Part shown: in pieces, positions 1 to 64,000 of the stretch
How positions within the stretch are numbered: position 1 is the stretch's first letter
Layout of the letters: each line of letters starts with the position of its first letter
Assembly (NCBI GenBank): GCA_947259175.1
Contig: CAMYKW010000030.1
Span: 1 to 64,000, forward strand
Length of the DNA stretch: 64,000 bases
Reading direction: 5' to 3'
From: an uncultured Gammaproteobacteria bacterium
GTDB taxonomy: Bacteria; Pseudomonadota; Gammaproteobacteria; Arenicellales; JAANXG01
Position numbers and translations under genes: made by a program
The notes under the pieces: generated by a model
Seen by the model: the letters and a program-made list of their open reading frames with translations, nothing else
Databases searched by the model: none
Told to the model about the DNA's origin: nothing

Positions 1-2
1 TC

Positions 3-24
3 GACCCATAGCTCGCTATGGGTC
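3..24. repeat. Perfect 10-bp hairpin at the left edge
   Basis: Positions 3-12 (GACCCATAGC) and 15-24 (GCTATGGGTC) are exact reverse complements around a 2-base loop. There is no T-run, so it is not an obvious intrinsic terminator. It lies downstream of coaE on the minus strand, next to the palindromic repeat at 57-134. Its role is unknown. Confidence 0.6.
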
Positions 25-56
25 TCGCTCCAGGCGCGGCGCGCAGCCGCACGAGC

Positions 57-134
57 CCTGCGCCAGCATCCGGGATCCTGGTGAGAAATGCGGGCTAGCG
101 CGGATAATGCACCAAGGATTCCCGGAAGCTGGCG
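57..134. repeat. Palindromic repeat family 1, copy 1 with inverted partner
   Basis: Positions 57-98 are a 42-nt unit containing GCCAGCATCCGGGATCC and ending ATGCGGGCTAG. By eye it matches 34114-34155 and 55237-55278 at about 34-35 of 42 positions with no gaps. Positions 103-134 hold a degenerate inverted partner (TGCACCA, then TCCCGGAAGCTGGCG), so the pair can fold on itself. All copies lie outside genes. It resembles REP/BIME-type intergenic repeats, but no REP-associated transposase is present in the window. The 1-180 interval otherwise shows no gene. Confidence 0.55.
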
Positions 135-180
135 AAGAGGCTTGTCCTGAGCGTAGTCGTAGGACCGGGCGTCGGGGGCC

Positions 181-780
181 CTATGTCGGTGTTCGGTCTA
201 GCTCCATATAACGCCGGTGCAACTCATCGACCTGCCGCAGTAGCACATCAATTGTGCCGTCGTTGCACAGCAGGTCATCCGCAATGGCGGCCCGTTCTTG
301 ATCGGATGCCTGGGCCGAAAGAATCTTTTCCACGTGGGTGCGCGAAAAGCCGTTTCTTTGCGCGAGCCAATCCAGCCGCTTCTCGGTAGGCGCCTGGATA
401 ACCAGCACGCGATCGACCAGGTCTTGAAAACCGGTTTCGATCAACAACGGCACGACGATCACACAATATGGAACGGCGAGCGCCTTCAATTTATGATTCA
501 CTTCTTCGCGAATACGCGGGTGTAGAATAGCCTCCAGCTTTTTCCGAGCGGCGCTGTCGTTGAAGACCCGTTCGCGTAACACATTTCGGTCCAGCACGCC
601 GTTTTGCACGATACCGGGATCGAATTCGCGAGCGATTTCCTGAACCGCGGGGGCGCCGGGGGTGGTGAGTTGGTGGGCGATCTCATCGGTGTCGATCACC
701 GCGGCGCCTAATTGCCGAAAGCGATCGGAGACTACCGTCTTACCGCTGCCGATGCCTCCGGTCAAGCCAATGCGCAGCAT
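181..780 (-). CDS. coaE: Dephospho-CoA kinase
   Basis: CoaE phosphorylates the ribose 3'-hydroxyl of dephospho-CoA with ATP, the last step of coenzyme A synthesis in the cytoplasm. The 199-residue product has the family length and begins MLRIGLTGG with a P-loop GGIGSGKT at residues 8-15. The DTDEIAHQL segment near residue 31 and the PLLIETG segment near residue 111 fit the substrate-binding parts of the family. The ATG at 780 lies 6 bases downstream of the pilD stop, so it is probably the last gene of a pilB-pilC-pilD-coaE transcript, an arrangement common in gammaproteobacteria. Confidence 0.95.
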   Translation of the reverse strand: MLRIGLTGGIGSGKTVVSDRFRQLGAAVIDTDEIAHQLTTPGAPAVQEIAREFDPGIVQNGVLDRNVLRERVFNDSAARKKLEAILHPRIREEVNHKLKALAVPYCVIVVPLLIETGFQDLVDRVLVIQAPTEKRLDWLAQRNGFSRTHVEKILSAQASDQERAAIADDLLCNDGTIDVLLRQVDELHRRYMELDRTPT

Positions 781-786
781 GGTTAG

Positions 787-1659
787 TCAGGCGAGTCGGG
801 CAAACTGCAGATAGGCGCGCGTAATCTGTTCCCCCCACAACAGCGCGATCCAGCCGGCAAGCGACAAGTATGGACCGAAGGGCATGGGTAAATCGCGGTC
901 CCGGCCGCGCAGTGCGATCAACAGGATTCCTATAACCGCTCCCGTGAATGCGGACAGCAGGATGATGAGCGGCAGCGATTGCCATCCCAGCCAGGCGCCA
1001 AACGCGGCAAGCAACTTGAAATCCCCGAATCCCATGCCTTCCTTCCCGGTAAGCAGTTTGAAGGCGTGAAACACGAGCCACAGGGATACGTAGCCGGCGA
1101 TCGCGCCGACTACCGCGGACTGCAGGTCCGTGAACGTGGCGAAGATGTTGGCCAGCAAGCCCAGCCATAACACCGGCAAGGTAATATTGTCCGGGAGGAT
1201 TTGATGGTCCAGATCGATAAAGCTAAGCGCGATCAGACACCAGGTCAGTAACAGCGCCCAGCCGGCGGACATGGTGAAACCCAAACGCCATGCGACAATC
1301 AATGACAACACCGCGGTCAACGCTTCAACCACGGGATACCGCCAGGAAATACTCTTGCCACAGTTGGAGCAACGCCCTTTGAGAAGCGCAAAGCTCAACA
1401 GCGGAATGTTGTCGATCGCCCTAATTGTGTAGTTGCAATGAGGACATCTGGAACGCGGACGAATCAGGGTTACGGCCTCCGCTTCGGGAGGTTCGTCGTT
1501 CGGCAGTTCCAGCACCTCTCGACACTGTTCCCGCCAACTGCGCTGCATCATGATGGGCAGACGGTGAATAACGACGTTAAGAAAGCTCCCAACCAGCAGG
1601 CTCAAAAACGCCACGCAGACTAGAAATAGAGGCGTGTTTTCCGCTAATGCTTGGAGCAC
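787..1659 (-). CDS. pilD: Type IV prepilin peptidase / N-methyltransferase
   Basis: PilD is an inner-membrane aspartyl protease that cuts the leader from prepilins and methylates the new N-terminal residue. The 290-residue protein has the methylase-domain zinc motif with cysteines at about 72, 75, 97 and 100, then several membrane segments. The two catalytic aspartate regions are visible: FIDLDHQILPD near 148-157 and GMGFGDFK near 208-215. The start is a GTG at 1659; no better-placed ATG precedes the first hydrophobic helix. It follows pilC after 58 bases. Its substrates here would include PilA at 16834-17256. Confidence 0.95.
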   Translation of the reverse strand: MLQALAENTPLFLVCVAFLSLLVGSFLNVVIHRLPIMMQRSWREQCREVLELPNDEPPEAEAVTLIRPRSRCPHCNYTIRAIDNIPLLSFALLKGRCSNCGKSISWRYPVVEALTAVLSLIVAWRLGFTMSAGWALLLTWCLIALSFIDLDHQILPDNITLPVLWLGLLANIFATFTDLQSAVVGAIAGYVSLWLVFHAFKLLTGKEGMGFGDFKLLAAFGAWLGWQSLPLIILLSAFTGAVIGILLIALRGRDRDLPMPFGPYLSLAGWIALLWGEQITRAYLQFARLA

Positions 1660-1717
1660 GAAACGTTGTTATTTATGCGTCCGAGAATCCAGCTGCCTTT
1701 CGCCGGCGGTGGGGGAT

Positions 1718-2935
1718 CTAGAATACCGCCGCCATCTTGAAGATTGGCAAGTACATGGCAACCACCATGGTGCCGATGATGACGCCCAATACCACGATCA
1801 AGATCGGTTCGATCAAGCTGCTCAATGCCGCCACCGCGTCGTCGACTTCCTGTTCATAGAATTCGGCGATCTTGGCCAGCATCAGCTCCAACTCGCCGGA
1901 TTCCTCGCCTGTGGAGATCATTTGCAGCACCATGCTTGGAAACAAACCGGTTTGCGCCATGGATGTCTCAAGGGTGCGACCGGTACTGACTTCATTGCGA
2001 ACGTTGAGAATTCCGTTGTGATAAACACGGTTGCCCGATGCCGAGGCCACCGATTCCAGCGCATCAACCAATGGAACGCCGGCGCCAAACATGGTGGACA
2101 GCGTCCGCGAAACGCGAGCAATGGTCGCTTTTTTAAACAAAGGTCCGAATATCGGCATCCGCAACATCAGGCGGTCGACGGCGAACTGCAGTCTGGATGA
2201 GCGTCTGTAGGTGTACACGATGGCCACTATAGACCCAATCAAGCCGGCGAAAAACAATAGCCACCACTTTTGGAACCAGCGGGACATTTCGACAATAGTC
2301 GCCGTTAAGGTCGGCAGCTCGCCGCCAAAACCGTGGAACAATTGTTCAAATTGCGGGATGACAAAGATCAATAACAGCGCCACGACAATCACTGCCACAA
2401 CGAGTACCGCGATGGGGTACATCATTGCCGATTTGACTTTACCTTTGAGCGCCTCGACCTTTTCTTTGTAGGTGGCCACCTTTTCCAGCAACACGTCGAG
2501 AGTTCCCGATTGTTCACCCGCTGCGACGAGACTCGTATACAAACGGTCGAAATGCGTGGGATAACGCATCAGGGCGTTGCTGAGGCTGGTTCCCGACTCC
2601 ACTTCCTGCCGGATCGAGGTTAATAAACCATGCACGCTGGGATTCTCGTGTCCCCTGGCAATGCCGTCTATGGCCTGGGCGACCGGGATGCCGGCGCTGA
2701 TCATGGTGGACAGTTGGCGTGTGAAGAAGGTGACATCCTTCGGTTTGACCGGTCTTCTGAGGCTGAACAGGGGCTGCGGCTTTTTCTTTACCTTGATGTC
2801 GCGAATTCCCTGCCGGCGCAATGTCGCTTTGATGTAAGCGGCGCTCGGCGCCTCGTTGTCCCCTTTCACGCGGCGTCCCTTCGCGTCGGTGCCTTCCCAG
2901 GTAAATTCGGTCAGTTTTTGTGCGCGCTTAGCCAT
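1718..2935 (-). CDS. pilC: Type IV pilus inner-membrane platform protein
   Basis: PilC is the polytopic inner-membrane platform that couples the pilus ATPases to pilin assembly. The 405-residue protein has the usual length and two GspF-type repeats, roughly residues 70-195 and 270-395. Each carries the FTRQLSTMISAGIPV / VSRTLSTMFGAGVPL signature and ends in hydrophobic helices. The stop of pilB and the ATG of pilC are separated by one base, so translation is probably coupled. It appears intact. Confidence 0.95.
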   Translation of the reverse strand: MAKRAQKLTEFTWEGTDAKGRRVKGDNEAPSAAYIKATLRRQGIRDIKVKKKPQPLFSLRRPVKPKDVTFFTRQLSTMISAGIPVAQAIDGIARGHENPSVHGLLTSIRQEVESGTSLSNALMRYPTHFDRLYTSLVAAGEQSGTLDVLLEKVATYKEKVEALKGKVKSAMMYPIAVLVVAVIVVALLLIFVIPQFEQLFHGFGGELPTLTATIVEMSRWFQKWWLLFFAGLIGSIVAIVYTYRRSSRLQFAVDRLMLRMPIFGPLFKKATIARVSRTLSTMFGAGVPLVDALESVASASGNRVYHNGILNVRNEVSTGRTLETSMAQTGLFPSMVLQMISTGEESGELELMLAKIAEFYEQEVDDAVAALSSLIEPILIVVLGVIIGTMVVAMYLPIFKMAAVF

Positions 2936-2936
2936 G

Positions 2937-4487
2937 TTACAGGTTCGTTACCCTCTCCACTTCTTCCAGACTGGTTATGCCTTGTTGCACTTTCATTAGA
3001 CCCGCCCGGCGCAGGCCGACCGCGCCCTCCATACGCGCCATGTTCTCGATGTCATGTTCGGTGCATCCTTCCATGATGATGTTACCCATTTCTTCCGACA
3101 CCGGCATGACCTGAAACACGGCGACACGCCCGCGGTAGCCTTCTGTGCATGCGTTGCAGCCCTCCGGCCCAAACATCTGTACGTCATCGATTTGGTCTTC
3201 TTCAAAGCCGGACGCCAACAAGGCCTTCTCCGGGATGTCAAGCGGCTTTTTGCAGGCGTCGCAAAGTCGCCGTACCAGACGTTGTGCGATGATCAGATGT
3301 ACGGCGGAGGCGATGTTGAAAGGCGCGACACCCATGTTGAGCAGCCGTGTGAGCGTCGAGGGTGCGTCATTGGTGTGCAGCGTGGACAACACGAGATGTC
3401 CGGTCTGAGACGCTTTGATCGCGATATCGGCGGTTTCCAGGTCCCGGATTTCGCCGACCATTATGACATCGGGATCCTGACGCAGAAATGCCCGTAGCGC
3501 CGAGGCAAACGTCAGGTTGGCGCGTTCGTTGATGTTCACCTGGTTGATCCCAGCGACATTGATTTCCACCGGATCTTCGACGGTGCAGATGTTGCGTTCC
3601 GTTTTGTTCAGCATGTCCAGCGCGGTGTACAGCGTGACCGTCTTACCGCTGCCGGTGGGTCCGGTCACCAGTATCATGCCGTAAGGTCGTTGAATCGCTT
3701 CCAGGTAGTGTTCTTTTTGGAACGGCTCAAACCCCAAAGTCTCCAGTCCCAATCCGGCGCCGCTGGCATCGAGCAAGCGAATCACCACCTTCTCGCCGTA
3801 CAGTGTGGGCAAAGTGCTGACACGAAAATCGATCGTCCGGTTCCTCGACAATCGCAGTTTCATGCGCCCATCCTGGGGAACGCGGCGCTCTGCAATGTCG
3901 AGCCGTGACAGAATCTTTACCCGCGCGGCGATCCGGGCGGAAAGGTTCACCGGTGGCGACGCGAGTTCATGCAGCACTCCATCGACGCGAAACCGTACGC
4001 GAAGCTTCTTCTCGTAAGGTTCGATGTGTATATCTGATGCGCTTTTCTTAATTGCATCGAGGAGCATTTTATTGACGAACCGAACGATTGGTGTGTCGAT
4101 TTGCTCCACGATGCCTTCGTCGGCTTTGGTTTCTTCTTCATCCGACGAAATATCTATGTCCTCGAGTCCCTCTTCGTCACCGACCAAATCGGAATAAGAG
4201 CTGTCGTTGGCTTCACGCGCCTGCTCGATGGCGGCTAACAATTGATCCTGGTCGACAAGTATCGGTTCCACGCCCAGTCCGGTGTGGAATTTGACGTCTT
4301 CAAGAGCGCGCCGATCGGTGGGATCGGAAATGGCCAGAAACAACTTCGTGCCGCGCTTGTACAGGGGGAGTACGTTGTGTTTTTCAAGCAATCCGTCGGC
4401 AACCAGCTCCACCGGCGCCTGCTCCAAATCGATCGCGCTGATGTCCAGCAACGGCAATCCGAATTCCTCCGATGCCGCCCAACTCAA
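2937..4487 (-). CDS. pilB: Type IV pilus assembly ATPase PilB, 5' end frameshifted
   Basis: PilB is the hexameric ATPase powering pilus extension at the inner membrane. In the intact 516-codon frame, Walker A GPTGSGKT is at about 276-283, an acidic box TVEDPVE near 302, the Walker B region RQDPDVIMVGEIRD near 336-349, and a zinc tetracysteine at about 409, 412, 444 and 447. The only in-frame start here is TTG at 4487, which omits much of the N-terminal domain. The expected N-terminus is encoded upstream from ATG 4674 (starting MATPTTAFQLSG) but is shifted out of frame by a perfect 19-bp tandem duplication at 4567-4604. Removing one copy restores a protein of about 572 residues, the family size. 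This is either a real mutation or an assembly artefact. Confidence 0.9.
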   Translation of the reverse strand: MSWAASEEFGLPLLDISAIDLEQAPVELVADGLLEKHNVLPLYKRGTKLFLAISDPTDRRALEDVKFHTGLGVEPILVDQDQLLAAIEQAREANDSSYSDLVGDEEGLEDIDISSDEEETKADEGIVEQIDTPIVRFVNKMLLDAIKKSASDIHIEPYEKKLRVRFRVDGVLHELASPPVNLSARIAARVKILSRLDIAERRVPQDGRMKLRLSRNRTIDFRVSTLPTLYGEKVVIRLLDASGAGLGLETLGFEPFQKEHYLEAIQRPYGMILVTGPTGSGKTVTLYTALDMLNKTERNICTVEDPVEINVAGINQVNINERANLTFASALRAFLRQDPDVIMVGEIRDLETADIAIKASQTGHLVLSTLHTNDAPSTLTRLLNMGVAPFNIASAVHLIIAQRLVRRLCDACKKPLDIPEKALLASGFEEDQIDDVQMFGPEGCNACTEGYRGRVAVFQVMPVSEEMGNIIMEGCTEHDIENMARMEGAVGLRRAGLMKVQQGITSLEEVERVTNL

Positions 4488-4566
4488 TTGATCGGAGGGG
4501 ATGGCCTTGCTGTGTGCAACCTGGGTGAAGAAGGAGCGGCTTTTTTGTATCGCTTTTTGCTGTAAC

Positions 4567-4604
4567 TGCTCGGCGTTATCCCGCGTGCTCGGCGTTATCC
4601 CGCG
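4567..4604. repeat. 19-bp perfect tandem duplication inside pilB
   Basis: Unit TGCTCGGCGTTATCCCGCG occurs at 4567-4585 and again at 4586-4604 without any difference. Nineteen is not a multiple of three. On the minus strand, the frame entering from ATG 4674 (LALRLVRANMLARDNAEQL, a typical PilB N-terminus) runs on only if one unit is removed. With both units, the frame of the intact downstream ORF meets a stop at 4625-4623 without any usual start codon above 4487. Confidence 0.9.
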
Positions 4605-4674
4605 CCAGCATATTGGCCCGTACTAGGCGCAGGGCCAAACCGCTCAATTGGAAGGCTGTAGTCGGAGTCGCCAT

Positions 4675-4968
4675 TCAGGATGCAAAGACTTTACTTTAGA
4701 CGTTAAAATTACTATAGCAGAAAAGTGCGCGTTTCTCCGCCCGACCGCGGTAGATTTGTCAATTTGTAATGATTCCCTAGATTTGGTCTGCTTGTTCATG
4801 ATACGCCCATTCCTCAATCCTGCCCAAACGCCCTCTCTGAGGGGATTAGCCGCAGAGTTAAGGCGAAGAAAAGCGCTCGCCCGTGCCCCGTACAGATTGT
4901 ACGATGTCGGTCATAGTTGCTTGAAAGACTTACCTAACAATCGAGTTGTGCCATGGTCAGGCGGATGG
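4675..4968. other. Non-coding gap between pilB and the surface-polysaccharide cassette
   Basis: About 290 bases hold the putative pilB promoter near its right-hand (minus-strand downstream) end and no convincing ORF or RNA gene. Base composition shifts here from the balanced pil genes to the AT-rich genes that follow. It could contain the terminator of the polysaccharide operon, but I see no clear hairpin with a T-run. Confidence 0.4.
4711..4719 (-). promoter_or_regulatory. Probable extended -10 element upstream of pilB
   Basis: Read on the minus strand the bases are TGCTATAGT, an extended -10 (TGn-TATAnT) about 37 bases before the native pilB ATG at 4674. No good -35 box lies at 16-18 bases. 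A TTGACA occurs further upstream (4755-4760) at unsuitable spacing. This is inferred from motif match and position only. Confidence 0.4.
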
Positions 4969-5985
4969 TCATTGCCACGGACCGGGGGCAGTCGTTTCAG
5001 TGGTCTTACTGCGGCGTCGAAATATACAAGCTCCCGTCCCTTCACGATGTAAAAAATATACCAATAAACCGCCAACAGAAAAAACAACCACACTCAGAAT
5101 ACGAGCATAAACTGCAATGACCACACCCAAGGCCATACTAGTACCAAGGAACTGAGCATAAAGACCAGTTATAGTTTCAGAAATCCCAAGGTTCGCAGGC
5201 AATATAGCGACGATATTGAGCACAAACTTTGCGGCGGTATAGACAAGCATTGACGATTGTGAAGCTGTCTGACCCACTAAAGAAAACAAATAGAGAAACA
5301 GCATGGCATTTAGCGCAAGGACCAAAACGTTCAAAACTAGCGTAGAAAGACCCGTACGTGCATCGCCTAAAATGGTTTTCATGCCTGAAAAAACAGAAGC
5401 CAGAGTTTTACCCGATATGGAGAACGCAGTCATTTTTTCTGCGTAAAAATGCATTGCTAAATATGGTAAGAAAAACAAACTAATCGAGAAAGTCAGAATT
5501 AGCATGCACGCAATCGTTGCGATCTTCGATACTTCAAAACTTGCAAAGTAAATTCCAACGATTGCAATCACTGAACAAGTTAATAAGCGAAAAGTTTTTT
5601 GCGCGACCATTAGAGCAAGAAAGTTTTCAGGGGTTAAATTGTTCCTGATGGAAAGATAGTAAGCCTTCACTGCTACCCCTGCTTGCATCGGAAAAAGGGA
5701 GCTCACCAAAGAACTAGAAAATCCAATTTTCAGCGCTTCGAGAAGCGTCAATGATATACCGAATGGTTTTACTAACACCTGCGTTAACAAGAATTGGAAA
5801 ACATTTTGCGCCAAAACTAACGCGACCCCTACGCAAATACTTACAACGGAAAATTTGGAGAAAATCTCAACGAAAGTAACCTTGTTCTCCCAAAGAAAAT
5901 AGGCCAAGAATCCAAATACCAACACAAAAAAAAGATTTCGAATCGATTTTATCAATAATTTTTTGTTTTGATTGCTGACTATCAT
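4969..5985 (-). CDS. Lysylphosphatidylglycerol synthase-type / flippase-like membrane protein
   Basis: This 338-residue protein is mostly hydrophobic, with about eight predicted membrane segments. Its layout fits the LPG_synthase_TM (UPF0104) family, often found in polysaccharide loci and proposed, not proven, to act in lipid-linked transport. Family-like features are the VLVKPFGI and LFPMQAGVAVKAYYL segments near residues 71-128 and an ILPANLGISE motif near 258. The ATG at 5985 overlaps the previous stop by 4 bases, and it is the last gene of a tight four-gene operon. Codons are AT-rich compared with the pil genes, suggesting acquisition. Its substrate cannot be read from the sequence. Confidence 0.75.
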   Translation of the reverse strand: MIVSNQNKKLLIKSIRNLFFVLVFGFLAYFLWENKVTFVEIFSKFSVVSICVGVALVLAQNVFQFLLTQVLVKPFGISLTLLEALKIGFSSSLVSSLFPMQAGVAVKAYYLSIRNNLTPENFLALMVAQKTFRLLTCSVIAIVGIYFASFEVSKIATIACMLILTFSISLFFLPYLAMHFYAEKMTAFSISGKTLASVFSGMKTILGDARTGLSTLVLNVLVLALNAMLFLYLFSLVGQTASQSSMLVYTAAKFVLNIVAILPANLGISETITGLYAQFLGTSMALGVVIAVYARILSVVVFSVGGLLVYFLHREGTGACIFRRRSKTTETTAPGPWQ

Positions 5986-7049
5986 AATGCTGTGTCAAAT
6001 TGATCCAGAAATCGTTCTCTAAGACAATTCAAATACCGTGACTTGGCGACTCGCTTCTCCTCGAGAACAGTTCGCGAAGCTGCACAGATATCAGTCGTTT
6101 TAATTACTGACAGTAGGTCCTCACCGCCACTCTTATTCAATACTGGGAATTGTTCTAAGGTATTTAGACGCAACCCGTGAAATAATTGAAAAGTCGGTAT
6201 CCCAAGTGACATTGCGGCGACACATCCATGCAGACGTGTCGATGCAACGAAGTCAAATTGATCATAAATCGCCAACAAATCTTCCCCGCAGTCGGCATAG
6301 TGAACCGGGTAAGAAGAAAAGTGTTCTTTAACGAAAGAGATGTCCTTTTCGGCATGGCAAATGAACTCTATGTTCGAAAAAGTCGATGCAAGCTTGTTGA
6401 TCGACTCCAATATCGGAGTCATTTTCTGTTTCGAAATCAATATATGATTACTATTGAGCGCCTGAAGCGTTATCCCAATTTTGTCTAATTCTTGCTTCGG
6501 TTTGTTTCGTTGCGAAGAAAAAAATGCGGGGCAAGGCAACAACACCGGTGCAAATTCAAGAAATGCATTACGTGTTTGAAAGTCTCTTACCGAAAAAAAA
6601 TCTGTGTTGTTTTGCAAAACGCGCCTTATTTTTGGGCCTGGTTCAGGCAACTTTGAGGAGCCAACACCAATTGCAGAGCACCGTTTACCGGTAGACAACA
6701 AACAATTTAACAACGGATCGTTGGATCGGTCTGACAAACGCAAATGACAACTTCGGAGAGTATGTCTTAGGAAATTGCGACTATTAGAATAATCTGAAAT
6801 TCTCGGAATCTCTTGCCACCATCCTGGAGTGCCTGAAAAAACAATATAGTCAAACTCGTCATAACTACTGTTCAACCAGTCGGTACTGTGTTTTAAATGA
6901 CGGGGGTTACGATCAAAAATTTTCTTATGATAAAGACAACCCAGTTCTTGAAGCAGCGCCTCTATTCCCATGAGAATAATTTCATCACCGGGATTCCATC
7001 CCAACGTAGAAGAAAAAAGAATCGTCTGAAGATCGCTATTATTCAACAA
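5982..7049 (-). CDS. Polysaccharide pyruvyltransferase-family protein
   Basis: The 355-residue soluble protein resembles the PS_pyruv_trans family (CsaB/WcaK-like), which adds pyruvate ketals to cell-surface sugars. Visible signatures are an N-terminal STLGWNPGDEIIL that fits the family's nucleotide-sugar-like fold, GVGSSKLPEPG in the middle, and near the C-terminus FVASTRLHGCVAAMSLGIP, the most diagnostic segment. It overlaps the FkbM gene by 11 bases and the next gene by 4, so expression is coupled. Members may have other substrates; pyruvylation is inferred from family membership. Composition is strongly AT-rich. Confidence 0.75.
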   Translation of the reverse strand: MLNNSDLQTILFSSTLGWNPGDEIILMGIEALLQELGCLYHKKIFDRNPRHLKHSTDWLNSSYDEFDYIVFSGTPGWWQEIPRISDYSNSRNFLRHTLRSCHLRLSDRSNDPLLNCLLSTGKRCSAIGVGSSKLPEPGPKIRRVLQNNTDFFSVRDFQTRNAFLEFAPVLLPCPAFFSSQRNKPKQELDKIGITLQALNSNHILISKQKMTPILESINKLASTFSNIEFICHAEKDISFVKEHFSSYPVHYADCGEDLLAIYDQFDFVASTRLHGCVAAMSLGIPTFQLFHGLRLNTLEQFPVLNKSGGEDLLSVIKTTDICAASRTVLEEKRVAKSRYLNCLRERFLDQFDTAL

Positions 7050-8052
7050 AAACGCCTTCTACTTTGCTCAAGCGTTGCAATGTGGTATTCGCTTTGGAAT
7101 TAGAGAAAATCAAAACATTTTCGCCGTGTGCCAAATCGTTTTCCAAAGAAGACGAACAAATTAAGCGTCCTTCATTTGAAATTGCACGATACTGATATTC
7201 TATTTTCTCTAAGAAACTTCCCAAGTCTTGCACAGATAAATCATAGCGCGACATCCACTTTAGACTACATTCAAAAACGACATTGGGCTGCAATGACTTC
7301 AATAATTTTTCACCTCCTTGTAAGACCTTCAAGTCCGCACCTTCGGCATCAACTTTTATGAGGTCCAATGTGGTTATTCGATGTTGCATTTTTAATGCAT
7401 CCAAACTATGACTCGCAAAAACTGGGTTACTTGCTTTTCCTTTGGGGTCAACGTGACTAAGTGCATGCCCAAGGGCATCGGCCCGAAATGATAGATTTTC
7501 TCCAGCTGCGGACCACATCACAAATGGTTCTATTTCAATTTTTGTCAGCTTATTTTTTTCAACATTGGATTTAAGATATCGGCGAATGAAGTCATTGGGC
7601 TCAATTGCGAGAACGTTACATTGCTTATGGAATGCAGCGTGCAGCGAGTACCATCCCAAATTGGCTCCAACATCGACAAATGAACCATTTTTGGGAATTA
7701 GCTCCAGACAAATCTTGGTTAAAATAGGCTCATAGTTTCCCGAATAAATAGATGGATCGGCTCCCGCACCGTCCACCGCATCCAAATAACGAACACGTAA
7801 TCCCGAATCGATTTCTATCCAAGCGCCCTGCGCATCGAACTCTATTGTTTTACACGCCAGATAGTCCAGGTTCTCTTGCCCGTCTCGAACCCAATCGGTA
7901 ATCCGAAAAAATCGATAGCGATCCGTTGCCAACAATCTGGTAAAAATCCTGCGTGCATACGGCAATCGCTTCGCCCTATCGGCGATCGCTTCTATCAGCA
8001 ATTTGGATTCAGAACTTAATGACTGACGAATCTTTTTCAATTGCTTGAGCAA
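7039..8052 (-). CDS. FkbM-family methyltransferase
   Basis: This is a 337-residue SAM-dependent methyltransferase of the FkbM type, a group that O-methylates sugars or polyketides. Motif I is FVDVGANLGWYS at about residues 125-136, followed by VLAIEPND, and the family-typical LDLIKVDAEGADLKVLQGG is near residue 240. Its start at 8052 lies 44 bases inside the upstream GT9 gene; no later ATG precedes the conserved region. In this operon the target is probably a sugar of the lipopolysaccharide or another surface glycan (inference). Confidence 0.8.
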   Translation of the reverse strand: MLKQLKKIRQSLSSESKLLIEAIADRAKRLPYARRIFTRLLATDRYRFFRITDWVRDGQENLDYLACKTIEFDAQGAWIEIDSGLRVRYLDAVDGAGADPSIYSGNYEPILTKICLELIPKNGSFVDVGANLGWYSLHAAFHKQCNVLAIEPNDFIRRYLKSNVEKNKLTKIEIEPFVMWSAAGENLSFRADALGHALSHVDPKGKASNPVFASHSLDALKMQHRITTLDLIKVDAEGADLKVLQGGEKLLKSLQPNVVFECSLKWMSRYDLSVQDLGSFLEKIEYQYRAISNEGRLICSSSLENDLAHGENVLIFSNSKANTTLQRLSKVEGVFVE

Positions 8053-9082
8053 CCATTTGGGGGGTTAGTTCTCGCATGCATCGGCGATGGTGACATATTA
8101 TGGCGTTAACTGGGTTCTGATCGGCTTTAAAGCACGGGCCGCAAGGCACGTCAACATTAATCGCCTTAGCTCCCAGTAACGCAGATCCCGTTATCTCGGG
8201 ATTCGTCGGACCGTACAAGCAATAGGTTTTCACCCCAAGAACCGCAGCCAAGTTAGTCAAGCCGCTGTCATTTCCAACAACAAATTTTGAGCGAACTAAC
8301 AGCCCCAACGATTGCTCCATGGTGACTTGATTGACAAGATTAAGAACGTTGGAAGATTGTAAATTCGCTAAAATTATATCAGCTTGGTATGCGTCTTCCG
8401 CCCCACCACCCAAGAGTAAAAAATTTTCATTAGGCAATAGATTTATGAGCTCAGCATAATTCTCTGCCGGCCAAAAGCGCCAATCGGACTTGCGCCCGCC
8501 ACCGATTCCGAAAGAAATAAATTCGGATTGGGTCGTCGTGTATTCGGAATCGCGTTGACATTCTTCGACAAAGGCTTTCTCGAACATGTCTACCGGTGAG
8601 TCAACATTGCTGCCTGCATAAGCGCTATGAATCGAAACTTTATCCGATTCTTTGCTAACACTTACAATCTCGTTTATCGCTCGTTTTTGTAAAAAGTTCT
8701 TTTTCGTTGGTAACCCTATTCTTGTGGGGATACCCGACGCAATACTCAGTAGCAAGAAATCTACCTGATTCGAAAGAGAGCTAATCGCAAGTGCAGAGTA
8801 TTTCGGCGACCTTGATATCGTTCTAACCAAACTAAGAATCCTCGGCAAATAGGAAAAAGCTTCTAACCAGCCCTCGGGGCGATGCAGGTAATTCACTTGG
8901 TCAATTAATGGCGTGTTGCGCAGAAGGCGATTGCCTGCGTTTTCATATGGCAAGATTACGTCGATCGAATCGCATCCAAACCGGTTGAGCAACCCCGGTA
9001 AAGAAGGCCAAATGAAACACCAATCTCCTATTCCAGAAGGACCAAAGTACAAAAGCTTTTTAGTCGGTGCTGTTTGACCCAT
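8009..9082 (-). CDS. Glycosyltransferase family 9 (heptosyltransferase-like)
   Basis: The 357-residue protein has the two-domain GT-B layout of ADP-heptose:LPS heptosyltransferases. The N-terminal FGPSGIGDWCFIWPSLPGL corresponds to the acceptor-side glycine loop. The C-terminal FVVGNDSGLTNLAAVLGVK followed by CLYGPTNP matches the donor-binding signature of GT9. It is the first gene of the AT-rich four-gene operon, starting at ATG 9082. An LPS-core or O-glycan sugar transfer is inferred; the exact sugar is not determinable. A CGPCFK segment and CHHRRCM near the end resemble the cysteine-rich tails of some GT9 members. Confidence 0.85.
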   Translation of the reverse strand: MGQTAPTKKLLYFGPSGIGDWCFIWPSLPGLLNRFGCDSIDVILPYENAGNRLLRNTPLIDQVNYLHRPEGWLEAFSYLPRILSLVRTISRSPKYSALAISSLSNQVDFLLLSIASGIPTRIGLPTKKNFLQKRAINEIVSVSKESDKVSIHSAYAGSNVDSPVDMFEKAFVEECQRDSEYTTTQSEFISFGIGGGRKSDWRFWPAENYAELINLLPNENFLLLGGGAEDAYQADIILANLQSSNVLNLVNQVTMEQSLGLLVRSKFVVGNDSGLTNLAAVLGVKTYCLYGPTNPEITGSALLGAKAINVDVPCGPCFKADQNPVNAIICHHRRCMRELTPQMVAQAIEKDSSVIKF

Positions 9083-9135
9083 TAGAGCCGATCCGATTCA
9101 CAAACATAGTTGCCACATTGAGGTACACTAATACT

Positions 9136-9366
9136 ATGGTTGATGGATTATGTTTTATCTATGAAAAAAGTTGCGAGATAGTTCAAATATTACACGACAT
9201 CCCGAGCTATTCAGAAGAACGATGCTGGAAGGGTTGCAACAAGAATGACGGGTTTAATAGCGGCCTGTTGAACGGCGTACTTGACTGCGGAAAGTGGCAT
9301 CGAATGGTTGCCGTACAAAGTGTTACTCGCGCGCCCAGAAACCTTAGACCATTACTATTCGTGTGA
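9136..9366 (+). pseudogene. Truncated N-terminal fragment of an alpha-toroid protein paralogue
   Basis: A 76-codon plus-strand ORF aligns by eye with the N-terminus of the neighbouring minus-strand gene (9510-10787). The fragment has GCNKNDGFNSGLLN...GKWHRMVAVQSVTRAPRNLRPLL and the neighbour has GYNKHDGLNSPILK...GKWPRILAIQGVMRFPVNLRPAL. Similarity ends at about 9360 and a stop follows at once; the remaining roughly 350 residues of the family are absent in all frames. It is the only plus-strand coding trace in this region. It sits exactly between the AT-rich cassette and the asnB group, as expected of a recombination scar. Confidence 0.7.
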
Positions 9367-9509
9367 GAATACTGTAATCTTATTTCGATTCCGTTTTGTC
9401 GTAGAATCCGGCGGCGAACAGATCAAAAACGTAGATCGATTGATCCTGCGTGGCTATCCGTAGCTTAACCCACTCTGGTCTGATACATACAACAACCCAG
9501 CACAAAAAC
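9367..9509. other. Non-coding remainder of the 9083-9509 gap
   Basis: No gene is supported here beyond the toroid fragment at 9136-9366. The bases from 9367 to the end of the toroid gene at 9510 do not continue the homology, and I see no terminator hairpin. The promoter for the GT9-led operon should lie within 9083-9200 on the minus strand, but no strong -35/-10 pair is evident. Confidence 0.35.
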
Positions 9510-10787
9510 TCACGTTACCACCGTACTTGCGTCGGGTGCAAAGCCATGTAGACAGTCTCCAGTTACAACTTGCGCTCTTTCCGCGCTCGAGTATGAGCTG
9601 CTGTTTGTGGCTCTTTCTTGCATGCAAAAATCGCCGAGAGCACGAGCCATCCAGGCGTTGCACCAGCGAAGCAGTGTAAATCCTCTGGTAAAAGACCGTG
9701 CTCGTTGGTAATAGAACCGTCCCGGCGTATACATATTCTTCACGGCCCAGGCACAGGTTCGTGGCGCAAATCCAGGGTACCTGTCATTATGCCTGGCAAA
9801 GGTCAATATTCCCTGTGCTGCGCCGTGGATATCATGCGGATAATTCTGATCGCTCATCCATCGAGGAGAGCCATCATCATTGAATAACTTATTGGCATAA
9901 AAATCCAAACCTTTCCAATATACATCTTCGTATCGGTCGTCACCACTGGACGCCATGTATCGCCAGAGCGCGTCGAGTATAAAACCCGTGTGGTAATTGT
10001 CGTGACGGATGTGGGAATCGTTGGGCGGGTCGGTATAGAACCAGGCATCGTAGTCGGTTTGCCGATTGACAACGTATTGCACCAGTCTCTCCGCGTCTTC
10101 TTTGTGATTTTTGTCGCCACTGAGCTTATTGAACTCGGCAATCACCGCACCAATCAGAATGCTGACATCCATGACGCGCATAGTCATAGGCATAGGCATG
10201 TAAGCTAGACACATTTCAGAACGATCGTTTTTCAATACGGTCAGGTCGTTCAGAAAAAACCGGATCGCTCCGGCGACCGGTTCAAGATACGCGGGCTTCG
10301 ACGTGACTCGGAAAGCCTCGAGAAATGCCTCGCAGACAAAACTGGTTACCACGGCGTTCGGGGTGTCCGTGGGGGCATAAAAGCCCGGGTCCTGCCATGG
10401 ATAATGGTAACCCCAGCAATTACCCGCCCAATTACCGGGGGAGCGAATGCTCAACAACAATTCCAGCAGCTCTTCAGCCTGCGCCAAATATTCGCTTCGT
10501 CCGTGGGTCCGGTAGCGGTCAATGAACGCGAGGGCGAACAAAGCAAGTCCCTTGGGATTGTAGGTCTTTGGAACCAGTAGAGCCGGTCGCAGGTTCACAG
10601 GGAAGCGCATTACCCCTTGAATCGCCAAAATCCGCGGCCATTTCCCCCATCCGAGCAACAATTTGAGGATCGGGCTATTCAGGCCATCATGCTTGTTGTA
10701 GCCGCGATATCCCTGTGTCGCGCTCCAAAGCAGGACTTCGTCGAGTACTTGTTCCAGTTTTTCGATGTTTACTGTTGAAGTTGCCAC
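9510..10787 (-). CDS. Alpha-toroid (six-hairpin-like) protein of a polysaccharide locus
   Basis: The protein is about 425 residues, rich in aromatic residues and helices, with motifs such as GNWAGNCWGYHYPWQD, NAVVTSFVCEAFLEA, IRHDNYHTGFILDAL and HDIHGAAQGIL. These fit an alpha/alpha toroid like those of six-hairpin glycosidases and epimerase-type polysaccharide enzymes. Homologues are common in exopolysaccharide clusters and are often misnamed. I cannot assign a reaction. The frame is open to 10856, but that start would lie 88 bases inside asnB. GTG at 10787, 19 bases inside asnB, is more plausible. A truncated relative lies at 9136-9366 on the other strand. Confidence 0.7.
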   Translation of the reverse strand: MATSTVNIEKLEQVLDEVLLWSATQGYRGYNKHDGLNSPILKLLLGWGKWPRILAIQGVMRFPVNLRPALLVPKTYNPKGLALFALAFIDRYRTHGRSEYLAQAEELLELLLSIRSPGNWAGNCWGYHYPWQDPGFYAPTDTPNAVVTSFVCEAFLEAFRVTSKPAYLEPVAGAIRFFLNDLTVLKNDRSEMCLAYMPMPMTMRVMDVSILIGAVIAEFNKLSGDKNHKEDAERLVQYVVNRQTDYDAWFYTDPPNDSHIRHDNYHTGFILDALWRYMASSGDDRYEDVYWKGLDFYANKLFNDDGSPRWMSDQNYPHDIHGAAQGILTFARHNDRYPGFAPRTCAWAVKNMYTPGRFYYQRARSFTRGFTLLRWCNAWMARALGDFCMQERATNSSSYSSAERAQVVTGDCLHGFAPDASTVVT

Positions 10788-12649
10788 TGCTCGGTTTCGA
10801 AAATGTCGACCCACAGATGAGTCATCAGCATGAGGTAAAGTAAGAAATAGTGCCACCGGTACCGCTTACCTTCCGGATACCGGCGCACTTCTTGAACAAA
10901 TTTCGGGTTGAATAAGCCATATTCGGCAATTCTTTCGTCAGAGAGCAGGCGCTCTGACAACGTCGACAAATGTCGATTGAAGAAGCGCGCGGCATCCACC
11001 TGGAATCCGCTCTTCGGTCGACACAATACCTCGTCCGGCAATATTTCCGCCAGGATCTTGCGGAGAAATGCCTTTGGCGTTCCGCGGGGCATAAGGCCTT
11101 CCAGACCAAGGAAACCAACTCTCCCGGCGAGCACACGATCCACGAAAGGCACTCGAACCTCCAAGCCTTCCGCCATGCTGACCCGGTCTTCCTGCCACAA
11201 GAGATCATTGACCATCTTGTGTCTCCATTCAAAAGATGCCATGGCTTCGACAGGGTTTGAGTTTTCCGGCCATAACTTCTCAATCGTTTGATAGGCGCCA
11301 GGTAGCTTACAGTCAAGCATGCGTGGGCCGTATATCCGGTGGCGTAGCGCCGGACTGTCCCATACGTTGCGTAGCAGTCCGTAAACCTTGGGCCAGTTGC
11401 CGAGTGCCTGCAACATGTTTAACGCGCGCTCTGATTCACTCCATGGCAGCCTCTGCAACCCCGAGAACATTTTCGCCCCGATGCTGCCCAGCGATTCGGA
11501 CAACCATGCTGGCGTGAAGCCGTGCAATTGTTCGGCACGATAGAGAATTCGATGGCTGTTGTAACCAAGAAACAGTTCGTCTCCTCCCAAGCCGGAAAGT
11601 GCCACCTTCACCTGTGCGGCTGTAATCTTGGCCAACAGGCTGACCTGCAACGCATTAATTTTCGGTAACTCCAAATGCCAAGTGAGGCGCGGCAAAATGT
11701 CGTGCAGGTCATCTGCGACTCGGCCTCGCAAATTTTCTACGCCCAGTAGTTCGGCAGTCCGTGCTGCGTTTCTGGCTTCGCTGGGATCGTCTCCCACGTC
11801 AAGCGTGAAGGTCCGAAGAGGCGCCGGCGAGAACTCTCGTCCGAGCGCCACCACAGCCGCCGAGTCGATGCCGCCGGACAGGTAAGCTCCGACCTCCACG
11901 TCCGCGGTAAAATGCGCGTGAACCGAGTCTCGTAAAGTTTCTAAAACCCCTTTGTTGCCGCAGTCAGTCTCCGGGGCCGGGATGTTCCGCTCCGCCAGAC
12001 CGACTCCTAGTTTCCATTCGTGCACACAGCCGGGCGGCAATTGTTCTATGTGCTTAAAAAGGCTCCCGTTGGCGGGGATATAACGGAAGTTCATCAACAA
12101 ATGGAGATTTTGGCAGTTCAGTTCAGCTCGCATACCGCGCCTGGCAATTATCGCCTTCGCTTCTGAGGCAAATGAAATGCTCCCATCTGCCTGCTTGCGG
12201 ACGAAAAGAGGCTTAATACCCAAAGGATCGCGCGCAAGTAGTCCGATTGAGCGCTTTTCGTCCCAGATGGCGAAAGCGTACATACCCCGTAGTTGAGAAA
12301 TCCCCTGCCAGCCCCACGCCCGGTACAATTCCATGATCACCTCGGTGTCGGACGAACTGCGGAATGTGTGTCCCCGTGACGCGAGTCGGCTGCGTAAATC
12401 CTCGTAGTTATAGATCTCTCCGTTGAAAATGATGCAGAACCGTCGATCGTGGCTATACATTGGCTGATCACCACTAGCGAGGTCGATAATCGCAAGGCGG
12501 GTGTGGCCAAACGCTGCGTTACTGAATATTTGTGATCCATTTCCGTCGGGGCCACGGTGGGAAATACGATCCATCATCTTGCGAAGATCTGCGCCGCCTT
12601 CGTTCGGCTCTATCGGCGCGTGAGAAAACCAGCCGGCGATACCGCACAT
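10769..12649 (-). CDS. asnB: Asparagine synthetase-type glutamine amidotransferase
   Basis: This 626-residue enzyme has an N-terminal class II glutaminase domain (MCGIAGW; Cys2 nucleophile; RISHRGPDG; FNGEIYNYEDLR). The C-terminal synthetase domain carries the PP-loop SGGIDSAAVVALG near residue 260 and a SGLGGDELFLGYNSH motif. AsnB-like proteins make asparagine from aspartate using glutamine. Those in polysaccharide loci often amidate sugar acids or peptide parts of glycans instead. Here it lies between DUF354 (1-base gap upstream) and the toroid gene, so a glycan-modifying role is plausible but not shown. Confidence 0.88.
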   Translation of the reverse strand: MCGIAGWFSHAPIEPNEGGADLRKMMDRISHRGPDGNGSQIFSNAAFGHTRLAIIDLASGDQPMYSHDRRFCIIFNGEIYNYEDLRSRLASRGHTFRSSSDTEVIMELYRAWGWQGISQLRGMYAFAIWDEKRSIGLLARDPLGIKPLFVRKQADGSISFASEAKAIIARRGMRAELNCQNLHLLMNFRYIPANGSLFKHIEQLPPGCVHEWKLGVGLAERNIPAPETDCGNKGVLETLRDSVHAHFTADVEVGAYLSGGIDSAAVVALGREFSPAPLRTFTLDVGDDPSEARNAARTAELLGVENLRGRVADDLHDILPRLTWHLELPKINALQVSLLAKITAAQVKVALSGLGGDELFLGYNSHRILYRAEQLHGFTPAWLSESLGSIGAKMFSGLQRLPWSESERALNMLQALGNWPKVYGLLRNVWDSPALRHRIYGPRMLDCKLPGAYQTIEKLWPENSNPVEAMASFEWRHKMVNDLLWQEDRVSMAEGLEVRVPFVDRVLAGRVGFLGLEGLMPRGTPKAFLRKILAEILPDEVLCRPKSGFQVDAARFFNRHLSTLSERLLSDERIAEYGLFNPKFVQEVRRYPEGKRYRWHYFLLYLMLMTHLWVDIFETEQWQLQQ

Positions 12650-12650
12650 A

Positions 12651-13715
12651 CTAACGACCTTCAGATTCTTGAAACGCCGAGAGCGGTTCTGGAAACGTTT
12701 CTATGCACTTAGCAACGAAGGCTGCAACGTCAATCGTCTCGCGAAGCAGTTGTTGATTTGCGTCGATATAGCTCTCAACTGAACTGTTCAAGAGTTCATC
12801 AATCAATTCGCTTAGTTGCGGCCAGTGCAATTGTCTTAGATTGCGCACCAGACCATATCTTCTCTCTTGTTCGTTCGTGTAACCACGGCCGGTCTTAGCC
12901 GCGTAAACGGCCGGCACGCCAAGTACGGCGCTCTCCGATGCCATCGTGGCGCTTTCTCCGATATATGCGCGACAAAAAGCCATCACGTGATGAACGTCTT
13001 TCTTGGAACCCTGATAGCCATACGGTTTCATTTCGTCCGTAAGGGGAGACTCGGCCGAGATCAGTACTTTCCCCTTACTTGAAAGCTTGTGAACGAGTTT
13101 TGAAAGCAGATCGTTCTTCCATCCTCGCTCACCAATATCGTGGTTGGCTTGCCAGGAAACCAATCGCACAAGAAATGTATCGCTATTTTCAGCAAGGCCG
13201 TTACGTACCGCCACTTCTCTGTCGGGTGAAAAGTAATCAGGATGCAGATATGAGAGTTCATGATAGCCGGGGTAGCGGATGTGTCGTCGTCTGGGTAACC
13301 ATGCCTCGTAACATTGAGGAACGACTACCGCGGATGCGAACGGGTAGGTAACCGCATTTTGAAGAGTTGCGTTTTCTGTGTCGTAGAAAACCAGAGAAGG
13401 TATACGTGCAAGTGCGCCCACCTGAGCTATGCTTACACCGCCGATTGCCGCCATGATATCGGGCTTTTCGCGCCGGATCACCTTCCACAATGCCAGATTT
13501 CGCCTTATTAACTCGCTCGCCAAAGAGACGATACCGCCCTTGCCCATTGCTGAAAGCGGATTATGCGTTAGTCCCAATTCGTCGAGGAGCTCCAGGGCGA
13601 ATTCCTTGTTTCGGCTCGTTATAATTATTCGGTGCCCACGATCGGCGAGGAGTCGAATAGGCTGGCGAAAAAAATGAACATGGGCGGGATGGCCGATATC
13701 AATCAATACTTTCAT
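12651..13715 (-). CDS. DUF354-family GT-B-like protein
   Basis: The 354-residue protein starts MKVLIDIGHPAHVHFFR, the signature start of DUF354, a family with a UDP-GlcNAc 2-epimerase/GT-B-like fold common in archaeal and bacterial glycan loci. Other family segments are IAQVGALARIPSLVFYDTE and an ESATMASESAVLGVPAVY donor-site-like stretch near residue 255. It probably handles nucleotide-sugar substrates; the reaction is unknown. It is the first gene of the DUF354-asnB-toroid transcript, with ATG 13715 preceded by a 278-base gap holding a possible promoter. Confidence 0.8.
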   Translation of the reverse strand: MKVLIDIGHPAHVHFFRQPIRLLADRGHRIIITSRNKEFALELLDELGLTHNPLSAMGKGGIVSLASELIRRNLALWKVIRREKPDIMAAIGGVSIAQVGALARIPSLVFYDTENATLQNAVTYPFASAVVVPQCYEAWLPRRRHIRYPGYHELSYLHPDYFSPDREVAVRNGLAENSDTFLVRLVSWQANHDIGERGWKNDLLSKLVHKLSSKGKVLISAESPLTDEMKPYGYQGSKKDVHHVMAFCRAYIGESATMASESAVLGVPAVYAAKTGRGYTNEQERRYGLVRNLRQLHWPQLSELIDELLNSSVESYIDANQQLLRETIDVAAFVAKCIETFPEPLSAFQESEGR

Positions 13716-13781
13716 CGCCGGCCGTCGAACAGCAAATAGAATCTTTCCTTAGTTTCGTTGGAAAATCTCTGCATTTGGATA

Positions 13782-13787
13782 ATTGTA
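13782..13787 (-). promoter_or_regulatory. Possible -10 element for the DUF354-asnB operon
   Basis: Read on the minus strand the hexamer is TACAAT, about 67 bases upstream of ATG 13715, in a locally AT-rich stretch with TATTGAATTG upstream acting as a weak -35 candidate. The rest of the 13716-13993 gap shows no gene. Confidence 0.35.
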
Positions 13788-13993
13788 GATTAGAAAAAAA
13801 CAATTCAATACTTTTCGTTAGAAACCTAACTGCCGGTGCGAGGTAGCGACAGGCGGTATAGACATAGTGTATCAAGGCAGCAACGCTTCAATGGTTCATC
13901 GATGATAGCGATACGATCGCCTCATGGATGTAGCGCGTTGAATTGATTTTATTCCTTCGCAAACAGACCGCCACCTTTGCGCTCAATTCAAAT

Positions 13994-14822
13994 TTAAGAG
14001 TCAGTATGTCGCCGCCTCTCTTCCGAATTTCGATAATGCAAGGAGGACACCTGCTCAGAAAGCACACCGATCAAGAAAATAATCAGTGAAGAAACATATA
14101 GTAATGCGCTCATATTAGTGAATCGCGAGTCACTTATGTAGGTGTAGCCGTAATAGGCGGTGGCGATCGCAAACAAGGCGATGCTTATAGGAAGGAACAG
14201 AAATACGGATGTTGCTTCGAGATTCTGTGTTTCGTTGTTTTGCATCTATCGGCACGTAAGCTACCGCATAACCGTTTCGGAAAAACGCCATGGTGCTCGT
14301 CGTAGGATATGAGAATCGGTTCGGCAATAAATACAAGAAATTCTTGAATGCCTTCGCCCGAACGGCGCGAAATCCGGAGGTAAGATCCTCGATATGATAG
14401 CCGGTCATCAGGCTCGCGAGTCGATTGAAGCCGGTATTGGCTAGTAAGCGACTGAAGGATGCCTGGGTCTTCGTGGAGCGGGATCCAACAACCATGTCGT
14501 AGCCGGCGTCGATCTTCGCCAACAACCTGGCTATATCCGTGGCCGAGTGTTGACCATCGGCATCCATAAACACCAGCACCTCGCCGGAGGCCATGCGGGC
14601 GCCGCTCTTGATCGCCGCGCCGTTTCCGATGTTGTAAGGATGGTTAATCAGCGTCACACCCTCGATAGAAGGAATCTCGGGAGAGGAACCATCATCGACG
14701 ACGATGACTTGCGCTTCCGGATACAAATCTTGAATTTTTTTACACAGCGGACCGATAGTGGCTTGTTCATTGAAGCACGGCAGAATTATACTCAGAGAAT
14801 ACCGGGCGCTTTTGTTTGTCAT
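13994..14822 (-). pseudogene. Glycosyltransferase family 2 (polyprenyl-phosphate sugar synthase type), split by deletion and frameshift
   Basis: Frame 1 (14822 to about 14215) encodes a DPM1-like GT2 domain: IILPCFNEQATIG, VIVVDDGSS, MDADGQHSATD, GFRAVRAKAF and YVPIDAKQR. It then runs into unrelated residues and stops at 14130. The family's membrane-anchored tail, FLFLPISIALF through FTNMSALL and FLIGVLSEQV, is encoded in another frame (14245-13994). Compared with the usual arrangement, about 20 residues joining the halves (the LLRDG...SPL segment) are missing and the frame changes at about 14215-14225. As written it cannot produce a full enzyme, though the catalytic half could be translated. 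Its start overlaps the GT-C gene by 4 bases. Confidence 0.8.
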
Positions 14823-16756
14823 CGTGCTGCGGCTCCCTCACGTTGAGATAGTTGGCGGTCCAAGACCCTTTCCCAGCTTGCCAAAGCCTCCGAGTCAATG
14901 CTGATTTTTGCGACGGAATATTGATTCGCGTTTTTGGCCCGTGACAACGCGTTCTTGGATTCCTCCCAGTTACCAGCCGCCGCCCAAAAACGCGACTCGA
15001 GCAGTGCATAACTCATCTGTGAGTTATGACTAAATGCATTTCTCAACGCTTCGGCCGCGCGGTGGTAGTCGTTTAAGTGCTTGTGTATTTTCGACTCTAC
15101 TACATAGAGATTTGCGGTGCGTGTTCCTTGATTTTGATAGGCTGGATTTGCTTGCAGGCTCTTTACCAAGAAGAGCGTGTCCTTCGGTGTTATCGTAACG
15201 CAACGAGTTTCCATTTGTTTTCTAAGCATGAAATCCAGAGTCTGCGTGGCTGCCGTGTCGTAATCCGAATTTGATATTCGCGAGCCCAATAATTCGACTT
15301 CGGGTTTAGTTAAGTTCTGCCCATTCAGGCAACCTACCACTGCGAGTTGTAACTGAGGGCTGGCGTGGTCGGGTCTGATTGCCGCGGTATTGTTTAAGAA
15401 TTTCTCGGTTTGTTTAAAGTTACCATATAACATCCACACACTAGCGGCATTTTGTTGAGCGCGGTAGGACCCGGGATGCTCCAGCGCCCAGACTGTTGCC
15501 AATTCCAGCGGGGTACCCCACAAGTTGGCGGCTCGGGACGTGGTAACCGTAACGAGTATGCCGAAGATGAACAAGGTCGCTTTTAGAAATTTCGATAGAT
15601 CGCTGCGATTGGTGAACACAAGATAAGCGGCTGCAAGCAGTATTCCGTACATCGCCAAATAGTTGCGGTGTTCGAAATAGATTTCTAACGGAAAAATTGT
15701 TGATTCTAGAAGGTGGCTGACTAAGAACCAGACGATTGCGAAGCTCACCATCGGGACACGGTATCGCACCATGAACGCGATCAATCCCAGGACGATTAGG
15801 CTGACTATAGACAAGATGGTGGACGGTGGATCCACCAAAGATCGTGAGATGACGTAATCATCGTGGAAAACACCAGTACCTTGGCGCACGGGAACAACAA
15901 TATTTCCGAGGTAATCAAACAGGACACGGCTCTCGGTCATCAATCTCTCCACCAGCGTGAAGGACCGCGATTCAAATCCTGATTGAATAGACGGTATTTG
16001 CCAACTCAGCCAGCATACGAAGACTGTAATGGGCAGGTAGAGAAATACCGACGCCCACAAGGTCCATTTGGGCGGTAATTTGACGTTCGCGTTGCGTAGA
16101 ATCAGAAATTCAATAGCCAGCGCGAAAAGAAGAATCAGTATTCCGTTCTCCTTGCTCAAGGTTGCCAGAGCGCCTGCTATCACGATCCCGCCCGTCATCA
16201 ACAGGTAACCGGTCTTCACGTTTCTAGAGGCGATTACCCTTCCATAGCTGTAGGCAAGCAACCCCAGTATGATGAATAGCATGGAAAGCTGCGCCATTCT
16301 CTGTACGACATAAAGAGTTGTCGAGACATTAAAGGGATGCAACAACCAGATTCCCGCGGTCGCGACAGCAATGGTTTGGTTTACATGCTCTTGGTGCTTA
16401 TTCATCACCCGGCACAACACTAAACTGAGCCATGCGATACTCAGTCCAGTGAGCAGGTGCAGCAGCACGTTGGTCCGTTTAAACCGATACGGTCTGGATG
16501 GCCAAGTGTTGTCGTCGAGAAAGAACGACGCAAGCGATACCGGTCGCCCCAACGTGCCAGCCGTACCGCTGAGCACGTACCGGTACGCGTCTCCGAGGTT
16601 ATGTACGGTCTGCATACCCTGCAGTGCTGGCGCATCATCCAAAAGGAAAGAACCCCGCAACCCGGGGTTGTATACCCACCACGTCAGAACAAGTAGGATG
16701 ATTAGCGCCCCGGACGGGGCGAATACCAGGATCTTGTCTTTGGAAAGAATCTTCAA
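14819..16756 (-). CDS. Polytopic GT-C-like glycosyltransferase with C-terminal repeat domain (candidate pilin modifier)
   Basis: The protein has 645 residues. The first 420 hold roughly a dozen membrane segments, and the last 220 look helical and TPR-like. A loop after the first helix has FLLDDAPALQ and then LGRPVSLASFFLDD, and a LHPFNVSTTLYVVQRMAQLS stretch follows. These resemble TMTC/DUF1736-type GT-C enzymes that use lipid-linked sugars. It lies immediately downstream of pilA and is followed, with a 4-base overlap, by a polyprenyl-phosphate-sugar-synthase-type GT2. This context suggests pilin glycosylation at the periplasmic face (inference). Its -24 to +78 neighbourhood includes the pilA terminator, so expression likely depends on read-through. 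Confidence 0.7.
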   Translation of the reverse strand: MKILSKDKILVFAPSGALIILLVLTWWVYNPGLRGSFLLDDAPALQGMQTVHNLGDAYRYVLSGTAGTLGRPVSLASFFLDDNTWPSRPYRFKRTNVLLHLLTGLSIAWLSLVLCRVMNKHQEHVNQTIAVATAGIWLLHPFNVSTTLYVVQRMAQLSMLFIILGLLAYSYGRVIASRNVKTGYLLMTGGIVIAGALATLSKENGILILLFALAIEFLILRNANVKLPPKWTLWASVFLYLPITVFVCWLSWQIPSIQSGFESRSFTLVERLMTESRVLFDYLGNIVVPVRQGTGVFHDDYVISRSLVDPPSTILSIVSLIVLGLIAFMVRYRVPMVSFAIVWFLVSHLLESTIFPLEIYFEHRNYLAMYGILLAAAYLVFTNRSDLSKFLKATLFIFGILVTVTTSRAANLWGTPLELATVWALEHPGSYRAQQNAASVWMLYGNFKQTEKFLNNTAAIRPDHASPQLQLAVVGCLNGQNLTKPEVELLGSRISNSDYDTAATQTLDFMLRKQMETRCVTITPKDTLFLVKSLQANPAYQNQGTRTANLYVVESKIHKHLNDYHRAAEALRNAFSHNSQMSYALLESRFWAAAGNWEESKNALSRAKNANQYSVAKISIDSEALASWERVLDRQLSQREGAAAR

Positions 16757-16776
16757 GACGGCACGGTGCTAAATGT

Positions 16777-16802
16777 AAAAGACCCCGGCCGAAACCGGGG
16801 TC
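16777..16802 (-). terminator. Intrinsic terminator/attenuator after pilA
   Basis: On the minus strand GACCCCGG and CCGGGGTC pair around a 6-base loop (16781-16802), followed directly by TTTT. It lies between pilA (stop at 16834) and the downstream GT-C gene (start 16756), so it should cap the abundant pilA mRNA while letting some transcripts continue. Confidence 0.85.
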
Positions 16803-16833
16803 GGTGTCACCCGTGTTGACAAAGTGGTTACTA

Positions 16834-17256
16834 TTACTGGCGGCACTCCGGCGGTACATACCGTTCTGCGATCGAAACCGCGTCGCAGGTGAAATTGACC
16901 GATCCGGCGTTCGTGTTCGGAGTCAGGGTCAGCGTATCGTTGCCAATCTTTGATTCCGCGGTGTTGTACGTGATGGTGATGACGCCGCTGGTCCCAACTT
17001 GAACGGACAAGGTGTAATCACCGGTTATATCGGTGCCGGTGGCAATTCCCGCTTGCGTGTTGTTTGTCGGTAAGTCGCTTGTAGAAACGTAGTATTCGGC
17101 GACACCGGTTTTAGCGGGGGCCGCCAAGGCCAAGCCTTCCGATACCTTCGCGCGGATGGTGTAGTCCTGGTAAGCCGGGATCGCGATCGCGGCCAGGATG
17201 CCGATGATCGCTACCACGATCATCAGTTCGATCAAAGTAAAACCACGTTGTTTCAT
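16834..17256 (-). CDS. pilA: Major type IVa pilin
   Basis: PilA is the structural subunit of the type IV pilus. The 140-residue prepilin starts MKQRG, with cleavage before [16 protein letters not shown]; Glu5 of the mature protein is present. A C-terminal disulfide loop is formed by the cysteines in FTCDAV and PPECRQ. The mature globular domain is rich in Thr and Asn ([15 protein letters not shown]), possible glycan sites. ATG 17256 is chosen because AGGAGAT lies 7 bases upstream and the leader is then standard. A sigma-54 promoter lies at 17423-17438 and a strong terminator follows the gene. Confidence 0.95.
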
Positions 17257-17422
17257 CGTTACATCTCCTAAAATGCTTGGTGTTACACACCGGTTATCTG
17301 AAATCAAAAGTCACCTCAAATTAAAAGGAACAGCGGCCGGGTCCTTGGCCGCGGGTTCCGTTCCACCCCAGACATCCCCACTGAGCCAGCGATGATCTTT
17401 TTGCTGCGACTGCCTGTAGCGC

Positions 17423-17438
17423 TGCAGGAACCGTGCCA
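17423..17438 (-). promoter_or_regulatory. Sigma-54 promoter of pilA
   Basis: The minus strand reads TGGCACGGTTCCTGCA, with the GG of the -24 element and the GC of the -12 element 10 bases apart, close to the RpoN consensus TGGCAC-N5-TTGCA. It lies about 170 bases upstream of the pilA ATG. The adjacent pilR and pilS genes encode the expected activator pair. PilR sites should lie in the AT-rich stretch at about 17460-17500. Apart from this the 17257-17597 gap shows no gene. Confidence 0.85.
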
Positions 17439-17597
17439 ACTGGGTGATAACGTGCGGCAGATTTTGAATTTCGCCTTATAATCAATTGGTTATTTCATTG
17501 CACGCGTCGCGGGGCAGCGAGCCGATAAACGGTATATTTTGAGGGTTCGACGGTTTTCGTCACTCCGGCTGACAATTTTTGTTAGTTCCGGGCTCGT

Positions 17598-18929
17598 CTA
17601 GTCGATCCCGAACTTGTCCAGCTTGTAGCGCAATGACCGGAATGACATCCCGAGCAGCTTCGCGGCGGCGGTCTTGTTCTGACCGGTGTGGTTCAATGCG
17701 TCGATCAAAGCCTGTTTTTCGATACGCGCCAGGTACCCTTCCAGGGGCTCGTTACCCGGTACGTAACCGCTGAGTGCGCCGCCCCGGTCCGCTGGGCCGA
17801 GACCCAGGTCTTCGGCGGCGATCGTGTGCCCGTCGCACAGCGCGACCGCACGCTGCAAGATGTTTTCCAACTCGCGCACGTTGCCGGGAAAGGGATACGC
17901 ATTCAGTGCCGCGTAGGCATCCTCATTCAACACGTATCGTGGGCCGCCTTCATCTAGACGCCTTAAGAAGTGCTCGACGAGCAGCGGAATATCGCCGACG
18001 CGTTCGCGTAGATTAGGGACCCGTAATTCGATGACGTTGATGCGGTAATACAAGTCCTCACGAAATTTGCCTTTCGCAACCAGGCCGCTGAGATCGCTTT
18101 GCGTTGCGCTCAAAAACCGCACATTAATCGGTATCTCGGATTGAGCGCCGACCGGCCGCACCGCTTTTTCCTGAATCGCGCGCAGCAGCTTGACCTGCAT
18201 GTGCATCGGCAGCTCGGCGATCTCATCCATGAACAGCGTGCCCCCGTCCGCGGCCTGGAACAGCCCGGGTTTGTTGGCGGTGGCGCCAGTGAAGCTGCCC
18301 TTTTTGTGTCCGAAGAATTCGCTCTCCATGAGTTCAGAAGGGATGGCGCCGCAATTCACGGGCACGAACGGGGCCTCCGAACGGGCGCTTTGATCGTGGA
18401 TCAGGCGGGCGACCAGTTCCTTGCCCGTGCCCGAATCGCCGCTGATGTATATCGGAGCCTGGCTGCGCGCCAATTTGCCGATTGTGCCGCGAATTTCCTG
18501 CATCGCCGGAGAATCTCCAATCAGCATTTGGCGGTGGCGCCGTTGCTTGTCGTACGCGGGGGCCGACGCCTTGAGGGCGGCGGCAACGAGATTTCGCAAA
18601 TCGTCCAACTGCACCGGTTTGGAAACAAAATCGAACGCGCCGGCTTTGAGCGCCTCCACCGCCGATTCCACGTTCCCGTAGGCGGTGATCACCGCAATGG
18701 GTAGATGCGGATGCTTTTCCTGCGCGAAGCGCACGAGGTCTATACCGCTGCCGTCCGGCAGGCGCATATCGGTCAGACACAAATCGAAGCCGCCGTCCAG
18801 CAGCAGGCTCTTGGCTTCCTTGACGGTGCCCGCCTCCTTGGTCGCCAAGTTCATGCGCGCAAGCGTCATAGACAGCAACTCCCGGATATCGGGTTCGTCA
18901 TCTATTACCAGTACCTGTTGCACGGTCAT
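17598..18929 (-). CDS. pilR: NtrC-family response regulator of pilin expression
   Basis: PilR activates sigma-54 transcription of pilA when phosphorylated by PilS. The 443-residue protein has a receiver domain with phospho-acceptor Asp54 (CLTDMRLPDG). It also has an AAA+ domain with Walker A GDSGTGKE at about 164-171 and the sigma-54 contact loop GSFTGA at 211-216. A C-terminal Fis-type helix-turn-helix contains NKTAAAKLLGMSFRSLRYKL. Its ATG overlaps the pilS stop by 4 bases, so the pair is coupled. The sigma-54 site at 17423-17438 is its likely target. Confidence 0.95.
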   Translation of the reverse strand: MTVQQVLVIDDEPDIRELLSMTLARMNLATKEAGTVKEAKSLLLDGGFDLCLTDMRLPDGSGIDLVRFAQEKHPHLPIAVITAYGNVESAVEALKAGAFDFVSKPVQLDDLRNLVAAALKASAPAYDKQRRHRQMLIGDSPAMQEIRGTIGKLARSQAPIYISGDSGTGKELVARLIHDQSARSEAPFVPVNCGAIPSELMESEFFGHKKGSFTGATANKPGLFQAADGGTLFMDEIAELPMHMQVKLLRAIQEKAVRPVGAQSEIPINVRFLSATQSDLSGLVAKGKFREDLYYRINVIELRVPNLRERVGDIPLLVEHFLRRLDEGGPRYVLNEDAYAALNAYPFPGNVRELENILQRAVALCDGHTIAAEDLGLGPADRGGALSGYVPGNEPLEGYLARIEKQALIDALNHTGQNKTAAAKLLGMSFRSLRYKLDKFGID

Positions 18930-20560
18930 TTGGGCTGGTCACACATTTCGTCGGGCGCGAACTGAATGCGGAAGCGGCTGCCTGGTTGCTCCATGGGAAT
19001 ATAGTCTAGTCGCCCGTAGTTGTTTTCGCACAGCGCGCGGGACAAATAAAGGCCCAGGCCGGTGCCGCGCCGCTCGGCGGCGGTGAAGAACGGTTCAAAG
19101 ATATTCTCCCTAACCTCGGGCGGAACCCCTGAGCCGTGATCGACGACATCCAGATACGGCACGCTGAGGTCCTCATCCCAGCCGCCCTCCAGAATCACGA
19201 TCGGTTCCCCCGCCGAAGGCGGGGTGTGGCGGATCGCGTTCTCGCACAGATTGACCAGCACTTGGTGTAGTTGATCGGGGTCCATGCACACCGTAATGTC
19301 GGTGTCGTGCAGGGCGATCGACTGCGGGGAAAGTCTCTGCGTCTGTACGAAGCTGGCCCGAAACTCCTGCAGCCAATTATCGAGATGCAGCGGCACCGGG
19401 TTTGACGATTTCGGCCGCCCGAGCTGTAAAATGGCCTTGATAATCTGGTCAAGCCGTTCGGTGTTGTCGTTGATTATTCGCGTAAGCTGACGGTCTTGTT
19501 CATTGAGCTGTGGCGACTCATTGATCAACTGGCTCGCATGGCTGATCGCCCCCAGCGGGTTGCGGATCTCATGGGCGATGGCCGCGGTTAAACGACCCAG
19601 CGCGGCAAGTTTCAGCTGTTGCGCCTGGCGTTCGGTTTGCGACATGTCCTCGAGGAAAATGGCGGTGATTCCTCCCTCCCTGTCGGTCACGCGGACGCAA
19701 CGCAGCAACACACTGGGTCCGTGTTCGCGCAGCCGCAATGGTTGCTGCTCCATGTGCGGGGTCCGCTTCCAGCTCTCGAACGCCGCCGCCAATTGGGGGC
19801 TGATGGCCTCCAGGGTAAACGGCTGGGTCATGGATTGAATGTCGATTCCCAGTAAATCCTTAATCGCCAGATTGAACAGGCGCACGTGTCCGTTCTTGTC
19901 AGTGACCAATATTCCGGTCTGCAGGCGGGCGACGATTAGCTCGTTGAGTTTGGCCAGATCGACCACCTCCGCGGCGCGGCGGTCGGCGAGAGACTGGGCG
20001 CGGCGGATACGGTCGGAAACGAACGACAACAGTATACCGGTGCTGAACAAGCCAATACCGAGAAATCCAAGTTGGGTAAAGCTTCCGGTGGCGTGTATGC
20101 CGAAGGTGAGACTGATGCTATGGTCCGCGAGGCTGACCAGCGTTGCCATCGCGGCGAAGAATATGGCCATACGCCCGGTCAACACCACACCACTGGCGGC
20201 TACCGGGACGATCAGTAGCAGACTCAAGCCACTGCTGATTCCGCCGCTGGTGTGCGCGAGCACAGTGACGAGCACGATGTCCAGCGAGAATTGAATATAG
20301 GCCTGAATGCTGAACGCCGGCTTTCCTTGCGTGATGGTGTAGGTATTCACCACGCTCACAACCAACATGGCGATACTTGCGGATAAGAACAGACTGGGTG
20401 ACAGTTCCCCGAGATTCACGCTTTCCGTGCGCCCGACCGCCAACGCGGAAAAACCCGTCGCCAGGACCAAGCGATAAAGATTGAAATAATAAAGGGCTTG
20501 CCACAACTCCTTGCTTTCACTTTGCAAGGCGGACGGGGTGTTTTTTCGAGTTAGCGCCAT
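18926..20560 (-). CDS. pilS: Sensor histidine kinase controlling pilin expression
   Basis: PilS is a membrane-bound kinase that phosphorylates PilR. The 544-residue protein has about six hydrophobic segments in residues 25-180, a PAS-like domain around 205-305, and an H box LTAAIAHEIRNPLG with the phosphorylated His near 330. The C-terminal ATPase domain has NLCENAIRHTPP (N box), DHGSGVP (G1) and GTGLGLYLSRAL (G2). It is followed by pilR with a 4-base overlap and preceded by comF with a 9-base gap. Confidence 0.93.
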   Translation of the reverse strand: MALTRKNTPSALQSESKELWQALYYFNLYRLVLATGFSALAVGRTESVNLGELSPSLFLSASIAMLVVSVVNTYTITQGKPAFSIQAYIQFSLDIVLVTVLAHTSGGISSGLSLLLIVPVAASGVVLTGRMAIFFAAMATLVSLADHSISLTFGIHATGSFTQLGFLGIGLFSTGILLSFVSDRIRRAQSLADRRAAEVVDLAKLNELIVARLQTGILVTDKNGHVRLFNLAIKDLLGIDIQSMTQPFTLEAISPQLAAAFESWKRTPHMEQQPLRLREHGPSVLLRCVRVTDREGGITAIFLEDMSQTERQAQQLKLAALGRLTAAIAHEIRNPLGAISHASQLINESPQLNEQDRQLTRIINDNTERLDQIIKAILQLGRPKSSNPVPLHLDNWLQEFRASFVQTQRLSPQSIALHDTDITVCMDPDQLHQVLVNLCENAIRHTPPSAGEPIVILEGGWDEDLSVPYLDVVDHGSGVPPEVRENIFEPFFTAAERRGTGLGLYLSRALCENNYGRLDYIPMEQPGSRFRIQFAPDEMCDQPK

Positions 20561-20569
20561 GTACGACGA

Positions 20570-21286
20570 TTACGCCCTGGCCATTGCCCAGATCTGAATA
20601 TGCTCCGCTCCCGCGCGCTGCAAACAGTGCGCCAATTGGCTAACAGTATGGCCGCTGGTCATCACATCGTCCACAATCGCCACGCGCCGGTACGCCATTG
20701 GGCCGCGAACTGAGAACGCATTGTGCACATTGCGCTGCCTCTGTTTGACGGCTAAACCGGCCTGAGGAGGCGTGTCCCGCGAGCGCGTCGCCAAACGCCG
20801 GTCGATGCCGATGCCCAGTGATCTGGCAATGGGACGCGCCAGTTCAAGCGATTGGTTGAATCCACGGTGGCGCAGTCGCGCCCGGTGCAAAGGGACGGGA
20901 ATGATGATGTCGGGCAGGACGGTAACCCGTGAACCGACCTCGCGGCGGAATAATTCTCCCAGTAACCCGGCATGCCGCATCCGGCGGCTGTATTTGAATT
21001 CGCGAATGATCTGATCCAACGGTGGACGATAAGCCAGCGGGGCTATGGTCAGTTCGAACGCCGGCGGGTCCAGTTGACAATGGCCGCACAGTCCGGGACC
21101 CGGGTGCTGCACGGCGCATTGCGGGCATTGCGACGACGGCCGCGGCAACTCGCCAAGGCAGTCGGGGCATAAAGCCAAACAGCCTCCGGTGGCTACGGCG
21201 CATACCGCGCATTGGGGTGCGTACAGCGCATCGAGCGCAATTTTTACACAATAGTCAATCCATGGCATCCTTGTAAGTTGACGCAT
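20570..21286 (-). CDS. comF: ComF-family phosphoribosyltransferase-like protein
   Basis: ComF proteins are needed for DNA uptake in naturally competent bacteria and carry a PRTase fold of uncertain activity. The 238-residue protein has an N-terminal zinc-finger-like region with cysteine pairs (CAVC, CPDC, CPQC, CGHC). A C-terminal PRTase loop, [13 protein letters not shown], lies near residue 215. I chose ATG 21286; a GTG at 21304 would add six residues but sits only 7 bases from the divergent bioB start. Together with the pil genes it hints at competence (inference). Confidence 0.85.
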
Positions 21287-21311
21287 AATCCCTGGCCCAG
21301 TCACTCATCCC

Positions 21312-22301
21312 ATGACCGAAATTGATACCGTCTCCGTCCAGTCCCCCGACGCAACACAGGTTAACACGCCGTGGAGCGAGGATCAGGTGTTGGCGCTGCT
21401 CGAGTCGCCGTTTAACAACCTTATTTTTAAGGCACATTCCACCCACAGGCAACATTTCGATGCTAATGAGGTGCAACTCAGCACCCTGCTGAGCATCAAG
21501 ACCGGCGCCTGCCCCGAGGATTGTGGGTATTGCCCGCAAAGCGCCCATCACAAGACCGGGGTAAAAGCCGAGCGACTCATGGCCGTGGGCGATATCGTGG
21601 CTGCCGCCGAGAAGGCCAAGCGGGAAGGCGCAACCCGTTTTTGCATGGGCGCGGCGTGGCGCAATCCCAAAGACGACGATTTGGCCGCGGTGGTTGAGGC
21701 CGTCGAAAGCGTTAAGACCCTGGGGCTTGAGACTTGTGCGACCCTGGGGATGCTGACGCTGGATCAGGCGCGGCGGTTGAAGCAGGCGGGCCTCGATTAC
21801 TATAACCACAATCTTGATACTTCCCCCGAATTTTATGGTGCGATCGTCTCGACTCGCAGTTACGACGATCGGTTGCAAACACTCGATGCCGTAAGAGAAT
21901 CCGGAATCCGTGTCTGTTGCGGGGGTATCATCGGTATGGGCGAGTCACGAACCGACCGCGCCGCGTTGATCGCCAGTTTGGCGAATTTGCCGGTTTATCC
22001 GGAGAGCGTACCCATCAACATGTTGGTTCAAGTTCCCGGCACGCCGCTCCACGGTGTGGAGAAACCCGACGTGTTCGAGTTCGTGCGCACCGTCGCCGTC
22101 GCACGCATCACCATGCCCACCGCTTACGTGCGCTTGTCCGCCGGCCGCGAGGAAATGAGTGATGAGTTGCAGGCCTGGTGTTTTTTCGCCGGCGCCAACT
22201 CAATATTCTACGGGGAGAAGCTGCTTACCACCGGCAATGCGACCATCGCGCACGACCAATCCCTGTTCGAACGCCTGGGTTTGCGACCGCAAGCATCGTG
22301 A
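21312..22301 (+). CDS. bioB: Biotin synthase
   Basis: BioB is a radical-SAM enzyme that inserts sulfur into dethiobiotin to give biotin. The 329-residue protein has the radical-SAM cluster motif in [13 protein letters not shown] (cysteines at about 67, 71 and 74), and family segments [23 protein letters not shown] and [11 protein letters not shown]. No clear ribosome-binding site precedes ATG 21312. It is the first gene of bioBFHCD and faces comF, leaving almost no room for a separate promoter, which must lie within the 5' part of comF. Confidence 0.95.
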
Positions 22302-22389
22302 CCGCTGCGTATGTGATCCCGCGCGGCCGGGCCGGGCTGTCCCGTATATCGCGCCAGTCACCCGGCGGCGTATTACGCGGTGAGCGCAG

Positions 22390-23559
22390 ATGACTTGGGA
22401 CGCGGAATTGGCGGGCCGGATTGCGCAGCGCCATACCGATAATCTGTTCCGCCGGCGCCTCACACTGACTGGCGCTCAGGGCCCGCGAATCGATACCGAC
22501 GACGGCCAATACTTGAGTTTTTGCAGCAACGACTATCTCGGCTTGGCCGCAGATCCGCGCCTCGTTCAAGCCCTCAAGGACGGGGCCGATCGGTATGGCG
22601 TCGGCTCTGGGGCCTCGCATTTGGTCACCGGGCATCAGCAGATTCACGATCGTCTGGAAGAGGCGCTGGCCGAATTTGTGGGCGCCCCGCGAGCGCTGCT
22701 GTTCTCCACGGGTTATATGGCCAATCTGGGTATTGCCAACGCACTGTTGCACCGCGGTGACCTGTTGATCGAAGATCGGCTAAACCACGCCTCGTTGATT
22801 GACGCCGGCCTTCTGTGCCGCGCCGAGTTACGTCGCTATCCCCACGCCGATGTTGACGCGGCGCGGCGTTTGTTCGCAGCTTCCGAGGCGCAGCATAAAA
22901 TGCTGCTCACCGACGCGGTATTCAGTATGGACGGTGATCTTGCGCCGTTACCGGAACTGGCAAGCTTGGCAGCTGCTCACGACGCCCGCTTGGTGCTGGA
23001 TGACGCCCACGGTCTGGGGGTTCTCGGCGACCAGGGTCGCGGTTCCCTGGAGCATCACGCCCTGCAGGTATCCCCGGAGCTGATTCTAATGGGTACCCTG
23101 GGCAAGGCGCTTGGCACGTTCGGTGCGTTTGTTGCGGGGGAGGGAGCGCTGATCGATACCCTGATACAGGAGGCCAGGACATATATCTACACGACCGCGC
23201 CGCCACCGGCAGTGGCGGCGGCGACTCTCGAGGCATTGCGCATCGTCCGCGAAGAGCCGTGGCGGCGTGAACGATTGAGGTCCCTGGTGCAGCGCTTTCG
23301 TTGTGGTGCGCGAGAGCTGGATCTGCCGCTGGCCGATTCGCATACTCCTATCCAACCCATCATCATCGGAGAACCCGGTCAGGCGCTGGCGGTGAGCCGC
23401 AGACTGTTGAACAACGGTGTGCTGGTTACCGCAATCCGGCCTCCCACGGTGCCAAAGCATACTTCACGATTGCGCATAACATTTTCCGCGACTCACGATG
23501 AGCACGATGTCGACTTGCTGCTCGAGGCGTTGAATGGCGCCATGCACGGCGTTCACTAG
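22390..23559 (+). CDS. bioF: 8-amino-7-oxononanoate synthase
   Basis: BioF is a PLP enzyme that condenses pimeloyl-ACP (or CoA) with alanine. The 389-residue protein has FCSNDYLGLAADPRL, GSGASHLVTGH, LDDAHGLGVLG and the PLP-lysine segment MGTLGKALGTFGAF near residue 240, all as expected for the AOS family. It follows bioB after an 88-base spacer and is separated from bioH by 3 bases. The length is normal. Confidence 0.95.
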   Translation: MTWDAELAGRIAQRHTDNLFRRRLTLTGAQGPRIDTDDGQYLSFCSNDYLGLAADPRLVQALKDGADRYGVGSGASHLVTGHQQIHDRLEEALAEFVGAPRALLFSTGYMANLGIANALLHRGDLLIEDRLNHASLIDAGLLCRAELRRYPHADVDAARRLFAASEAQHKMLLTDAVFSMDGDLAPLPELASLAAAHDARLVLDDAHGLGVLGDQGRGSLEHHALQVSPELILMGTLGKALGTFGAFVAGEGALIDTLIQEARTYIYTTAPPPAVAAATLEALRIVREEPWRRERLRSLVQRFRCGARELDLPLADSHTPIQPIIIGEPGQALAVSRRLLNNGVLVTAIRPPTVPKHTSRLRITFSATHDEHDVDLLLEALNGAMHGVH

Positions 23560-23562
23560 AGG

Positions 23563-24309
23563 ATGACCTGCACGGCGAAACAACTTCTGGTGTTGGTGCA
23601 CGGATGGGGCGTCAACCGTTGCGTTTGGCGGCCCGTCGCCGACGCCCTGGCAAAAAGCTTTCAGCTGGCCACGGTGGATCTGCCCGGATATGGCGATCCC
23701 TCCGCCCACCGTGGGATTGATTCTTTACCGGCCATGGCGGCTGCGGTTGCCGACTCCATCGCCGGTCCTGCGGTATGGATGGGGTGGTCGCTGGGGGGCA
23801 TGGTGGCCATGCAGGTGGCGGTGTCGCGGCCGTCCCAGGTTACGCGGTTGCTGCTGGTGGGAAGCACGGCAAAGTTTGTTGCCGACCGCCACTGGCGCCA
23901 CGGTGTCTCCGCCGCCGATATGGACCGTTTCTGTCGCGAATTATCGATCGATTACGATGCGGCGTTGGTTCGCTTCCTGCTGTTGCAGTCGGCCGAGCCC
24001 GGACGCGGAAGACAGTTGGCGCGTGAACTTGGCGCCGCGATCGCCGCTTGCGGCGCACCGGGCGAAAGGGCGTTGAAACGCAGTCTGGAAATTCTGAAGT
24101 CCAGCGATCTTCGGCCGCAACTTTCGCGGGTGTCGGCTCCCACCGAACTCATACACGGCAGCTTCGACAGGTTGGTGCCGACTGCCGCCGCCCAATATCT
24201 GGCCGACCATATCCCGAATACAAGGCTTTCGTGGTTGCCCAGCGGGCATGCGCCTTTTGTGACGCATCCACGGGAATTTGTCCGCCTGGTAGCGCGTGAT
24301 GGTGCGTGA
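23563..24309 (+). CDS. bioH: Pimeloyl-ACP methyl ester carboxylesterase
   Basis: BioH removes the methyl group from pimeloyl-ACP methyl ester, ending pimelate-chain synthesis. The 248-residue alpha/beta hydrolase has LVHGWGVN (oxyanion region), nucleophile Ser76 in GWSLGG, Asp near 200 in HGSFDRLVP and His near 229 in PSGHAPF. Its place between bioF and bioC supports BioH over other esterases. The 3' end overlaps bioC by 11 bases. Confidence 0.93.
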   Translation: MTCTAKQLLVLVHGWGVNRCVWRPVADALAKSFQLATVDLPGYGDPSAHRGIDSLPAMAAAVADSIAGPAVWMGWSLGGMVAMQVAVSRPSQVTRLLLVGSTAKFVADRHWRHGVSAADMDRFCRELSIDYDAALVRFLLLQSAEPGRGRQLARELGAAIAACGAPGERALKRSLEILKSSDLRPQLSRVSAPTELIHGSFDRLVPTAAAQYLADHIPNTRLSWLPSGHAPFVTHPREFVRLVARDGA

Positions 24310-25174
24310 CCCGCTGCGATTCGCGCTTGATAAACGGCGCGTGCGGCGTTCTTTTGATCGTGCGGCGCAAACTTACGATAAAACCGCGGTGTTACAGAAA
24401 CAGATCGCCGATGAGATGATCAGCCGTCTCGATTTCATGAAGATCCAACCCGCCACGGTCGTCGATGTCGGCTGCGGGACCGGATATGCGCTTCGCCGCC
24501 TGCAAAAGCGCTATCCGCAGGCGACGGTGATGGGACTCGATGTTGCGCCATTGATGTTACACAGGGCGCGCCGCCGCGCGCGCTGGTTTCGATCGCAACC
24601 GTTGATTGCCGGGGATGCAGAGCACATTCCCTTGAGAGACCGGTCCGTCGACATGATCTTTTGCAACGTGACCTTGCAATGGTGCGACCTGGATTCCGCG
24701 TTGGCGGAGTTTTCTCGGGTTTTGATTCCCGACGGTTTGTTGATGTTTTCTACGTTCGGCCCCGATACCTTGAAAGAGGTGCGTTTAGCATGGCGCCAGG
24801 TGGATGACGGGATTCACGTTCACACGTTCGTCGACATGCACGATATCGGAGACGCGATGACCCGTCATCAATTTCAGAACCCGGTCGTGGACGCGGATCA
24901 GGCGGAATTAACCTATGGCGGTGTTGATGACTTGTTGCGCGACCTTAAGTTGATTGGGTCAAGCAACGCCGCTGCGCAGCGCTTCAAAGGCCTGGTCGGA
25001 AAGACCCGCTTTAACCGGTTTCGGCGAGCGATGGAGGCGAACCGAGGCCCGCAGGATCGACTGCATTGTTCCTATGAGATCATCTATGGTCATGCGTGGG
25101 CGCCGGCTCACCGCTCGTTTCGCGACCGGAATGGCGGCGTATCCATACCGGTGACTGAAATCAGCAAGAATTGA
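24299..25174 (+). CDS. bioC: Malonyl-ACP O-methyltransferase
   Basis: BioC methylates malonyl-ACP so that fatty-acid synthesis can build the pimeloyl chain. The protein is about 291 residues, starts with an RRSFDRAAQTYDKTAVLQ segment typical of BioC, and has SAM motif I VVDVGCGTGYA at about 54-64, followed by DVAPLM and a CNVTLQWCDL segment. ATG 24299 lies within bioH; GTG starts at 24296 and 24302 are alternatives. The overlaps with bioH and with bioD's leader suggest one transcript. Confidence 0.93.
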   Translation: MVRDPLRFALDKRRVRRSFDRAAQTYDKTAVLQKQIADEMISRLDFMKIQPATVVDVGCGTGYALRRLQKRYPQATVMGLDVAPLMLHRARRRARWFRSQPLIAGDAEHIPLRDRSVDMIFCNVTLQWCDLDSALAEFSRVLIPDGLLMFSTFGPDTLKEVRLAWRQVDDGIHVHTFVDMHDIGDAMTRHQFQNPVVDADQAELTYGGVDDLLRDLKLIGSSNAAAQRFKGLVGKTRFNRFRRAMEANRGPQDRLHCSYEIIYGHAWAPAHRSFRDRNGGVSIPVTEISKN

Positions 25175-25176
25175 TT

Positions 25177-25854
25177 ATGGCCAGCGGCGTGTTCGTGACC
25201 GGCACCGATACCGAAATCGGGAAGACGGTGTACTCCCAAGGGCTGGTGTGGCGTTGCAGGCAAAACGGACGCCGGGTTGCGGTGATGAAACCGGTGGCCA
25301 GCGGCTGCCGCGCCGCCGCGGCCGGTCTGCGGAACCCGGATGCCGAAGGCCTGATCGCGGTGAGCAATGTCGACGCAGCCTACGATACAGTCAATCCATA
25401 CGCATTCGCGCCGGCGGTGGCGCCGCATCTCGCCGCCGCCCGGGCCGGCGTCCATATCGACGCCGCGCGCATCCGCGCCTGCTTCGCTGAATTGGCTGCC
25501 GCCGCCGATGTGGTCGTCGTTGAGGGCGTCGGAGGCTGGCGGGTGCCGTTGGGGCCGGATTTAACCCTGGACGAGCTTGCCGTATCCCTGGGTCTGCCGG
25601 TGGTGCTGGTAGTGGGCATCCGTCTGGGATGTTTGAACCACGCGCTGTTGACCGCCCGGGCGGTCCGTGACGCGGGCGCTGTGCTCGCGGGATGGGTCGC
25701 CAATCACTGCGAAGCGAACACCGAGCTGGCGCGGGAGAACGTCGATACGCTGAAAGATCGGCTCGATGCTCCGTTGTGGGGCGACATCCCTTACTTGGCG
25801 GCGAATCCGGATCCGGTGACCGTGAGCCGGTATCTGACCGATACGCCCGCTTGA
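25177..25854 (+). CDS. bioD: Dethiobiotin synthetase
   Basis: BioD carboxylates and closes the ureido ring of 7,8-diaminopelargonate using ATP. The 225-residue protein starts MASGVFVTGTDTEIGKT, the BioD P-loop variant, and contains VMKPVASGC and VVVEGVGGWRVPLG. ATG 25177 is chosen over an in-frame TTG six bases earlier that overlaps the bioC stop. No bioA is present in the window, so the aminotransferase step must be encoded elsewhere. Confidence 0.94.
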   Translation: MASGVFVTGTDTEIGKTVYSQGLVWRCRQNGRRVAVMKPVASGCRAAAAGLRNPDAEGLIAVSNVDAAYDTVNPYAFAPAVAPHLAAARAGVHIDAARIRACFAELAAAADVVVVEGVGGWRVPLGPDLTLDELAVSLGLPVVLVVGIRLGCLNHALLTARAVRDAGAVLAGWVANHCEANTELARENVDTLKDRLDAPLWGDIPYLAANPDPVTVSRYLTDTPA

Positions 25855-25867
25855 TCATCGTCAAGCT

Positions 25868-25906
25868 CCTCCGGTCGCGCTAGGGAACCGAGCGGCAATC
25901 CGGAGG
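25868..25906. repeat. Inverted repeat after bioD
   Basis: CCTCCGG at 25868-25874 and CCGGAGG at 25900-25906 are exact complements around 25 bases that contain a smaller CGCT/AGCG pairing. It follows the bioD stop, but no T-run is present, so termination there is uncertain. Confidence 0.4.
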
Positions 25907-25946
25907 TCCCACACGCGAAGCACCCGGAAGCGGAAAAAACCCAAAG

Positions 25947-25979
25947 TTGACAGTGTTGAAGGGTTATTTTGCGTATGCT
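25947..25979 (+). promoter_or_regulatory. Possible promoter of the cytochrome oxidase operon
   Basis: TTGACA at 25947-25952 precedes TATGCT at 25974-25979, about 33 bases before the DUF2244 gene. The spacing is 21 bases, longer than ideal; TTGAAG with TACTGT at 17 bases overlaps it as an alternative. The location between bioD and the next operon is the main support. Confidence 0.35.
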
Positions 25980-26011
25980 ACTGTCCGCGCCGGTCTCGTA
26001 AGCGGCGTGGA

Positions 26012-26527
26012 TTGGAGGAGGTCAGCATTCCCGTCACGACAAACGGCGACGAGTTTAGAACTGTCATCCGCCGGCACAGCTCCATGAGCCCGCGGTCGAT
26101 GGCGTTGGTCGTGATATGCCTGGTGGTGGTTTCGGCGACGATCAGCCTGAGCTTTTTTACTTTGGGTTATTGGATGATCCTGCCGTTTGCCGGGCTGGAG
26201 ATCCTGGCGGTGACGGCAGCCATGGCGATCTCGGTGCGTGCTACAAAGGATTACGAGTTGATCGTCGTCAATGACCAGACGGTCACGGTCACCAAAAGAC
26301 GCGGCAAGCGCATGGTTACCCATGACTTCCAACGCTATTGGACCCGGATAAGGCGGGAGCGAGGAGTAAACAGACTCCACCCGACCCACCTGCTGATCGG
26401 TTCTCACGGACGGTTCGTCGCCATCGGGTCGGCGTTAACGGAAGAATTAAAAGACAAACTCGCACGACAGATAAGAAAAGCGATTCGTAACCATTACCCA
26501 CAAGTGCACAACAAAGTTTCGGAGTAA
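26012..26527 (+). CDS. DUF2244 membrane protein of the oxidase operon
   Basis: The 171-codon frame encodes two closely spaced membrane helices (residues about 31-75) and a basic cytoplasmic tail with VRATKDYELIVVNDQTVTV, matching DUF2244 proteins that often precede coxB. Their function is unknown. The start is unclear: TTG 26012 opens the frame, but the best Shine-Dalgarno (GGAGGAGGT, 26014-26022) lies just after it and points to ATT at 26027, a rare start codon. The first in-frame ATG is at 26084, in SSMSPRS. It ends 7 bases before the subunit II gene. Confidence 0.75.
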   Translation: MEEVSIPVTTNGDEFRTVIRRHSSMSPRSMALVVICLVVVSATISLSFFTLGYWMILPFAGLEILAVTAAMAISVRATKDYELIVVNDQTVTVTKRRGKRMVTHDFQRYWTRIRRERGVNRLHPTHLLIGSHGRFVAIGSALTEELKDKLARQIRKAIRNHYPQVHNKVSE

Positions 26528-26534
26528 CCAGCCC

Positions 26535-27662
26535 ATGTTATGTTCGCGAATCAGAACGACCGCCATCGCTGGCTTGAGTGCTGCAGCTTTCGGACTGATG
26601 GCCGATGTCGCCGTGGCGGCTTGGGAGGTCAATCTGCAGCCGCCGGTGTCCCCCATTGGACGCGATATTCTCGAACTGCACAATTTGATCATGCTGATCT
26701 GCCTGATCATATTTTTAGTGGTATTTTCCGTCATGTTTTATTCGCTCTACGCCCATCGCAAGAGCAAAGGGCACGAGGCGTCGCAGTTTTCTCACAGCAC
26801 CAAGGCCGAAGTGGTGTGGACAATTATTCCATTTTTGATTCTGGTGGGAATGGCGATTCCGTCGACGGCGACATTGATCAAGATGGAAGATACGTCAAAG
26901 GCTGATCTCACCGTGAAGATCACCGGCTACCAGTGGAAATGGCAGTATGAATACCCGGAACATGGGGTCAGTTTTTACAGCAATCTTTCCACGCCGAGAG
27001 CGCAAATCGAAGGCATCGAGCCAAAGGGTGAAAACTATCTTCTCGAGGTGGACAATCCCCTCGTCATACCGACCAATAAAAAGGTGCGGTTTCTGTTGAC
27101 CGCGAACGACGTGATTCACGCCTGGTGGATTCCGCAGTTCGGTACGAAGAAAGATGCGATTCCCGGCTACATCAACGAGATGTGGACCTTGGTGGAAAAG
27201 CCCGGCACCTACCGCGGCCAGTGCGCGGAACTGTGCGGCAAGGACCACGGGTTCATGCCGATCGTGGTGGAGGCGAAAGCTCCCGAGGAGTTCGAGGCCT
27301 GGCTCGAGACGGAAAAGCAGCGTCAGGCTAAGCAGACTGCGGACCTTAACCGGGATTGGTCCAAGGACGAACTGTTGGCCCATGGCGAGAAGGTCTATGT
27401 CAACTGTGTGGCATGCCATGGCGCTGCCGGCAAGGGGCTGCCAGAAGCGTTTCCCGCCATTGCGGGCAGTCCGGTCGCAACCGGCCCGATCGCTGAGCAT
27501 GTAAGCCTAGTAATGAACGGTAAGTCCGGCACTGCGATGCAGGCGTTCAAGAACCAGTTGTCGGACCTCGATATAGCGGCAGTGGTCACCTACCAGCGCA
27601 ATGCGCTGGGCAACAGTACCGGTGACGTCGTACAGCCCAGCCAGGTCAATAGCATTCGCTGA
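26535..27662 (+). CDS. ctaC: Cytochrome c oxidase subunit II with fused cytochrome c domain
   Basis: Subunit II accepts electrons at the binuclear CuA centre. The 375-residue protein has a signal peptide, two membrane helices (about 48-70 and 95-115), the aromatic GYQWKWQYEY stretch near 131-140, and CuA ligands His195, Cys230, Cys234, His238 and Met241. A C-terminal cytochrome c domain follows, with haem motif CVACH at 291-295, and a likely distal Met later in the domain. The fusion marks a caa3-type arrangement that can take electrons directly from soluble carriers. Also known as coxB. Confidence 0.95.
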   Translation: MLCSRIRTTAIAGLSAAAFGLMADVAVAAWEVNLQPPVSPIGRDILELHNLIMLICLIIFLVVFSVMFYSLYAHRKSKGHEASQFSHSTKAEVVWTIIPFLILVGMAIPSTATLIKMEDTSKADLTVKITGYQWKWQYEYPEHGVSFYSNLSTPRAQIEGIEPKGENYLLEVDNPLVIPTNKKVRFLLTANDVIHAWWIPQFGTKKDAIPGYINEMWTLVEKPGTYRGQCAELCGKDHGFMPIVVEAKAPEEFEAWLETEKQRQAKQTADLNRDWSKDELLAHGEKVYVNCVACHGAAGKGLPEAFPAIAGSPVATGPIAEHVSLVMNGKSGTAMQAFKNQLSDLDIAAVVTYQRNALGNSTGDVVQPSQVNSIR

Positions 27663-27698
27663 ATAAAGAAGAGTGCGCGCATTTAGGAGACAATAACT

Positions 27699-29276
27699 AT
27701 GGCAACAGCAGAAGCCGCTCATCACGACGAACATCACGGTCATCCCACCGGCATACTGCGTTGGATTACCACCACCAACCATAAGGACATCGGTACGCTC
27801 TACCTGTGTTTTTCCCTGACGATGTTCCTCGTCGGCGGGTTGATGGCGCTGGTGATTCGTGCCGAATTGTTTCAGCCGGGTCTCCAGGTGGTGGATCCGC
27901 ATTTCTTCAACCAAATGACCACGATGCATGCGCTGGTCATGATATTCGGTGCCGTGATGCCGGGTTTCGTCGGTTTTGCCAACTGGATGATTCCGATGAT
28001 GATAGGGGCTCCGGACATGGCGTTGCCGCGTCTCAACAACTGGAGTTTCTGGATTCTGCCTTTCGCGTTCACCATGTTGCTGGCGAGCCTGTTCACCGCG
28101 GGCGGTGGTCCGGCGTCGGGGTGGACCTTGTATGCGCCGTTGTCCATCCAGGGCGGCATGAGTGTCGACATGACGATTTTCGCGATCCACATGATGGGCG
28201 TTTCTTCGATACTCGGCGCCATCAATGTAATCGTCACGATTTTCAATATGCGCGCACCCGGCATGGCGTTGATGAAGCTGCCATTGTTCGTGTGGACGTG
28301 GTTGATTACCGCGTTCCTGCTCATCGCGGTGATGCCGGTGCTCGCGGGCGCGGTTACCATGCTGCTCACCGACCGCCATTTCGACACCGCGTTTTTCAAT
28401 CCCGCCGGTGGCGGTGACCCGGTGATGTTTCAACACATCTTCTGGTTCTTCGGACATCCGGAGGTGTACATCCTGATTCTTCCGGCATTTGGCATCATTT
28501 CCGAAATTATTCCCACGTTTTCACGCAAGCCGCTATTCGGCTATACGACGATGGTGCTGGCAACCGCTGGTATCGCGTTCTTGTCGTTCATCGTGTGGGC
28601 GCACCATATGTTCACCGTGGGCATGCCGCTGGCGGGTGAACTGTTTTTCATGTATTCCACGATGTTGATCGCAGTACCGACGGGGGTAAAGGTCTTCAAC
28701 TGGGTGTCCACCATGTGGCGCGGGTCGCTTACGTTTGAAACACCGATGTTGTTCGCACTCGCAGTCGTGTTTCTGTTCACTATCGGCGGTTTTTCCGGTC
28801 TGATGCTGGCAATTACACCGGCCGACTTCCAGTACCATGACACGTACTTTGTCGTCGCCCACTTTCACTATGTCCTGTTTTCCGGCTCGGTAATGGCGAT
28901 GATGGGCGGGGCCTATTACTGGTTGCCCAAGTGGACTGGTCACATGTACGACGAGAGGCTCGGCAAGATACATTTTTGGACCAATACCATCTTCTTTAAT
29001 ATTACATTCTTCCCGCAGCATTTTCTGGGTCTGGCGGGAATGCCGCGACGCATTCCCGATTACGCGCTGCAATTCACCGAATTCAATGTGATCTCCAGTA
29101 TGGGCGCGTTCGGTCTTGGCTTATCGCAATTGATATTCGTCTACGTGGTCATCAAGTGCGTGCGCGGTGGTAAAAAAGCGAGCGACAAGGTGTGGGACCA
29201 ACCCCGCGGCCTGGAATGGACCGTGCCGTCACCGGCTCCCCATCACACGTTCGATACACCACCGAAGATCGCGTAG
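27699..29276 (+). CDS. ctaD: Cytochrome c oxidase subunit I
   Basis: Subunit I holds the low-spin haem and the haem-CuB centre where oxygen is reduced. The 525-residue protein has about twelve membrane helices. HPEVYILILPAFG contains the CuB-ligand His, the cross-linked Tyr and the D-channel Glu of A1-type oxidases. The other expected histidine pair (VWAHHMFTVG) and the haem ligands near VVAHFHYVL are visible. ATG 27699 follows a ribosome-binding-like AGGAG. Also known as coxA. Confidence 0.96.
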   Translation: MATAEAAHHDEHHGHPTGILRWITTTNHKDIGTLYLCFSLTMFLVGGLMALVIRAELFQPGLQVVDPHFFNQMTTMHALVMIFGAVMPGFVGFANWMIPMMIGAPDMALPRLNNWSFWILPFAFTMLLASLFTAGGGPASGWTLYAPLSIQGGMSVDMTIFAIHMMGVSSILGAINVIVTIFNMRAPGMALMKLPLFVWTWLITAFLLIAVMPVLAGAVTMLLTDRHFDTAFFNPAGGGDPVMFQHIFWFFGHPEVYILILPAFGIISEIIPTFSRKPLFGYTTMVLATAGIAFLSFIVWAHHMFTVGMPLAGELFFMYSTMLIAVPTGVKVFNWVSTMWRGSLTFETPMLFALAVVFLFTIGGFSGLMLAITPADFQYHDTYFVVAHFHYVLFSGSVMAMMGGAYYWLPKWTGHMYDERLGKIHFWTNTIFFNITFFPQHFLGLAGMPRRIPDYALQFTEFNVISSMGAFGLGLSQLIFVYVVIKCVRGGKKASDKVWDQPRGLEWTVPSPAPHHTFDTPPKIA

Positions 29277-29288
29277 CGGAGTTGTGGC

Positions 29289-29417
29289 ATGGCCGAATCG
29301 CGAACTGAGTGTGACATCGCCCAACGGCGGGCCAGGTCAAACCGGCGCCTTGCATGGTTGCTCGGCGCGGTGGCCCTGGGATTTTTCGTTGTCATGTTGC
29401 TGATGGACTGGTCATGA
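29289..29417 (+). CDS. Small cytochrome oxidase assembly protein (42 residues)
   Basis: This short gene encodes MAESRTECDIAQRRARSNRR followed by one membrane helix, LAWLLGAVALGFFVVMLLM, and ends in DWS. Its ATG lies 12 bases after the subunit I stop, and its TGA overlaps the ctaG start (ATGA). Such one-helix proteins occupy this place in many beta- and gammaproteobacterial oxidase operons and are named small assembly proteins by position; the function is not established. Confidence 0.75.
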   Translation: MAESRTECDIAQRRARSNRRLAWLLGAVALGFFVVMLLMDWS

Positions 29418-30028
29418 GCGCGGCGACCGAACACTCTTCAGCCAACCGGCGCTTAGTTGTGCGGCTGGTTGTGGCGGTATTTGCGATGTTCGGCTTTGGA
29501 TTTGCGTTGGTGCCTTTGTATGATGTGTTCTGCGATATCACCGGGCTGAACGGCAAAACGGGCGTCGCCGACAGCAGCACTATTGAAGCTACATCGGTGG
29601 ATAAGGATCGGTGGATTACCGTGGAATTTACCGGCAACGTGGCTACTGGTTTACCGTGGGAGATCCGACCCAAAGTGGCGAAGATGGAGGTGCAACCCGG
29701 GGCGCTTGCTCGGACCACTTATATCGCGCACAACACCAGTAACCGGACCGTCGTCGGCCGGGCGATCCCCAGCGTAACACCGGGAGAGGCGGCGGCGCAC
29801 TTCAAGAAGACGGAATGTTTTTGTTTTAGCGAGCAGTACCTGGAACCGGGTGAGACCAGGGAGATGACGGTACAGTTCGTAGTGGAGCCCGATATAGCGC
29901 CCAACCTGACTACGATCACGCTGTCCTATGCGTTCTTCAATACTGAAAAATTTGTCACGCAAAAGTCCGTTGACGCCAAAAATGACGGCGCAAAGCCCGG
30001 CGAAGCACGTCCGGACAAAAAAAGTTAA
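29414..30028 (+). CDS. ctaG: Cytochrome oxidase copper-delivery protein CtaG/Cox11
   Basis: CtaG delivers copper to the CuB site of subunit I. The protein is 204 residues, with an N-terminal membrane anchor, VPLYDVFCDITGLNG just after it, and the copper-binding CFCF motif in the periplasmic domain (KKTECFCFSEQ). Start ATG 29414 overlaps the small gene before it by 4 bases; this removes a 20-residue extension in the same frame. Its end lies 33 bases before subunit III. Confidence 0.95.
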   Translation: MSAATEHSSANRRLVVRLVVAVFAMFGFGFALVPLYDVFCDITGLNGKTGVADSSTIEATSVDKDRWITVEFTGNVATGLPWEIRPKVAKMEVQPGALARTTYIAHNTSNRTVVGRAIPSVTPGEAAAHFKKTECFCFSEQYLEPGETREMTVQFVVEPDIAPNLTTITLSYAFFNTEKFVTQKSVDAKNDGAKPGEARPDKKS

Positions 30029-30061
30029 CACCGACATAGATGAGTTAAGGGGATATAGACG

Positions 30062-30943
30062 ATGAGTAGCGCACCAGGCAGCTATTACGTTCCGAATCCG
30101 AGCGCGTGGCCGATTATCGGATCGATCGGTCTTTTCACTTTGTTGCTGGGTTTCATGTTGTTTCTCAACGAGGGTGCGGCCGGGACGTGGCTGATGATTG
30201 TCGGTGCTGGCATCGTCGCGCTGATGATGTTCGGTTGGTTCGGCACGGTCATCAGCGAAAGCGAAGGCGGCTTGTATAACGATCATGTCGACATGTCATT
30301 TCGCATGAGTATGTTGTGGTTCATCTTTTCCGAAGTGATGTTCTTTGCAGCCTTTTTCGGCGCCCTGTTCTACACCCGCACCCTGGCGGTGCCGTGGTTG
30401 GCGGACACCGATTTGCTTTGGCCCAACTACGAGGGCGGATGGCCCACCGCGGGACCCAAGGGGCCGCTGCCCATCGATGCGGATACCGCGGTATCCGACC
30501 CGGCGGCGCAGTTCTCCACCATTGGTCCTTGGGGTATACCGGTGCTCAACACATTTTTACTGTTGGCGTCCAGCGTCACGGTGACCATCGCGCACCACGC
30601 GCTGAAGCACAACGCGCGCGGCAATCTCATTTTGTGGCTGGGGGTGACGTTGGTACTTGGTTTTGTGTTCTTGTACTTCCAGGCGGTTGAGTATAGCCAC
30701 GCGTACGGCGAACTGGGATTGACGCTTGGCACGGGTGTCTACGGCGCCACTTTTTTCATGTTGACAGGCTTTCACGGGTTGCATGTGACTATTGGCGCCA
30801 TCATGCTCACTGTGGTGTGGTTACGCTGCTTGCGGGGGCATTTTAAACCGGAGAACCACTTTGCGTTCGAAGCCAGCGCCTGGTATTGGCATTTCGTAGA
30901 CACGGTTTGGGTAGGACTGTTCGTGTTTGTGTACGTGTTCTGA
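30062..30943 (+). CDS. ctaE: Cytochrome c oxidase subunit III
   Basis: Subunit III is a seven-helix protein that stabilises the oxidase and carries bound lipids. The 293-residue product has an extended region between helices III and IV (WLADTDLLWPNYEGGWP), the conserved MLWFIFSEVMFFAAFF helix, GFHGLHVTIGAIML near residue 238, and a WYWHFVDTVWVGLF end. Its length and ending are typical. Also known as coxC. Confidence 0.95.
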   Translation: MSSAPGSYYVPNPSAWPIIGSIGLFTLLLGFMLFLNEGAAGTWLMIVGAGIVALMMFGWFGTVISESEGGLYNDHVDMSFRMSMLWFIFSEVMFFAAFFGALFYTRTLAVPWLADTDLLWPNYEGGWPTAGPKGPLPIDADTAVSDPAAQFSTIGPWGIPVLNTFLLLASSVTVTIAHHALKHNARGNLILWLGVTLVLGFVFLYFQAVEYSHAYGELGLTLGTGVYGATFFMLTGFHGLHVTIGAIMLTVVWLRCLRGHFKPENHFAFEASAWYWHFVDTVWVGLFVFVYVF

Positions 30944-31041
30944 GTACGCCACGCCGCCACCGATTTTTGAACTCCGCCGTTGGCGCGGCGCAAAGCGGCA
31001 GTACAAAGAAAGACGGTCTACACGTTTGGTGTGTAATTGAA

Positions 31042-31281
31042 CTACTTGGACGTCGTGGATTGTGCCCAGGGAGGACGTACTGAGTTGGAAGGCGTAATCA
31101 CGCCGGTGTACAGCCCGATACACAATAGAATGAATAGCAAAACCCAAATAGATATTCGTGCGGTTAAAGCTTTGAGTGTGCGCGCTCCCTGGCCGCGGTC
31201 CTTGACCAGATAGAATAAGCCTGAGAACAGGCTGAACAGCATGAGCGCGATAAAAACCAGGATTAGGATTTTGATCCACAC
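31042..31281 (-). CDS. Twin-transmembrane protein (DUF2909 family)
   Basis: The 79-residue protein has two membrane helices: IKILILVFIALMLFSLFSGL, and a second one after GQGARTLKALTARISIWVL. The LKALTARIS linker is the family hallmark. DUF2909 genes commonly sit between subunit III and SURF1, on the opposite strand as here. Role unknown, presumably oxidase assembly by association. It converges with ctaE across about 100 non-coding bases. Confidence 0.8.
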   Translation of the reverse strand: MWIKILILVFIALMLFSLFSGLFYLVKDRGQGARTLKALTARISIWVLLFILLCIGLYTGVITPSNSVRPPWAQSTTSK

Positions 31282-31324
31282 AGGTATTGCCTCGAAGGAA
31301 AATGCGGGATGATTCTAACAGAAT

Positions 31325-32113
31325 GTGGCGGTTGCACGGGCGAGATCAGCACCGGTGGTGAGATATCAGTTCAAGGTAAAAGGCTGGCCAACGGCGGCGG
31401 TGCTGTTGCTGCTTCCGGTTTTGATTAGTCTGGGAGTCTGGCAGTTGAACCGCGCACAAGAGAAACTCGCTATACAAAGCGCATTTCAGGAGCGCGGCGC
31501 GTTGGAGCCGTTGGATTTGGGTGCGACGTTGCCGGCTCCGGGCCAACACGATTTCCGGCGTGCCGAGGGATACGGCTTGTTCGAACCCGAGTTTCAGATA
31601 TTGATCGACAATCGCGTGCACCGGGGTCAAGCCGGTTATCATGTGCTTACCCCGTTCCGCGTTGATGGGTCGAATATTCGAATTCTGGTAAACCGCGGCT
31701 GGGTGTCATGGGGTGGAGACAGGCAACGGCTTCCGGAAATCAGCACGCCGACGCACCGGGTGCGTGTACAAGGCCGACTGCGACGCCCCCCGGATCGTTA
31801 TTTTACCCTGGAAGATGAATCCGCATTGACCGGCTTCCACGTCGTCTGGCAAAACCTGAATTTAGACCGTTACCGACAAACCGCAGGTGTGCCTGTGCAG
31901 CCGCTGGTGCTGCATCTCGATGCCGGTGATGCCGAACCCGGCGGATTCGTTCGCGACTGGCCGGAGTATGAAGACGCCTGGATCGACCGCCACAAGGGCT
32001 ATGCGTTTCAATGGTTCGCGTTGGCGGCCGCGCTGCTGATCATCTATCTCGTGGTGAGTACTAGCCGCCGCGCGACCTTGAGTAACAAGACGAGCATTAA
32101 TCATGGCGGATAA
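31325..32113 (+). CDS. SURF1-family oxidase biogenesis protein
   Basis: SURF1 (Shy1) proteins help insert haem a into subunit I. The 262-residue protein has the two-helix layout of the family: an N-terminal helix ending GVWQLNRAQEK and a C-terminal one, AFQWFALAAALLIIYLV. Between them lie family features YHVLTPFRV, VNRGWVSWGGDR and HKGYAFQW. The start is GTG 31325. The 3' end overlaps the SCO-like gene by 11 bases. Confidence 0.9.
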   Translation: MAVARARSAPVVRYQFKVKGWPTAAVLLLLPVLISLGVWQLNRAQEKLAIQSAFQERGALEPLDLGATLPAPGQHDFRRAEGYGLFEPEFQILIDNRVHRGQAGYHVLTPFRVDGSNIRILVNRGWVSWGGDRQRLPEISTPTHRVRVQGRLRRPPDRYFTLEDESALTGFHVVWQNLNLDRYRQTAGVPVQPLVLHLDAGDAEPGGFVRDWPEYEDAWIDRHKGYAFQWFALAAALLIIYLVVSTSRRATLSNKTSINHGG

Positions 32114-32696
32114 AAAACACACCTCTAACCGCTGGCAGGTTTTGCTGATTGCGCTGCTTTTCGCCGCCCCGTTGGTGGCTGCGGTGTTTTGGAAACCAAC
32201 CGGTTATATAAATTACGGCGCGCTCGTCGAACCGGCGCGATTGATTGAGGACGTCAAGCTCGAGACACTGGACGGAACCCCGTTCAATTTCAGCCATCTG
32301 CAACGCAAATGGACGCTGCTCTATGTCGGGGGCCAACTGTGTAATCAAGTTTGCAAGGACAATTTATACAAAATACAACAGGTGCGATTGGCGCAGAGCA
32401 AGAACGCCCATCGTGTGCAAAGCGTGTACGTAGTACCGGCGGATGGCGGAACCGTTGACGCTCGGTCGTTGGTGGACCAGCACCCCGGCATGATCGGTCT
32501 GACTGCGAGAACAGCGGCGTTCAAACAGCTTGCCGAGCAGTTTAAAACCAATAGCGATACACCTTTGAACGGCGCGCAACGGATTTACATCGTTGACCCC
32601 TTGGGTAACTTGATGATGAGTTATCCCCCCGACGCCGATCCGAATAGCATGAACAAAGACTTGAAGCGTCTTCTAAAGGTTTCGCAAATAGGTTAG
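32103..32696 (+). CDS. SCO1/SenC-like copper or thiol protein
   Basis: The 197-residue protein has one N-terminal membrane anchor and a thioredoxin-like domain with the SCO-type CxxxC motif (Cys80 and Cys84 in LCNQVCKD). It corresponds to the SCO-like proteins in gammaproteobacterial oxidase operons that help load CuA. The expected downstream copper-binding His is not evident at its usual place, so a thiol-redox role is possible. It overlaps SURF1, and its stop is 4 bases before ctaB, where ctaA would normally be found. Confidence 0.8.
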   Translation: MADKKHTSNRWQVLLIALLFAAPLVAAVFWKPTGYINYGALVEPARLIEDVKLETLDGTPFNFSHLQRKWTLLYVGGQLCNQVCKDNLYKIQQVRLAQSKNAHRVQSVYVVPADGGTVDARSLVDQHPGMIGLTARTAAFKQLAEQFKTNSDTPLNGAQRIYIVDPLGNLMMSYPPDADPNSMNKDLKRLLKVSQIG

Positions 32697-32700
32697 TCAA

Positions 32701-33621
32701 ATGAAGTCAACAGCAACCTCGACACGTACAATTTCGCCGTTTGCTCGCCAACTGAATCAATACTACGAGCTGACGAAACCACGCGTGGTGTCGCTGATCA
32801 TGTTTACCGCCATCGTTGGAATGTTTCTGTCAATTCCCGGTATGGTGCCGCTGGACACTTTGCTGCTCGCCACCGTGGGTATCGGATTGTCAGCGGCTTC
32901 GGGGGCGGCCATTAATCACATACTGGATCAACGCGCCGACGTCATAATGGCGCGCACCCAGGGAAGGCCGTTACCCACCGGGCAAATAAATACGGCGCAG
33001 GCCCTGACTTTTGCGGTACTCCTCGCGGCCTGTTCGATCTTTATCCTGGTGCATTGGGTAAATCCCCTCACCGCGGCTTTGACATTTACTTCCTTGATCG
33101 GTTACGCAGTCATCTACACGGTCTATCTCAAGCATTGGACCCCGCAAAACATCGTGATCGGCGGAGCGGCGGGGGCGTCGCCGCCGGTGTTGGGATGGGC
33201 GGCGGTCACAGGCGAAGTTTCATCCGACGCGCTGTTGCTGTTCCTGATCATTTTCTGCTGGACACCTCCGCATTTCTGGTCTTTGGCGCTCTATCGGCGC
33301 AACGAGTATGCAAATGCGGGAATTCCCATGTTGCCCGTGACTCACGGCGTCAAATTCACTCGTTTGCACATTTTGCTGTACACATTGTTGCTGGCGGGAG
33401 TTACCGTGATGCCATTTGCCACGCACATGTCCGGTTGGATCTACTTGATCGGAGCACTGGCGTTGAATGCCCGTTTCATCTGGTATGCCTGGAAGCTGTT
33501 CGGTGAATACAGTGATGCGTTGGCGAAGCGTACGTTCGGGTTTTCCATCCAGTATCTCGCCATGCTGTTCGCGCTAATCTTGGTTGACCATTACCGGGTT
33601 TTCGCGTTCAACCTTTTCTGA
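32701..33621 (+). CDS. ctaB: Protohaem IX farnesyltransferase (haem O synthase)
   Basis: CtaB adds a farnesyl chain to protohaem. The 306-residue protein is polytopic, with the prenyltransferase aspartate motif INHILDQRADVIMARTQGRP near residues 79-98 and a second conserved stretch LKHWTPQNIVIGGAAG. Start ATG 32701. Also called cyoE or cox10. It ends the oxidase operon; no haem A synthase gene accompanies it. Confidence 0.94.
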   Translation: MKSTATSTRTISPFARQLNQYYELTKPRVVSLIMFTAIVGMFLSIPGMVPLDTLLLATVGIGLSAASGAAINHILDQRADVIMARTQGRPLPTGQINTAQALTFAVLLAACSIFILVHWVNPLTAALTFTSLIGYAVIYTVYLKHWTPQNIVIGGAAGASPPVLGWAAVTGEVSSDALLLFLIIFCWTPPHFWSLALYRRNEYANAGIPMLPVTHGVKFTRLHILLYTLLLAGVTVMPFATHMSGWIYLIGALALNARFIWYAWKLFGEYSDALAKRTFGFSIQYLAMLFALILVDHYRVFAFNLF

Positions 33622-33634
33622 ACGGGCCGACATC

Positions 33635-33952
33635 ATGTCCCAGCGACAGGCGAAATTTGCTATCGGCGAAATCGTACACCACCGCATTTTTGACTATCGG
33701 GGCGTCATCATAGACGTAGACCCGGAATTTCAGGGTACCGAGGAATGGTATGATGAAGTGGCCCGTTCCCGTCCGCCGAAAGACCAGCCCTGGTATCACG
33801 TCTTGGTTCATAACGCGCGCCACCAGACCTATGTAGCGGAGCGAAATCTGGAGGCCGACAGCGAAAACGAACCCATTAACCACCCATTTGTATCCGTCGT
33901 TTTCAGTGGGTTTCTCGACGGCGTGTATACCAGGAAGGATAAATCCAATTGA
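33635..33952 (+). CDS. hspQ: Heat-shock protein HspQ
   Basis: HspQ is a small hemimethylated-DNA-binding-type protein that modulates Lon-dependent proteolysis. The 105-residue product has AKFAIGEIVHHRIFDYRGVIIDVDPEF and DQPWYHVLVH, the family core. ATG 33635 begins MSQRQAKF; the longer frame upstream overlaps the ctaB end and is not needed. Its 3' side is followed by a repeat-rich gap. Confidence 0.88.
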   Translation: MSQRQAKFAIGEIVHHRIFDYRGVIIDVDPEFQGTEEWYDEVARSRPPKDQPWYHVLVHNARHQTYVAERNLEADSENEPINHPFVSVVFSGFLDGVYTRKDKSN

Positions 33953-33974
33953 TCGTGGTTGCCGATCACGGATT

Positions 33975-34158
33975 CCCCTAGCCCGCATATTGCACCAGTC
34001 GCCCAGCTACTATTCTTGGCAAGCGATTAGAACGATTATGGGCTGTATTTTCATGGAAATGACGTTGCGAGTTCCGCGACGGCATGCTGTGAATAGTAGC
34101 TGGACTATCCGGGCCTGCGCCAGCTTCCCGGATACTGATGCAATATGCGGGCTAGGGG
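33975..34158. repeat. Nested inverted-repeat element, copy A
   Basis: Outer arms 33975-33999 and 34134-34158 are inverted repeats matching at 24 of 25 positions (CCCCTAGCCCGCATATTGCA at the outside). Inside them, 34003-34015 (CCAGCTACTATTC) and 34091-34103 (GAATAGTAGCTGG) are a perfect 13-bp inverted pair enclosing a 101-bp element. The right outer arm is part of a full family-1 repeat (34114-34155) that also contains an ATCCGGG/CCCGGAT hairpin. No ORF lies inside. It looks like a MITE-type element within a palindromic repeat. Confidence 0.7.
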
Positions 34159-34309
34159 TAAATTCGCCAGCTGTGATAAGCTGTAGTTGGCAGCGGTCCC
34201 GCAAAGATGCCCGCCGGTCGGACCATCGAATAGGGCGCTTGCGCGGGCTTGCTGACGCACTAAAGTTGTTAATAGTAGGCTTTATCACTCGAATCACAGG
34301 GGCCGGCTT
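34159..34309. other. Gap before the outer-membrane barrel gene
   Basis: About 150 bases without a gene. A weak promoter-like TTGCTG with ATAGTA at 17 bases occurs about 50 bases before ATG 34310; no clear operator or terminator is visible. Confidence 0.3.
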
Positions 34310-35155
34310 ATGCGAGGCGTGTGGTTTCTTACCGTTACCGGGGCGCTGTTGTCCTTGCTGGGCACCGCCGTAGCCGGCGAACGGATAACGGTTGCTGAAT
34401 TCAGGGCAGATCGCGACTTAGCGCCCCGACGTGCGCCGTTATCACCGGTATGGACAACCGACGCTTATACGGTCGAAGAAACGCAAATATCCCATAGCGC
34501 CACGGACCCTTTGTTGCTGACTAACCGCGAGCTTGGCGGAACTGTTCAGCGAGCGATCGTAACGGGCTATCCGACGTTGTCTGCCGTGTTTGACTACAGA
34601 TATCAGCAGGCGCATTGGGGTGACAAACCTTACCGGTTTTCCCAATCCTTTCGCTTCGGCCCCAGCTATTCAGCGTCAACGGGTACGGTAACCAGACTTT
34701 ATTATGGCGTAGCCCAAGATTACGTCGCCCGGGACATCGGGCTTTCTGGTGCGTCCGGCGATGTTGAACGTCTGAGCACCGGGCTTGCGCAGACCTGGTA
34801 TCTTGGGGAGCGGGACACTGAATTGCACTTGGGCTACGAGTACGAGCAAGGTACCAGCGAGGATTCGTACGAACGCATGCAAGGCCACCGCATCAACGTA
34901 GGCGGTAGCTTTCCTCTGGCATGGGGATTCAATGCCGACGTCGCGGCCGGCTACAGCCGCTATTCCTATCCGGAACCTAACGGTTCGTTGGAACTTCAAA
35001 GTGATCGATTGAGTTTGAAGGCCGGTATCAGCCGTACGTTCACCACCCGCCTGTCCGGCAGCCTGCGATACAATTACGCCGATGAAGAGTTCGATGATGC
35101 GCCGTTTTCCAATCGGCGCCACACCTGGGGTTTGAATTTCAGGTTTCGCTATTAA
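34310..35155 (+). CDS. Predicted outer-membrane beta-barrel protein
   Basis: The 281-residue protein has a signal peptide ending near AVAGE. Alternating aromatic strands follow (YPTLSAVFDYRYQQ, YRFSQSFRFGPSYS, TELHLGYEYEQG, LSGSLRYNYADEE), and it ends in LNFRFRY, a typical C-terminal barrel strand with terminal aromatic residue. This supports a BAM-assembled barrel of about ten to twelve strands. No family was recognised and the function is unknown. It is a single gene flanked by repeat copies A and C, the latter starting two bases after its stop codon. Confidence 0.7.
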   Translation: MRGVWFLTVTGALLSLLGTAVAGERITVAEFRADRDLAPRRAPLSPVWTTDAYTVEETQISHSATDPLLLTNRELGGTVQRAIVTGYPTLSAVFDYRYQQAHWGDKPYRFSQSFRFGPSYSASTGTVTRLYYGVAQDYVARDIGLSGASGDVERLSTGLAQTWYLGERDTELHLGYEYEQGTSEDSYERMQGHRINVGGSFPLAWGFNADVAAGYSRYSYPEPNGSLELQSDRLSLKAGISRTFTTRLSGSLRYNYADEEFDDAPFSNRRHTWGLNFRFRY

Positions 35156-35156
35156 C

Positions 35157-35256
35157 CCAGCTACTATGCATGGCACGAGATGGAGAAACCCGCAACCTCA
35201 GTTCAAAGAAAACACCGCTAAGACCGTTGATACTGTTTGCCGAGAATGATAGCTGG
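35157..35256. repeat. Inverted-repeat element, degenerate copy C
   Basis: CCAGCTACTAT at 35157-35167 and an imperfect inverted end (ATGATAGCTGG, to 35256) bound a segment of 100 bases, the same length as copies A and B. The segment after the left end (GGCACGAG) is a diverged form of GGCAAGC in A and B. The TGACGTTGCGAGT core of A and B is missing. It fills the gap between the barrel gene and the aldo/keto reductase. Confidence 0.5.
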
Positions 35257-35257
35257 A

Positions 35258-36301
35258 TTAAGGCGCGGGATTAGGATTGTCCTTGTGCACCAGTTCAATC
35301 TCCCGCAACACTTCGTCATTCAGCCGTATATCACTGCTGTCGAGGTTTTCTCGGAGCTGTTCCAGGCTGGTTGCCCCGACGATGTTGCCGGCCAAGAACG
35401 GTCGGCTGTTCACGTAGGCGAGCGCCATTTGGGCGAGACTGAGTTCATGGTGCTCAGCGATCTCTAGATATTGTTCCGTCGCCGCCAGCGAGCGATCACC
35501 CAGATATCGCGTAAATTGTTTGAACAGAGTCAAGCGGGCCTGCTGCGGGCGCATGCCGTGTAGATACTTGCCGGTGAGCACGCCAAAACCCAGCGGCGAG
35601 TATGCCAGCAGGCCGACATGCTCACGACGGGTCACTTCCGCAAGACCGATTTCGTAGGTTCGGTTGAGTAGTGAGTATGGGTTTTGCACGGTGACAATGC
35701 GTGGAAGCCCGAGCGTGTCGGCGAGATGCAGATACCGCATCACGCCCCAAGGCGTCTCATTGGAGACGCCAATAGCGCGCACTTTTCCCGCGTGTACGCA
35801 TTTACTGAGGGCGCTCAGTGTTTCCTCCAATGCGATTCCGTCGTCTTCATCAGTGTATTCGTAGCCTAATCTGCCAAAATAGTTCGTCTTGCGCTCCGGC
35901 CAGTGGACTTGGTACAAATCGACGTAGTCGGTTTTCAATCTTTTCAGGCTGCCATCGACGGCTTGCAGGATATTGGCCTCGTTCAAACGAGTTTGGCCGT
36001 GACGAATATGCGGCATCCAATCGCCGGCCGGGCCCACCACCTTTGTGGCGATGACTATCTTGTCGCGGGACTTCTGTTTTGAAAGCCAGTTACCAATAAT
36101 TGTCTCGGTAACGCCGTAGGTGGGTTCGCGGGACGGTACTGGGTACATTTCCGCGGTGTCGATAAAATTCACACCGTGATCGAAAGCCATATCAAGCTGC
36201 TCGTGGCCTTCGGTTTCACTGTTTTGCTCGCCCCAGGTCATACTTCCGAGGCAAATCTTGCTCACTGTTATACCGGTGGTGCCCAGGTTGGTGTATTGCA
36301 T
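35258..36301 (-). CDS. Aldo/keto reductase, Tas-like
   Basis: The 347-residue protein is an NADPH-dependent TIM-barrel oxidoreductase. DTAEMYPVP holds the catalytic Tyr region, IVIATKV the Lys, and LYQVHWPE the His; the C-terminal LAGNIVGATSLEQL resembles the phosphate-binding strand. The NYFGRLGYEYTDEDDGIALEETL insertion is typical of Tas-type enzymes. I chose ATG 36301 (MQYTNLGTTG), the family start, rather than the frame's 24-residue extension. Physiological substrate unknown. Confidence 0.88.
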   Translation of the reverse strand: MQYTNLGTTGITVSKICLGSMTWGEQNSETEGHEQLDMAFDHGVNFIDTAEMYPVPSREPTYGVTETIIGNWLSKQKSRDKIVIATKVVGPAGDWMPHIRHGQTRLNEANILQAVDGSLKRLKTDYVDLYQVHWPERKTNYFGRLGYEYTDEDDGIALEETLSALSKCVHAGKVRAIGVSNETPWGVMRYLHLADTLGLPRIVTVQNPYSLLNRTYEIGLAEVTRREHVGLLAYSPLGFGVLTGKYLHGMRPQQARLTLFKQFTRYLGDRSLAATEQYLEIAEHHELSLAQMALAYVNSRPFLAGNIVGATSLEQLRENLDSSDIRLNDEVLREIELVHKDNPNPAP

Positions 36302-36432
36302 TGGATTACCCGATCCCCGTGCGGTGATTCGCCGGTGATTATACAGGCACGCCGGTCGATACCGGCGCCCCAATCATGACGCGCTGCTGCGTTGTTGAAT
36401 ATATGGGCAACAATGGATGCCGGCTCGCATCC

Positions 36433-36777
36433 TCAGAATGTCTTACCGTTCCATCCCCACATCGATCGTTCGGCGTCGCAAAACTCGATGTAGGTGCGTT
36501 CGGGAAGCACGCCGATGTTGCGTTGTATCAATTCGCAAATATGACCGGACAATGTCTCCGTTTTCTCCACCGGCAGACCGAGAGATTTCAACTCCGCAAA
36601 GGCGCACGGCGCGTCACTGTCGGCAAAGGTCATTGCCATATCGGATTGTATTGTTACCATCACGTAGTTATTGGATTTTCCCAGGCTCTGCGCGATGCAT
36701 TCGGAAGCGATTTTGCATAAGGCGATTTTTTCCTCGTCCGATAATACTTGATTGGTCTGCAACTTAAGATAAGGCAT
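36433..36777 (-). CDS. MIF-like tautomerase-superfamily protein
   Basis: The 114-residue protein starts MPYLKLQTNQ, so Pro2 becomes the N-terminal catalytic base after Met removal, as in macrophage migration inhibitory factor and related tautomerases. VMVTIQSD, AFAELKSLG and the IEFCDAERSMWGWNGKTF end match the MIF layout. ATG 36777 is required to expose the proline. It is divergent from the DUF938 gene, 25 bases away. The physiological substrate is unknown. Confidence 0.82.
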   Translation of the reverse strand: MPYLKLQTNQVLSDEEKIALCKIASECIAQSLGKSNNYVMVTIQSDMAMTFADSDAPCAFAELKSLGLPVEKTETLSGHICELIQRNIGVLPERTYIEFCDAERSMWGWNGKTF

Positions 36778-36802
36778 AGGGCACCCGATATATACTGTTC
36801 CA

Positions 36803-37399
36803 ATGAAAGATTTTGCGCCAGCTTGCGAACGGAATAAAGATCCCATCCTGAATACCTTGCGCCAGATCCTGGTTCCGGGGTCGCTGGTTCTGGAAATCGG
36901 CAGTGGCACCGGTCAGCACGCCGCTCATTTTGCGCGCCATCTGCCCGATGTGCGCTGGCAGCCGTCGGATCTCCGGCAACGACTGGACAGCATTCGCGCG
37001 TACCGCGAGGATGCGCATGTGGTCAATCTGCTCGAGCCGATCGCTTTGGATCTGCTGCAGACCCGGTGGTCGGTCGACCATGCGGACGCCGTCGTTTGTA
37101 TTAATACCATTCATATCGTGCCCTGGTGTGTCGTGGAACACCTCATCGCGGGCGTGGCCGCGCTATTGCCTGTCGGGGGTTTGTTCTACGTCTACGGCCC
37201 CTATCGTTATTCGCACCGGCCCCTGGAGACGAGCAACGAGGAATTCGACGCGTGGCTACGTACCCGGGATTACCGCAGCGGAGTGCGGGATTTCGCTGCG
37301 GTGGATGGCTTGGCGCGAAAACACGGTCTCGCGCTGGTAGAGGATCGACCGATGCCGGCCAACAACCGCTCTATTTGGTGGAAAAAGGACCAGCCGTAA
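36803..37399 (+). CDS. DUF938 SAM-dependent methyltransferase-like protein
   Basis: The 198-residue protein starts FAPACERNKDPIL and has the SAM motif VLEIGSGTGQHAAHFA at about 29-44, followed by WQPSDL. It also has the family segments CINTIHIVPW and NNRSIWWKK at the C-terminus. DUF938 proteins are widespread and uncharacterised. It is a single plus-strand gene converging on a hydrolase gene. Confidence 0.85.
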   Translation: MKDFAPACERNKDPILNTLRQILVPGSLVLEIGSGTGQHAAHFARHLPDVRWQPSDLRQRLDSIRAYREDAHVVNLLEPIALDLLQTRWSVDHADAVVCINTIHIVPWCVVEHLIAGVAALLPVGGLFYVYGPYRYSHRPLETSNEEFDAWLRTRDYRSGVRDFAAVDGLARKHGLALVEDRPMPANNRSIWWKKDQP

Positions 37400-37419
37400 A
37401 ACCCATGCGGCGGGCCCGG

Positions 37420-38193
37420 CTACAAGGACTCGATGAATTTGAACACCTGAGACCATAGCGCTTCCCCTCCGGTAGCGAACAAATCACGATGGCCTGCGCC
37501 CCGTACGTCGTAGCGGTACAAGGTACTTTTTGCCGCCGCCTCCAATTCGTTACTCATGCTGTACGGCACTACAGTATCGTTTTCGCCGTGTACCAGAAGG
37601 ATTGGGCATTTGACCCTCCGGATCCGCTCCAGGGTGTCAAACTGAAATGGCATGGCCTCTTCAATGATTATCTGGTCCGGAGGAAACACATGCCGCACCA
37701 CCTCAACCATGGTCGTAGGCGCGGAATACAGAATCATTCCGGCGACGTCTTCGACTTTTTGCGCAAGATAGGTGGCGACCGCACTGCCCAACGACCAGCC
37801 GGAAATCACGATGCGTAAGTTTGGGTGGCGCTCACGCAACCATTCGTAAATCAACTCGGCGTCGGAATAAAAGGACGTTTCCTTCGGTTTTCCACGGCTT
37901 GCGCCATAACCCCGATAGTCAAATATCAGCACCGATATGCCGCGGCTGCGTAATACGTCGATAATATATTCTGATGCCCGCAGAGTTTCGTTATTCCCGT
38001 AAAAATGTATGACGCAAATATCGATGTCGGGATCACCCGGCGCAAACAGACCGGATATCCAGTCTCCATCATTGTCCCTTGCGGTCATCCATACGACATC
38101 GGTATGGTTGACTTGCGGCGGTTCCGGGTAGGTGAATTGCGCTCCGGAAAACGTGTGCTGTTCGACTTTGCTCAAATTCGAAAAATTCTTCAT
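37420..38193 (-). CDS. Alpha/beta hydrolase
   Basis: The 257-residue serine hydrolase has the nucleophile elbow GWSLGSAVA near residue 132, an oxyanion-side FYGNNET near 60, an acid in HGENDTVVPY, and a final His in GAGHRDLF. FDYRGYGASRGKP resembles BEM46/FrsA-like hydrolases with a short cap. There is no signal peptide, so it is probably cytoplasmic. Substrate unknown. It is separated from pyrD by 11 bases, on the same strand. Confidence 0.8.
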   Translation of the reverse strand: MKNFSNLSKVEQHTFSGAQFTYPEPPQVNHTDVVWMTARDNDGDWISGLFAPGDPDIDICVIHFYGNNETLRASEYIIDVLRSRGISVLIFDYRGYGASRGKPKETSFYSDAELIYEWLRERHPNLRIVISGWSLGSAVATYLAQKVEDVAGMILYSAPTTMVEVVRHVFPPDQIIIEEAMPFQFDTLERIRRVKCPILLVHGENDTVVPYSMSNELEAAAKSTLYRYDVRGAGHRDLFATGGEALWSQVFKFIESL

Positions 38194-38204
38194 CGACGAC
38201 TTCT

Positions 38205-39386
38205 TTATAGACTGGTTCCGCGGGCGCGCTGGACCGCTTCCGTGAAGCTGCTGACCTGCATTTGATGCAGCCGTCTTTCGAGTCCCAGCAAGATCTCCCC
38301 GATCACCGCCGGACCCCGAAAGATTATACTAGTATAGAGTTGTATCAAGTCCGCTCCGGCAATCAGTTTCTCCCAGGCATCGTCGGCGCTTGCAATTCCA
38401 CCGACGCCGATAATGGGTACTTCCCCATTCAAGTGCCGGAACAGTCTTGCGATCAGAGCGGTGGAGAGGGACTTCAAGGGTTGTCCACTGAGCCCGCCGG
38501 ATTCGGCCGCCATGGGCGAGCGCAGCGATTGCGGCCGCTGCAAGGTGGTATTGGTGGCGATGACCGCGTCGATATGATACCGCATCACCAGGTCCACGAT
38601 TTGCTCCAATTCGCCGTCATTAAGGTCCGGCGCGATTTTGAGCGTCAGGGGGACATAGGTCCCATGTTGTTCACTCAACTCCTTGTGCCGACGTTTTAAT
38701 TGGCTCAGCAGGCTATCCAGCGACTGACGGCTCTGGAGTTCCCGCAAGCCGGGTGTGTTGGGGGAGGAGACATTGATGGCGATGTAGTCCGCGAATCTGT
38801 AAACGGCATTGAGGCCGGTGAGGTAATCCACGACAGCCTCATCCAGCGGGGTATCAAAGTTTTTCCCCAGATTCACACCCACGGGCACTGTGCTACTCGT
38901 GGTGGTGATGTTTGCTGTGAACTGTTCCAGTCCGACGCTGTTGAAGCCCATTCGATTGATAATCGCCTCGTCCTCAGTCAGCCGAAACAATCGTGGTCGC
39001 GGGTTGCCCGGCTGTGGCTTGGGCGTCACGGTGCCCAGTTCGATGCAGCCGAATCCCATAGCGGCGAATGCGGGAAACGCGGTGGCGTGTTTATCGAATC
39101 CGGCCGCCAAACCCAGTGGATTCGGAAAATCGATTCCCATGACGGTAACCGGCATCGATATCGCTGAAGCACCGTTGGCACCGTGGAGTAGGTTCAACAA
39201 ACGTCGACTTCGCGAGGCGCGGGCGAGGAGGCTGAGGGCAATGCGGTGGCTGGTTTCAGGGTCGAGGCGGAACAACAAAAAGCGAGCGAGACGCTGCAGG
39301 GTGGCTAATGCGTTGATGATTGTACTCCGCGTGACTCGATGCCGATGAGTAGGAAGATACCATATTCGGTTGGCGAGATGGATCAC
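38205..39386 (-). CDS. pyrD: Dihydroorotate dehydrogenase (quinone), class 2
   Basis: PyrD oxidises dihydroorotate to orotate at the inner membrane using quinone. Class 2 features are the amphipathic N-terminus (ARFLLFRLDPETSHRIAL), LGLAAGFDKHA, the catalytic-serine segment NVSSPNTPGLRELQ, KIAPDLND and GVGGIASADDAWEKL. The family start should lie near LQRLARF, but no ATG, GTG or TTG occurs there. The frame's first usual start is GTG 39386, which gives 393 residues and about 28 extra residues, so the exact start is uncertain. It is probably co-transcribed with the hydrolase. Confidence 0.92.
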   Translation of the reverse strand: MIHLANRIWYLPTHRHRVTRSTIINALATLQRLARFLLFRLDPETSHRIALSLLARASRSRRLLNLLHGANGASAISMPVTVMGIDFPNPLGLAAGFDKHATAFPAFAAMGFGCIELGTVTPKPQPGNPRPRLFRLTEDEAIINRMGFNSVGLEQFTANITTTSSTVPVGVNLGKNFDTPLDEAVVDYLTGLNAVYRFADYIAINVSSPNTPGLRELQSRQSLDSLLSQLKRRHKELSEQHGTYVPLTLKIAPDLNDGELEQIVDLVMRYHIDAVIATNTTLQRPQSLRSPMAAESGGLSGQPLKSLSTALIARLFRHLNGEVPIIGVGGIASADDAWEKLIAGADLIQLYTSIIFRGPAVIGEILLGLERRLHQMQVSSFTEAVQRARGTSL

Positions 39387-39465
39387 CCGCCGGTGCGCTC
39401 ACACCAAGCGGGGCGGAGGCGTTCACGACAGGGACACCCCCCGTTGGGTGATGGGAGTCGCCGGC

Positions 39466-40197
39466 TCAAGGCTGCTCCCCCCGGCGCAGATATCTCCACT
39501 TTCCTTCGGGAAGCCCGCCGAGCACGATTTGACCGATGCGCACCCGCTTGAGGCCGGTTACCGTCAAGGCCACTTGTTCGCACATGCGGCGGATTTGCCG
39601 TTTGCGGCCCTCGATCAACACCATGCGCAGCTGGTCGGGGTTGATCTGTTCGACCCGTGCGCGTTGCAGGCGGCGGCCGTCCAGCATCATTCCATGGCGC
39701 AGTCGTTCCAGTTTTTCCGGCTCCACCCGGCCGCGAACACGCACCAAATACTCCTTTTCAACCTCGGTGTCGGGGCCGATAAGTCTACGCGCGACGCGGC
39801 CATCCTGGGTCAATACCAGCAAGCCCTGGGAATCGATGTCCAATCGGCCCGCCGGCGCCAGATTGTTTCGCTGGCTGGGTTCGAACCGGATCCGTGAACG
39901 ATCGCGCGACCAATGATTGCGGCCGGTGATCAGGCTTGCCGCTGCTCGATAACCCCGCTCCGCCTGTCCGGATACATATCCGACCGGCTTGTTTAGTAAG
40001 ACGGTAATTAATTGCCGTTGCCGCCTTAGGGCGCCGGAATTCAAGGTGATATCACAGTGTTCACTGACCTTGGTGCCGAGCTCGGTGACTAACCGGCCGT
40101 CGACGCGAACCTGACCCGCGGTGATGAGCCGATCGGCCTCACGACGGGAGCACAAGCCGCGCAGGGACATGAGGCGTGAGAGGCGCAATGTATTCAT
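39466..40197 (-). CDS. rluF: 23S rRNA pseudouridine synthase, RluF-like
   Basis: The 243-residue protein has an N-terminal S4 RNA-binding domain ([22 protein letters not shown]) and the RsuA/RluB/E/F-type catalytic segment [17 protein letters not shown], with Asp as nucleophile. [23 protein letters not shown] fits the RluF (YjbC) subgroup, which modifies U2604 of 23S rRNA and tRNA-Tyr U35 in E. coli. Subgroup assignment is by likeness only. It is followed downstream by about 80 bases before the pyrD start. Confidence 0.75.
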
Positions 40198-40305
40198 GAC
40201 TGCCTATAAATAACAAAACATCAAACTGCTATTGCACCAAGTATTCCGTTTGATGGCAAAGGAATTAGCCGGCCCGATGCGAACGACGCGCGGCACAGGT
40301 ACCGC

Positions 40306-40400
40306 AAAAAGAGCACGGCACAAGCACCGTAAAAAGAGCACGGCACAAGCACCGTAAAAAGAGCACGGCACGAGCACCGTAAAAAGAGCACGGCACAAGC
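40306..40400. repeat. Tandem array of a 25-bp unit, 3.8 copies
   Basis: Units start at 40306, 40331, 40356 and 40381, each opening AAAAAGAGCACGGCAC. The third copy has one change (A to G at 40372) and the fourth stops after about 20 bases. A degenerate copy precedes at 40281-40305. There is no spacer between units, so this is a minisatellite-like array, not CRISPR. The length is likely to vary between strains by replication slippage (inference). Confidence 0.9.
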
Positions 40401-40466
40401 CGCCGCGAGGATTGGGTTTACCATCCGGTCGGGACTGAAGCCGGGACAAATCCCCGGGACCGTCCC

Positions 40467-40565
40467 CCAGCTACTATTCTTGGCAAGCCGTACCAAGATG
40501 TTATGCCTCCTGCTCTTCGTGTGACGTTGCGAGTATTGTTATTGCCTACCCGCAATAGTAGCTGG
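40467..40565. repeat. Inverted-repeat element, copy B
   Basis: The ends 40467-40478 and 40554-40565 are perfect 12-bp inverted repeats (CCAGCTACTATT / AATAGTAGCTGG). The 99-bp element shares with copy A the 22 bases at the left end, and the core TGACGTTGCGAGT about 30 bases from the right end, while the rest differs. No coding potential. The outer arms seen around copy A are absent. Confidence 0.75.
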
Positions 40566-40664
40566 ACAACGGCCCCGCGCGTTCACCCTCAATCCAGCCC
40601 ATTGACGCTGGGGGAGCGGCTTCTAACCGCGATTCGCCTCAAACTCGTAGCTGCGGCTTGCCGC

Positions 40665-41165
40665 CTAACGCGGCACGAGGCCCAACGTGGATATTTCCGC
40701 GACCGGCTCGCTGTGTTCCAACAGCTCCGCGAAGCGTCTGACGAACAGACTGGCCCTGCCGCGGGCGTCCAGATTGGCGACCGCTACCTGGGTATCGAAA
40801 TGGGCTTGATGCAAATACGCGCGGTCATCCACTACCAGGAAAAGATCATGGGCGGGATCGATTTCCTTGGGGACCCTCCGCGCCTGTGCATAACTGCTGA
40901 ATCGCTGACACAACTGCAGCAAGCGCCGGTTGCGGGTCAGGAAAAATTTCTCGTCGCCAATCAGGACGCGGATTTGATTATGAAGACCCCCGGCGACCAG
41001 TTTCGCCAGGAGTTCATAGGTGGCATTGGTGTTGAACACCGGAAGCTCCAGGCGCGGACCGAACATCAAAATTTTCTGCTGCGCCCGTTCGAGGAGCGCC
41101 GCGGCCGCTTCGTTGATTTCTTCCGACGAATTGGCGTGGATGATTTGCGTTGTGTCCGCACACAC
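40665..41165 (-). CDS. Conserved protein of unknown function downstream of purB
   Basis: The 166-residue protein (MCADTTQIIHANSSEEINEAAAALLERAQ...) starts 4 bases after the purB stop, so the two are probably co-translated. Segments KILMFGPRLELPVF, QIRVLIGDEKFF and DLFLVVDDRAYL suggest an alternating alpha/beta domain somewhat like a phospholipase-D fold, but no HKD motif is present. I do not recognise an activity. No membrane segment or signal peptide is visible. Confidence 0.65.
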   Translation of the reverse strand: MCADTTQIIHANSSEEINEAAAALLERAQQKILMFGPRLELPVFNTNATYELLAKLVAGGLHNQIRVLIGDEKFFLTRNRRLLQLCQRFSSYAQARRVPKEIDPAHDLFLVVDDRAYLHQAHFDTQVAVANLDARGRASLFVRRFAELLEHSEPVAEISTLGLVPR

Positions 41166-41169
41166 TGGA

Positions 41170-42657
<1,488 letters not shown>

Positions 42658-42687
42658 TTATGCACAATTGCCGGGTTGTTCGCGCTG

Positions 42688-43380
42688 ATGACTGAATGGT
42701 GTGACATGTCGCGGAAACAACTCCGCCAGCACGTAGTGCGTAGCTTCCGCCAAGGGAGTGGATCGCGCCCGGATGTCCTGCTGATCGACATCGACGGGGC
42801 CAAGGCCGTGTTGAAGGATCACAATGCGTGTGATCGGGGGTTTGGGAAGTTGCTCGGTCCGTTGCTGGCGTCGCGCGAGGCCAAGGCGTTGCGGCGGCTG
42901 GAAACGGTCGCCGGTACGCCTAAACTCTATGCCACCCCGGACACCCGATCCCTGCTCATGGAGTACCTGCCGGGCAAGCCGTTGGGCCAGTTCGGCGACA
43001 ATCCCGCTTGGGAGGAGTTCTTCGAGGATTTTGAGGGCCTGTTGCGGGAAGTGCACGCCATGGGTGTCGCCCACTGCGACCTGCGCAGCCCCGACAATGC
43101 AATGATATGCGCCCCGAATCGGCCGGTGATGGTGGATTTCGTTTCCAGTGTATTCCGGGGACGGCGCTGGAATTTAATCTCGCGGTGGCTATTCGATCAA
43201 TTTTCGCGCGCCGACCGCGGTGCGCTCTTTAAGCTGAAGAAAGGTGTTGCCCCCCATCTGTTAACGCCCGAAGAAAGGCGGCTGATGGACGAGCAGACGG
43301 CGCTGGAACGCGTAGCGCGACGGTTGGGCGCCGGTTTGCGCAATCTAAGCCGTAGGTTGTTAACGAACAAGAAGCCATAG
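42688..43380 (+). CDS. Small protein-kinase-like / LPS-kinase-like protein
   Basis: The protein is about 230 residues. KAVLKDHNA near residue 40 looks like the ATP-binding lysine. LLMEYLPGKPL corresponds to the hinge, HCDLRSPDNAMI to the catalytic loop (HRDxxxxN-like), and VMVDFVSSVFRG replaces the DFG motif with DFVSS. It resembles RIO/WaaP-type minimal kinases. The altered motifs leave activity open. Start uncertain: ATG 42688 used; ATG 42706 (MSRKQLRQ) and TTG 42676 also possible. It converges with mnmA, 4 bases apart. Confidence 0.65.
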   Translation: MTEWCDMSRKQLRQHVVRSFRQGSGSRPDVLLIDIDGAKAVLKDHNACDRGFGKLLGPLLASREAKALRRLETVAGTPKLYATPDTRSLLMEYLPGKPLGQFGDNPAWEEFFEDFEGLLREVHAMGVAHCDLRSPDNAMICAPNRPVMVDFVSSVFRGRRWNLISRWLFDQFSRADRGALFKLKKGVAPHLLTPEERRLMDEQTALERVARRLGAGLRNLSRRLLTNKKP

Positions 43381-43384
43381 CAGC

Positions 43385-44515
43385 CTATGCGGCATCACCG
43401 GTGAGCAGATGTCGACTCGGTGCATTGGCGGTGTGGATGGTGCCGCCCCCCAGACAACGCTGTCCCTGATAGAAAACCACCGACTGACCGGGGGTAACGG
43501 CGCGTTGGGGATCGTCGAATCGCACCACGGCCGTGTCTTGCTCAACTTGCTCGATGACACAGGCGTGGTCGACGTCACGGTAACGTGTCTTGGCATAACA
43601 GCGACACGGACCCGGTGGAGGATCTCCATGCACCCAGTGCAACTGCCGCGCCGTCAAAGTCGTGCTCATCAGCGCCGGATGATCGTGCCCCTGAACTACG
43701 TATAAGAGGTTAGTGCGCATGTCTTTATCCGCTACATACCACGGCTCGCCGGGCCCACCAAGCCCCAGGCCATGGCGTTGTCCCAGCGTGTAGTACATCA
43801 ATCCGTCGTGTCGGCCCAGCCGGTTACCCTGTAGATCGACGATATCGCCTGGATGGGGCCGCAAATACCGCTTCAAGAATTCCGTGAAACGACGCTCACC
43901 AATAAAACAGATGCCGGTGCTGTCTTTTTTGTCGAATACGGGCAAGTCGTGTCTCTTGGCCAGAGATCGTACCTGTGATTTGCACAACGCGCTCAATGGA
44001 AACAACGTCCGCGACAGGATGTTCTGATCCAGAGTGTATAAAAAATAGCTTTGATCCTTGGCGGCATCAGCGCCGCGCAGCAAGTAGCTTCCGTTCTCGT
44101 CGCTTTCTACGCCCGCATAATGACCGGTGGCGATCAGATCGGCGCCTAGAGAGAGCGCGCGCTGCAGGAACTCCTTGAACTTGATTTCTTTGTTGCACAA
44201 CACATCCGGGTTGGGTGTGCGCCCGGCACGATACTCGTCGAGAAATCGGGTAAACACGCGATCCCAGTATTCGTGAGAGAAATTGACCGTGTGCAGCGGA
44301 ATTCGCAGCCGTTCGCACACCAACTGCGCATCACGCAGATCGTCCGCCGCTGCGCAATACCCGTCGCTGTCGTCTTCCTCCCAATTCTTCATGAACAGAC
44401 CGCTGACCCGGTAGCCGTTTTCGAGCAGTAGCAGGGCGGCTACCGACGAATCTACGCCGCCGGACATGCCGACCACTACATGGGGGGCTTTTACTGGAAT
44501 TGCGGTTGGTGTCAT
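43385..44515 (-). CDS. mnmA: tRNA-specific 2-thiouridylase
   Basis: MnmA thiolates U34 of tRNAs for Lys, Glu and Gln. The 376-residue protein has PP-loop [12 protein letters not shown], the first catalytic cysteine in [12 protein letters not shown] and the second in [12 protein letters not shown]. The [11 protein letters not shown] segment and a C-terminal beta-barrel are also as in E. coli MnmA. ATG 44515 begins an 11-residue lead before VVVGMSGG. It is a single gene here. Confidence 0.95.
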
Positions 44516-44650
44516 GAAATTGCCATAAAACCGGATTGAGCGGTGTGCGATGCGCAGTGAACGGCGCTTCCTTGCGAAGTCAGATCGAGTACAATTATCG
44601 GGCTACAACGAAATAATACAAGAGTAATCCCATCCACAGGAGGTTGAGCT

Positions 44651-45622
44651 ATGAGATCCTGGTTAGCAAAGTGTTCCGCGCTGGTGATTGTCGCGGGTTT
44701 GAGCGCTCCGGCGTGGGCGGCCACTTGGGACATGCCGACGCCGTACGGTGAGACCAATTTTCACACCGTGAACATTAAGCAATTCGCGGACGACGTCAAA
44801 GCGGCCACCGGCGGCGGGCTGACCATCAATGTGCACAGCGGTGGATCGCTGTTCAAGCACCCGGAAATCAAGAACGCAGTGCGCGGGGCGCAGGTGCCCA
44901 TCGGGGAATTCCTGTTGTCTCGTCTAAGCAACGAAAACCCCGTTTTCCAGGTCGATTCGATCCCCTTTCTGGCGACCGATTACGACGCGGCCAAGAAGCT
45001 TTGGGGGGCATCGAGACAGACCGTCGAAAAACTGTTGGATCAGCAAGGCATGATGGTGCTCTTTTCCGTGCCGTGGCCGCCACAGGGCATCTATTCCAAG
45101 AACAAGCTGGATACGGTGGCTGGGCTCAAGGGTGTCAAGTTCCGCGCTTACAACGCCGCCACCGAGCAACTGGCCAAGCTCGCCGGTGCGGTGCCCACGC
45201 AAGTTGAAGTGCCGGACATCCCGCAGGCGTTCGCCACCGGTCGCGTCGACGCGATGATCACGTCGCCTTCAACCGGCGCCAATTCCAAGGCGTGGGATTT
45301 TGTGTCCCATTTTTATCATACTCAGGCCTGGCTGCCGAAAAACATCGTAGTGGTAAACAAGAAGGCGTTCGCAAAGTTGGACGGTAAGCTGCAGCAGGCT
45401 TTGCTCAAGGCCGCGAGCGACGCGGAGGCGCGCGGATGGAAAGCGAGCATGGCGGAGACCGATGCGAAGATTAAAATCCTCAAAGACAACGGCATGCAGG
45501 TGCCCGCGCCGAGCAGTGAGTTGATGAGCGGTCTCAAAGGCATCGGTAAGACGATGACCGAAGAATGGGCCGCCAAGGCCGGAGCCGACGGCGGCGCCAT
45601 CATCCGGGCGTTCAACCAATAG
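44651..45622 (+). CDS. dctP: TRAP transporter substrate-binding protein
   Basis: DctP binds an organic acid in the periplasm and passes it to the DctQM membrane proteins. The 323-residue protein has a signal peptide ending near PAWAATWD. TRAP features are LTINVHSGGSLFKHPEIKNAVRGAQVP, the central QVEVPDIPQAFATGRVDAMITSP segment (with the Arg that binds the carboxylate), and WLPKNIVVVNKKAF. AGGAGG lies 7 bases before ATG 44651. An intrinsic terminator follows. The substrate is unknown. Confidence 0.9.
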   Translation: MRSWLAKCSALVIVAGLSAPAWAATWDMPTPYGETNFHTVNIKQFADDVKAATGGGLTINVHSGGSLFKHPEIKNAVRGAQVPIGEFLLSRLSNENPVFQVDSIPFLATDYDAAKKLWGASRQTVEKLLDQQGMMVLFSVPWPPQGIYSKNKLDTVAGLKGVKFRAYNAATEQLAKLAGAVPTQVEVPDIPQAFATGRVDAMITSPSTGANSKAWDFVSHFYHTQAWLPKNIVVVNKKAFAKLDGKLQQALLKAASDAEARGWKASMAETDAKIKILKDNGMQVPAPSSELMSGLKGIGKTMTEEWAAKAGADGGAIIRAFNQ

Positions 45623-45627
45623 CGAGC

Positions 45628-45659
45628 GCGGCGGTGGCCAGCCACCGCCGCATTTTTTT
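45628..45659 (+). terminator. Intrinsic terminator between dctP and dctQ
   Basis: GCGGCGGTGGC (45628-45638) and GCCACCGCCGC (45641-45651) form an 11-bp perfect stem with a CA loop, followed by A and seven T's. It lies after the dctP stop and 11 bases before the dctQ ATG, so it is likely a partial terminator that keeps binding protein in excess over the membrane subunits. Confidence 0.9.
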
Positions 45660-45669
45660 GCGTTCTCCG

Positions 45670-46221
45670 ATGCGTCGGGTACTAGACGCCATCTACACGA
45701 CCAGTGGATGGCTGGCCGCGTTTTTTATATTCGCGATCGCCGCGATCGTATTGCTGCAGGTCGCCGCCAACCTCATCGATGCTATCGCCGCCGCCGCCAC
45801 CGGCGAGGCGCTGGGCTTGGTCATTCCGTCCTATGCGGATTTCGCCGGCTTTTTCCTGGCGGCGTCGTCATTTCTGGCGCTCGCCTACACCCTGCGGTCG
45901 GGGGGGCATATCCGCGTCAATCTGTTCATTCGCACGCTCAACGAAACGCACCGTCAGTGGGTCGAGCTGTGGTGCGCGGCGGTGGGGGCGGGAGTGTCGG
46001 GATATTTCACCTGGTTTGCGTTTGGCTTGATGCTGGAATCAATCGAGTTCGGCGACCTTTCTCCTGGCATGGTGCCGGTTCCGTTGTGGATCCCGCAGAG
46101 CGCCGTCACCCTCGGTTTGTCGGTGCTCACAATCGCTTTCGTGGACGAGCTGCTGACGATATTGAATGGAAGACGGCCGTCATACCGCGACGGTGCCGCG
46201 GGCGGCGGGAAGGATCGCTAA
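45670..46221 (+). CDS. dctQ: TRAP transporter small permease
   Basis: DctQ is the four-helix small membrane subunit of TRAP transporters. The 183-residue protein starts MRRVLDAIYTTSGWLAAF and has helices at about 15-35, 52-72, 95-115 and 135-160. SGGHIRVNLFI is the family motif. ATG 45670 is preferred over the long upstream frame, which would run back into dctP through the terminator hairpin. It ends 4 bases before dctM. Confidence 0.88.
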   Translation: MRRVLDAIYTTSGWLAAFFIFAIAAIVLLQVAANLIDAIAAAATGEALGLVIPSYADFAGFFLAASSFLALAYTLRSGGHIRVNLFIRTLNETHRQWVELWCAAVGAGVSGYFTWFAFGLMLESIEFGDLSPGMVPVPLWIPQSAVTLGLSVLTIAFVDELLTILNGRRPSYRDGAAGGGKDR

Positions 46222-46225
46222 TCCC

Positions 46226-47530
46226 ATGGACGCCACGCTGTTAACCAGTCTGCTGGTCATCTCGCTGTTCGTGTTGTTGGGCAGCGGCGTGTGGGTGGCA
46301 TTTTCATTGCTCGGTGTCGGGCTGATCGGCATGAGCTTGTTTACTTCCGCGCCGGTGGGCCCGGTGCTCGCCACTACGGTGTGGGGGGCGAGTAACTCGT
46401 GGGCGTTGGCGGCGCTTCCGCTGTTCATTTGGATGGGGGAGATCCTGTTTCGTTCCAGACTGTCGGATGATTTATTCAGCGGTTTGGCGCCATGGATGAC
46501 CCATCTACCCGGCAGGTTGATGCACGTGAATATCCTGGGTTGCGGCATTTTTGCCGCGGTATCGGGTTCATCGGCGGCGACCGCCGCGACCATCGGCAAG
46601 ATGGCGATCCCTGAATTGCAGAAGCGGGGTTATGACGAGCAGATGATTATCGGGACTCTTGCCGGTTCCGGTACTCTTGGGTTGCTCATCCCCCCATCGA
46701 TTATCCTGATCGTGTATGGAGTGGCGACCGAGGAGTCGATCGCGCGCTTATTCGTCGCCGGAATCCTGCCGGGAATTCTTCTCATGTCGCTGTTCATGGG
46801 TTATGTGATGGTGTGGGCGCTGCTGCATCCCGAGAAGATCCCCAAGGTCCAGGTTGTACCCGGCTGGTCGCAACGATGGCGCAGCACCGGTCGCCTGGTC
46901 CCGGTTTTACTGCTGATCAGCGGGGTGATCGCGAGCATCTATTTCGGTATCGCCTCGCCCACGGATGCGGCCGCGGTCGGCGTGCTGCTATCGCTGCTGC
47001 TGTCCCGCTTGTCGGGCACCTTGACCCGCAGGAGTTTTCTCGACGGGCTGCTTGGGGCCACGCGCACATCCTGCATGATTGCATTTATTCTCGCAGGCGC
47101 GGCTTTTCTCACGGTGGCGATGGGATTTACCGGGATACCCCGCGTGCTGGCGGAATGGATCGGTTCGTTGGGACTTTCTCCTTATATGTTGCTGGCCGCG
47201 CTGACGATTTTCTTTATCGTCCTGGGATGCTTCCTGGACGGAATCTCAGTGGTGGTTCTGACCACCGCCGTCATCCTGCCGATGGTGGAACAAGCCGGTA
47301 TCGACAAGATATGGTTCGGGATCTATCTGGTGGTAGTCGTGGAGATGTCGCAGATCACCCCACCGGTGGGATTCAACCTGTTCGTACTGCAGGGATTGAC
47401 GGGACGCAATATTCTGCAAATCGCCCGTGCGGCGTTGCCGTTTTTCGTGTTGTTGCTGGTTACCGTGGTGGTGATAACCGTGGCGCCGGAGATCGTGTCA
47501 TTCCTGCCGTCGCGGATGGCGAACCGTTAA
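46226..47530 (+). CDS. dctM: TRAP transporter large permease
   Basis: DctM is the sodium-driven transport subunit. The 434-residue protein has about twelve hydrophobic segments. TRAP-M hallmarks are SGSSAATAATIGKMAIPELQ, GTLAGSGTLGLLIPPSIILIVYGV and TPPVGFNLFVLQGLTG. ATG 46226 (MDATLLTSLL) is used, 20 codons inside the longer open frame. Together with dctP and dctQ it makes a full tripartite uptake system for an organic acid. Confidence 0.93.
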   Translation: MDATLLTSLLVISLFVLLGSGVWVAFSLLGVGLIGMSLFTSAPVGPVLATTVWGASNSWALAALPLFIWMGEILFRSRLSDDLFSGLAPWMTHLPGRLMHVNILGCGIFAAVSGSSAATAATIGKMAIPELQKRGYDEQMIIGTLAGSGTLGLLIPPSIILIVYGVATEESIARLFVAGILPGILLMSLFMGYVMVWALLHPEKIPKVQVVPGWSQRWRSTGRLVPVLLLISGVIASIYFGIASPTDAAAVGVLLSLLLSRLSGTLTRRSFLDGLLGATRTSCMIAFILAGAAFLTVAMGFTGIPRVLAEWIGSLGLSPYMLLAALTIFFIVLGCFLDGISVVVLTTAVILPMVEQAGIDKIWFGIYLVVVVEMSQITPPVGFNLFVLQGLTGRNILQIARAALPFFVLLLVTVVVITVAPEIVSFLPSRMANR

Positions 47531-47531
47531 T

Positions 47532-48143
47532 TTAGAAACTCGGTTCGTCTGGAGAGTTGTCGATATATGACGAAAAAAAGAAGGGGATGTCTTCCCATTG
47601 TTTGGTTTGTTGCACGTAGGGAAGAACACCGTGATCTTGAAACCAGGAGTCTACGATCCAGCGCTCGCCGGTTGAGAATTCTTCGATTTGCCCCGCCCAA
47701 TGTTGATCCCACATCGTGCGCCGGTACGCACGATCCAACACGCGATGAAATTTCAGTAACCGGTAACGTTCCAGCAGTCTGAGGTATGTCGTCGTGTTGA
47801 TGGATTCATCGATGCAATCCATCTGTCCGAATGACGTGTCTTTGAAATTGTTTTGTCCCTTGTCGCGGTGCGTGGGCGTATATCGTCCCACCACCACTTC
47901 CAGCCATCCCAGCGCGTGCCGAATCTGCTCGCGTTCCTCGGCGGCGTTTGTCGCGCGCGGTTGAAACCAGTTGACGACTTGCGCCCATTCGCCTGAAGTG
48001 ATGCCGATAGTGTCGCGCGTATTGCAGCCGAAGTTATAGCACACCGGTATTCGGTCGATATCAACATGCGTGGTATCGGCACGAACCGGCGCCGTCCCTA
48101 TTGCTCCTATAAAAACCATGCAATAGGTAGTCAGTTTGCGCAT
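47532..48143 (-). CDS. Secreted protein of unknown function
   Basis: The 203-residue protein has a signal peptide (cleavage near PVRAD), then HVDIDRIPVCYNFGCNTRDTI with two cysteines, REQIRHALGWLEVVVGRYTPTHRDKG and GQMDCIDESINTTTYLRLLE. The conserved-looking Cys-Asp and His positions vaguely recall transglutaminase-like domains, but I cannot confirm this. It overlaps the Nudix gene by 13 bases and converges with dctM 1 base apart. Confidence 0.65.
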   Translation of the reverse strand: MRKLTTYCMVFIGAIGTAPVRADTTHVDIDRIPVCYNFGCNTRDTIGITSGEWAQVVNWFQPRATNAAEEREQIRHALGWLEVVVGRYTPTHRDKGQNNFKDTSFGQMDCIDESINTTTYLRLLERYRLLKFHRVLDRAYRRTMWDQHWAGQIEEFSTGERWIVDSWFQDHGVLPYVQQTKQWEDIPFFFSSYIDNSPDEPSF

Positions 48144-48622
48144 GACCCGTCGTGACTCAATATCTCGGGAACCGCCAAATTGCGAATGCAGTCCAGAGGA
48201 TAACGCTTACCCCGCAGATAGTCATCAACCGTTGCCAGCACTTGCGGGCTACGCAGCCGGTGCCGGACGCCGCGCAGTTCCGCCGCGCTCATCCATAAGC
48301 TGCGATGAATTTCCTCATCCAGCGGGCGGTCCGGATCGTGGTCGAATACGCTGCCGCAGAACGCAAACCGCAGATAGGTGGCATTGGATTGTGGATGAAT
48401 CCAGCGGTAGATGCCCACCAGCGCGTCGGGGGTGAATCGCCACGCAGCTTCCTCCCAGGTTTCACGGTGAACGGCGTCGACCAAGGTCTCGCCGGCCTCC
48501 CAGTGTCCGGCGGGTTGATTCAGCACCAGGCGCCCGTCGACACGCTCTTCCACCAACAAAAAGCGGCCCTCTCGTTCGGCAACTGCGGCCACTGTGACAT
48601 GGGGCGACCAGTCGCGAAGCAC
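48131..48622 (-). CDS. Nudix hydrolase, NudJ-like
   Basis: The 163-residue protein has a Nudix box in GHWEAGETLVDAVHRETWEEA, fitting Gx5Ex7RExxEE with the final Gly replaced by Ala. N-terminal PHVTVAAVAEREGRFLLVEE and the SPQVLATVDDYL region resemble NudJ, a thiamine-pyrophosphate and nucleotide phosphatase encoded near mnmA and purB in E. coli. Subgroup assignment is tentative. It is cytoplasmic and forms a pair with the secreted unknown downstream. Confidence 0.8.
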   Translation of the reverse strand: MLRDWSPHVTVAAVAEREGRFLLVEERVDGRLVLNQPAGHWEAGETLVDAVHRETWEEAAWRFTPDALVGIYRWIHPQSNATYLRFAFCGSVFDHDPDRPLDEEIHRSLWMSAAELRGVRHRLRSPQVLATVDDYLRGKRYPLDCIRNLAVPEILSHDGSCAN

Positions 48623-48655
48623 CGCGAATCTCCTAAACGCCGTCCGCGGCGCTGG

Positions 48656-49366
48656 TCAATCCAGCTTGATCTTATTTTTCAGGGAAGATTTGCGTTTCCT
48701 TTCTTTGGCGTCGAATTCCTCCATGCACCCGCCCTGGTCGACCATCGCGCACGCCAGGTAGTCGCTGATCTCGGCGACCACCGCGCGGATGGCCTTGCCC
48801 GCCGGCGTTCGCTTTTCATTGGCGAGACGGCCGCCGAATCCGCCTTTAAATAATCCCAGGTTAAGCCCCATGCCGCCGGATCGGGCCTCCACGGTACGCG
48901 CGAAATCTATCGCCCCGGTGGTGGTATCGACCACCCGCAGGTCCACCGCGATGTAGGCCTCGTCCTTCTTGCCGCCGATGGAGATTCCCTTGAACGAGAA
49001 TCCGCCTCCGGTCCGTTGCGTATTGCGTTCAAAGGCCGAGACCGTGGCAAGTACAAGATACTGGGCTCCGGTCAGCCGTCCCACCTTCGCGCCGGTGCCT
49101 TTGGCGACGCGTCCCGATTTGGCGAGGTTCTGCTCGCGCAACACCGGTTCCAGCTTGGCGCGCTCCACGACCGAGAATTTCCTGGTGCCGGCGAGTTCGT
49201 TGGTGAGCATTCCCGACAGCTCCCAGCCCACGCCGTGGCCCCACCAATAGGTGCCGGTGGCGGTATTGTTGAATTCAGCCACTCCGATAACAGGTTTCTT
49301 GGCGTACACGGCTTGCGCAAACAAAACGGTCACGCAAATCAACGTGGAAGCTATCGATTTTTTCAT
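48656..49366 (-). CDS. CsgG-domain periplasmic protein
   Basis: The 236-residue protein has a type I signal peptide (LFAQAVYA, then KKPVIG). A CsgG/LpoB-like domain follows: VIGVAEFNNTATGTYWW, SGMLTNELAGTRKFSVVERAKLEPVLREQ, and AQYLVLATVSAF with IAVDLRVVDTTTGAI. CsgG is an outer-membrane lipoprotein, yet no lipobox cysteine follows this signal peptide. Role unknown, possibly envelope or secretion-related. ATG 49366 begins MKKSIAST; the frame extends 12 codons further. Confidence 0.8.
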   Translation of the reverse strand: MKKSIASTLICVTVLFAQAVYAKKPVIGVAEFNNTATGTYWWGHGVGWELSGMLTNELAGTRKFSVVERAKLEPVLREQNLAKSGRVAKGTGAKVGRLTGAQYLVLATVSAFERNTQRTGGGFSFKGISIGGKKDEAYIAVDLRVVDTTTGAIDFARTVEARSGGMGLNLGLFKGGFGGRLANEKRTPAGKAIRAVVAEISDYLACAMVDQGGCMEEFDAKERKRKSSLKNKIKLD

Positions 49367-49433
49367 AGGATGTGTCTCCCCGAACTGATTCCTAAGATTC
49401 AATATAACCGCTTTTTACGTACTCTGCACGAAT

Positions 49434-50417
49434 TCAGGTTGCCGGTTGCGCAATTGTACGGGACGACGGTTTATCGTGATCCGGGGGTTTATCGTAACGT
49501 TGAAAAAACCCGGGATCCATCATCTCGATGAATCTTTTCGCTTGCGGCGCCAGGAACTTCCCTTGACGCAGCACAATGCCATAACTTCGCTTGGGAAAGT
49601 AATGGTCCAGCGGTATTTGCGCCAACGTATCGCAATCGGTAATGCATATGCTGGTGACGATCGAGATCCCCAGACCCAACTCAACGTATTTTTTAATCAC
49701 CTCCCAACCACCGGCTTCCAGAGCCACCCGGTAATTCACATTATGTTGTTGAAATACAAGATCGACGATGCGCCAGGTGCTCAAGTGACGCGGTGGCAAG
49801 ATCAATCCGTAGGGACTGATGTCCCGTAATTGGATGCGTGTCTTTTTCGCCAACGGATGGTCCGATGCGGTAATCAGCAGTGGTTCGTAGGTGAACGCGG
49901 GGTGGTAGCTGATGTCCTCGGGTACCTCGAGCATTGATCCGACCGCGAAATCGACGGCGTCGTCGCGCAACATACTCATTCCGTCGCGACCGGTGACATT
50001 ATGGAGTTTGAGCCGGATCCCCGGATAGTGTTGCGCGAATTGCTTGATGGTCTTGGGCAGGATGTACAAGATCGTGGATTCGCCCGCGGCGATGTTCAAC
50101 TCGCCCGATTCCAGATTCCCGCAACGGGCGGCGAAGATGTCCGCAAGGCTGTCCATCTCGGCCACCAGCGGGTCGGCGAGTTCGAACAGCGTCTTGCCTT
50201 CGTGGGTGAGGTTGATGCGCGGGCCGCGCCGTTCGAACAAGGTGGTGTTGAATTCCCGTTCCAGCGCCTGAATCTGCAGCGACACGGAGGGCTGGCTCAG
50301 AAAAAGCTTTTCCGCAGCCCGGGAAATCGACCCGGCTTGGGCGGCGTGGCAAAAAGCCCGCAATTGCTTGAGCCGATTTTGTTTATAGTACACCGAAGGG
50401 TGTGAAGTCACGGTCAT
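49434..50417 (-). CDS. LysR-family regulator, CysB-like
   Basis: The 327-residue protein has an N-terminal winged helix (RLKQLRAFCHAAQAGSISRAAEKLFLSQPSVSLQIQALE) and a periplasmic-binding-fold effector domain. It is divergently transcribed from aceA with 215 bases between the genes, so control of aceA is a reasonable inference. Binding-site consensus could not be assigned. LYILPKTIKQFAQHYPGIRLKLHN and GLGISIVTSICI resemble CysB/Cbl-like members. Its sensing ligand is unknown. Confidence 0.85.
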   Translation of the reverse strand: MTVTSHPSVYYKQNRLKQLRAFCHAAQAGSISRAAEKLFLSQPSVSLQIQALEREFNTTLFERRGPRINLTHEGKTLFELADPLVAEMDSLADIFAARCGNLESGELNIAAGESTILYILPKTIKQFAQHYPGIRLKLHNVTGRDGMSMLRDDAVDFAVGSMLEVPEDISYHPAFTYEPLLITASDHPLAKKTRIQLRDISPYGLILPPRHLSTWRIVDLVFQQHNVNYRVALEAGGWEVIKKYVELGLGISIVTSICITDCDTLAQIPLDHYFPKRSYGIVLRQGKFLAPQAKRFIEMMDPGFFQRYDKPPDHDKPSSRTIAQPAT

Positions 50418-50465
50418 TTGGCCAGATTATTAAGCAGATCAATAGTAAATATTGAAATAATTGGA

Positions 50466-50493
50466 TTGTCAAATGTACTGAGCCTTCTAGAAT
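50466..50493 (+). promoter_or_regulatory. Probable sigma-70 promoter of aceA
   Basis: TTGTCA at 50466-50471 and TAGAAT at 50488-50493 are separated by 16 bases and lie about 140 bases upstream of the aceA ATG, in the LysR-aceA divergent gap. The rest of the gap (50494-50632) would be a GC-rich leader. Operators for the LysR protein probably overlap this box, though none was seen. Confidence 0.6.
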
Positions 50494-50632
50494 GGCGCGA
50501 GCCGCCCCGTGAGGGGTGGTTCCGGGGGCAGGTGCGGCCGGCCACGCTTTATCGGTCTGGCGTCAACATCAATATGCCGAGGGGGATCGCGGGCACGACT
50601 CCGAGGCGGGCGAAGGCGAGGTATTGACGAGT

Positions 50633-51943
50633 ATGAGCGATCAACGAGCGATTAAGCAGTTGCAAGACGAGTGGGACGACGATCCACGCTGGCGGGGCAT
50701 CGAGCGCGGCTACAGCGCGGCCGATGTCGTGCGCTTGCGTGGAACGCTGCAAATTGAGCATACCCTGGCGCGGGTGGGTGCGGAGAAATTGTGGCACAGC
50801 CTGCACAACGACGATTACGTCAATGCGCTGGGGGCCCTGACCGGCAACCAGGCCATGCAGATGGCCAAGGCGGGACTCAAGTCGATTTATCTCAGTGGTT
50901 GGCAGGTGGCGGCCGATGCCAATAACGCGTTGACCATGTATCCGGACCAGAGCCTGTATCCCGTGGACTCGGTGCCCAGCGTGGTGCGTAAGATCAACAA
51001 TACTTTCAAGCGCGCCGACGAGCTGTATCATGCGGAAGGCGAAGACAGCATCGATTGGTTCGTGCCCATCGTCGCGGATGCCGAAGCCGGCTTTGGCGGT
51101 GTGCTCAACGCCTTTGAATTGATGAAGGGGATGATCGAGGCGGGTGCCGCCGGCGTCCACTTCGAAGATCAGCTGGCGTCGGCCAAGAAATGCGGTCATA
51201 TGGGCGGCAAGGTGCTGGTGCCGACTCAGGACGCAGTGCAAAAACTCATCGCCGCCCGGCTTGCGGCCGATGTCCTGGGGGTGCCGACCATTACCTTTGC
51301 GCGCACCGATGCCGAAGCCGCCAATCTGTTGACGTCGGATGTCGACGAGCGCGACCGTCAATTCTGCACCGGTGAACGCACCGGCGAGGGATTTTTCCGG
51401 GTCGAGAACGGGCTGGAGCAGGCGGTGTCGCGGGGACTGGCGTACGCTCCTTATGTGGATCTGGTCTGGTGCGAAACCGGCACGCCGGACTTGAATTTTG
51501 CCAAGAAGTTTGCCGAGGCAATCCGCAAGCACTATCCGGATAAATTATTTGCTTACAATTGTTCTCCGTCATTCAACTGGAAACGGAATCTGGACGACGC
51601 GACCATCGCCAAGTTTCAGCGGGAGCTCGGCGCCATGGGTTACAAATTTCAGTTCATCACCCTGGCCGGTTTCCATGCCCTAAACTATGGCATGTTCGAT
51701 CTCGCGACCAAGTACCGCGAGCAGGGAATGACTGCGTACGTGGAATTACAGGAAGCAGAATTTGCCGCCGAAGTCCGCGGCTACACCGCCACCAAGCATC
51801 AGCGTGAAGTGGGCGCCGGATATTTCGACGACGTTACGCAGACGATCAGCGGCGGTATGTCTTCACTGACCGCAATGACCGGGTCCACGGAAGAGGAGCA
51901 GTTTGAAGAAGAGGAAAAGGCGCCGAAACTGGCCGCGAGTTAG
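50633..51943 (+). CDS. aceA: Isocitrate lyase
   Basis: AceA splits isocitrate into glyoxylate and succinate in the glyoxylate bypass. The 436-residue protein contains [15 protein letters not shown] with the catalytic Cys, the metal-binding stretch [29 protein letters not shown] and [13 protein letters not shown], as in E. coli (434 residues). ATG 50633 ([11 protein letters not shown]) is chosen; a longer in-frame upstream reading has no family likeness. The acidic C-terminal tail ([13 protein letters not shown]) is unusual but short. No malate synthase gene is nearby. Confidence 0.95.
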
Positions 51944-51950
51944 CTTGTCA

Positions 51951-51994
51951 GGCCGCCCGGGCGAACCGTCGCTTACGGTTCTGCCCGGGCGGCC
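51951..51994. terminator. Large GC-rich hairpin after aceA
   Basis: GGCCGCCCGGGC (51951-51962) pairs with GCCCGGGCGGCC (51983-51994), with a nested AACCGT/ACGGTT stem inside. It follows the aceA stop by 7 bases. There is no T-run, so it may act as a 3' mRNA stabiliser or with Rho rather than as a classic intrinsic terminator. Confidence 0.6.
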
Positions 51995-52013
51995 CATCGA
52001 TCGTGAACCGGGC

Positions 52014-52040
52014 ATAAAAAACCCGGCGCGATGCCGGGTT
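52014..52040 (-). terminator. Intrinsic terminator after the cold-shock gene
   Basis: On the minus strand AACCCGGC and GCCGGGTT pair around a 5-base loop, followed directly by TTTTTT. It lies 22 bases after the cold-shock gene stop at 52063 and faces the aceA 3' hairpin. Confidence 0.85.
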
Positions 52041-52062
52041 CAAGGATCAATCAGGTTTACCC

Positions 52063-52269
52063 TCAGGGCGGAGTACGAATGACCGATGCCTTGGGTCCTT
52101 TCGGTCCTTTTTCAACTTCATACTCGACTTCCTGGCCCTCCGCCAGGGTCTTGTAGCCATCCATTTCGATAGCGCTGTAATGCGCGAACACATCGTCACC
52201 GCCGTCTGATGGGGATATAAACCCGTAACCTTTCGCGGCGTTAAACCACTTTACTGTTCCCCTGGACAT
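52063..52269 (-). CDS. Cold-shock domain protein (CspD-like)
   Basis: The 68-residue protein is a single cold-shock domain that binds single-stranded nucleic acid: RNP1 KGYGFISP and RNP2 DVFAHYSAI are present, starting [14 protein letters not shown]. Its place divergent from clpS-clpA, as in many gammaproteobacteria, suggests CspD. GGGGAAGAGGT lies just before ATG 52269. The upstream frame is an untranslated leader, not protein. A terminator follows. Confidence 0.9.
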
Positions 52270-52548
52270 ACCTCTTCCCCTTTGGTGAGTAATCGCCGGT
52301 AACCGGCTATATTTATTGATAAAACCGGTGCCACGGGAGGTTTCACCGGACAACCAGAGCAAAGTTTTCCCGGATTTGGGGTCCGGGTCAAGGTTAAAAA
52401 CGGAATTCGTCGCCAAAAAATGGCGAAAATATTGCTTGTCGCGACGCATGATCGAGCGCGTCCGGGGTTGAAATTTACCGCTATAACCGCAGAATGTGAG
52501 TTAGCGGCATTCAATGCGAAAGTAGTTGTAGAAACAGCAGTTCACGGC
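52270..52548. other. Divergent gap between the cold-shock gene and clpS
   Basis: The 279 bases should hold both promoters and the long 5' leader usual for cold-shock genes. A TTGACC box lies on the minus strand at about 52386 (without a convincing -10), and TTGAAA at about 52470 on the plus strand. No ORF is credible. Confidence 0.35.
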
Positions 52549-52869
52549 ATGAGTCATAATCCAGATCGATCGCGCGACAATGGCTTGGCGGTTCAAGAAA
52601 CCAAGCCGAAGTTAAAAAAACCCCGGTTATACCGGGTCATATTATTGAACGACGACTTCACACCGATGGAATTCGTGGTGATTGTTCTGGAGAAATTCTT
52701 TTCCAAGCCACGTGAACAAGCGGTTCAGATTATGTTACATGTACATCAACGGGGCACTGGAGTATGTGGTTTGTATCCGTTGGAGATTGCCGAGACGAAA
52801 GTTAAACAGGTAATGGATTTCGCCCAAGAGCATCAGCATCCATTGCAATGCACGATGGAGCCAGAGTAA
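52549..52869 (+). CDS. clpS: ClpS adaptor of the ClpAP protease
   Basis: ClpS binds N-degron substrates and delivers them to ClpA. The 106-residue protein has [17 protein letters not shown] (the N-degron pocket residues) and [20 protein letters not shown], the family core. ATG 52549 ([11 protein letters not shown]) is chosen; a longer frame upstream is not conserved. It ends 5 bases before clpA. Confidence 0.95.
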
Positions 52870-52874
52870 AGATC

Positions 52875-55127
52875 ATGTTGTCGCACGAACTCGAGACATC
52901 ATTAAATCATGCGATTCAACGGGCCCGCGAAGCCCGGCATGAGCTTATCACCGTCGAACATCTGCTCGCCGCGTTGCTGGACAATGAACCAGCTAATAAC
53001 GTCTTGCGCGCTTGTGGTGGAGATATAGAGGTGCTGCGCAATGAACTGGATGCGTTTTTGACTGAGAACGTACCCAGTTTCCCGCCGGAAGACGAATCGG
53101 ATACGCAGCCAAGCCTGGGTTTCCAGCGGGTCATTCAACGTGCAGTGCTGCACGTACAGAGCGCCGGGCGGAAAGAGGTGACCGGCGCCAATGTTCTGGT
53201 TGCCATTTTCGCCGAGAAGGACTCCCACGCGGTTTATTTTCTGCATAAGCAGGACATCACTCGATTCGATGTCGTCAACTACATCGCTCACGGGATATCG
53301 AAAATGAGTGAATCGGGCGCGGGTCTGCCGGCGCCGGACGACATGGACGAGGCAGGTGATGATGAAGCGGCGCAAAGTCCGTTGCAGGCCTATGCGGTCA
53401 ATCTCAATGAGCAAGCTCGCCGCGGGCGCATAGACCCACTGATCGGGCGCGAACGCGAAATCGAGCGCACCATCCAAATCCTCAGCCGGCGGCGGAAAAA
53501 CAATCCGCTCTATGTCGGCGAAGCCGGTGTGGGCAAGACCGCAATCGCCGAAGGATTGGCGAAAAAAATCGTGGATGGAGAAGTGCCGGAGGTTTTGGCG
53601 CAAAGCACTATCCATGCGCTGGATATGGGCGCGTTGTTGGCCGGCACCAAATATCGCGGTGATTTCGAGCAGCGCCTCAAGGCGGTTCTTGCGGAGCTCG
53701 AACAGTCCGATAACGCGATCTTGTTTATCGACGAGATTCACACCGTGATCGGCGCCGGCGCGGCCTCGGGTGGCGCGATGGATGCTTCCAATTTGTTAAA
53801 ACCGGTGCTGCAGTCCGGTGCGTTGCGTTGTATCGGTTCTACGACCTTTCAGGAATACCGGGGAATCTTCGAAAAAGATCGTGCATTGTCGCGGCGCTTC
53901 CAGAAGATTGACGTGGCCGAGCCCTCGGTGGAAGAGACCGTGCAGATACTGCGGGGTCTGAAGGTACATTTTGAAGAGCACCATCGAGTACGTTATACAC
54001 ACCAGTCGCTGCGCGCTGCGGCGGAACTGGCGGCGCGCTACATCACCGATCGCCATCTCCCCGATAAAGCCATCGACGTCATCGACGAGGCGGGCGCGAG
54101 CACCCAGCTCGTGCCCGCACAGAAACGAAAAAAGACCATCGGCGTACATGATATTGAACGCATCGTGTCCAAGATCGCGCGCATCCCGCCGAAGACCGTG
54201 TCGGTATCCGATGTTGACGCGTTGAAGACCTTGGAACGCGACTTGAAGATGGTGGTTTTCGGGCAAGACGAGGCCATCGAAGCGTTGTCGTCGGCGATTA
54301 AACTCTCGCGCTCCGGGTTGGGGAATCCGGACAAGCCGATCGCGTCATTTCTGTTCTCCGGACCCACCGGTGTCGGAAAAACCGAAGTCAGCCGGCAGCT
54401 CGCGCACGTGCTGGGTGTCGAGCTGGTCCGCTTTGATATGTCGGAATACATGGAGCGCCACACGGTGTCGCGGCTCATCGGCGCACCTCCGGGCTACGTC
54501 GGTTTTGATCAGGGCGGATTGCTGACCGATGAGATCACCAAACATCCGCATTCGGTGCTGCTGCTCGACGAGATCGAGAAGGCGCACCGCGATGTCTTTA
54601 ATCTTTTGCTGCAGGTTCTGGATTACGGGAGGTTGACCGACAACAATGGTCGCAAGGCGGATTTTCGTAACGTCATCATCATTATGACCACCAACGCCGG
54701 CGCCGAGCGCATGGCGCGCAGTTCGATGGGATTTACGCAGCAGGATCATTCCGCCGACGATATCGAAGAGATCAAGCGCATGTTTACGCCGGAGTTCCGA
54801 AACCGCCTGGACTCAATCATCCACTTCAAGTCCCTGAATGAGGACACCATCAGCCACGTGGTCAACAAATTCATCGTGGCGATGGAGCAGCAATTGGAGG
54901 AAAAACATGTCGCGCTCGAGGTGGACGACAAGGCGCGGCGATGGTTGGCGACACACGGCCATGACCCGGCCCTGGGAGCGCGGCCGATGGAGCGGTTGAT
55001 ACAGGACAAAATCAAGCGCGCCCTCGCGGACGAGTTGCTGTTCGGCGCGCTCACCAAAGGGGGCACGGTGCATGTCTCGGCCGACGAGCAGGACTTGATA
55101 TTCGACGTCGAAGCCACCGGGCGGTAG
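52875..55127 (+). CDS. clpA: ATP-dependent Clp protease ATPase subunit ClpA
   Basis: ClpA unfolds substrates for ClpP. The 750-residue protein has an N-domain for ClpS ([23 protein letters not shown]...), then D1 with Walker [13 protein letters not shown] and Walker [17 protein letters not shown]2 has [15 protein letters not shown] and a [10 protein letters not shown] motif. Length and order match E. coli ClpA (758). ATG 52875 is chosen rather than the frame's earlier ATG inside clpS. Co-transcribed with clpS. Confidence 0.96.
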
Positions 55128-55236
55128 CGCTGTTCCCGTATTTTTGGTTTTACCCCGACAAGATTCGCGGTACCTCGCCAGGGGAGGGGGATAATCACCC
55201 GCCGGGACGCTTGGTAAGAACAGCGGCGGGACGCGC

Positions 55237-55278
55237 CCCGCGTCGGCATCCGGGATCCAGGCGAAAATTGCGGGCTCG
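55237..55278. repeat. Palindromic repeat family 1, copy 2
   Basis: This 42-nt unit contains GGCATCCGGGATCC and ends ATTGCGGGCTCG, matching 57-98 at about 34 of 42 positions. It lies between convergent clpA and the DUF3108 gene, as expected of a BIME-like intergenic element. Confidence 0.55.
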
Positions 55279-55282
55279 CGAC

Positions 55283-55999
55283 CTATAGACCGCTGACGGA
55301 CGTCAGCAGCATCGTCGTTACCCGCGAGGGCCGCCGTTCGACGATCTTAACCGGAAGGTTGCCGCGCGACGGCGCTACCCACACGGTAAACGTACGCTCC
55401 GGTCGGCCGTGCCGTTGTTGTTCGATGCGGATGCTGTCCAGCACGCCCAGGGGGGTCGCGAGCCGCTCTTCGGTAATGCTCAAGTTGGTAAAATGCCGGA
55501 TGCGGTTGCCGCCGACGATGTGCATGGTGCGATTGGTGAATGTGTCGGGTTTCCCCACCATGAACGCAAACGGGACACTGCAGTTGTCTACCGTGTAACC
55601 GTTTGGTAGCGGACGTGTTTCCCCGTTCTTGAATTGGATAGTACCCGCTTGCCAATCGAATTTGACACTGTGGCGATATCCGCGCCGCCCCTCCCGTATC
55701 ACTTCATAGTTTCGCGTCTGAACCTCATTCGCCTTGACGGAAAACATGCAGCTTTCTTTGACGTCTCCACCCAACAGAATGGAGGCCAGGCCTTCCGCCT
55801 GAGTGCGTGAATCAACGATATACACGTCTCCGGTGCGGCGCAATCGAGTGGATAGGCTGCCCAGTTCCGCGCTGCCCAGGCTGACCCGGTATTGCAGCGT
55901 CAACTCCTCCGGCAGCAGTTCGCCGGATGCCGGAATCACCGGCAACAACGCCAGGCACACCGAAACAATCAACCATTGAACACTGCGCATCTCAGTCAC
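55283..55999 (-). CDS. DUF3108 exported protein
   Basis: The 238-residue protein has a signal peptide (cleavage near IPASGEL) and a DUF3108 domain: LTLQYRVSLGSAELGSLSTRLRR, VDSRTQAEGLASILLG and LRRTGDVY-like strands. It ends GNLPVKIVERRPSRVTTMLL. Family members follow purN in many gammaproteobacteria; function unknown, probably periplasmic. The stop lies next to the repeat at 55237-55278. Confidence 0.8.
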   Translation of the reverse strand: MTEMRSVQWLIVSVCLALLPVIPASGELLPEELTLQYRVSLGSAELGSLSTRLRRTGDVYIVDSRTQAEGLASILLGGDVKESCMFSVKANEVQTRNYEVIREGRRGYRHSVKFDWQAGTIQFKNGETRPLPNGYTVDNCSVPFAFMVGKPDTFTNRTMHIVGGNRIRHFTNLSITEERLATPLGVLDSIRIEQQRHGRPERTFTVWVAPSRGNLPVKIVERRPSRVTTMLLTSVSGL

Positions 56000-56008
56000 G
56001 TCCGCCGG

Positions 56009-56656
56009 TCATGGATTGTGCAAGGCCAGGCCCTGCTCGGGACGCGTGTCACCATCGAGCGACACGCGACCTTGGGCGATGCGAAGCCGGTCTTCCGCAA
56101 ACCAGTGTATCGCCTGAGGCAGAATGCGATGCTCTTCCTGCAGGACCCGGTCCGCCAATATCTGGGGAGAATCATCCGGGTATATTGGCACTTTTGTCTG
56201 AATGATGATAGGACCGGCGTCCAGGTCCGTGGTGACGAAGTGAACGCTCGCCCCGTGTTCACTGGCTCCGTCCGCCAAGGCCCGGGCGTGGGTGTCCAGC
56301 CCGCGGTATTTAGGCAGTAGCGAGGGGTGAATATTGATGATGCGCCCGTCGAAGTGCGACACGAACTGCGGTCCGAGGATGCGCATGAAACCGGCGAGTA
56401 CGATCAGATCCGGGTCATACTCGGCGATCAGATCGCGCAGCGCCACGTCATAGTCGTTTCGGTCGGCAAATCCGCGGTGGCTCAGGACGCGGGTCTCGAT
56501 GCCCGCCTGTTGCGCCCGGTCAAGACCCAGGGCATCGGCCTCATTGCTGATCACCACCGCAACCCGTACCGGCAGCTCGCCGCGCGCTACGGCATCGATG
56601 ATGCTCTGCAGATTGCTGCCGCGACCCGATATCAGCACCACGACGGTGATAGTCAT
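56009..56656 (-). CDS. purN: Phosphoribosylglycinamide formyltransferase
   Basis: PurN transfers a formyl group from 10-formyl-THF to GAR in purine synthesis. The 215-residue protein has VVLISGRGSNLQSIIDA at its start, ILVLAGFMRILGPQFV-like strand and the catalytic INIHPSLLPKYRGLDTHARAL with Asn and His. Start ATG 56656 overlaps the purM end by 4 bases. It is followed after 9 bases by DUF3108. Confidence 0.95.
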   Translation of the reverse strand: MTITVVVLISGRGSNLQSIIDAVARGELPVRVAVVISNEADALGLDRAQQAGIETRVLSHRGFADRNDYDVALRDLIAEYDPDLIVLAGFMRILGPQFVSHFDGRIINIHPSLLPKYRGLDTHARALADGASEHGASVHFVTTDLDAGPIIIQTKVPIYPDDSPQILADRVLQEEHRILPQAIHWFAEDRLRIAQGRVSLDGDTRPEQGLALHNP

Positions 56657-57708
56657 GGCCGCGTCGCCGCAGGCTGGATAATCACTTCCGGCTCGGACTG
56701 AGTCGCTTCGATGCGGCCGATGAGCGACGGGTTTTCGCCCTGCTCGCGGAGCAACTTCATGCCGGCTTCAACATCCGTCCCGCCGAGCACGGCAACCATG
56801 CCAAGGCCGCAATTGAACGTACGATACATCTCATCGGTCTCGATTCGCGCCGTTTCTTGCAGCCACTTGAAGATCGGCGGCCAAGACCAGCTGCCGGCGT
56901 CGATCACAGCGCGGCACCCCGCGGGCAACACCCGGCGCAGGTTGCCCGGCAGGCCGCCGCCGGTGACATGCGCCAATGCATGGACTTCGACGCGGTCCAT
57001 CAGGGCCAACAGCGGTTTCACGTAAATGCGCGTCGGCGCGAGGAGCAAGTCATTCAATCGGTCCGCGCCAAGTGGTTGCGACACGTCGATGTCGCGGTCA
57101 TCTATGACCTTACGGATCAATGAGTACCCGTTGGCGTGGGGCCCGGAGGATGATAAGCCGATGATCGCGTCCCCGGCGGCCACCGCGCTTCCGTCGAGAA
57201 CCCGTCCACGTTCCACGGCTCCGACGCAAAACCCGGCCAGATCGTATTCACCCGTGGCGTACATGCCCGGCATTTCCGCGGTCTCCCCGCCGATTAACGC
57301 GGCGCCCGCCTGGCGGCAGCCCTCGGCGATGCCGCTGACCACCTCGCGGGCAACCTCAGGCTCGAGGCGGCCGGTGGCGTAATAGTCAAGGAAAAACAGT
57401 GGCTCGGCCCCCTGGACCACCACGTCGTTGACGCTCATTGCCACCAGATCGATACCGACCGCGGCATGCCTTTCGTGCGCGAACGCCAGCTTGAGTTTGG
57501 TGCCGACACCGTCGGTTGCTGCGACCAATAGCGGTTCGCGGAAGCGCTGCGGAATTTCGAACAGTCCGCCGAAGCCTCCCAATCCACTCACACATCCCTC
57601 GCGCTCGGTGCTGCGGGCAAGGGGTTTGATTGTGTCGACGAAGTTATCGCCGGCGTTGATGTCAACACCGGCATCGCGGTAGGTGAGTTGGGATTCCAGT
57701 TCGGCCAG
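56653..57708 (-). CDS. purM: Phosphoribosylformylglycinamidine cyclo-ligase
   Basis: PurM closes the aminoimidazole ring using ATP. The conserved N-terminus is complete in frame: SQLTYRDAGVDINAGDNFVDTIKPL, then SGLGGFGGLFEIP and VAATDGVGTKLKLA. Above it there is no ATG, GTG or TTG: the frame runs back to a TAA at 57714-57712. GGAG at 57720-57717 lies 8 bases before a CTG at 57708 and 5 before ATC 57711. I therefore place the start at CTG 57708 (351 residues). GTG 57591 would lose 39 conserved residues. It overlaps purN by 4 bases. Confidence 0.88.
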   Translation of the reverse strand: MAELESQLTYRDAGVDINAGDNFVDTIKPLARSTEREGCVSGLGGFGGLFEIPQRFREPLLVAATDGVGTKLKLAFAHERHAAVGIDLVAMSVNDVVVQGAEPLFFLDYYATGRLEPEVAREVVSGIAEGCRQAGAALIGGETAEMPGMYATGEYDLAGFCVGAVERGRVLDGSAVAAGDAIIGLSSSGPHANGYSLIRKVIDDRDIDVSQPLGADRLNDLLLAPTRIYVKPLLALMDRVEVHALAHVTGGGLPGNLRRVLPAGCRAVIDAGSWSWPPIFKWLQETARIETDEMYRTFNCGLGMVAVLGGTDVEAGMKLLREQGENPSLIGRIEATQSEPEVIIQPAATRP

Positions 57709-57877
57709 GATTTAGACTCCAGTGATCGGCTGATAAACGAATTAATTAGCCGGATAACTTAAATTTTCAGGCGCTGGCGAGCGTTGCTGCGCTCGGTTCG
57801 CATCGGCCGTATATTAAGGTATATTGCCCGGCAACGATACGAATATTCTCGGACTTAATAAAATCAGCTTGTTCGCG

Positions 57878-58468
57878 ATGTCGTTTATACCCAATCTGTT
57901 GACGCTGCTGCGGGCCGCGGCGGCGCCGGTGTTGATTGTGCTGCTCGAAGACAGAGCGTTCAGTTTGGCGTTATTGGCGTTCATACTTGCAGGCGTGTCG
58001 GATGGCCTGGATGGCTACATCGCCAAACGCTACCACTTTGAGACTCGCCTTGGCGCGATCCTGGATCCGGTCGCGGACAAGGTGTTGCTGGTCAGTGGGT
58101 TCGTAATGCTCACGATCCTGGACCTGATACCGCTGTGGCTGCTGGTCACGGTGGTATTCCGCGACGTGCTGATTGTCGGTGGGTATCTGGTGCTGGTGAC
58201 CTTGAATGGCAGCGTTCAAATGCAACCCAGCCCGGTCAGCAAGGTCAACACCGTCATGCAGATTTCTTTGGTGACGGCGATCCTGGCGCAGCAGGCGCAG
58301 TGGCTGGCGATACCCATGTTGACGACCTTGCTGGTCGGCGGCGTGTTCGCCACAACCGTCATCAGCGGCGCCCACTACGTGTGGGTGTGGGCGTTCGGAA
58401 AGCACAGCGATGTCGCAGCCAAACAGGATATTCGCGCGGCTGAACGGGAAATTCGAGTGGCCGATTAG
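57878..58468 (+). CDS. CDP-alcohol phosphatidyltransferase family protein
   Basis: The 196-residue membrane enzyme has the CDP-alcohol motif D(G)xxDGxxAR...GxxLDxxxD: DGLDGYIAKRYHFETRLG, then AILDPVADKVLL. Six membrane segments are visible. It belongs with PgsA and cardiolipin synthase-like members encoded between purM and hda in gammaproteobacteria; whether it is PgsA or another phospholipid enzyme is unclear. ATG 57878 (MSFIPNLLTLLRA) is chosen. It ends 8 bases before hda. Confidence 0.85.
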   Translation: MSFIPNLLTLLRAAAAPVLIVLLEDRAFSLALLAFILAGVSDGLDGYIAKRYHFETRLGAILDPVADKVLLVSGFVMLTILDLIPLWLLVTVVFRDVLIVGGYLVLVTLNGSVQMQPSPVSKVNTVMQISLVTAILAQQAQWLAIPMLTTLLVGGVFATTVISGAHYVWVWAFGKHSDVAAKQDIRAAEREIRVAD

Positions 58469-58476
58469 AGTCTGTT

Positions 58477-59777
<1,301 letters not shown>

Positions 59778-60125
59778 TTACAATACGTCCAAAACCGCTT
59801 GCGGCGGGCGTCCGATGGCGGCTTTGCCGTCAGACACGACAATCGGGCGTTGGATGAGGATGGGATGGGCGATCATCGCCTCGATGAGGGCGCCGCGAGA
59901 CAGCGCAGGGTCGTCCAGGTTCAGCGCTCGATACTCCTTTTCGGAGCTGCGCATGACATCCCGGGGCTCCAAGTTCAGCAGTTCGAGAATGCGCTCGATT
60001 TCATCTGCTGTCGGAGGAGTCTTCAGGTACTCGATAATCCGCAAGTCGACGTCTTGTTCCTGAAGCAATCCGAGTGTTTGGCGCGACTTGGAGCAGCGCG
60101 GGTTATGGTAGATAGTGACCGTCAT
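59778..60125 (-). CDS. ArsC-family arsenate reductase-like (YfgD type)
   Basis: The 115-residue thioredoxin-fold protein has the ArsC signature HNPRCSKSRQTL with Cys11, and LIQRPIVVSDGKAAIGRPP at the C-terminal end, as in YfgD. Its usual role is unclear; arsenate reduction requires other partners. It forms a pair with the wrbA-like gene downstream, 3 bases apart. Confidence 0.85.
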   Translation of the reverse strand: MTVTIYHNPRCSKSRQTLGLLQEQDVDLRIIEYLKTPPTADEIERILELLNLEPRDVMRSSEKEYRALNLDDPALSRGALIEAMIAHPILIQRPIVVSDGKAAIGRPPQAVLDVL

Positions 60126-60284
60126 CCAAAATCCCCTCGTAATCCCGGAAATCCACCGTTTATTGACAGTGTTTATCCGGAATGGTAGTTTCGCGTAAGC
60201 TTACACGATGGTCTAATCACGGATCATAGCGTACAATTAACCTGTTTGAAGAACGATACCGAACCCCTTTTGGAGAAACTAATA

Positions 60285-60728
60285 ATGACCTCGTTCAAAC
60301 AAACGGCAAAACTGTTGGGGATTGGCTTGGCAGTGGTAGTAATCGCAAGCGGTTGCGCGAGCGCTAAGCGGGCAGGGCAGGCGGCGACGCCGGCTGCTGC
60401 CGCGGCTCCGACCGCGCGGGCGCCTGCCGCCGCGCCGAAGACCAAGGCCGGAGAGAGTTACACTGTCGCGCGGGGAGACTGTCTGTGGTGTATTTCCGAA
60501 CAACCCAGCATCTACGGTAATCCGTTCAAGTGGCCGTTGATATTCAAGGCCAACAAGAATCAGATCCAAGACGCCGATCTCATCTATCCAGGCCAGAAAC
60601 TCAGTATTGACCGTAACGCATCGGCGGCTGCCATCGACGCGGCCATTAAACATGCCAAGACACGGGGCGCGTGGAGCGTCGGACCCGTTGAAGCCACCGA
60701 CACGGCGTACTTGGCGAGGTCCAGATAA
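60285..60728 (+). CDS. LysM-domain lipoprotein
   Basis: The 147-residue protein has a lipoprotein signal peptide with lipobox VIASGC (Cys modified), an Ala/Pro-rich linker, and a LysM domain: SYTVARGDCLWCISEQ... to YPGQKLSID. LysM binds peptidoglycan, so it should tether to the outer or inner membrane near the wall. ATG 60285 is preceded by TTGGAGAA; the frame extends 13 codons upstream. A strong terminator follows. Function unknown. Confidence 0.85.
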   Translation: MTSFKQTAKLLGIGLAVVVIASGCASAKRAGQAATPAAAAAPTARAPAAAPKTKAGESYTVARGDCLWCISEQPSIYGNPFKWPLIFKANKNQIQDADLIYPGQKLSIDRNASAAAIDAAIKHAKTRGAWSVGPVEATDTAYLARSR

Positions 60729-60764
60729 GAGACCTTAACCTGTCGGCATACTATGCTTTGGAAA

Positions 60765-60787
60765 GGCCCCGCAAGCGGGGCCTTTTT
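60765..60787 (+). terminator. Intrinsic terminator after the LysM gene
   Basis: GGCCCCGC (60765-60772) and GCGGGGCC (60775-60782) form a perfect 8-bp stem with a 2-base AA loop, then TTTTT. Upstream AAA adds to a bidirectional look, but the minus side has no gene ending there. Confidence 0.9.
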
Positions 60788-60840
60788 ACTTTCGGTAGCG
60801 TGATACGCTGTTGAATTCGGTTGCTAAGGGTAGGCACACG

Positions 60841-61716
60841 ATGAACGACCAATCGCAACGCAAGCGTTGGATTCATCGCTGGCGATCTCATCGTCCCCAT
60901 AAGTCGCAGATGCTCCTGTCCCGAATCTGGCGACACTTTATCGACGACGGTTTCCCACGCAATGCCGCGGCGTTGGCCTACGCCACGTTGCTGGCATTGG
61001 TGCCGTTGGCGGCGGTGGCGTTTTCGGCGCTGTCCATGTTCCCGGTGTTCGAGGAATGGGCGTCGATGCTGGAAGAATTCGTTTACAAGAATTTCGTCCC
61101 CGCCGCCGGCGATGTCATCAAGCAACATCTGCAGAGATTTACGGAACACACCGGGAAGTTGACTGCCATCGGCTCGCTGTTCCTGTTGGTGGGTGCGCTG
61201 CTGCTGTTGTTTACCATCGAGGAGACGTTTAATGTGATCTGGCACGTCAAGGAAGGTCGCCGGATGTCTCAGCGGGTGTTGTCTTATTGGGCGGTATTAA
61301 CCCTGGGGCCGCTGCTGATAGGCGCCAGCCTGTCGCTGACGTCGTACTTGATTTCACTGACCCTGAATTCCGAGCAGGCGGTTCTCGCCCAGGCCCAGTC
61401 CTACGTGTTGGCGGCGTTGCCGTTCGTGTTTGAGGCGTTGGCGTTTGTGATTCTGTACATGGTGGTGCCAAATTGCGTCGTGCGTTTCCGCGACGCGTTT
61501 ATTGGCGGCATTGTGGCGGCGGTGTTGTTCGAGATCAGTAAACGCGGATTCGCCTGGTTTGTGTTGAATTTCGCCAGTTACCAGGTGATCTATGGCGCTT
61601 TGGCGACCATACCGATCTTCCTGCTATGGATTTACATCTCCTGGTTGGTGGTGCTGGTGGGCGCTGCGGTGGCTGTGGTGCTCGGCCGACCGCCGTTGCA
61701 GTTGGAAGACTCTTGA
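60841..61716 (+). CDS. YihY/UPF0761-family inner-membrane protein
   Basis: The 291-residue protein has six membrane segments and the family features NAAALAYATLLALVPLAAV, LLLLFTIEETFNVIWHVKEGR, and YGALATIPIFLLWIYISWLVVLVGA. Members were once thought to be RNase BN; this is disproved, and the function is unknown. ATG 60841 (MNDQSQRKRW) is chosen. The length is shorter than family members with a long C-terminal extension. Confidence 0.88.
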   Translation: MNDQSQRKRWIHRWRSHRPHKSQMLLSRIWRHFIDDGFPRNAAALAYATLLALVPLAAVAFSALSMFPVFEEWASMLEEFVYKNFVPAAGDVIKQHLQRFTEHTGKLTAIGSLFLLVGALLLLFTIEETFNVIWHVKEGRRMSQRVLSYWAVLTLGPLLIGASLSLTSYLISLTLNSEQAVLAQAQSYVLAALPFVFEALAFVILYMVVPNCVVRFRDAFIGGIVAAVLFEISKRGFAWFVLNFASYQVIYGALATIPIFLLWIYISWLVVLVGAAVAVVLGRPPLQLEDS

Positions 61717-61808
61717 TCCGATTGAGTGTATCCCGTATTGCACGGTAGTGGCGCGTACGCCAAAATCGGGCTCGCGGTGAGAAAAAGCGTGCTGTCGAGA
61801 GGTATGCG

Positions 61809-62360
61809 ATGAGTAGATCTAGGCTTTGTGTTTGGCTGTGGTGGTCCCTGGTGTCATGTAGTGCGGTGTCAGCCGACACCGCGACAACGTCCGCCGAGAA
61901 TTTTTTTCATCAGAGTTTCGGCGACCTGCAGGAAGAGTTGGCCACCGCCCGCGATGAGGACAAAAAAGGATTGTTGGTGATGTTTGAGACCGACGACTGT
62001 CCGTGGTGCAAACGCATGAAGGCGACGGTATTGAATCAGAAGCCAATTCAAGATTACTACCGTTCGCATTTTCGCATCCTCGCACTGGATACCGAAGGCG
62101 ATACGCTGATAACGGATTTTTCCGGAAACGAGGTGGCGGAAAAAGATTTCGCACTCAAGCACAATCGAGTACGCGCCACGCCGGTGTTCGCTTTTTTTGA
62201 TCTCGAAGGCAAGATCATGATGCGATATACGGGAGCTACGCGCAACGCGGACGAATTTCAGTGGCTGGGCGAATTCGTGGTGGAAGATCACTATCGCACC
62301 CAGAAATTCACCAGGTACAAGCGTGAGCGGCGCGCCGCCTCGAGTAACGGTAAATCCTAA
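61809..62360 (+). CDS. Periplasmic thioredoxin-fold protein (CPWC)
   Basis: The 183-residue protein has a signal peptide ending near SAVSAD, a thioredoxin-like domain with DDCPWCKRMKATVL near residue 57, and RATPVFAFFDLEGK with the expected cis-Pro. It resembles SoxW- or DUF255-like thiol proteins; partner unknown. It is separated by 40 bases from the TolC-like gene. Confidence 0.82.
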   Translation: MSRSRLCVWLWWSLVSCSAVSADTATTSAENFFHQSFGDLQEELATARDEDKKGLLVMFETDDCPWCKRMKATVLNQKPIQDYYRSHFRILALDTEGDTLITDFSGNEVAEKDFALKHNRVRATPVFAFFDLEGKIMMRYTGATRNADEFQWLGEFVVEDHYRTQKFTRYKRERRAASSNGKS

Positions 62361-62399
62361 GCGGCCCTCCTTCCATACCCCCAGCAGGCGCCGTACATT

Positions 62400-63728
62400 G
62401 TGATTGCTCCATTCAGCCGTAGTCCCGCGTATTTGGCGCTTTGTCTTTTTTGGATCTGCGCCGCTGCCGGCGCGCAACAAGCCGATTCCCCGGCGCGCGC
62501 GCCTCTTCCCGATCCGTTGACACTGGAAGCCGCGTTGAAGCTGTCGGACGAATCGCATCCCGACAGAGAAGGGCAGGTCGCGCAAATTGCGATCTCTCGT
62601 GCGAATCTGGCTGCCGTGCAGGCGGACTATGGACTCAACGCCTATTTCGATGCGGTGCCCCGGTGGGTGGATCCTGCGGCCGAGCCCGGGCACGAATTTG
62701 TGAACGACAGCCGCGCTGGGTTCTTTCTGCATAAAAAGTTGTACGATTTCGGGCGCGGCCAAGCACTGCAGGACGTCGCCGCCGCGAAGCTGCGTGCAGA
62801 GAAATTGTCGCTGATCGACGTGCGTCAACAGCGAAAGCTGGACGTCATGGCGCGTTTTCTGGATGTGCTTCTGGCGGACTTGAAGTTTCTCGCCGATGAC
62901 GAAGAAATGGCACTGCGTTACGTGCAATATGATAAGGCGGTAACGCGACAGGAATTGGCGATGGTATCGGATGTCGAACTACTCCGGCTCGAGACCCGAT
63001 ACCGGGAAGCGCTGGACATAAGGGCCGAAACGCAGGCGCAACAACGTTACGCGCGCAGGCTGCTGGCGCTTGCCTTAAACCGCCCGGACCAACTGCCCCA
63101 GGACCTGGTGCGTCCGGAGTTTTCCGAACTGGCGCGAAAATCCCCGGAACAAGATGCATTGATGCGACACGCGTTGGCGGGAAATCCGGTGGTGACCGCG
63201 ATGCGCGCGAAGGTCGAAGCGGCGGCCCATGCACTGAATGCTGAGCGGGCATTGCGTCGGCCGGTATTATCGGCGGAGGCGGGCGCGGTCTATCTCGAGC
63301 GCGAAATTGGATCGCGCGACCAGGCGCGAGTTGGGTTGCAGTTGCGTTTCCCTCTCTACCAGGGAGGCAGCGACCGCGCGGCGATAGCGCGGGCCGCGGC
63401 GGAACTGGAAAAGACTCAGGCTGCGCTGCGTAAGGCGGAATTGGTGTTGCGCCAACAAGTATTGCATGTGTTGAAGCGCCTGGATACGCTACGCGTGCGC
63501 CGGCGTACCGCCCAGGTGCGCGAGGACTACCGCGATCTTGCCGTGGATCTCGCGCGTGGGCTGTATGAGATGGAAGTGCGCACTAATTTGGGGGAGTCCA
63601 TGGCGCGGTTGACGGAAGCGCAATGGCAGTCGGCCAAGATCGAGTTCGAGACCGTGCTTGCCTGGGCGCAATTGGATGCCCTGCGCGGCAAGCTGGTCAC
63701 CACGGTATCAATGGAGACGACACAATGA
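62400..63728 (+). CDS. TolC-family outer-membrane efflux protein
   Basis: The 442-residue protein has a signal peptide (ending near AGAQQ) and long helical segments with TolC repeats, including LTLEAALKLSDESHPD near residue 40 and VGLQLRFPLYQGGSDRAAIARAAAELE in the second half. This suits the outer-membrane channel of a tripartite efflux or secretion system. The start is GTG 62400. It overlaps by 4 bases (ATGA) with the membrane-fusion protein gene, whose pump must lie beyond the window. Confidence 0.85.
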   Translation: MIAPFSRSPAYLALCLFWICAAAGAQQADSPARAPLPDPLTLEAALKLSDESHPDREGQVAQIAISRANLAAVQADYGLNAYFDAVPRWVDPAAEPGHEFVNDSRAGFFLHKKLYDFGRGQALQDVAAAKLRAEKLSLIDVRQQRKLDVMARFLDVLLADLKFLADDEEMALRYVQYDKAVTRQELAMVSDVELLRLETRYREALDIRAETQAQQRYARRLLALALNRPDQLPQDLVRPEFSELARKSPEQDALMRHALAGNPVVTAMRAKVEAAAHALNAERALRRPVLSAEAGAVYLEREIGSRDQARVGLQLRFPLYQGGSDRAAIARAAAELEKTQAALRKAELVLRQQVLHVLKRLDTLRVRRRTAQVREDYRDLAVDLARGLYEMEVRTNLGESMARLTEAQWQSAKIEFETVLAWAQLDALRGKLVTTVSMETTQ

Positions 63729-64000
63729 ACAGGTGGTTGCGTGGGATAGCGTTGGCTGGAGCGGTTGTGCAGCCGCTTGAGCTGTTGGCCGGGACCTGCG
63801 ATGGCAACCTGGCGTGGGCGGTACGCGCCGATTTGGGCGTTCCGGTTTCCGGCGTCGTCGCGTCGGTGACAGCGACGCCGGGGATACCGGTGACAGCGGG
63901 CCACGAACTCGTGCGCCTGGACCCGACGCCGTTCGAAGCCCGGCTGGCCGCGGCGAAGGCGGAATATGACGGCACCGGCGCCGAATTGCAGGAACAGCAA
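63725..64000 (+). CDS. Membrane-fusion (HlyD/RND adaptor-like) protein, partial
   Basis: This gene starts at ATG 63725 and runs off the window end, giving 92 codons. After an N-terminal signal-like helix (RGIALAGAVVQPLELLAG), it contains VPVSGVVASVTATPGIPVTAGHELVRLDPTPFEARLAAAKAEY, the biotinyl-lipoyl-like and coiled-coil start of periplasmic adaptors. It should link the TolC-like channel to an inner-membrane pump encoded to the right. Confidence 0.8.
   Translation, partial: MNRWLRGIALAGAVVQPLELLAGTCDGNLAWAVRADLGVPVSGVVASVTATPGIPVTAGHELVRLDPTPFEARLAAAKAEYDGTGAELQEQQ

Follow-up and report, generated by a model that had tools for sequence, protein, structure and literature searches.

Pilin-accessory cassettes of Pseudomonas aeruginosa are defined by an accessory gene situated after pilA, with a Rho-independent terminator between the two; the accessory enzymes TfpO and TfpW glycosylate the pilin, and the terminator tunes the accessory gene, according to PMC11841053, which also cites a reference whose title calls TfpW a GT-C enzyme. 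A GT-C membrane domain followed by TPR repeats is described for the human TMTC O-mannosyltransferases (PMC7801869). Among polyprenyl-phosphate sugar synthases, Synechocystis GtrB (PDB 5EKE/5EKP and 9NYF) and ArnC comprise a GT-A domain, a juxtamembrane helix and two transmembrane (TM) helices. The JM2 helix of GtrB extends TM1 at its N terminus, and activity is abolished by changes at nine conserved residues of the juxtamembrane region, residues that human DPM1 conserves as well (PMC4728340). Pyrococcus furiosus DPMS (PfDPMS; 5MLZ) has four TM helices, and its interface helices are strictly required, whereas its TM domain is expendable (PMC5526996). In the human DPM1/DPM2/DPM3 enzyme, the catalytic chain and a small two-helix chain are encoded on separate reading frames.

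The locus studied here belongs to an uncultured Gammaproteobacteria bacterium and lies within positions 1 to 64,000 of contig CAMYKW010000030.1 (assembly GCA_947259175.1), a stretch of 64,000 nucleotides hereafter termed the window. Its layout is that of the TfpO and TfpW cassettes: an accessory gene stands right after pilA, with a terminator-like hairpin between them, and its product adopts a GT-C fold in the predicted model. In contrast to TfpO and TfpW, this accessory enzyme consists of a GT-C domain with a TPR tail and is followed by its own GT2 gene, whose start codon overlaps the stop codon of the GT-C gene (14819-14822). Going upstream from GT2, the order is the GT-C/TPR gene, the hairpin, pilA, pilR and pilS. 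The features are listed below; L009, L010 and L011 are the loci of the closest relatives among the matches listed.

16834..17307, minus strand: pilA, major type IV pilin (Pilin PF00114, E 6e-25, plus N_methyl)
16781..16802, minus strand: terminator-like hairpin separating pilA from the GT-C gene (hairpin scan; stem also in L009 and L124)
14819..16756, minus strand: intact membrane glycosyltransferase of 645 residues, with predicted GT-C (about 3-440) and TPR (about 496-645) regions (structure model, TPR_19)
14202..14822, minus strand: catalytic GT-A domain of GT2, in the family frame for residues 1-207 (PF00535; 80-82% identical to L009-L011)
14200..14201, minus strand: deletion junction (65 bases of three relatives, L009 codons 208-229, missing; profile pieces abut)
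14130..14201, minus strand: last part of the first ORF, frameshifted and comprising residues 208-230 and stop, with no homology to the family (ORF list; alignment with relatives)
13994..14200, minus strand: GT2 membrane tail in another frame, family residues 230-297, with two predicted TM helices, SEQV motif and stop (ORFs, alignment, profile; TM helices from the L009 model)

The pilA-GT-C-GT2 cassette

Translation of pilA probably starts at the ATG of an 11-residue leader (letters not shown) within the listed ORF. The hairpin scan of the region returned 7 such sites against 4.3 expected from shuffled sequences; at the same place between pilA and the GT-C gene, a near-identical stem lies at 4042-4063 of L009 and a similar one at 5959-5982 (minus strand) of L124. 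A GC-rich hairpin with a T run was present there in all three scanned loci, the window included.

Neither Pfam nor NCBIfam assigned a glycosyltransferase family to the GT-C/TPR protein, whose TPR_19 match (E 7e-5) falls just below the curated cut-off, and a PDB sequence search gave no match up to E 0.1. Its structure model (pLDDT 89.9) was aligned by VIA-align with 8age_A, a yeast oligosaccharyltransferase chain that we take to be STT3 (Z 18.5, rmsd 4.7, 326 aligned), with Pmt4 (Z 17.2) and with ArnT (Z 15.9), TPR domains reaching Z 13.7; Foldseek alone ranks TPR proteins first, and the GT-C match comes from VIA-align, which re-aligns only Foldseek's top chains. The predicted arrangement, a GT-C membrane domain and then TPR repeats, resembles that of the TMTC enzymes. 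In contrast to these, the protein is bacterial, its function is predicted, and it showed no Pfam match to DUF1736 at E up to 0.1, a search that could miss distant members.

A homologue search with GT2 gave at least 577 matches, of which the best 80 were kept. Within these 80, 67 homologues had more than 2500 bases of upstream sequence: a GT-C homologue stood just upstream in 38 of them, was preceded by a pilin gene in 32, and was absent just upstream in 29. Where more than 4500 bases were present (55 homologues), the GT-C gene was found in 28, pilA together with the GT-C gene in 25, and pilR as well in 9. Named examples with pilA, the GT-C gene and GT2 in sequence include the loci of Ottowia thiooxydans DSM 14619 (L023) and Zhongshania aquimaris (L050). 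The pilA-GT-C-GT2 order is therefore common, not universal, for this GT2 family, which is not tied to pilin glycosylation alone, since 29/67 members lack the GT-C gene just upstream. A fixed pilS-pilR-pilA-GT-C-GT2 block was rejected as a general rule, pilR accompanying pilA and the GT-C gene in only 9/55. The preliminary description had linked the gene to pilin or LPS sugars; the link to pilin is supported by the gene order around the hairpin and its recurrence in 32/67 homologues. That to LPS found no direct support, though a heptosyltransferase-family gene in the next cluster (8009-9082) and the 29/67 homologues with no GT-C gene just upstream keep an LPS-type role conceivable.

Homology between the window and the L009-L011 loci stops at the GT2 stop codon. 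In L009 a GT4 gene (6897-8132) starts 2 bases after GT2, and L010 and L011 are alike; the window lacks it. No GT4 remnant was found at 13690-14010 of the window, nor a close copy in its own genome, where the best match is 30%. Loss of GT4 as the cause of the break is unsupported, since G007 and G008, genomes from other genera of the family, likewise show no GT4 match in about 3 kb after GT2. A DUF354 gene (12651-13715, minus strand) was found at E 1e-20 in only one of six genomes of the genus, the organism's own, so species differ in the sugar cluster that lies beyond the cassette. A PADLOC search with three proteins gave no match.

The 65-base deletion and the predicted juxtamembrane helix

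The minus-strand interval 13994-14822, correctly delimited in the preliminary description according to the ORF list, holds a single GT2 gene spread over two reading frames. The first, catalytic ORF (14130-14822, minus strand; 230 codons and a stop) matches Glycos_transf_2 (PF00535, E 2e-26) and contains a DXD motif (MDADGQH). The second (13994-14245, minus strand) has 83 codons and its own ATG at 14245, shares 116 bases with the first, and matched no Pfam or NCBIfam family above its cut-off. The family frame is kept for residues 1-207 (14822-14202), and the last 68 residues (14200-13997) lie in another frame. The catalytic part is 81-84% identical to L009-L011 over the first 199 residues; the 68 tail residues are 89.7% identical to L009, a match that is not due to chance.

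Aligned with L009, L010 and L011, the window shows a gap of exactly 65 bases against each, with the junction at 14200/14201 and placements as far as 14206 equally or almost equally good. Furthermore, a whole-genome search of the organism's own genome with a profile built from 25 intact relatives splits GT2 into abutting pieces, profile positions 1-200 at 14202-14798 and 223-286 at 14009-14200. The alignment and the profile search confirm the internal deletion and frameshift first proposed for this DPM1/GtrB-type GT2, and the estimate of around 20 residues, or 60-70 bases, agrees with the 65 bases (codons 208-229) found missing. Two positions need correcting: the ORF does stop at 14130, as described, while homology continues some 10 codons beyond VPIDAKQR, the assigned catalytic end, to residue 207 (14202), and the break lies at 14200/14201 rather than at 14210-14230. 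A repeat-mediated deletion was considered and gained no support, the window showing no repeat at the junction, although direct repeats behind such an event would by now be reduced to a single copy.

An AlphaFold2 model of the intact L009 protein (pLDDT 84.2, 25 sequences) predicts a GT-A domain, a helix at 207-225 and TM helices at 227-253 and 258-296. Since the 65 bases correspond to codons 208-229, which encode most of the predicted helix plus its turn, the deletion removes helix and turn and puts the TM pair out of frame. The lost stretch had been regarded as connecting residues; it is indeed missing, and it amounts to more than a connector, being the predicted juxtamembrane helix before the TM pair. 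By its place in the model this helix would correspond to JM2 of GtrB, with which the sequence alignment is weak in this region. The L009 model matches GtrB, ArnC and PfDPMS with Foldseek E values down to 4e-17 and TM-scores of 0.5-0.7, the latter indicating that the domains are placed somewhat differently. All three are whole-chain structural matches: GtrB and ArnC match L009 over nearly its full length, and the fold shared with PfDPMS takes in the catalytic domain, the interface helix and the first TM pair (5mlz: Z 25.1, rmsd 5.3, 272 aligned). Over the catalytic part, there are matches to glucosyl-3-phosphoglycerate synthases as well. The window copy, at about 20% identity to GtrB and ArnC, retains the GT2 domain and the DXD motif; unlike them, it has neither the second juxtamembrane helix nor in-frame TM helices, and the helix it loses is one that PfDPMS needs. 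Given the absence of codons 208-229, we class it as a broken former member of the GtrB/DPMS type. The enzyme is most likely inactive; the first ORF retains its DXD motif and could keep some activity if anchored by another protein.

L009-L011 (80-82% identity) each carry one unbroken 297-residue gene, and 79 of the best 80 homologues run through in a single frame, the remaining one, L044, being still in frame at its contig end. Of the 79, 78 read directly through to the SEQ motif of the tail; L052, whose match starts ahead of an in-frame stop, also reaches it. G007 and G008 have unbroken GT2 copies behind pilA and the GT-C gene. Within the genus, a GT2 match at E 1e-40 was found in 4/6 genomes, the organism's own included. 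The misses in G001 and G002 were discarded as evidence of loss, as they are uninformative: in G001 the locus breaks off some 100 bases past pilA, and the completeness of G002 is 74%.

Probable loss of the donor step and alternative readings

From fold and gene order we infer the following chain of steps. The intact GT2, acting at the cytoplasmic face, would transfer one sugar from a nucleotide sugar to a polyprenyl phosphate, which is probably undecaprenyl phosphate; the sugar-lipid would then be flipped, and the GT-C enzyme would pass the sugar to pilin. In this scheme, the intact GT2 was probably the source of the sugar-lipid used to glycosylate pilin. In the truncated enzyme lacking the juxtamembrane helix, the lipid phosphate should not reach the active site; the dedicated donor would not be made, and the pilin would be left unglycosylated or decorated from another donor. 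We hold with good confidence that a polyprenyl-phosphate sugar synthase of the GtrB/DPMS type, part of a pilin-accessory cassette, has recently lost its function through this deletion. Pilin glycosylation in this bacterium would then be lost or altered, as initially suggested.

Compatible with this deletion, and a possibility we rate below even chances, is that another GT2 supplies the polyprenyl-phosphate sugar, so that pilin is still glycosylated, be it with the same sugar or a different one. An intact 311-residue GT2 resembling a polyprenyl-phosphate sugar synthase, at G000:C1:160294-161226 (L002; the C1 GT2), covering profile positions 2-270 of 287, adjoins a methyltransferase and a GtrA_DPMS_TM protein. 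Moreover, the GT-C gene is intact and its dN/dS is not raised (0.11-0.13 between the window and relatives against 0.17-0.19 among relatives, more distant pairs tending to lower ratios), so the GT-C enzyme may still be used with another donor. However, a very recent break would leave the GT-C gene looking constrained anyway. The C1 GT2 is also found in G003 and G005 (3/7 searched genomes, the organism's own included), and since both keep an intact cassette GT2, it did not arise as a replacement. The G005 copy of the C1 GT2 contains one in-frame TGA.

For the tail, dN/dS is 0.04-0.08 between the window and relatives and 0.07-0.08 among relatives; for the catalytic part, the corresponding values are 0.06-0.07 and 0.11-0.14, all rough estimates, with dS near saturation (up to 2) and a ratio that tends to be lower for more distant pairs. 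Residues changed in the window alone number 5 of 63 for the tail and 16 of 199 for the catalytic part, 8% in both, which by a hand estimate allows no more than about 0.04 neutral substitutions per site. A tail without relaxed selection implies, on these rough comparisons, either a recent break or an assembly error, in which case the deletion never occurred in the cells. The second option, an assembly artefact or population mixture in which living cells carry a full GT2 and the contig dropped 65 bases, appears improbable. The genome is in 121 contigs, and the undecayed tail is also what a gene left intact throughout would show. However, the neighbouring genes pilS, pilR, pilA and GT-C align without breaks over almost their whole length, a clean 65-base gap is atypical of sequencing error, and the window shows no repeat at the junction, though collapsed repeats would leave a single copy.

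A genuine deletion might still leave a two-chain enzyme resembling human DPM1, in which the first ORF would supply a soluble chain for catalysis and the 83-residue ORF a membrane subunit of two helices, a reading to which we give very little credence. In its favour, the second ORF carries an ATG and matches DPM2/DPM3 in size (80-90 residues, two helices; PMC5526996), and the tail is undecayed. Unlike the human enzyme, however, both chains would lack the juxtamembrane helix that is strictly required in PfDPMS, and the 83-residue product is only predicted. In type II DPMS, the catalytic chain keeps its juxtamembrane helices alongside a small TM subunit; here the second helix is in neither ORF. 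Furthermore, no Shine-Dalgarno-like sequence is visible before 14245, and the arrangement occurs in none of the 79 relatives readable to the end among the best 80 of at least 577. Programmed frameshifting fusing both frames across their 116-base overlap is still harder to credit, as the product would lack about 22 codons, i.e. the helix, and the relatives need no shift. Both readings were rejected, since neither frame contains the missing codons: with interface helices strictly required and the TM domain expendable in PfDPMS, neither frameshifting nor two chains restores what the deletion took away.

Implications for the organism and the GT2 family

As a recent deletion, the broken GT2 is a tidy but ordinary case of gene loss. 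It removes nearly just the juxtamembrane helix and leaves the catalytic domain, so that the window copy and its intact relatives together provide a natural means of testing the published claim that the helix cannot be dispensed with. In the open-licence literature searched, no description of a pilA-terminator-GT-C/TPR-GT2 cassette was found. A broader and speculative reading, for which we see rather long odds, is that a widespread cassette of pilA, terminator, TMTC-like GT-C/TPR enzyme and dedicated synthase has here had its donor step switched off by the deletion, and that the transfer enzyme, still under selection, takes another synthase's sugar; this would amount to a natural switch of pilus glycan, perhaps selected by phages that bind pili. 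The cassette is a more interesting by-product of this analysis than the broken gene itself, and it offers a testable pathway by which many Gammaproteobacteria and some Betaproteobacteria may glycosylate their pilin.
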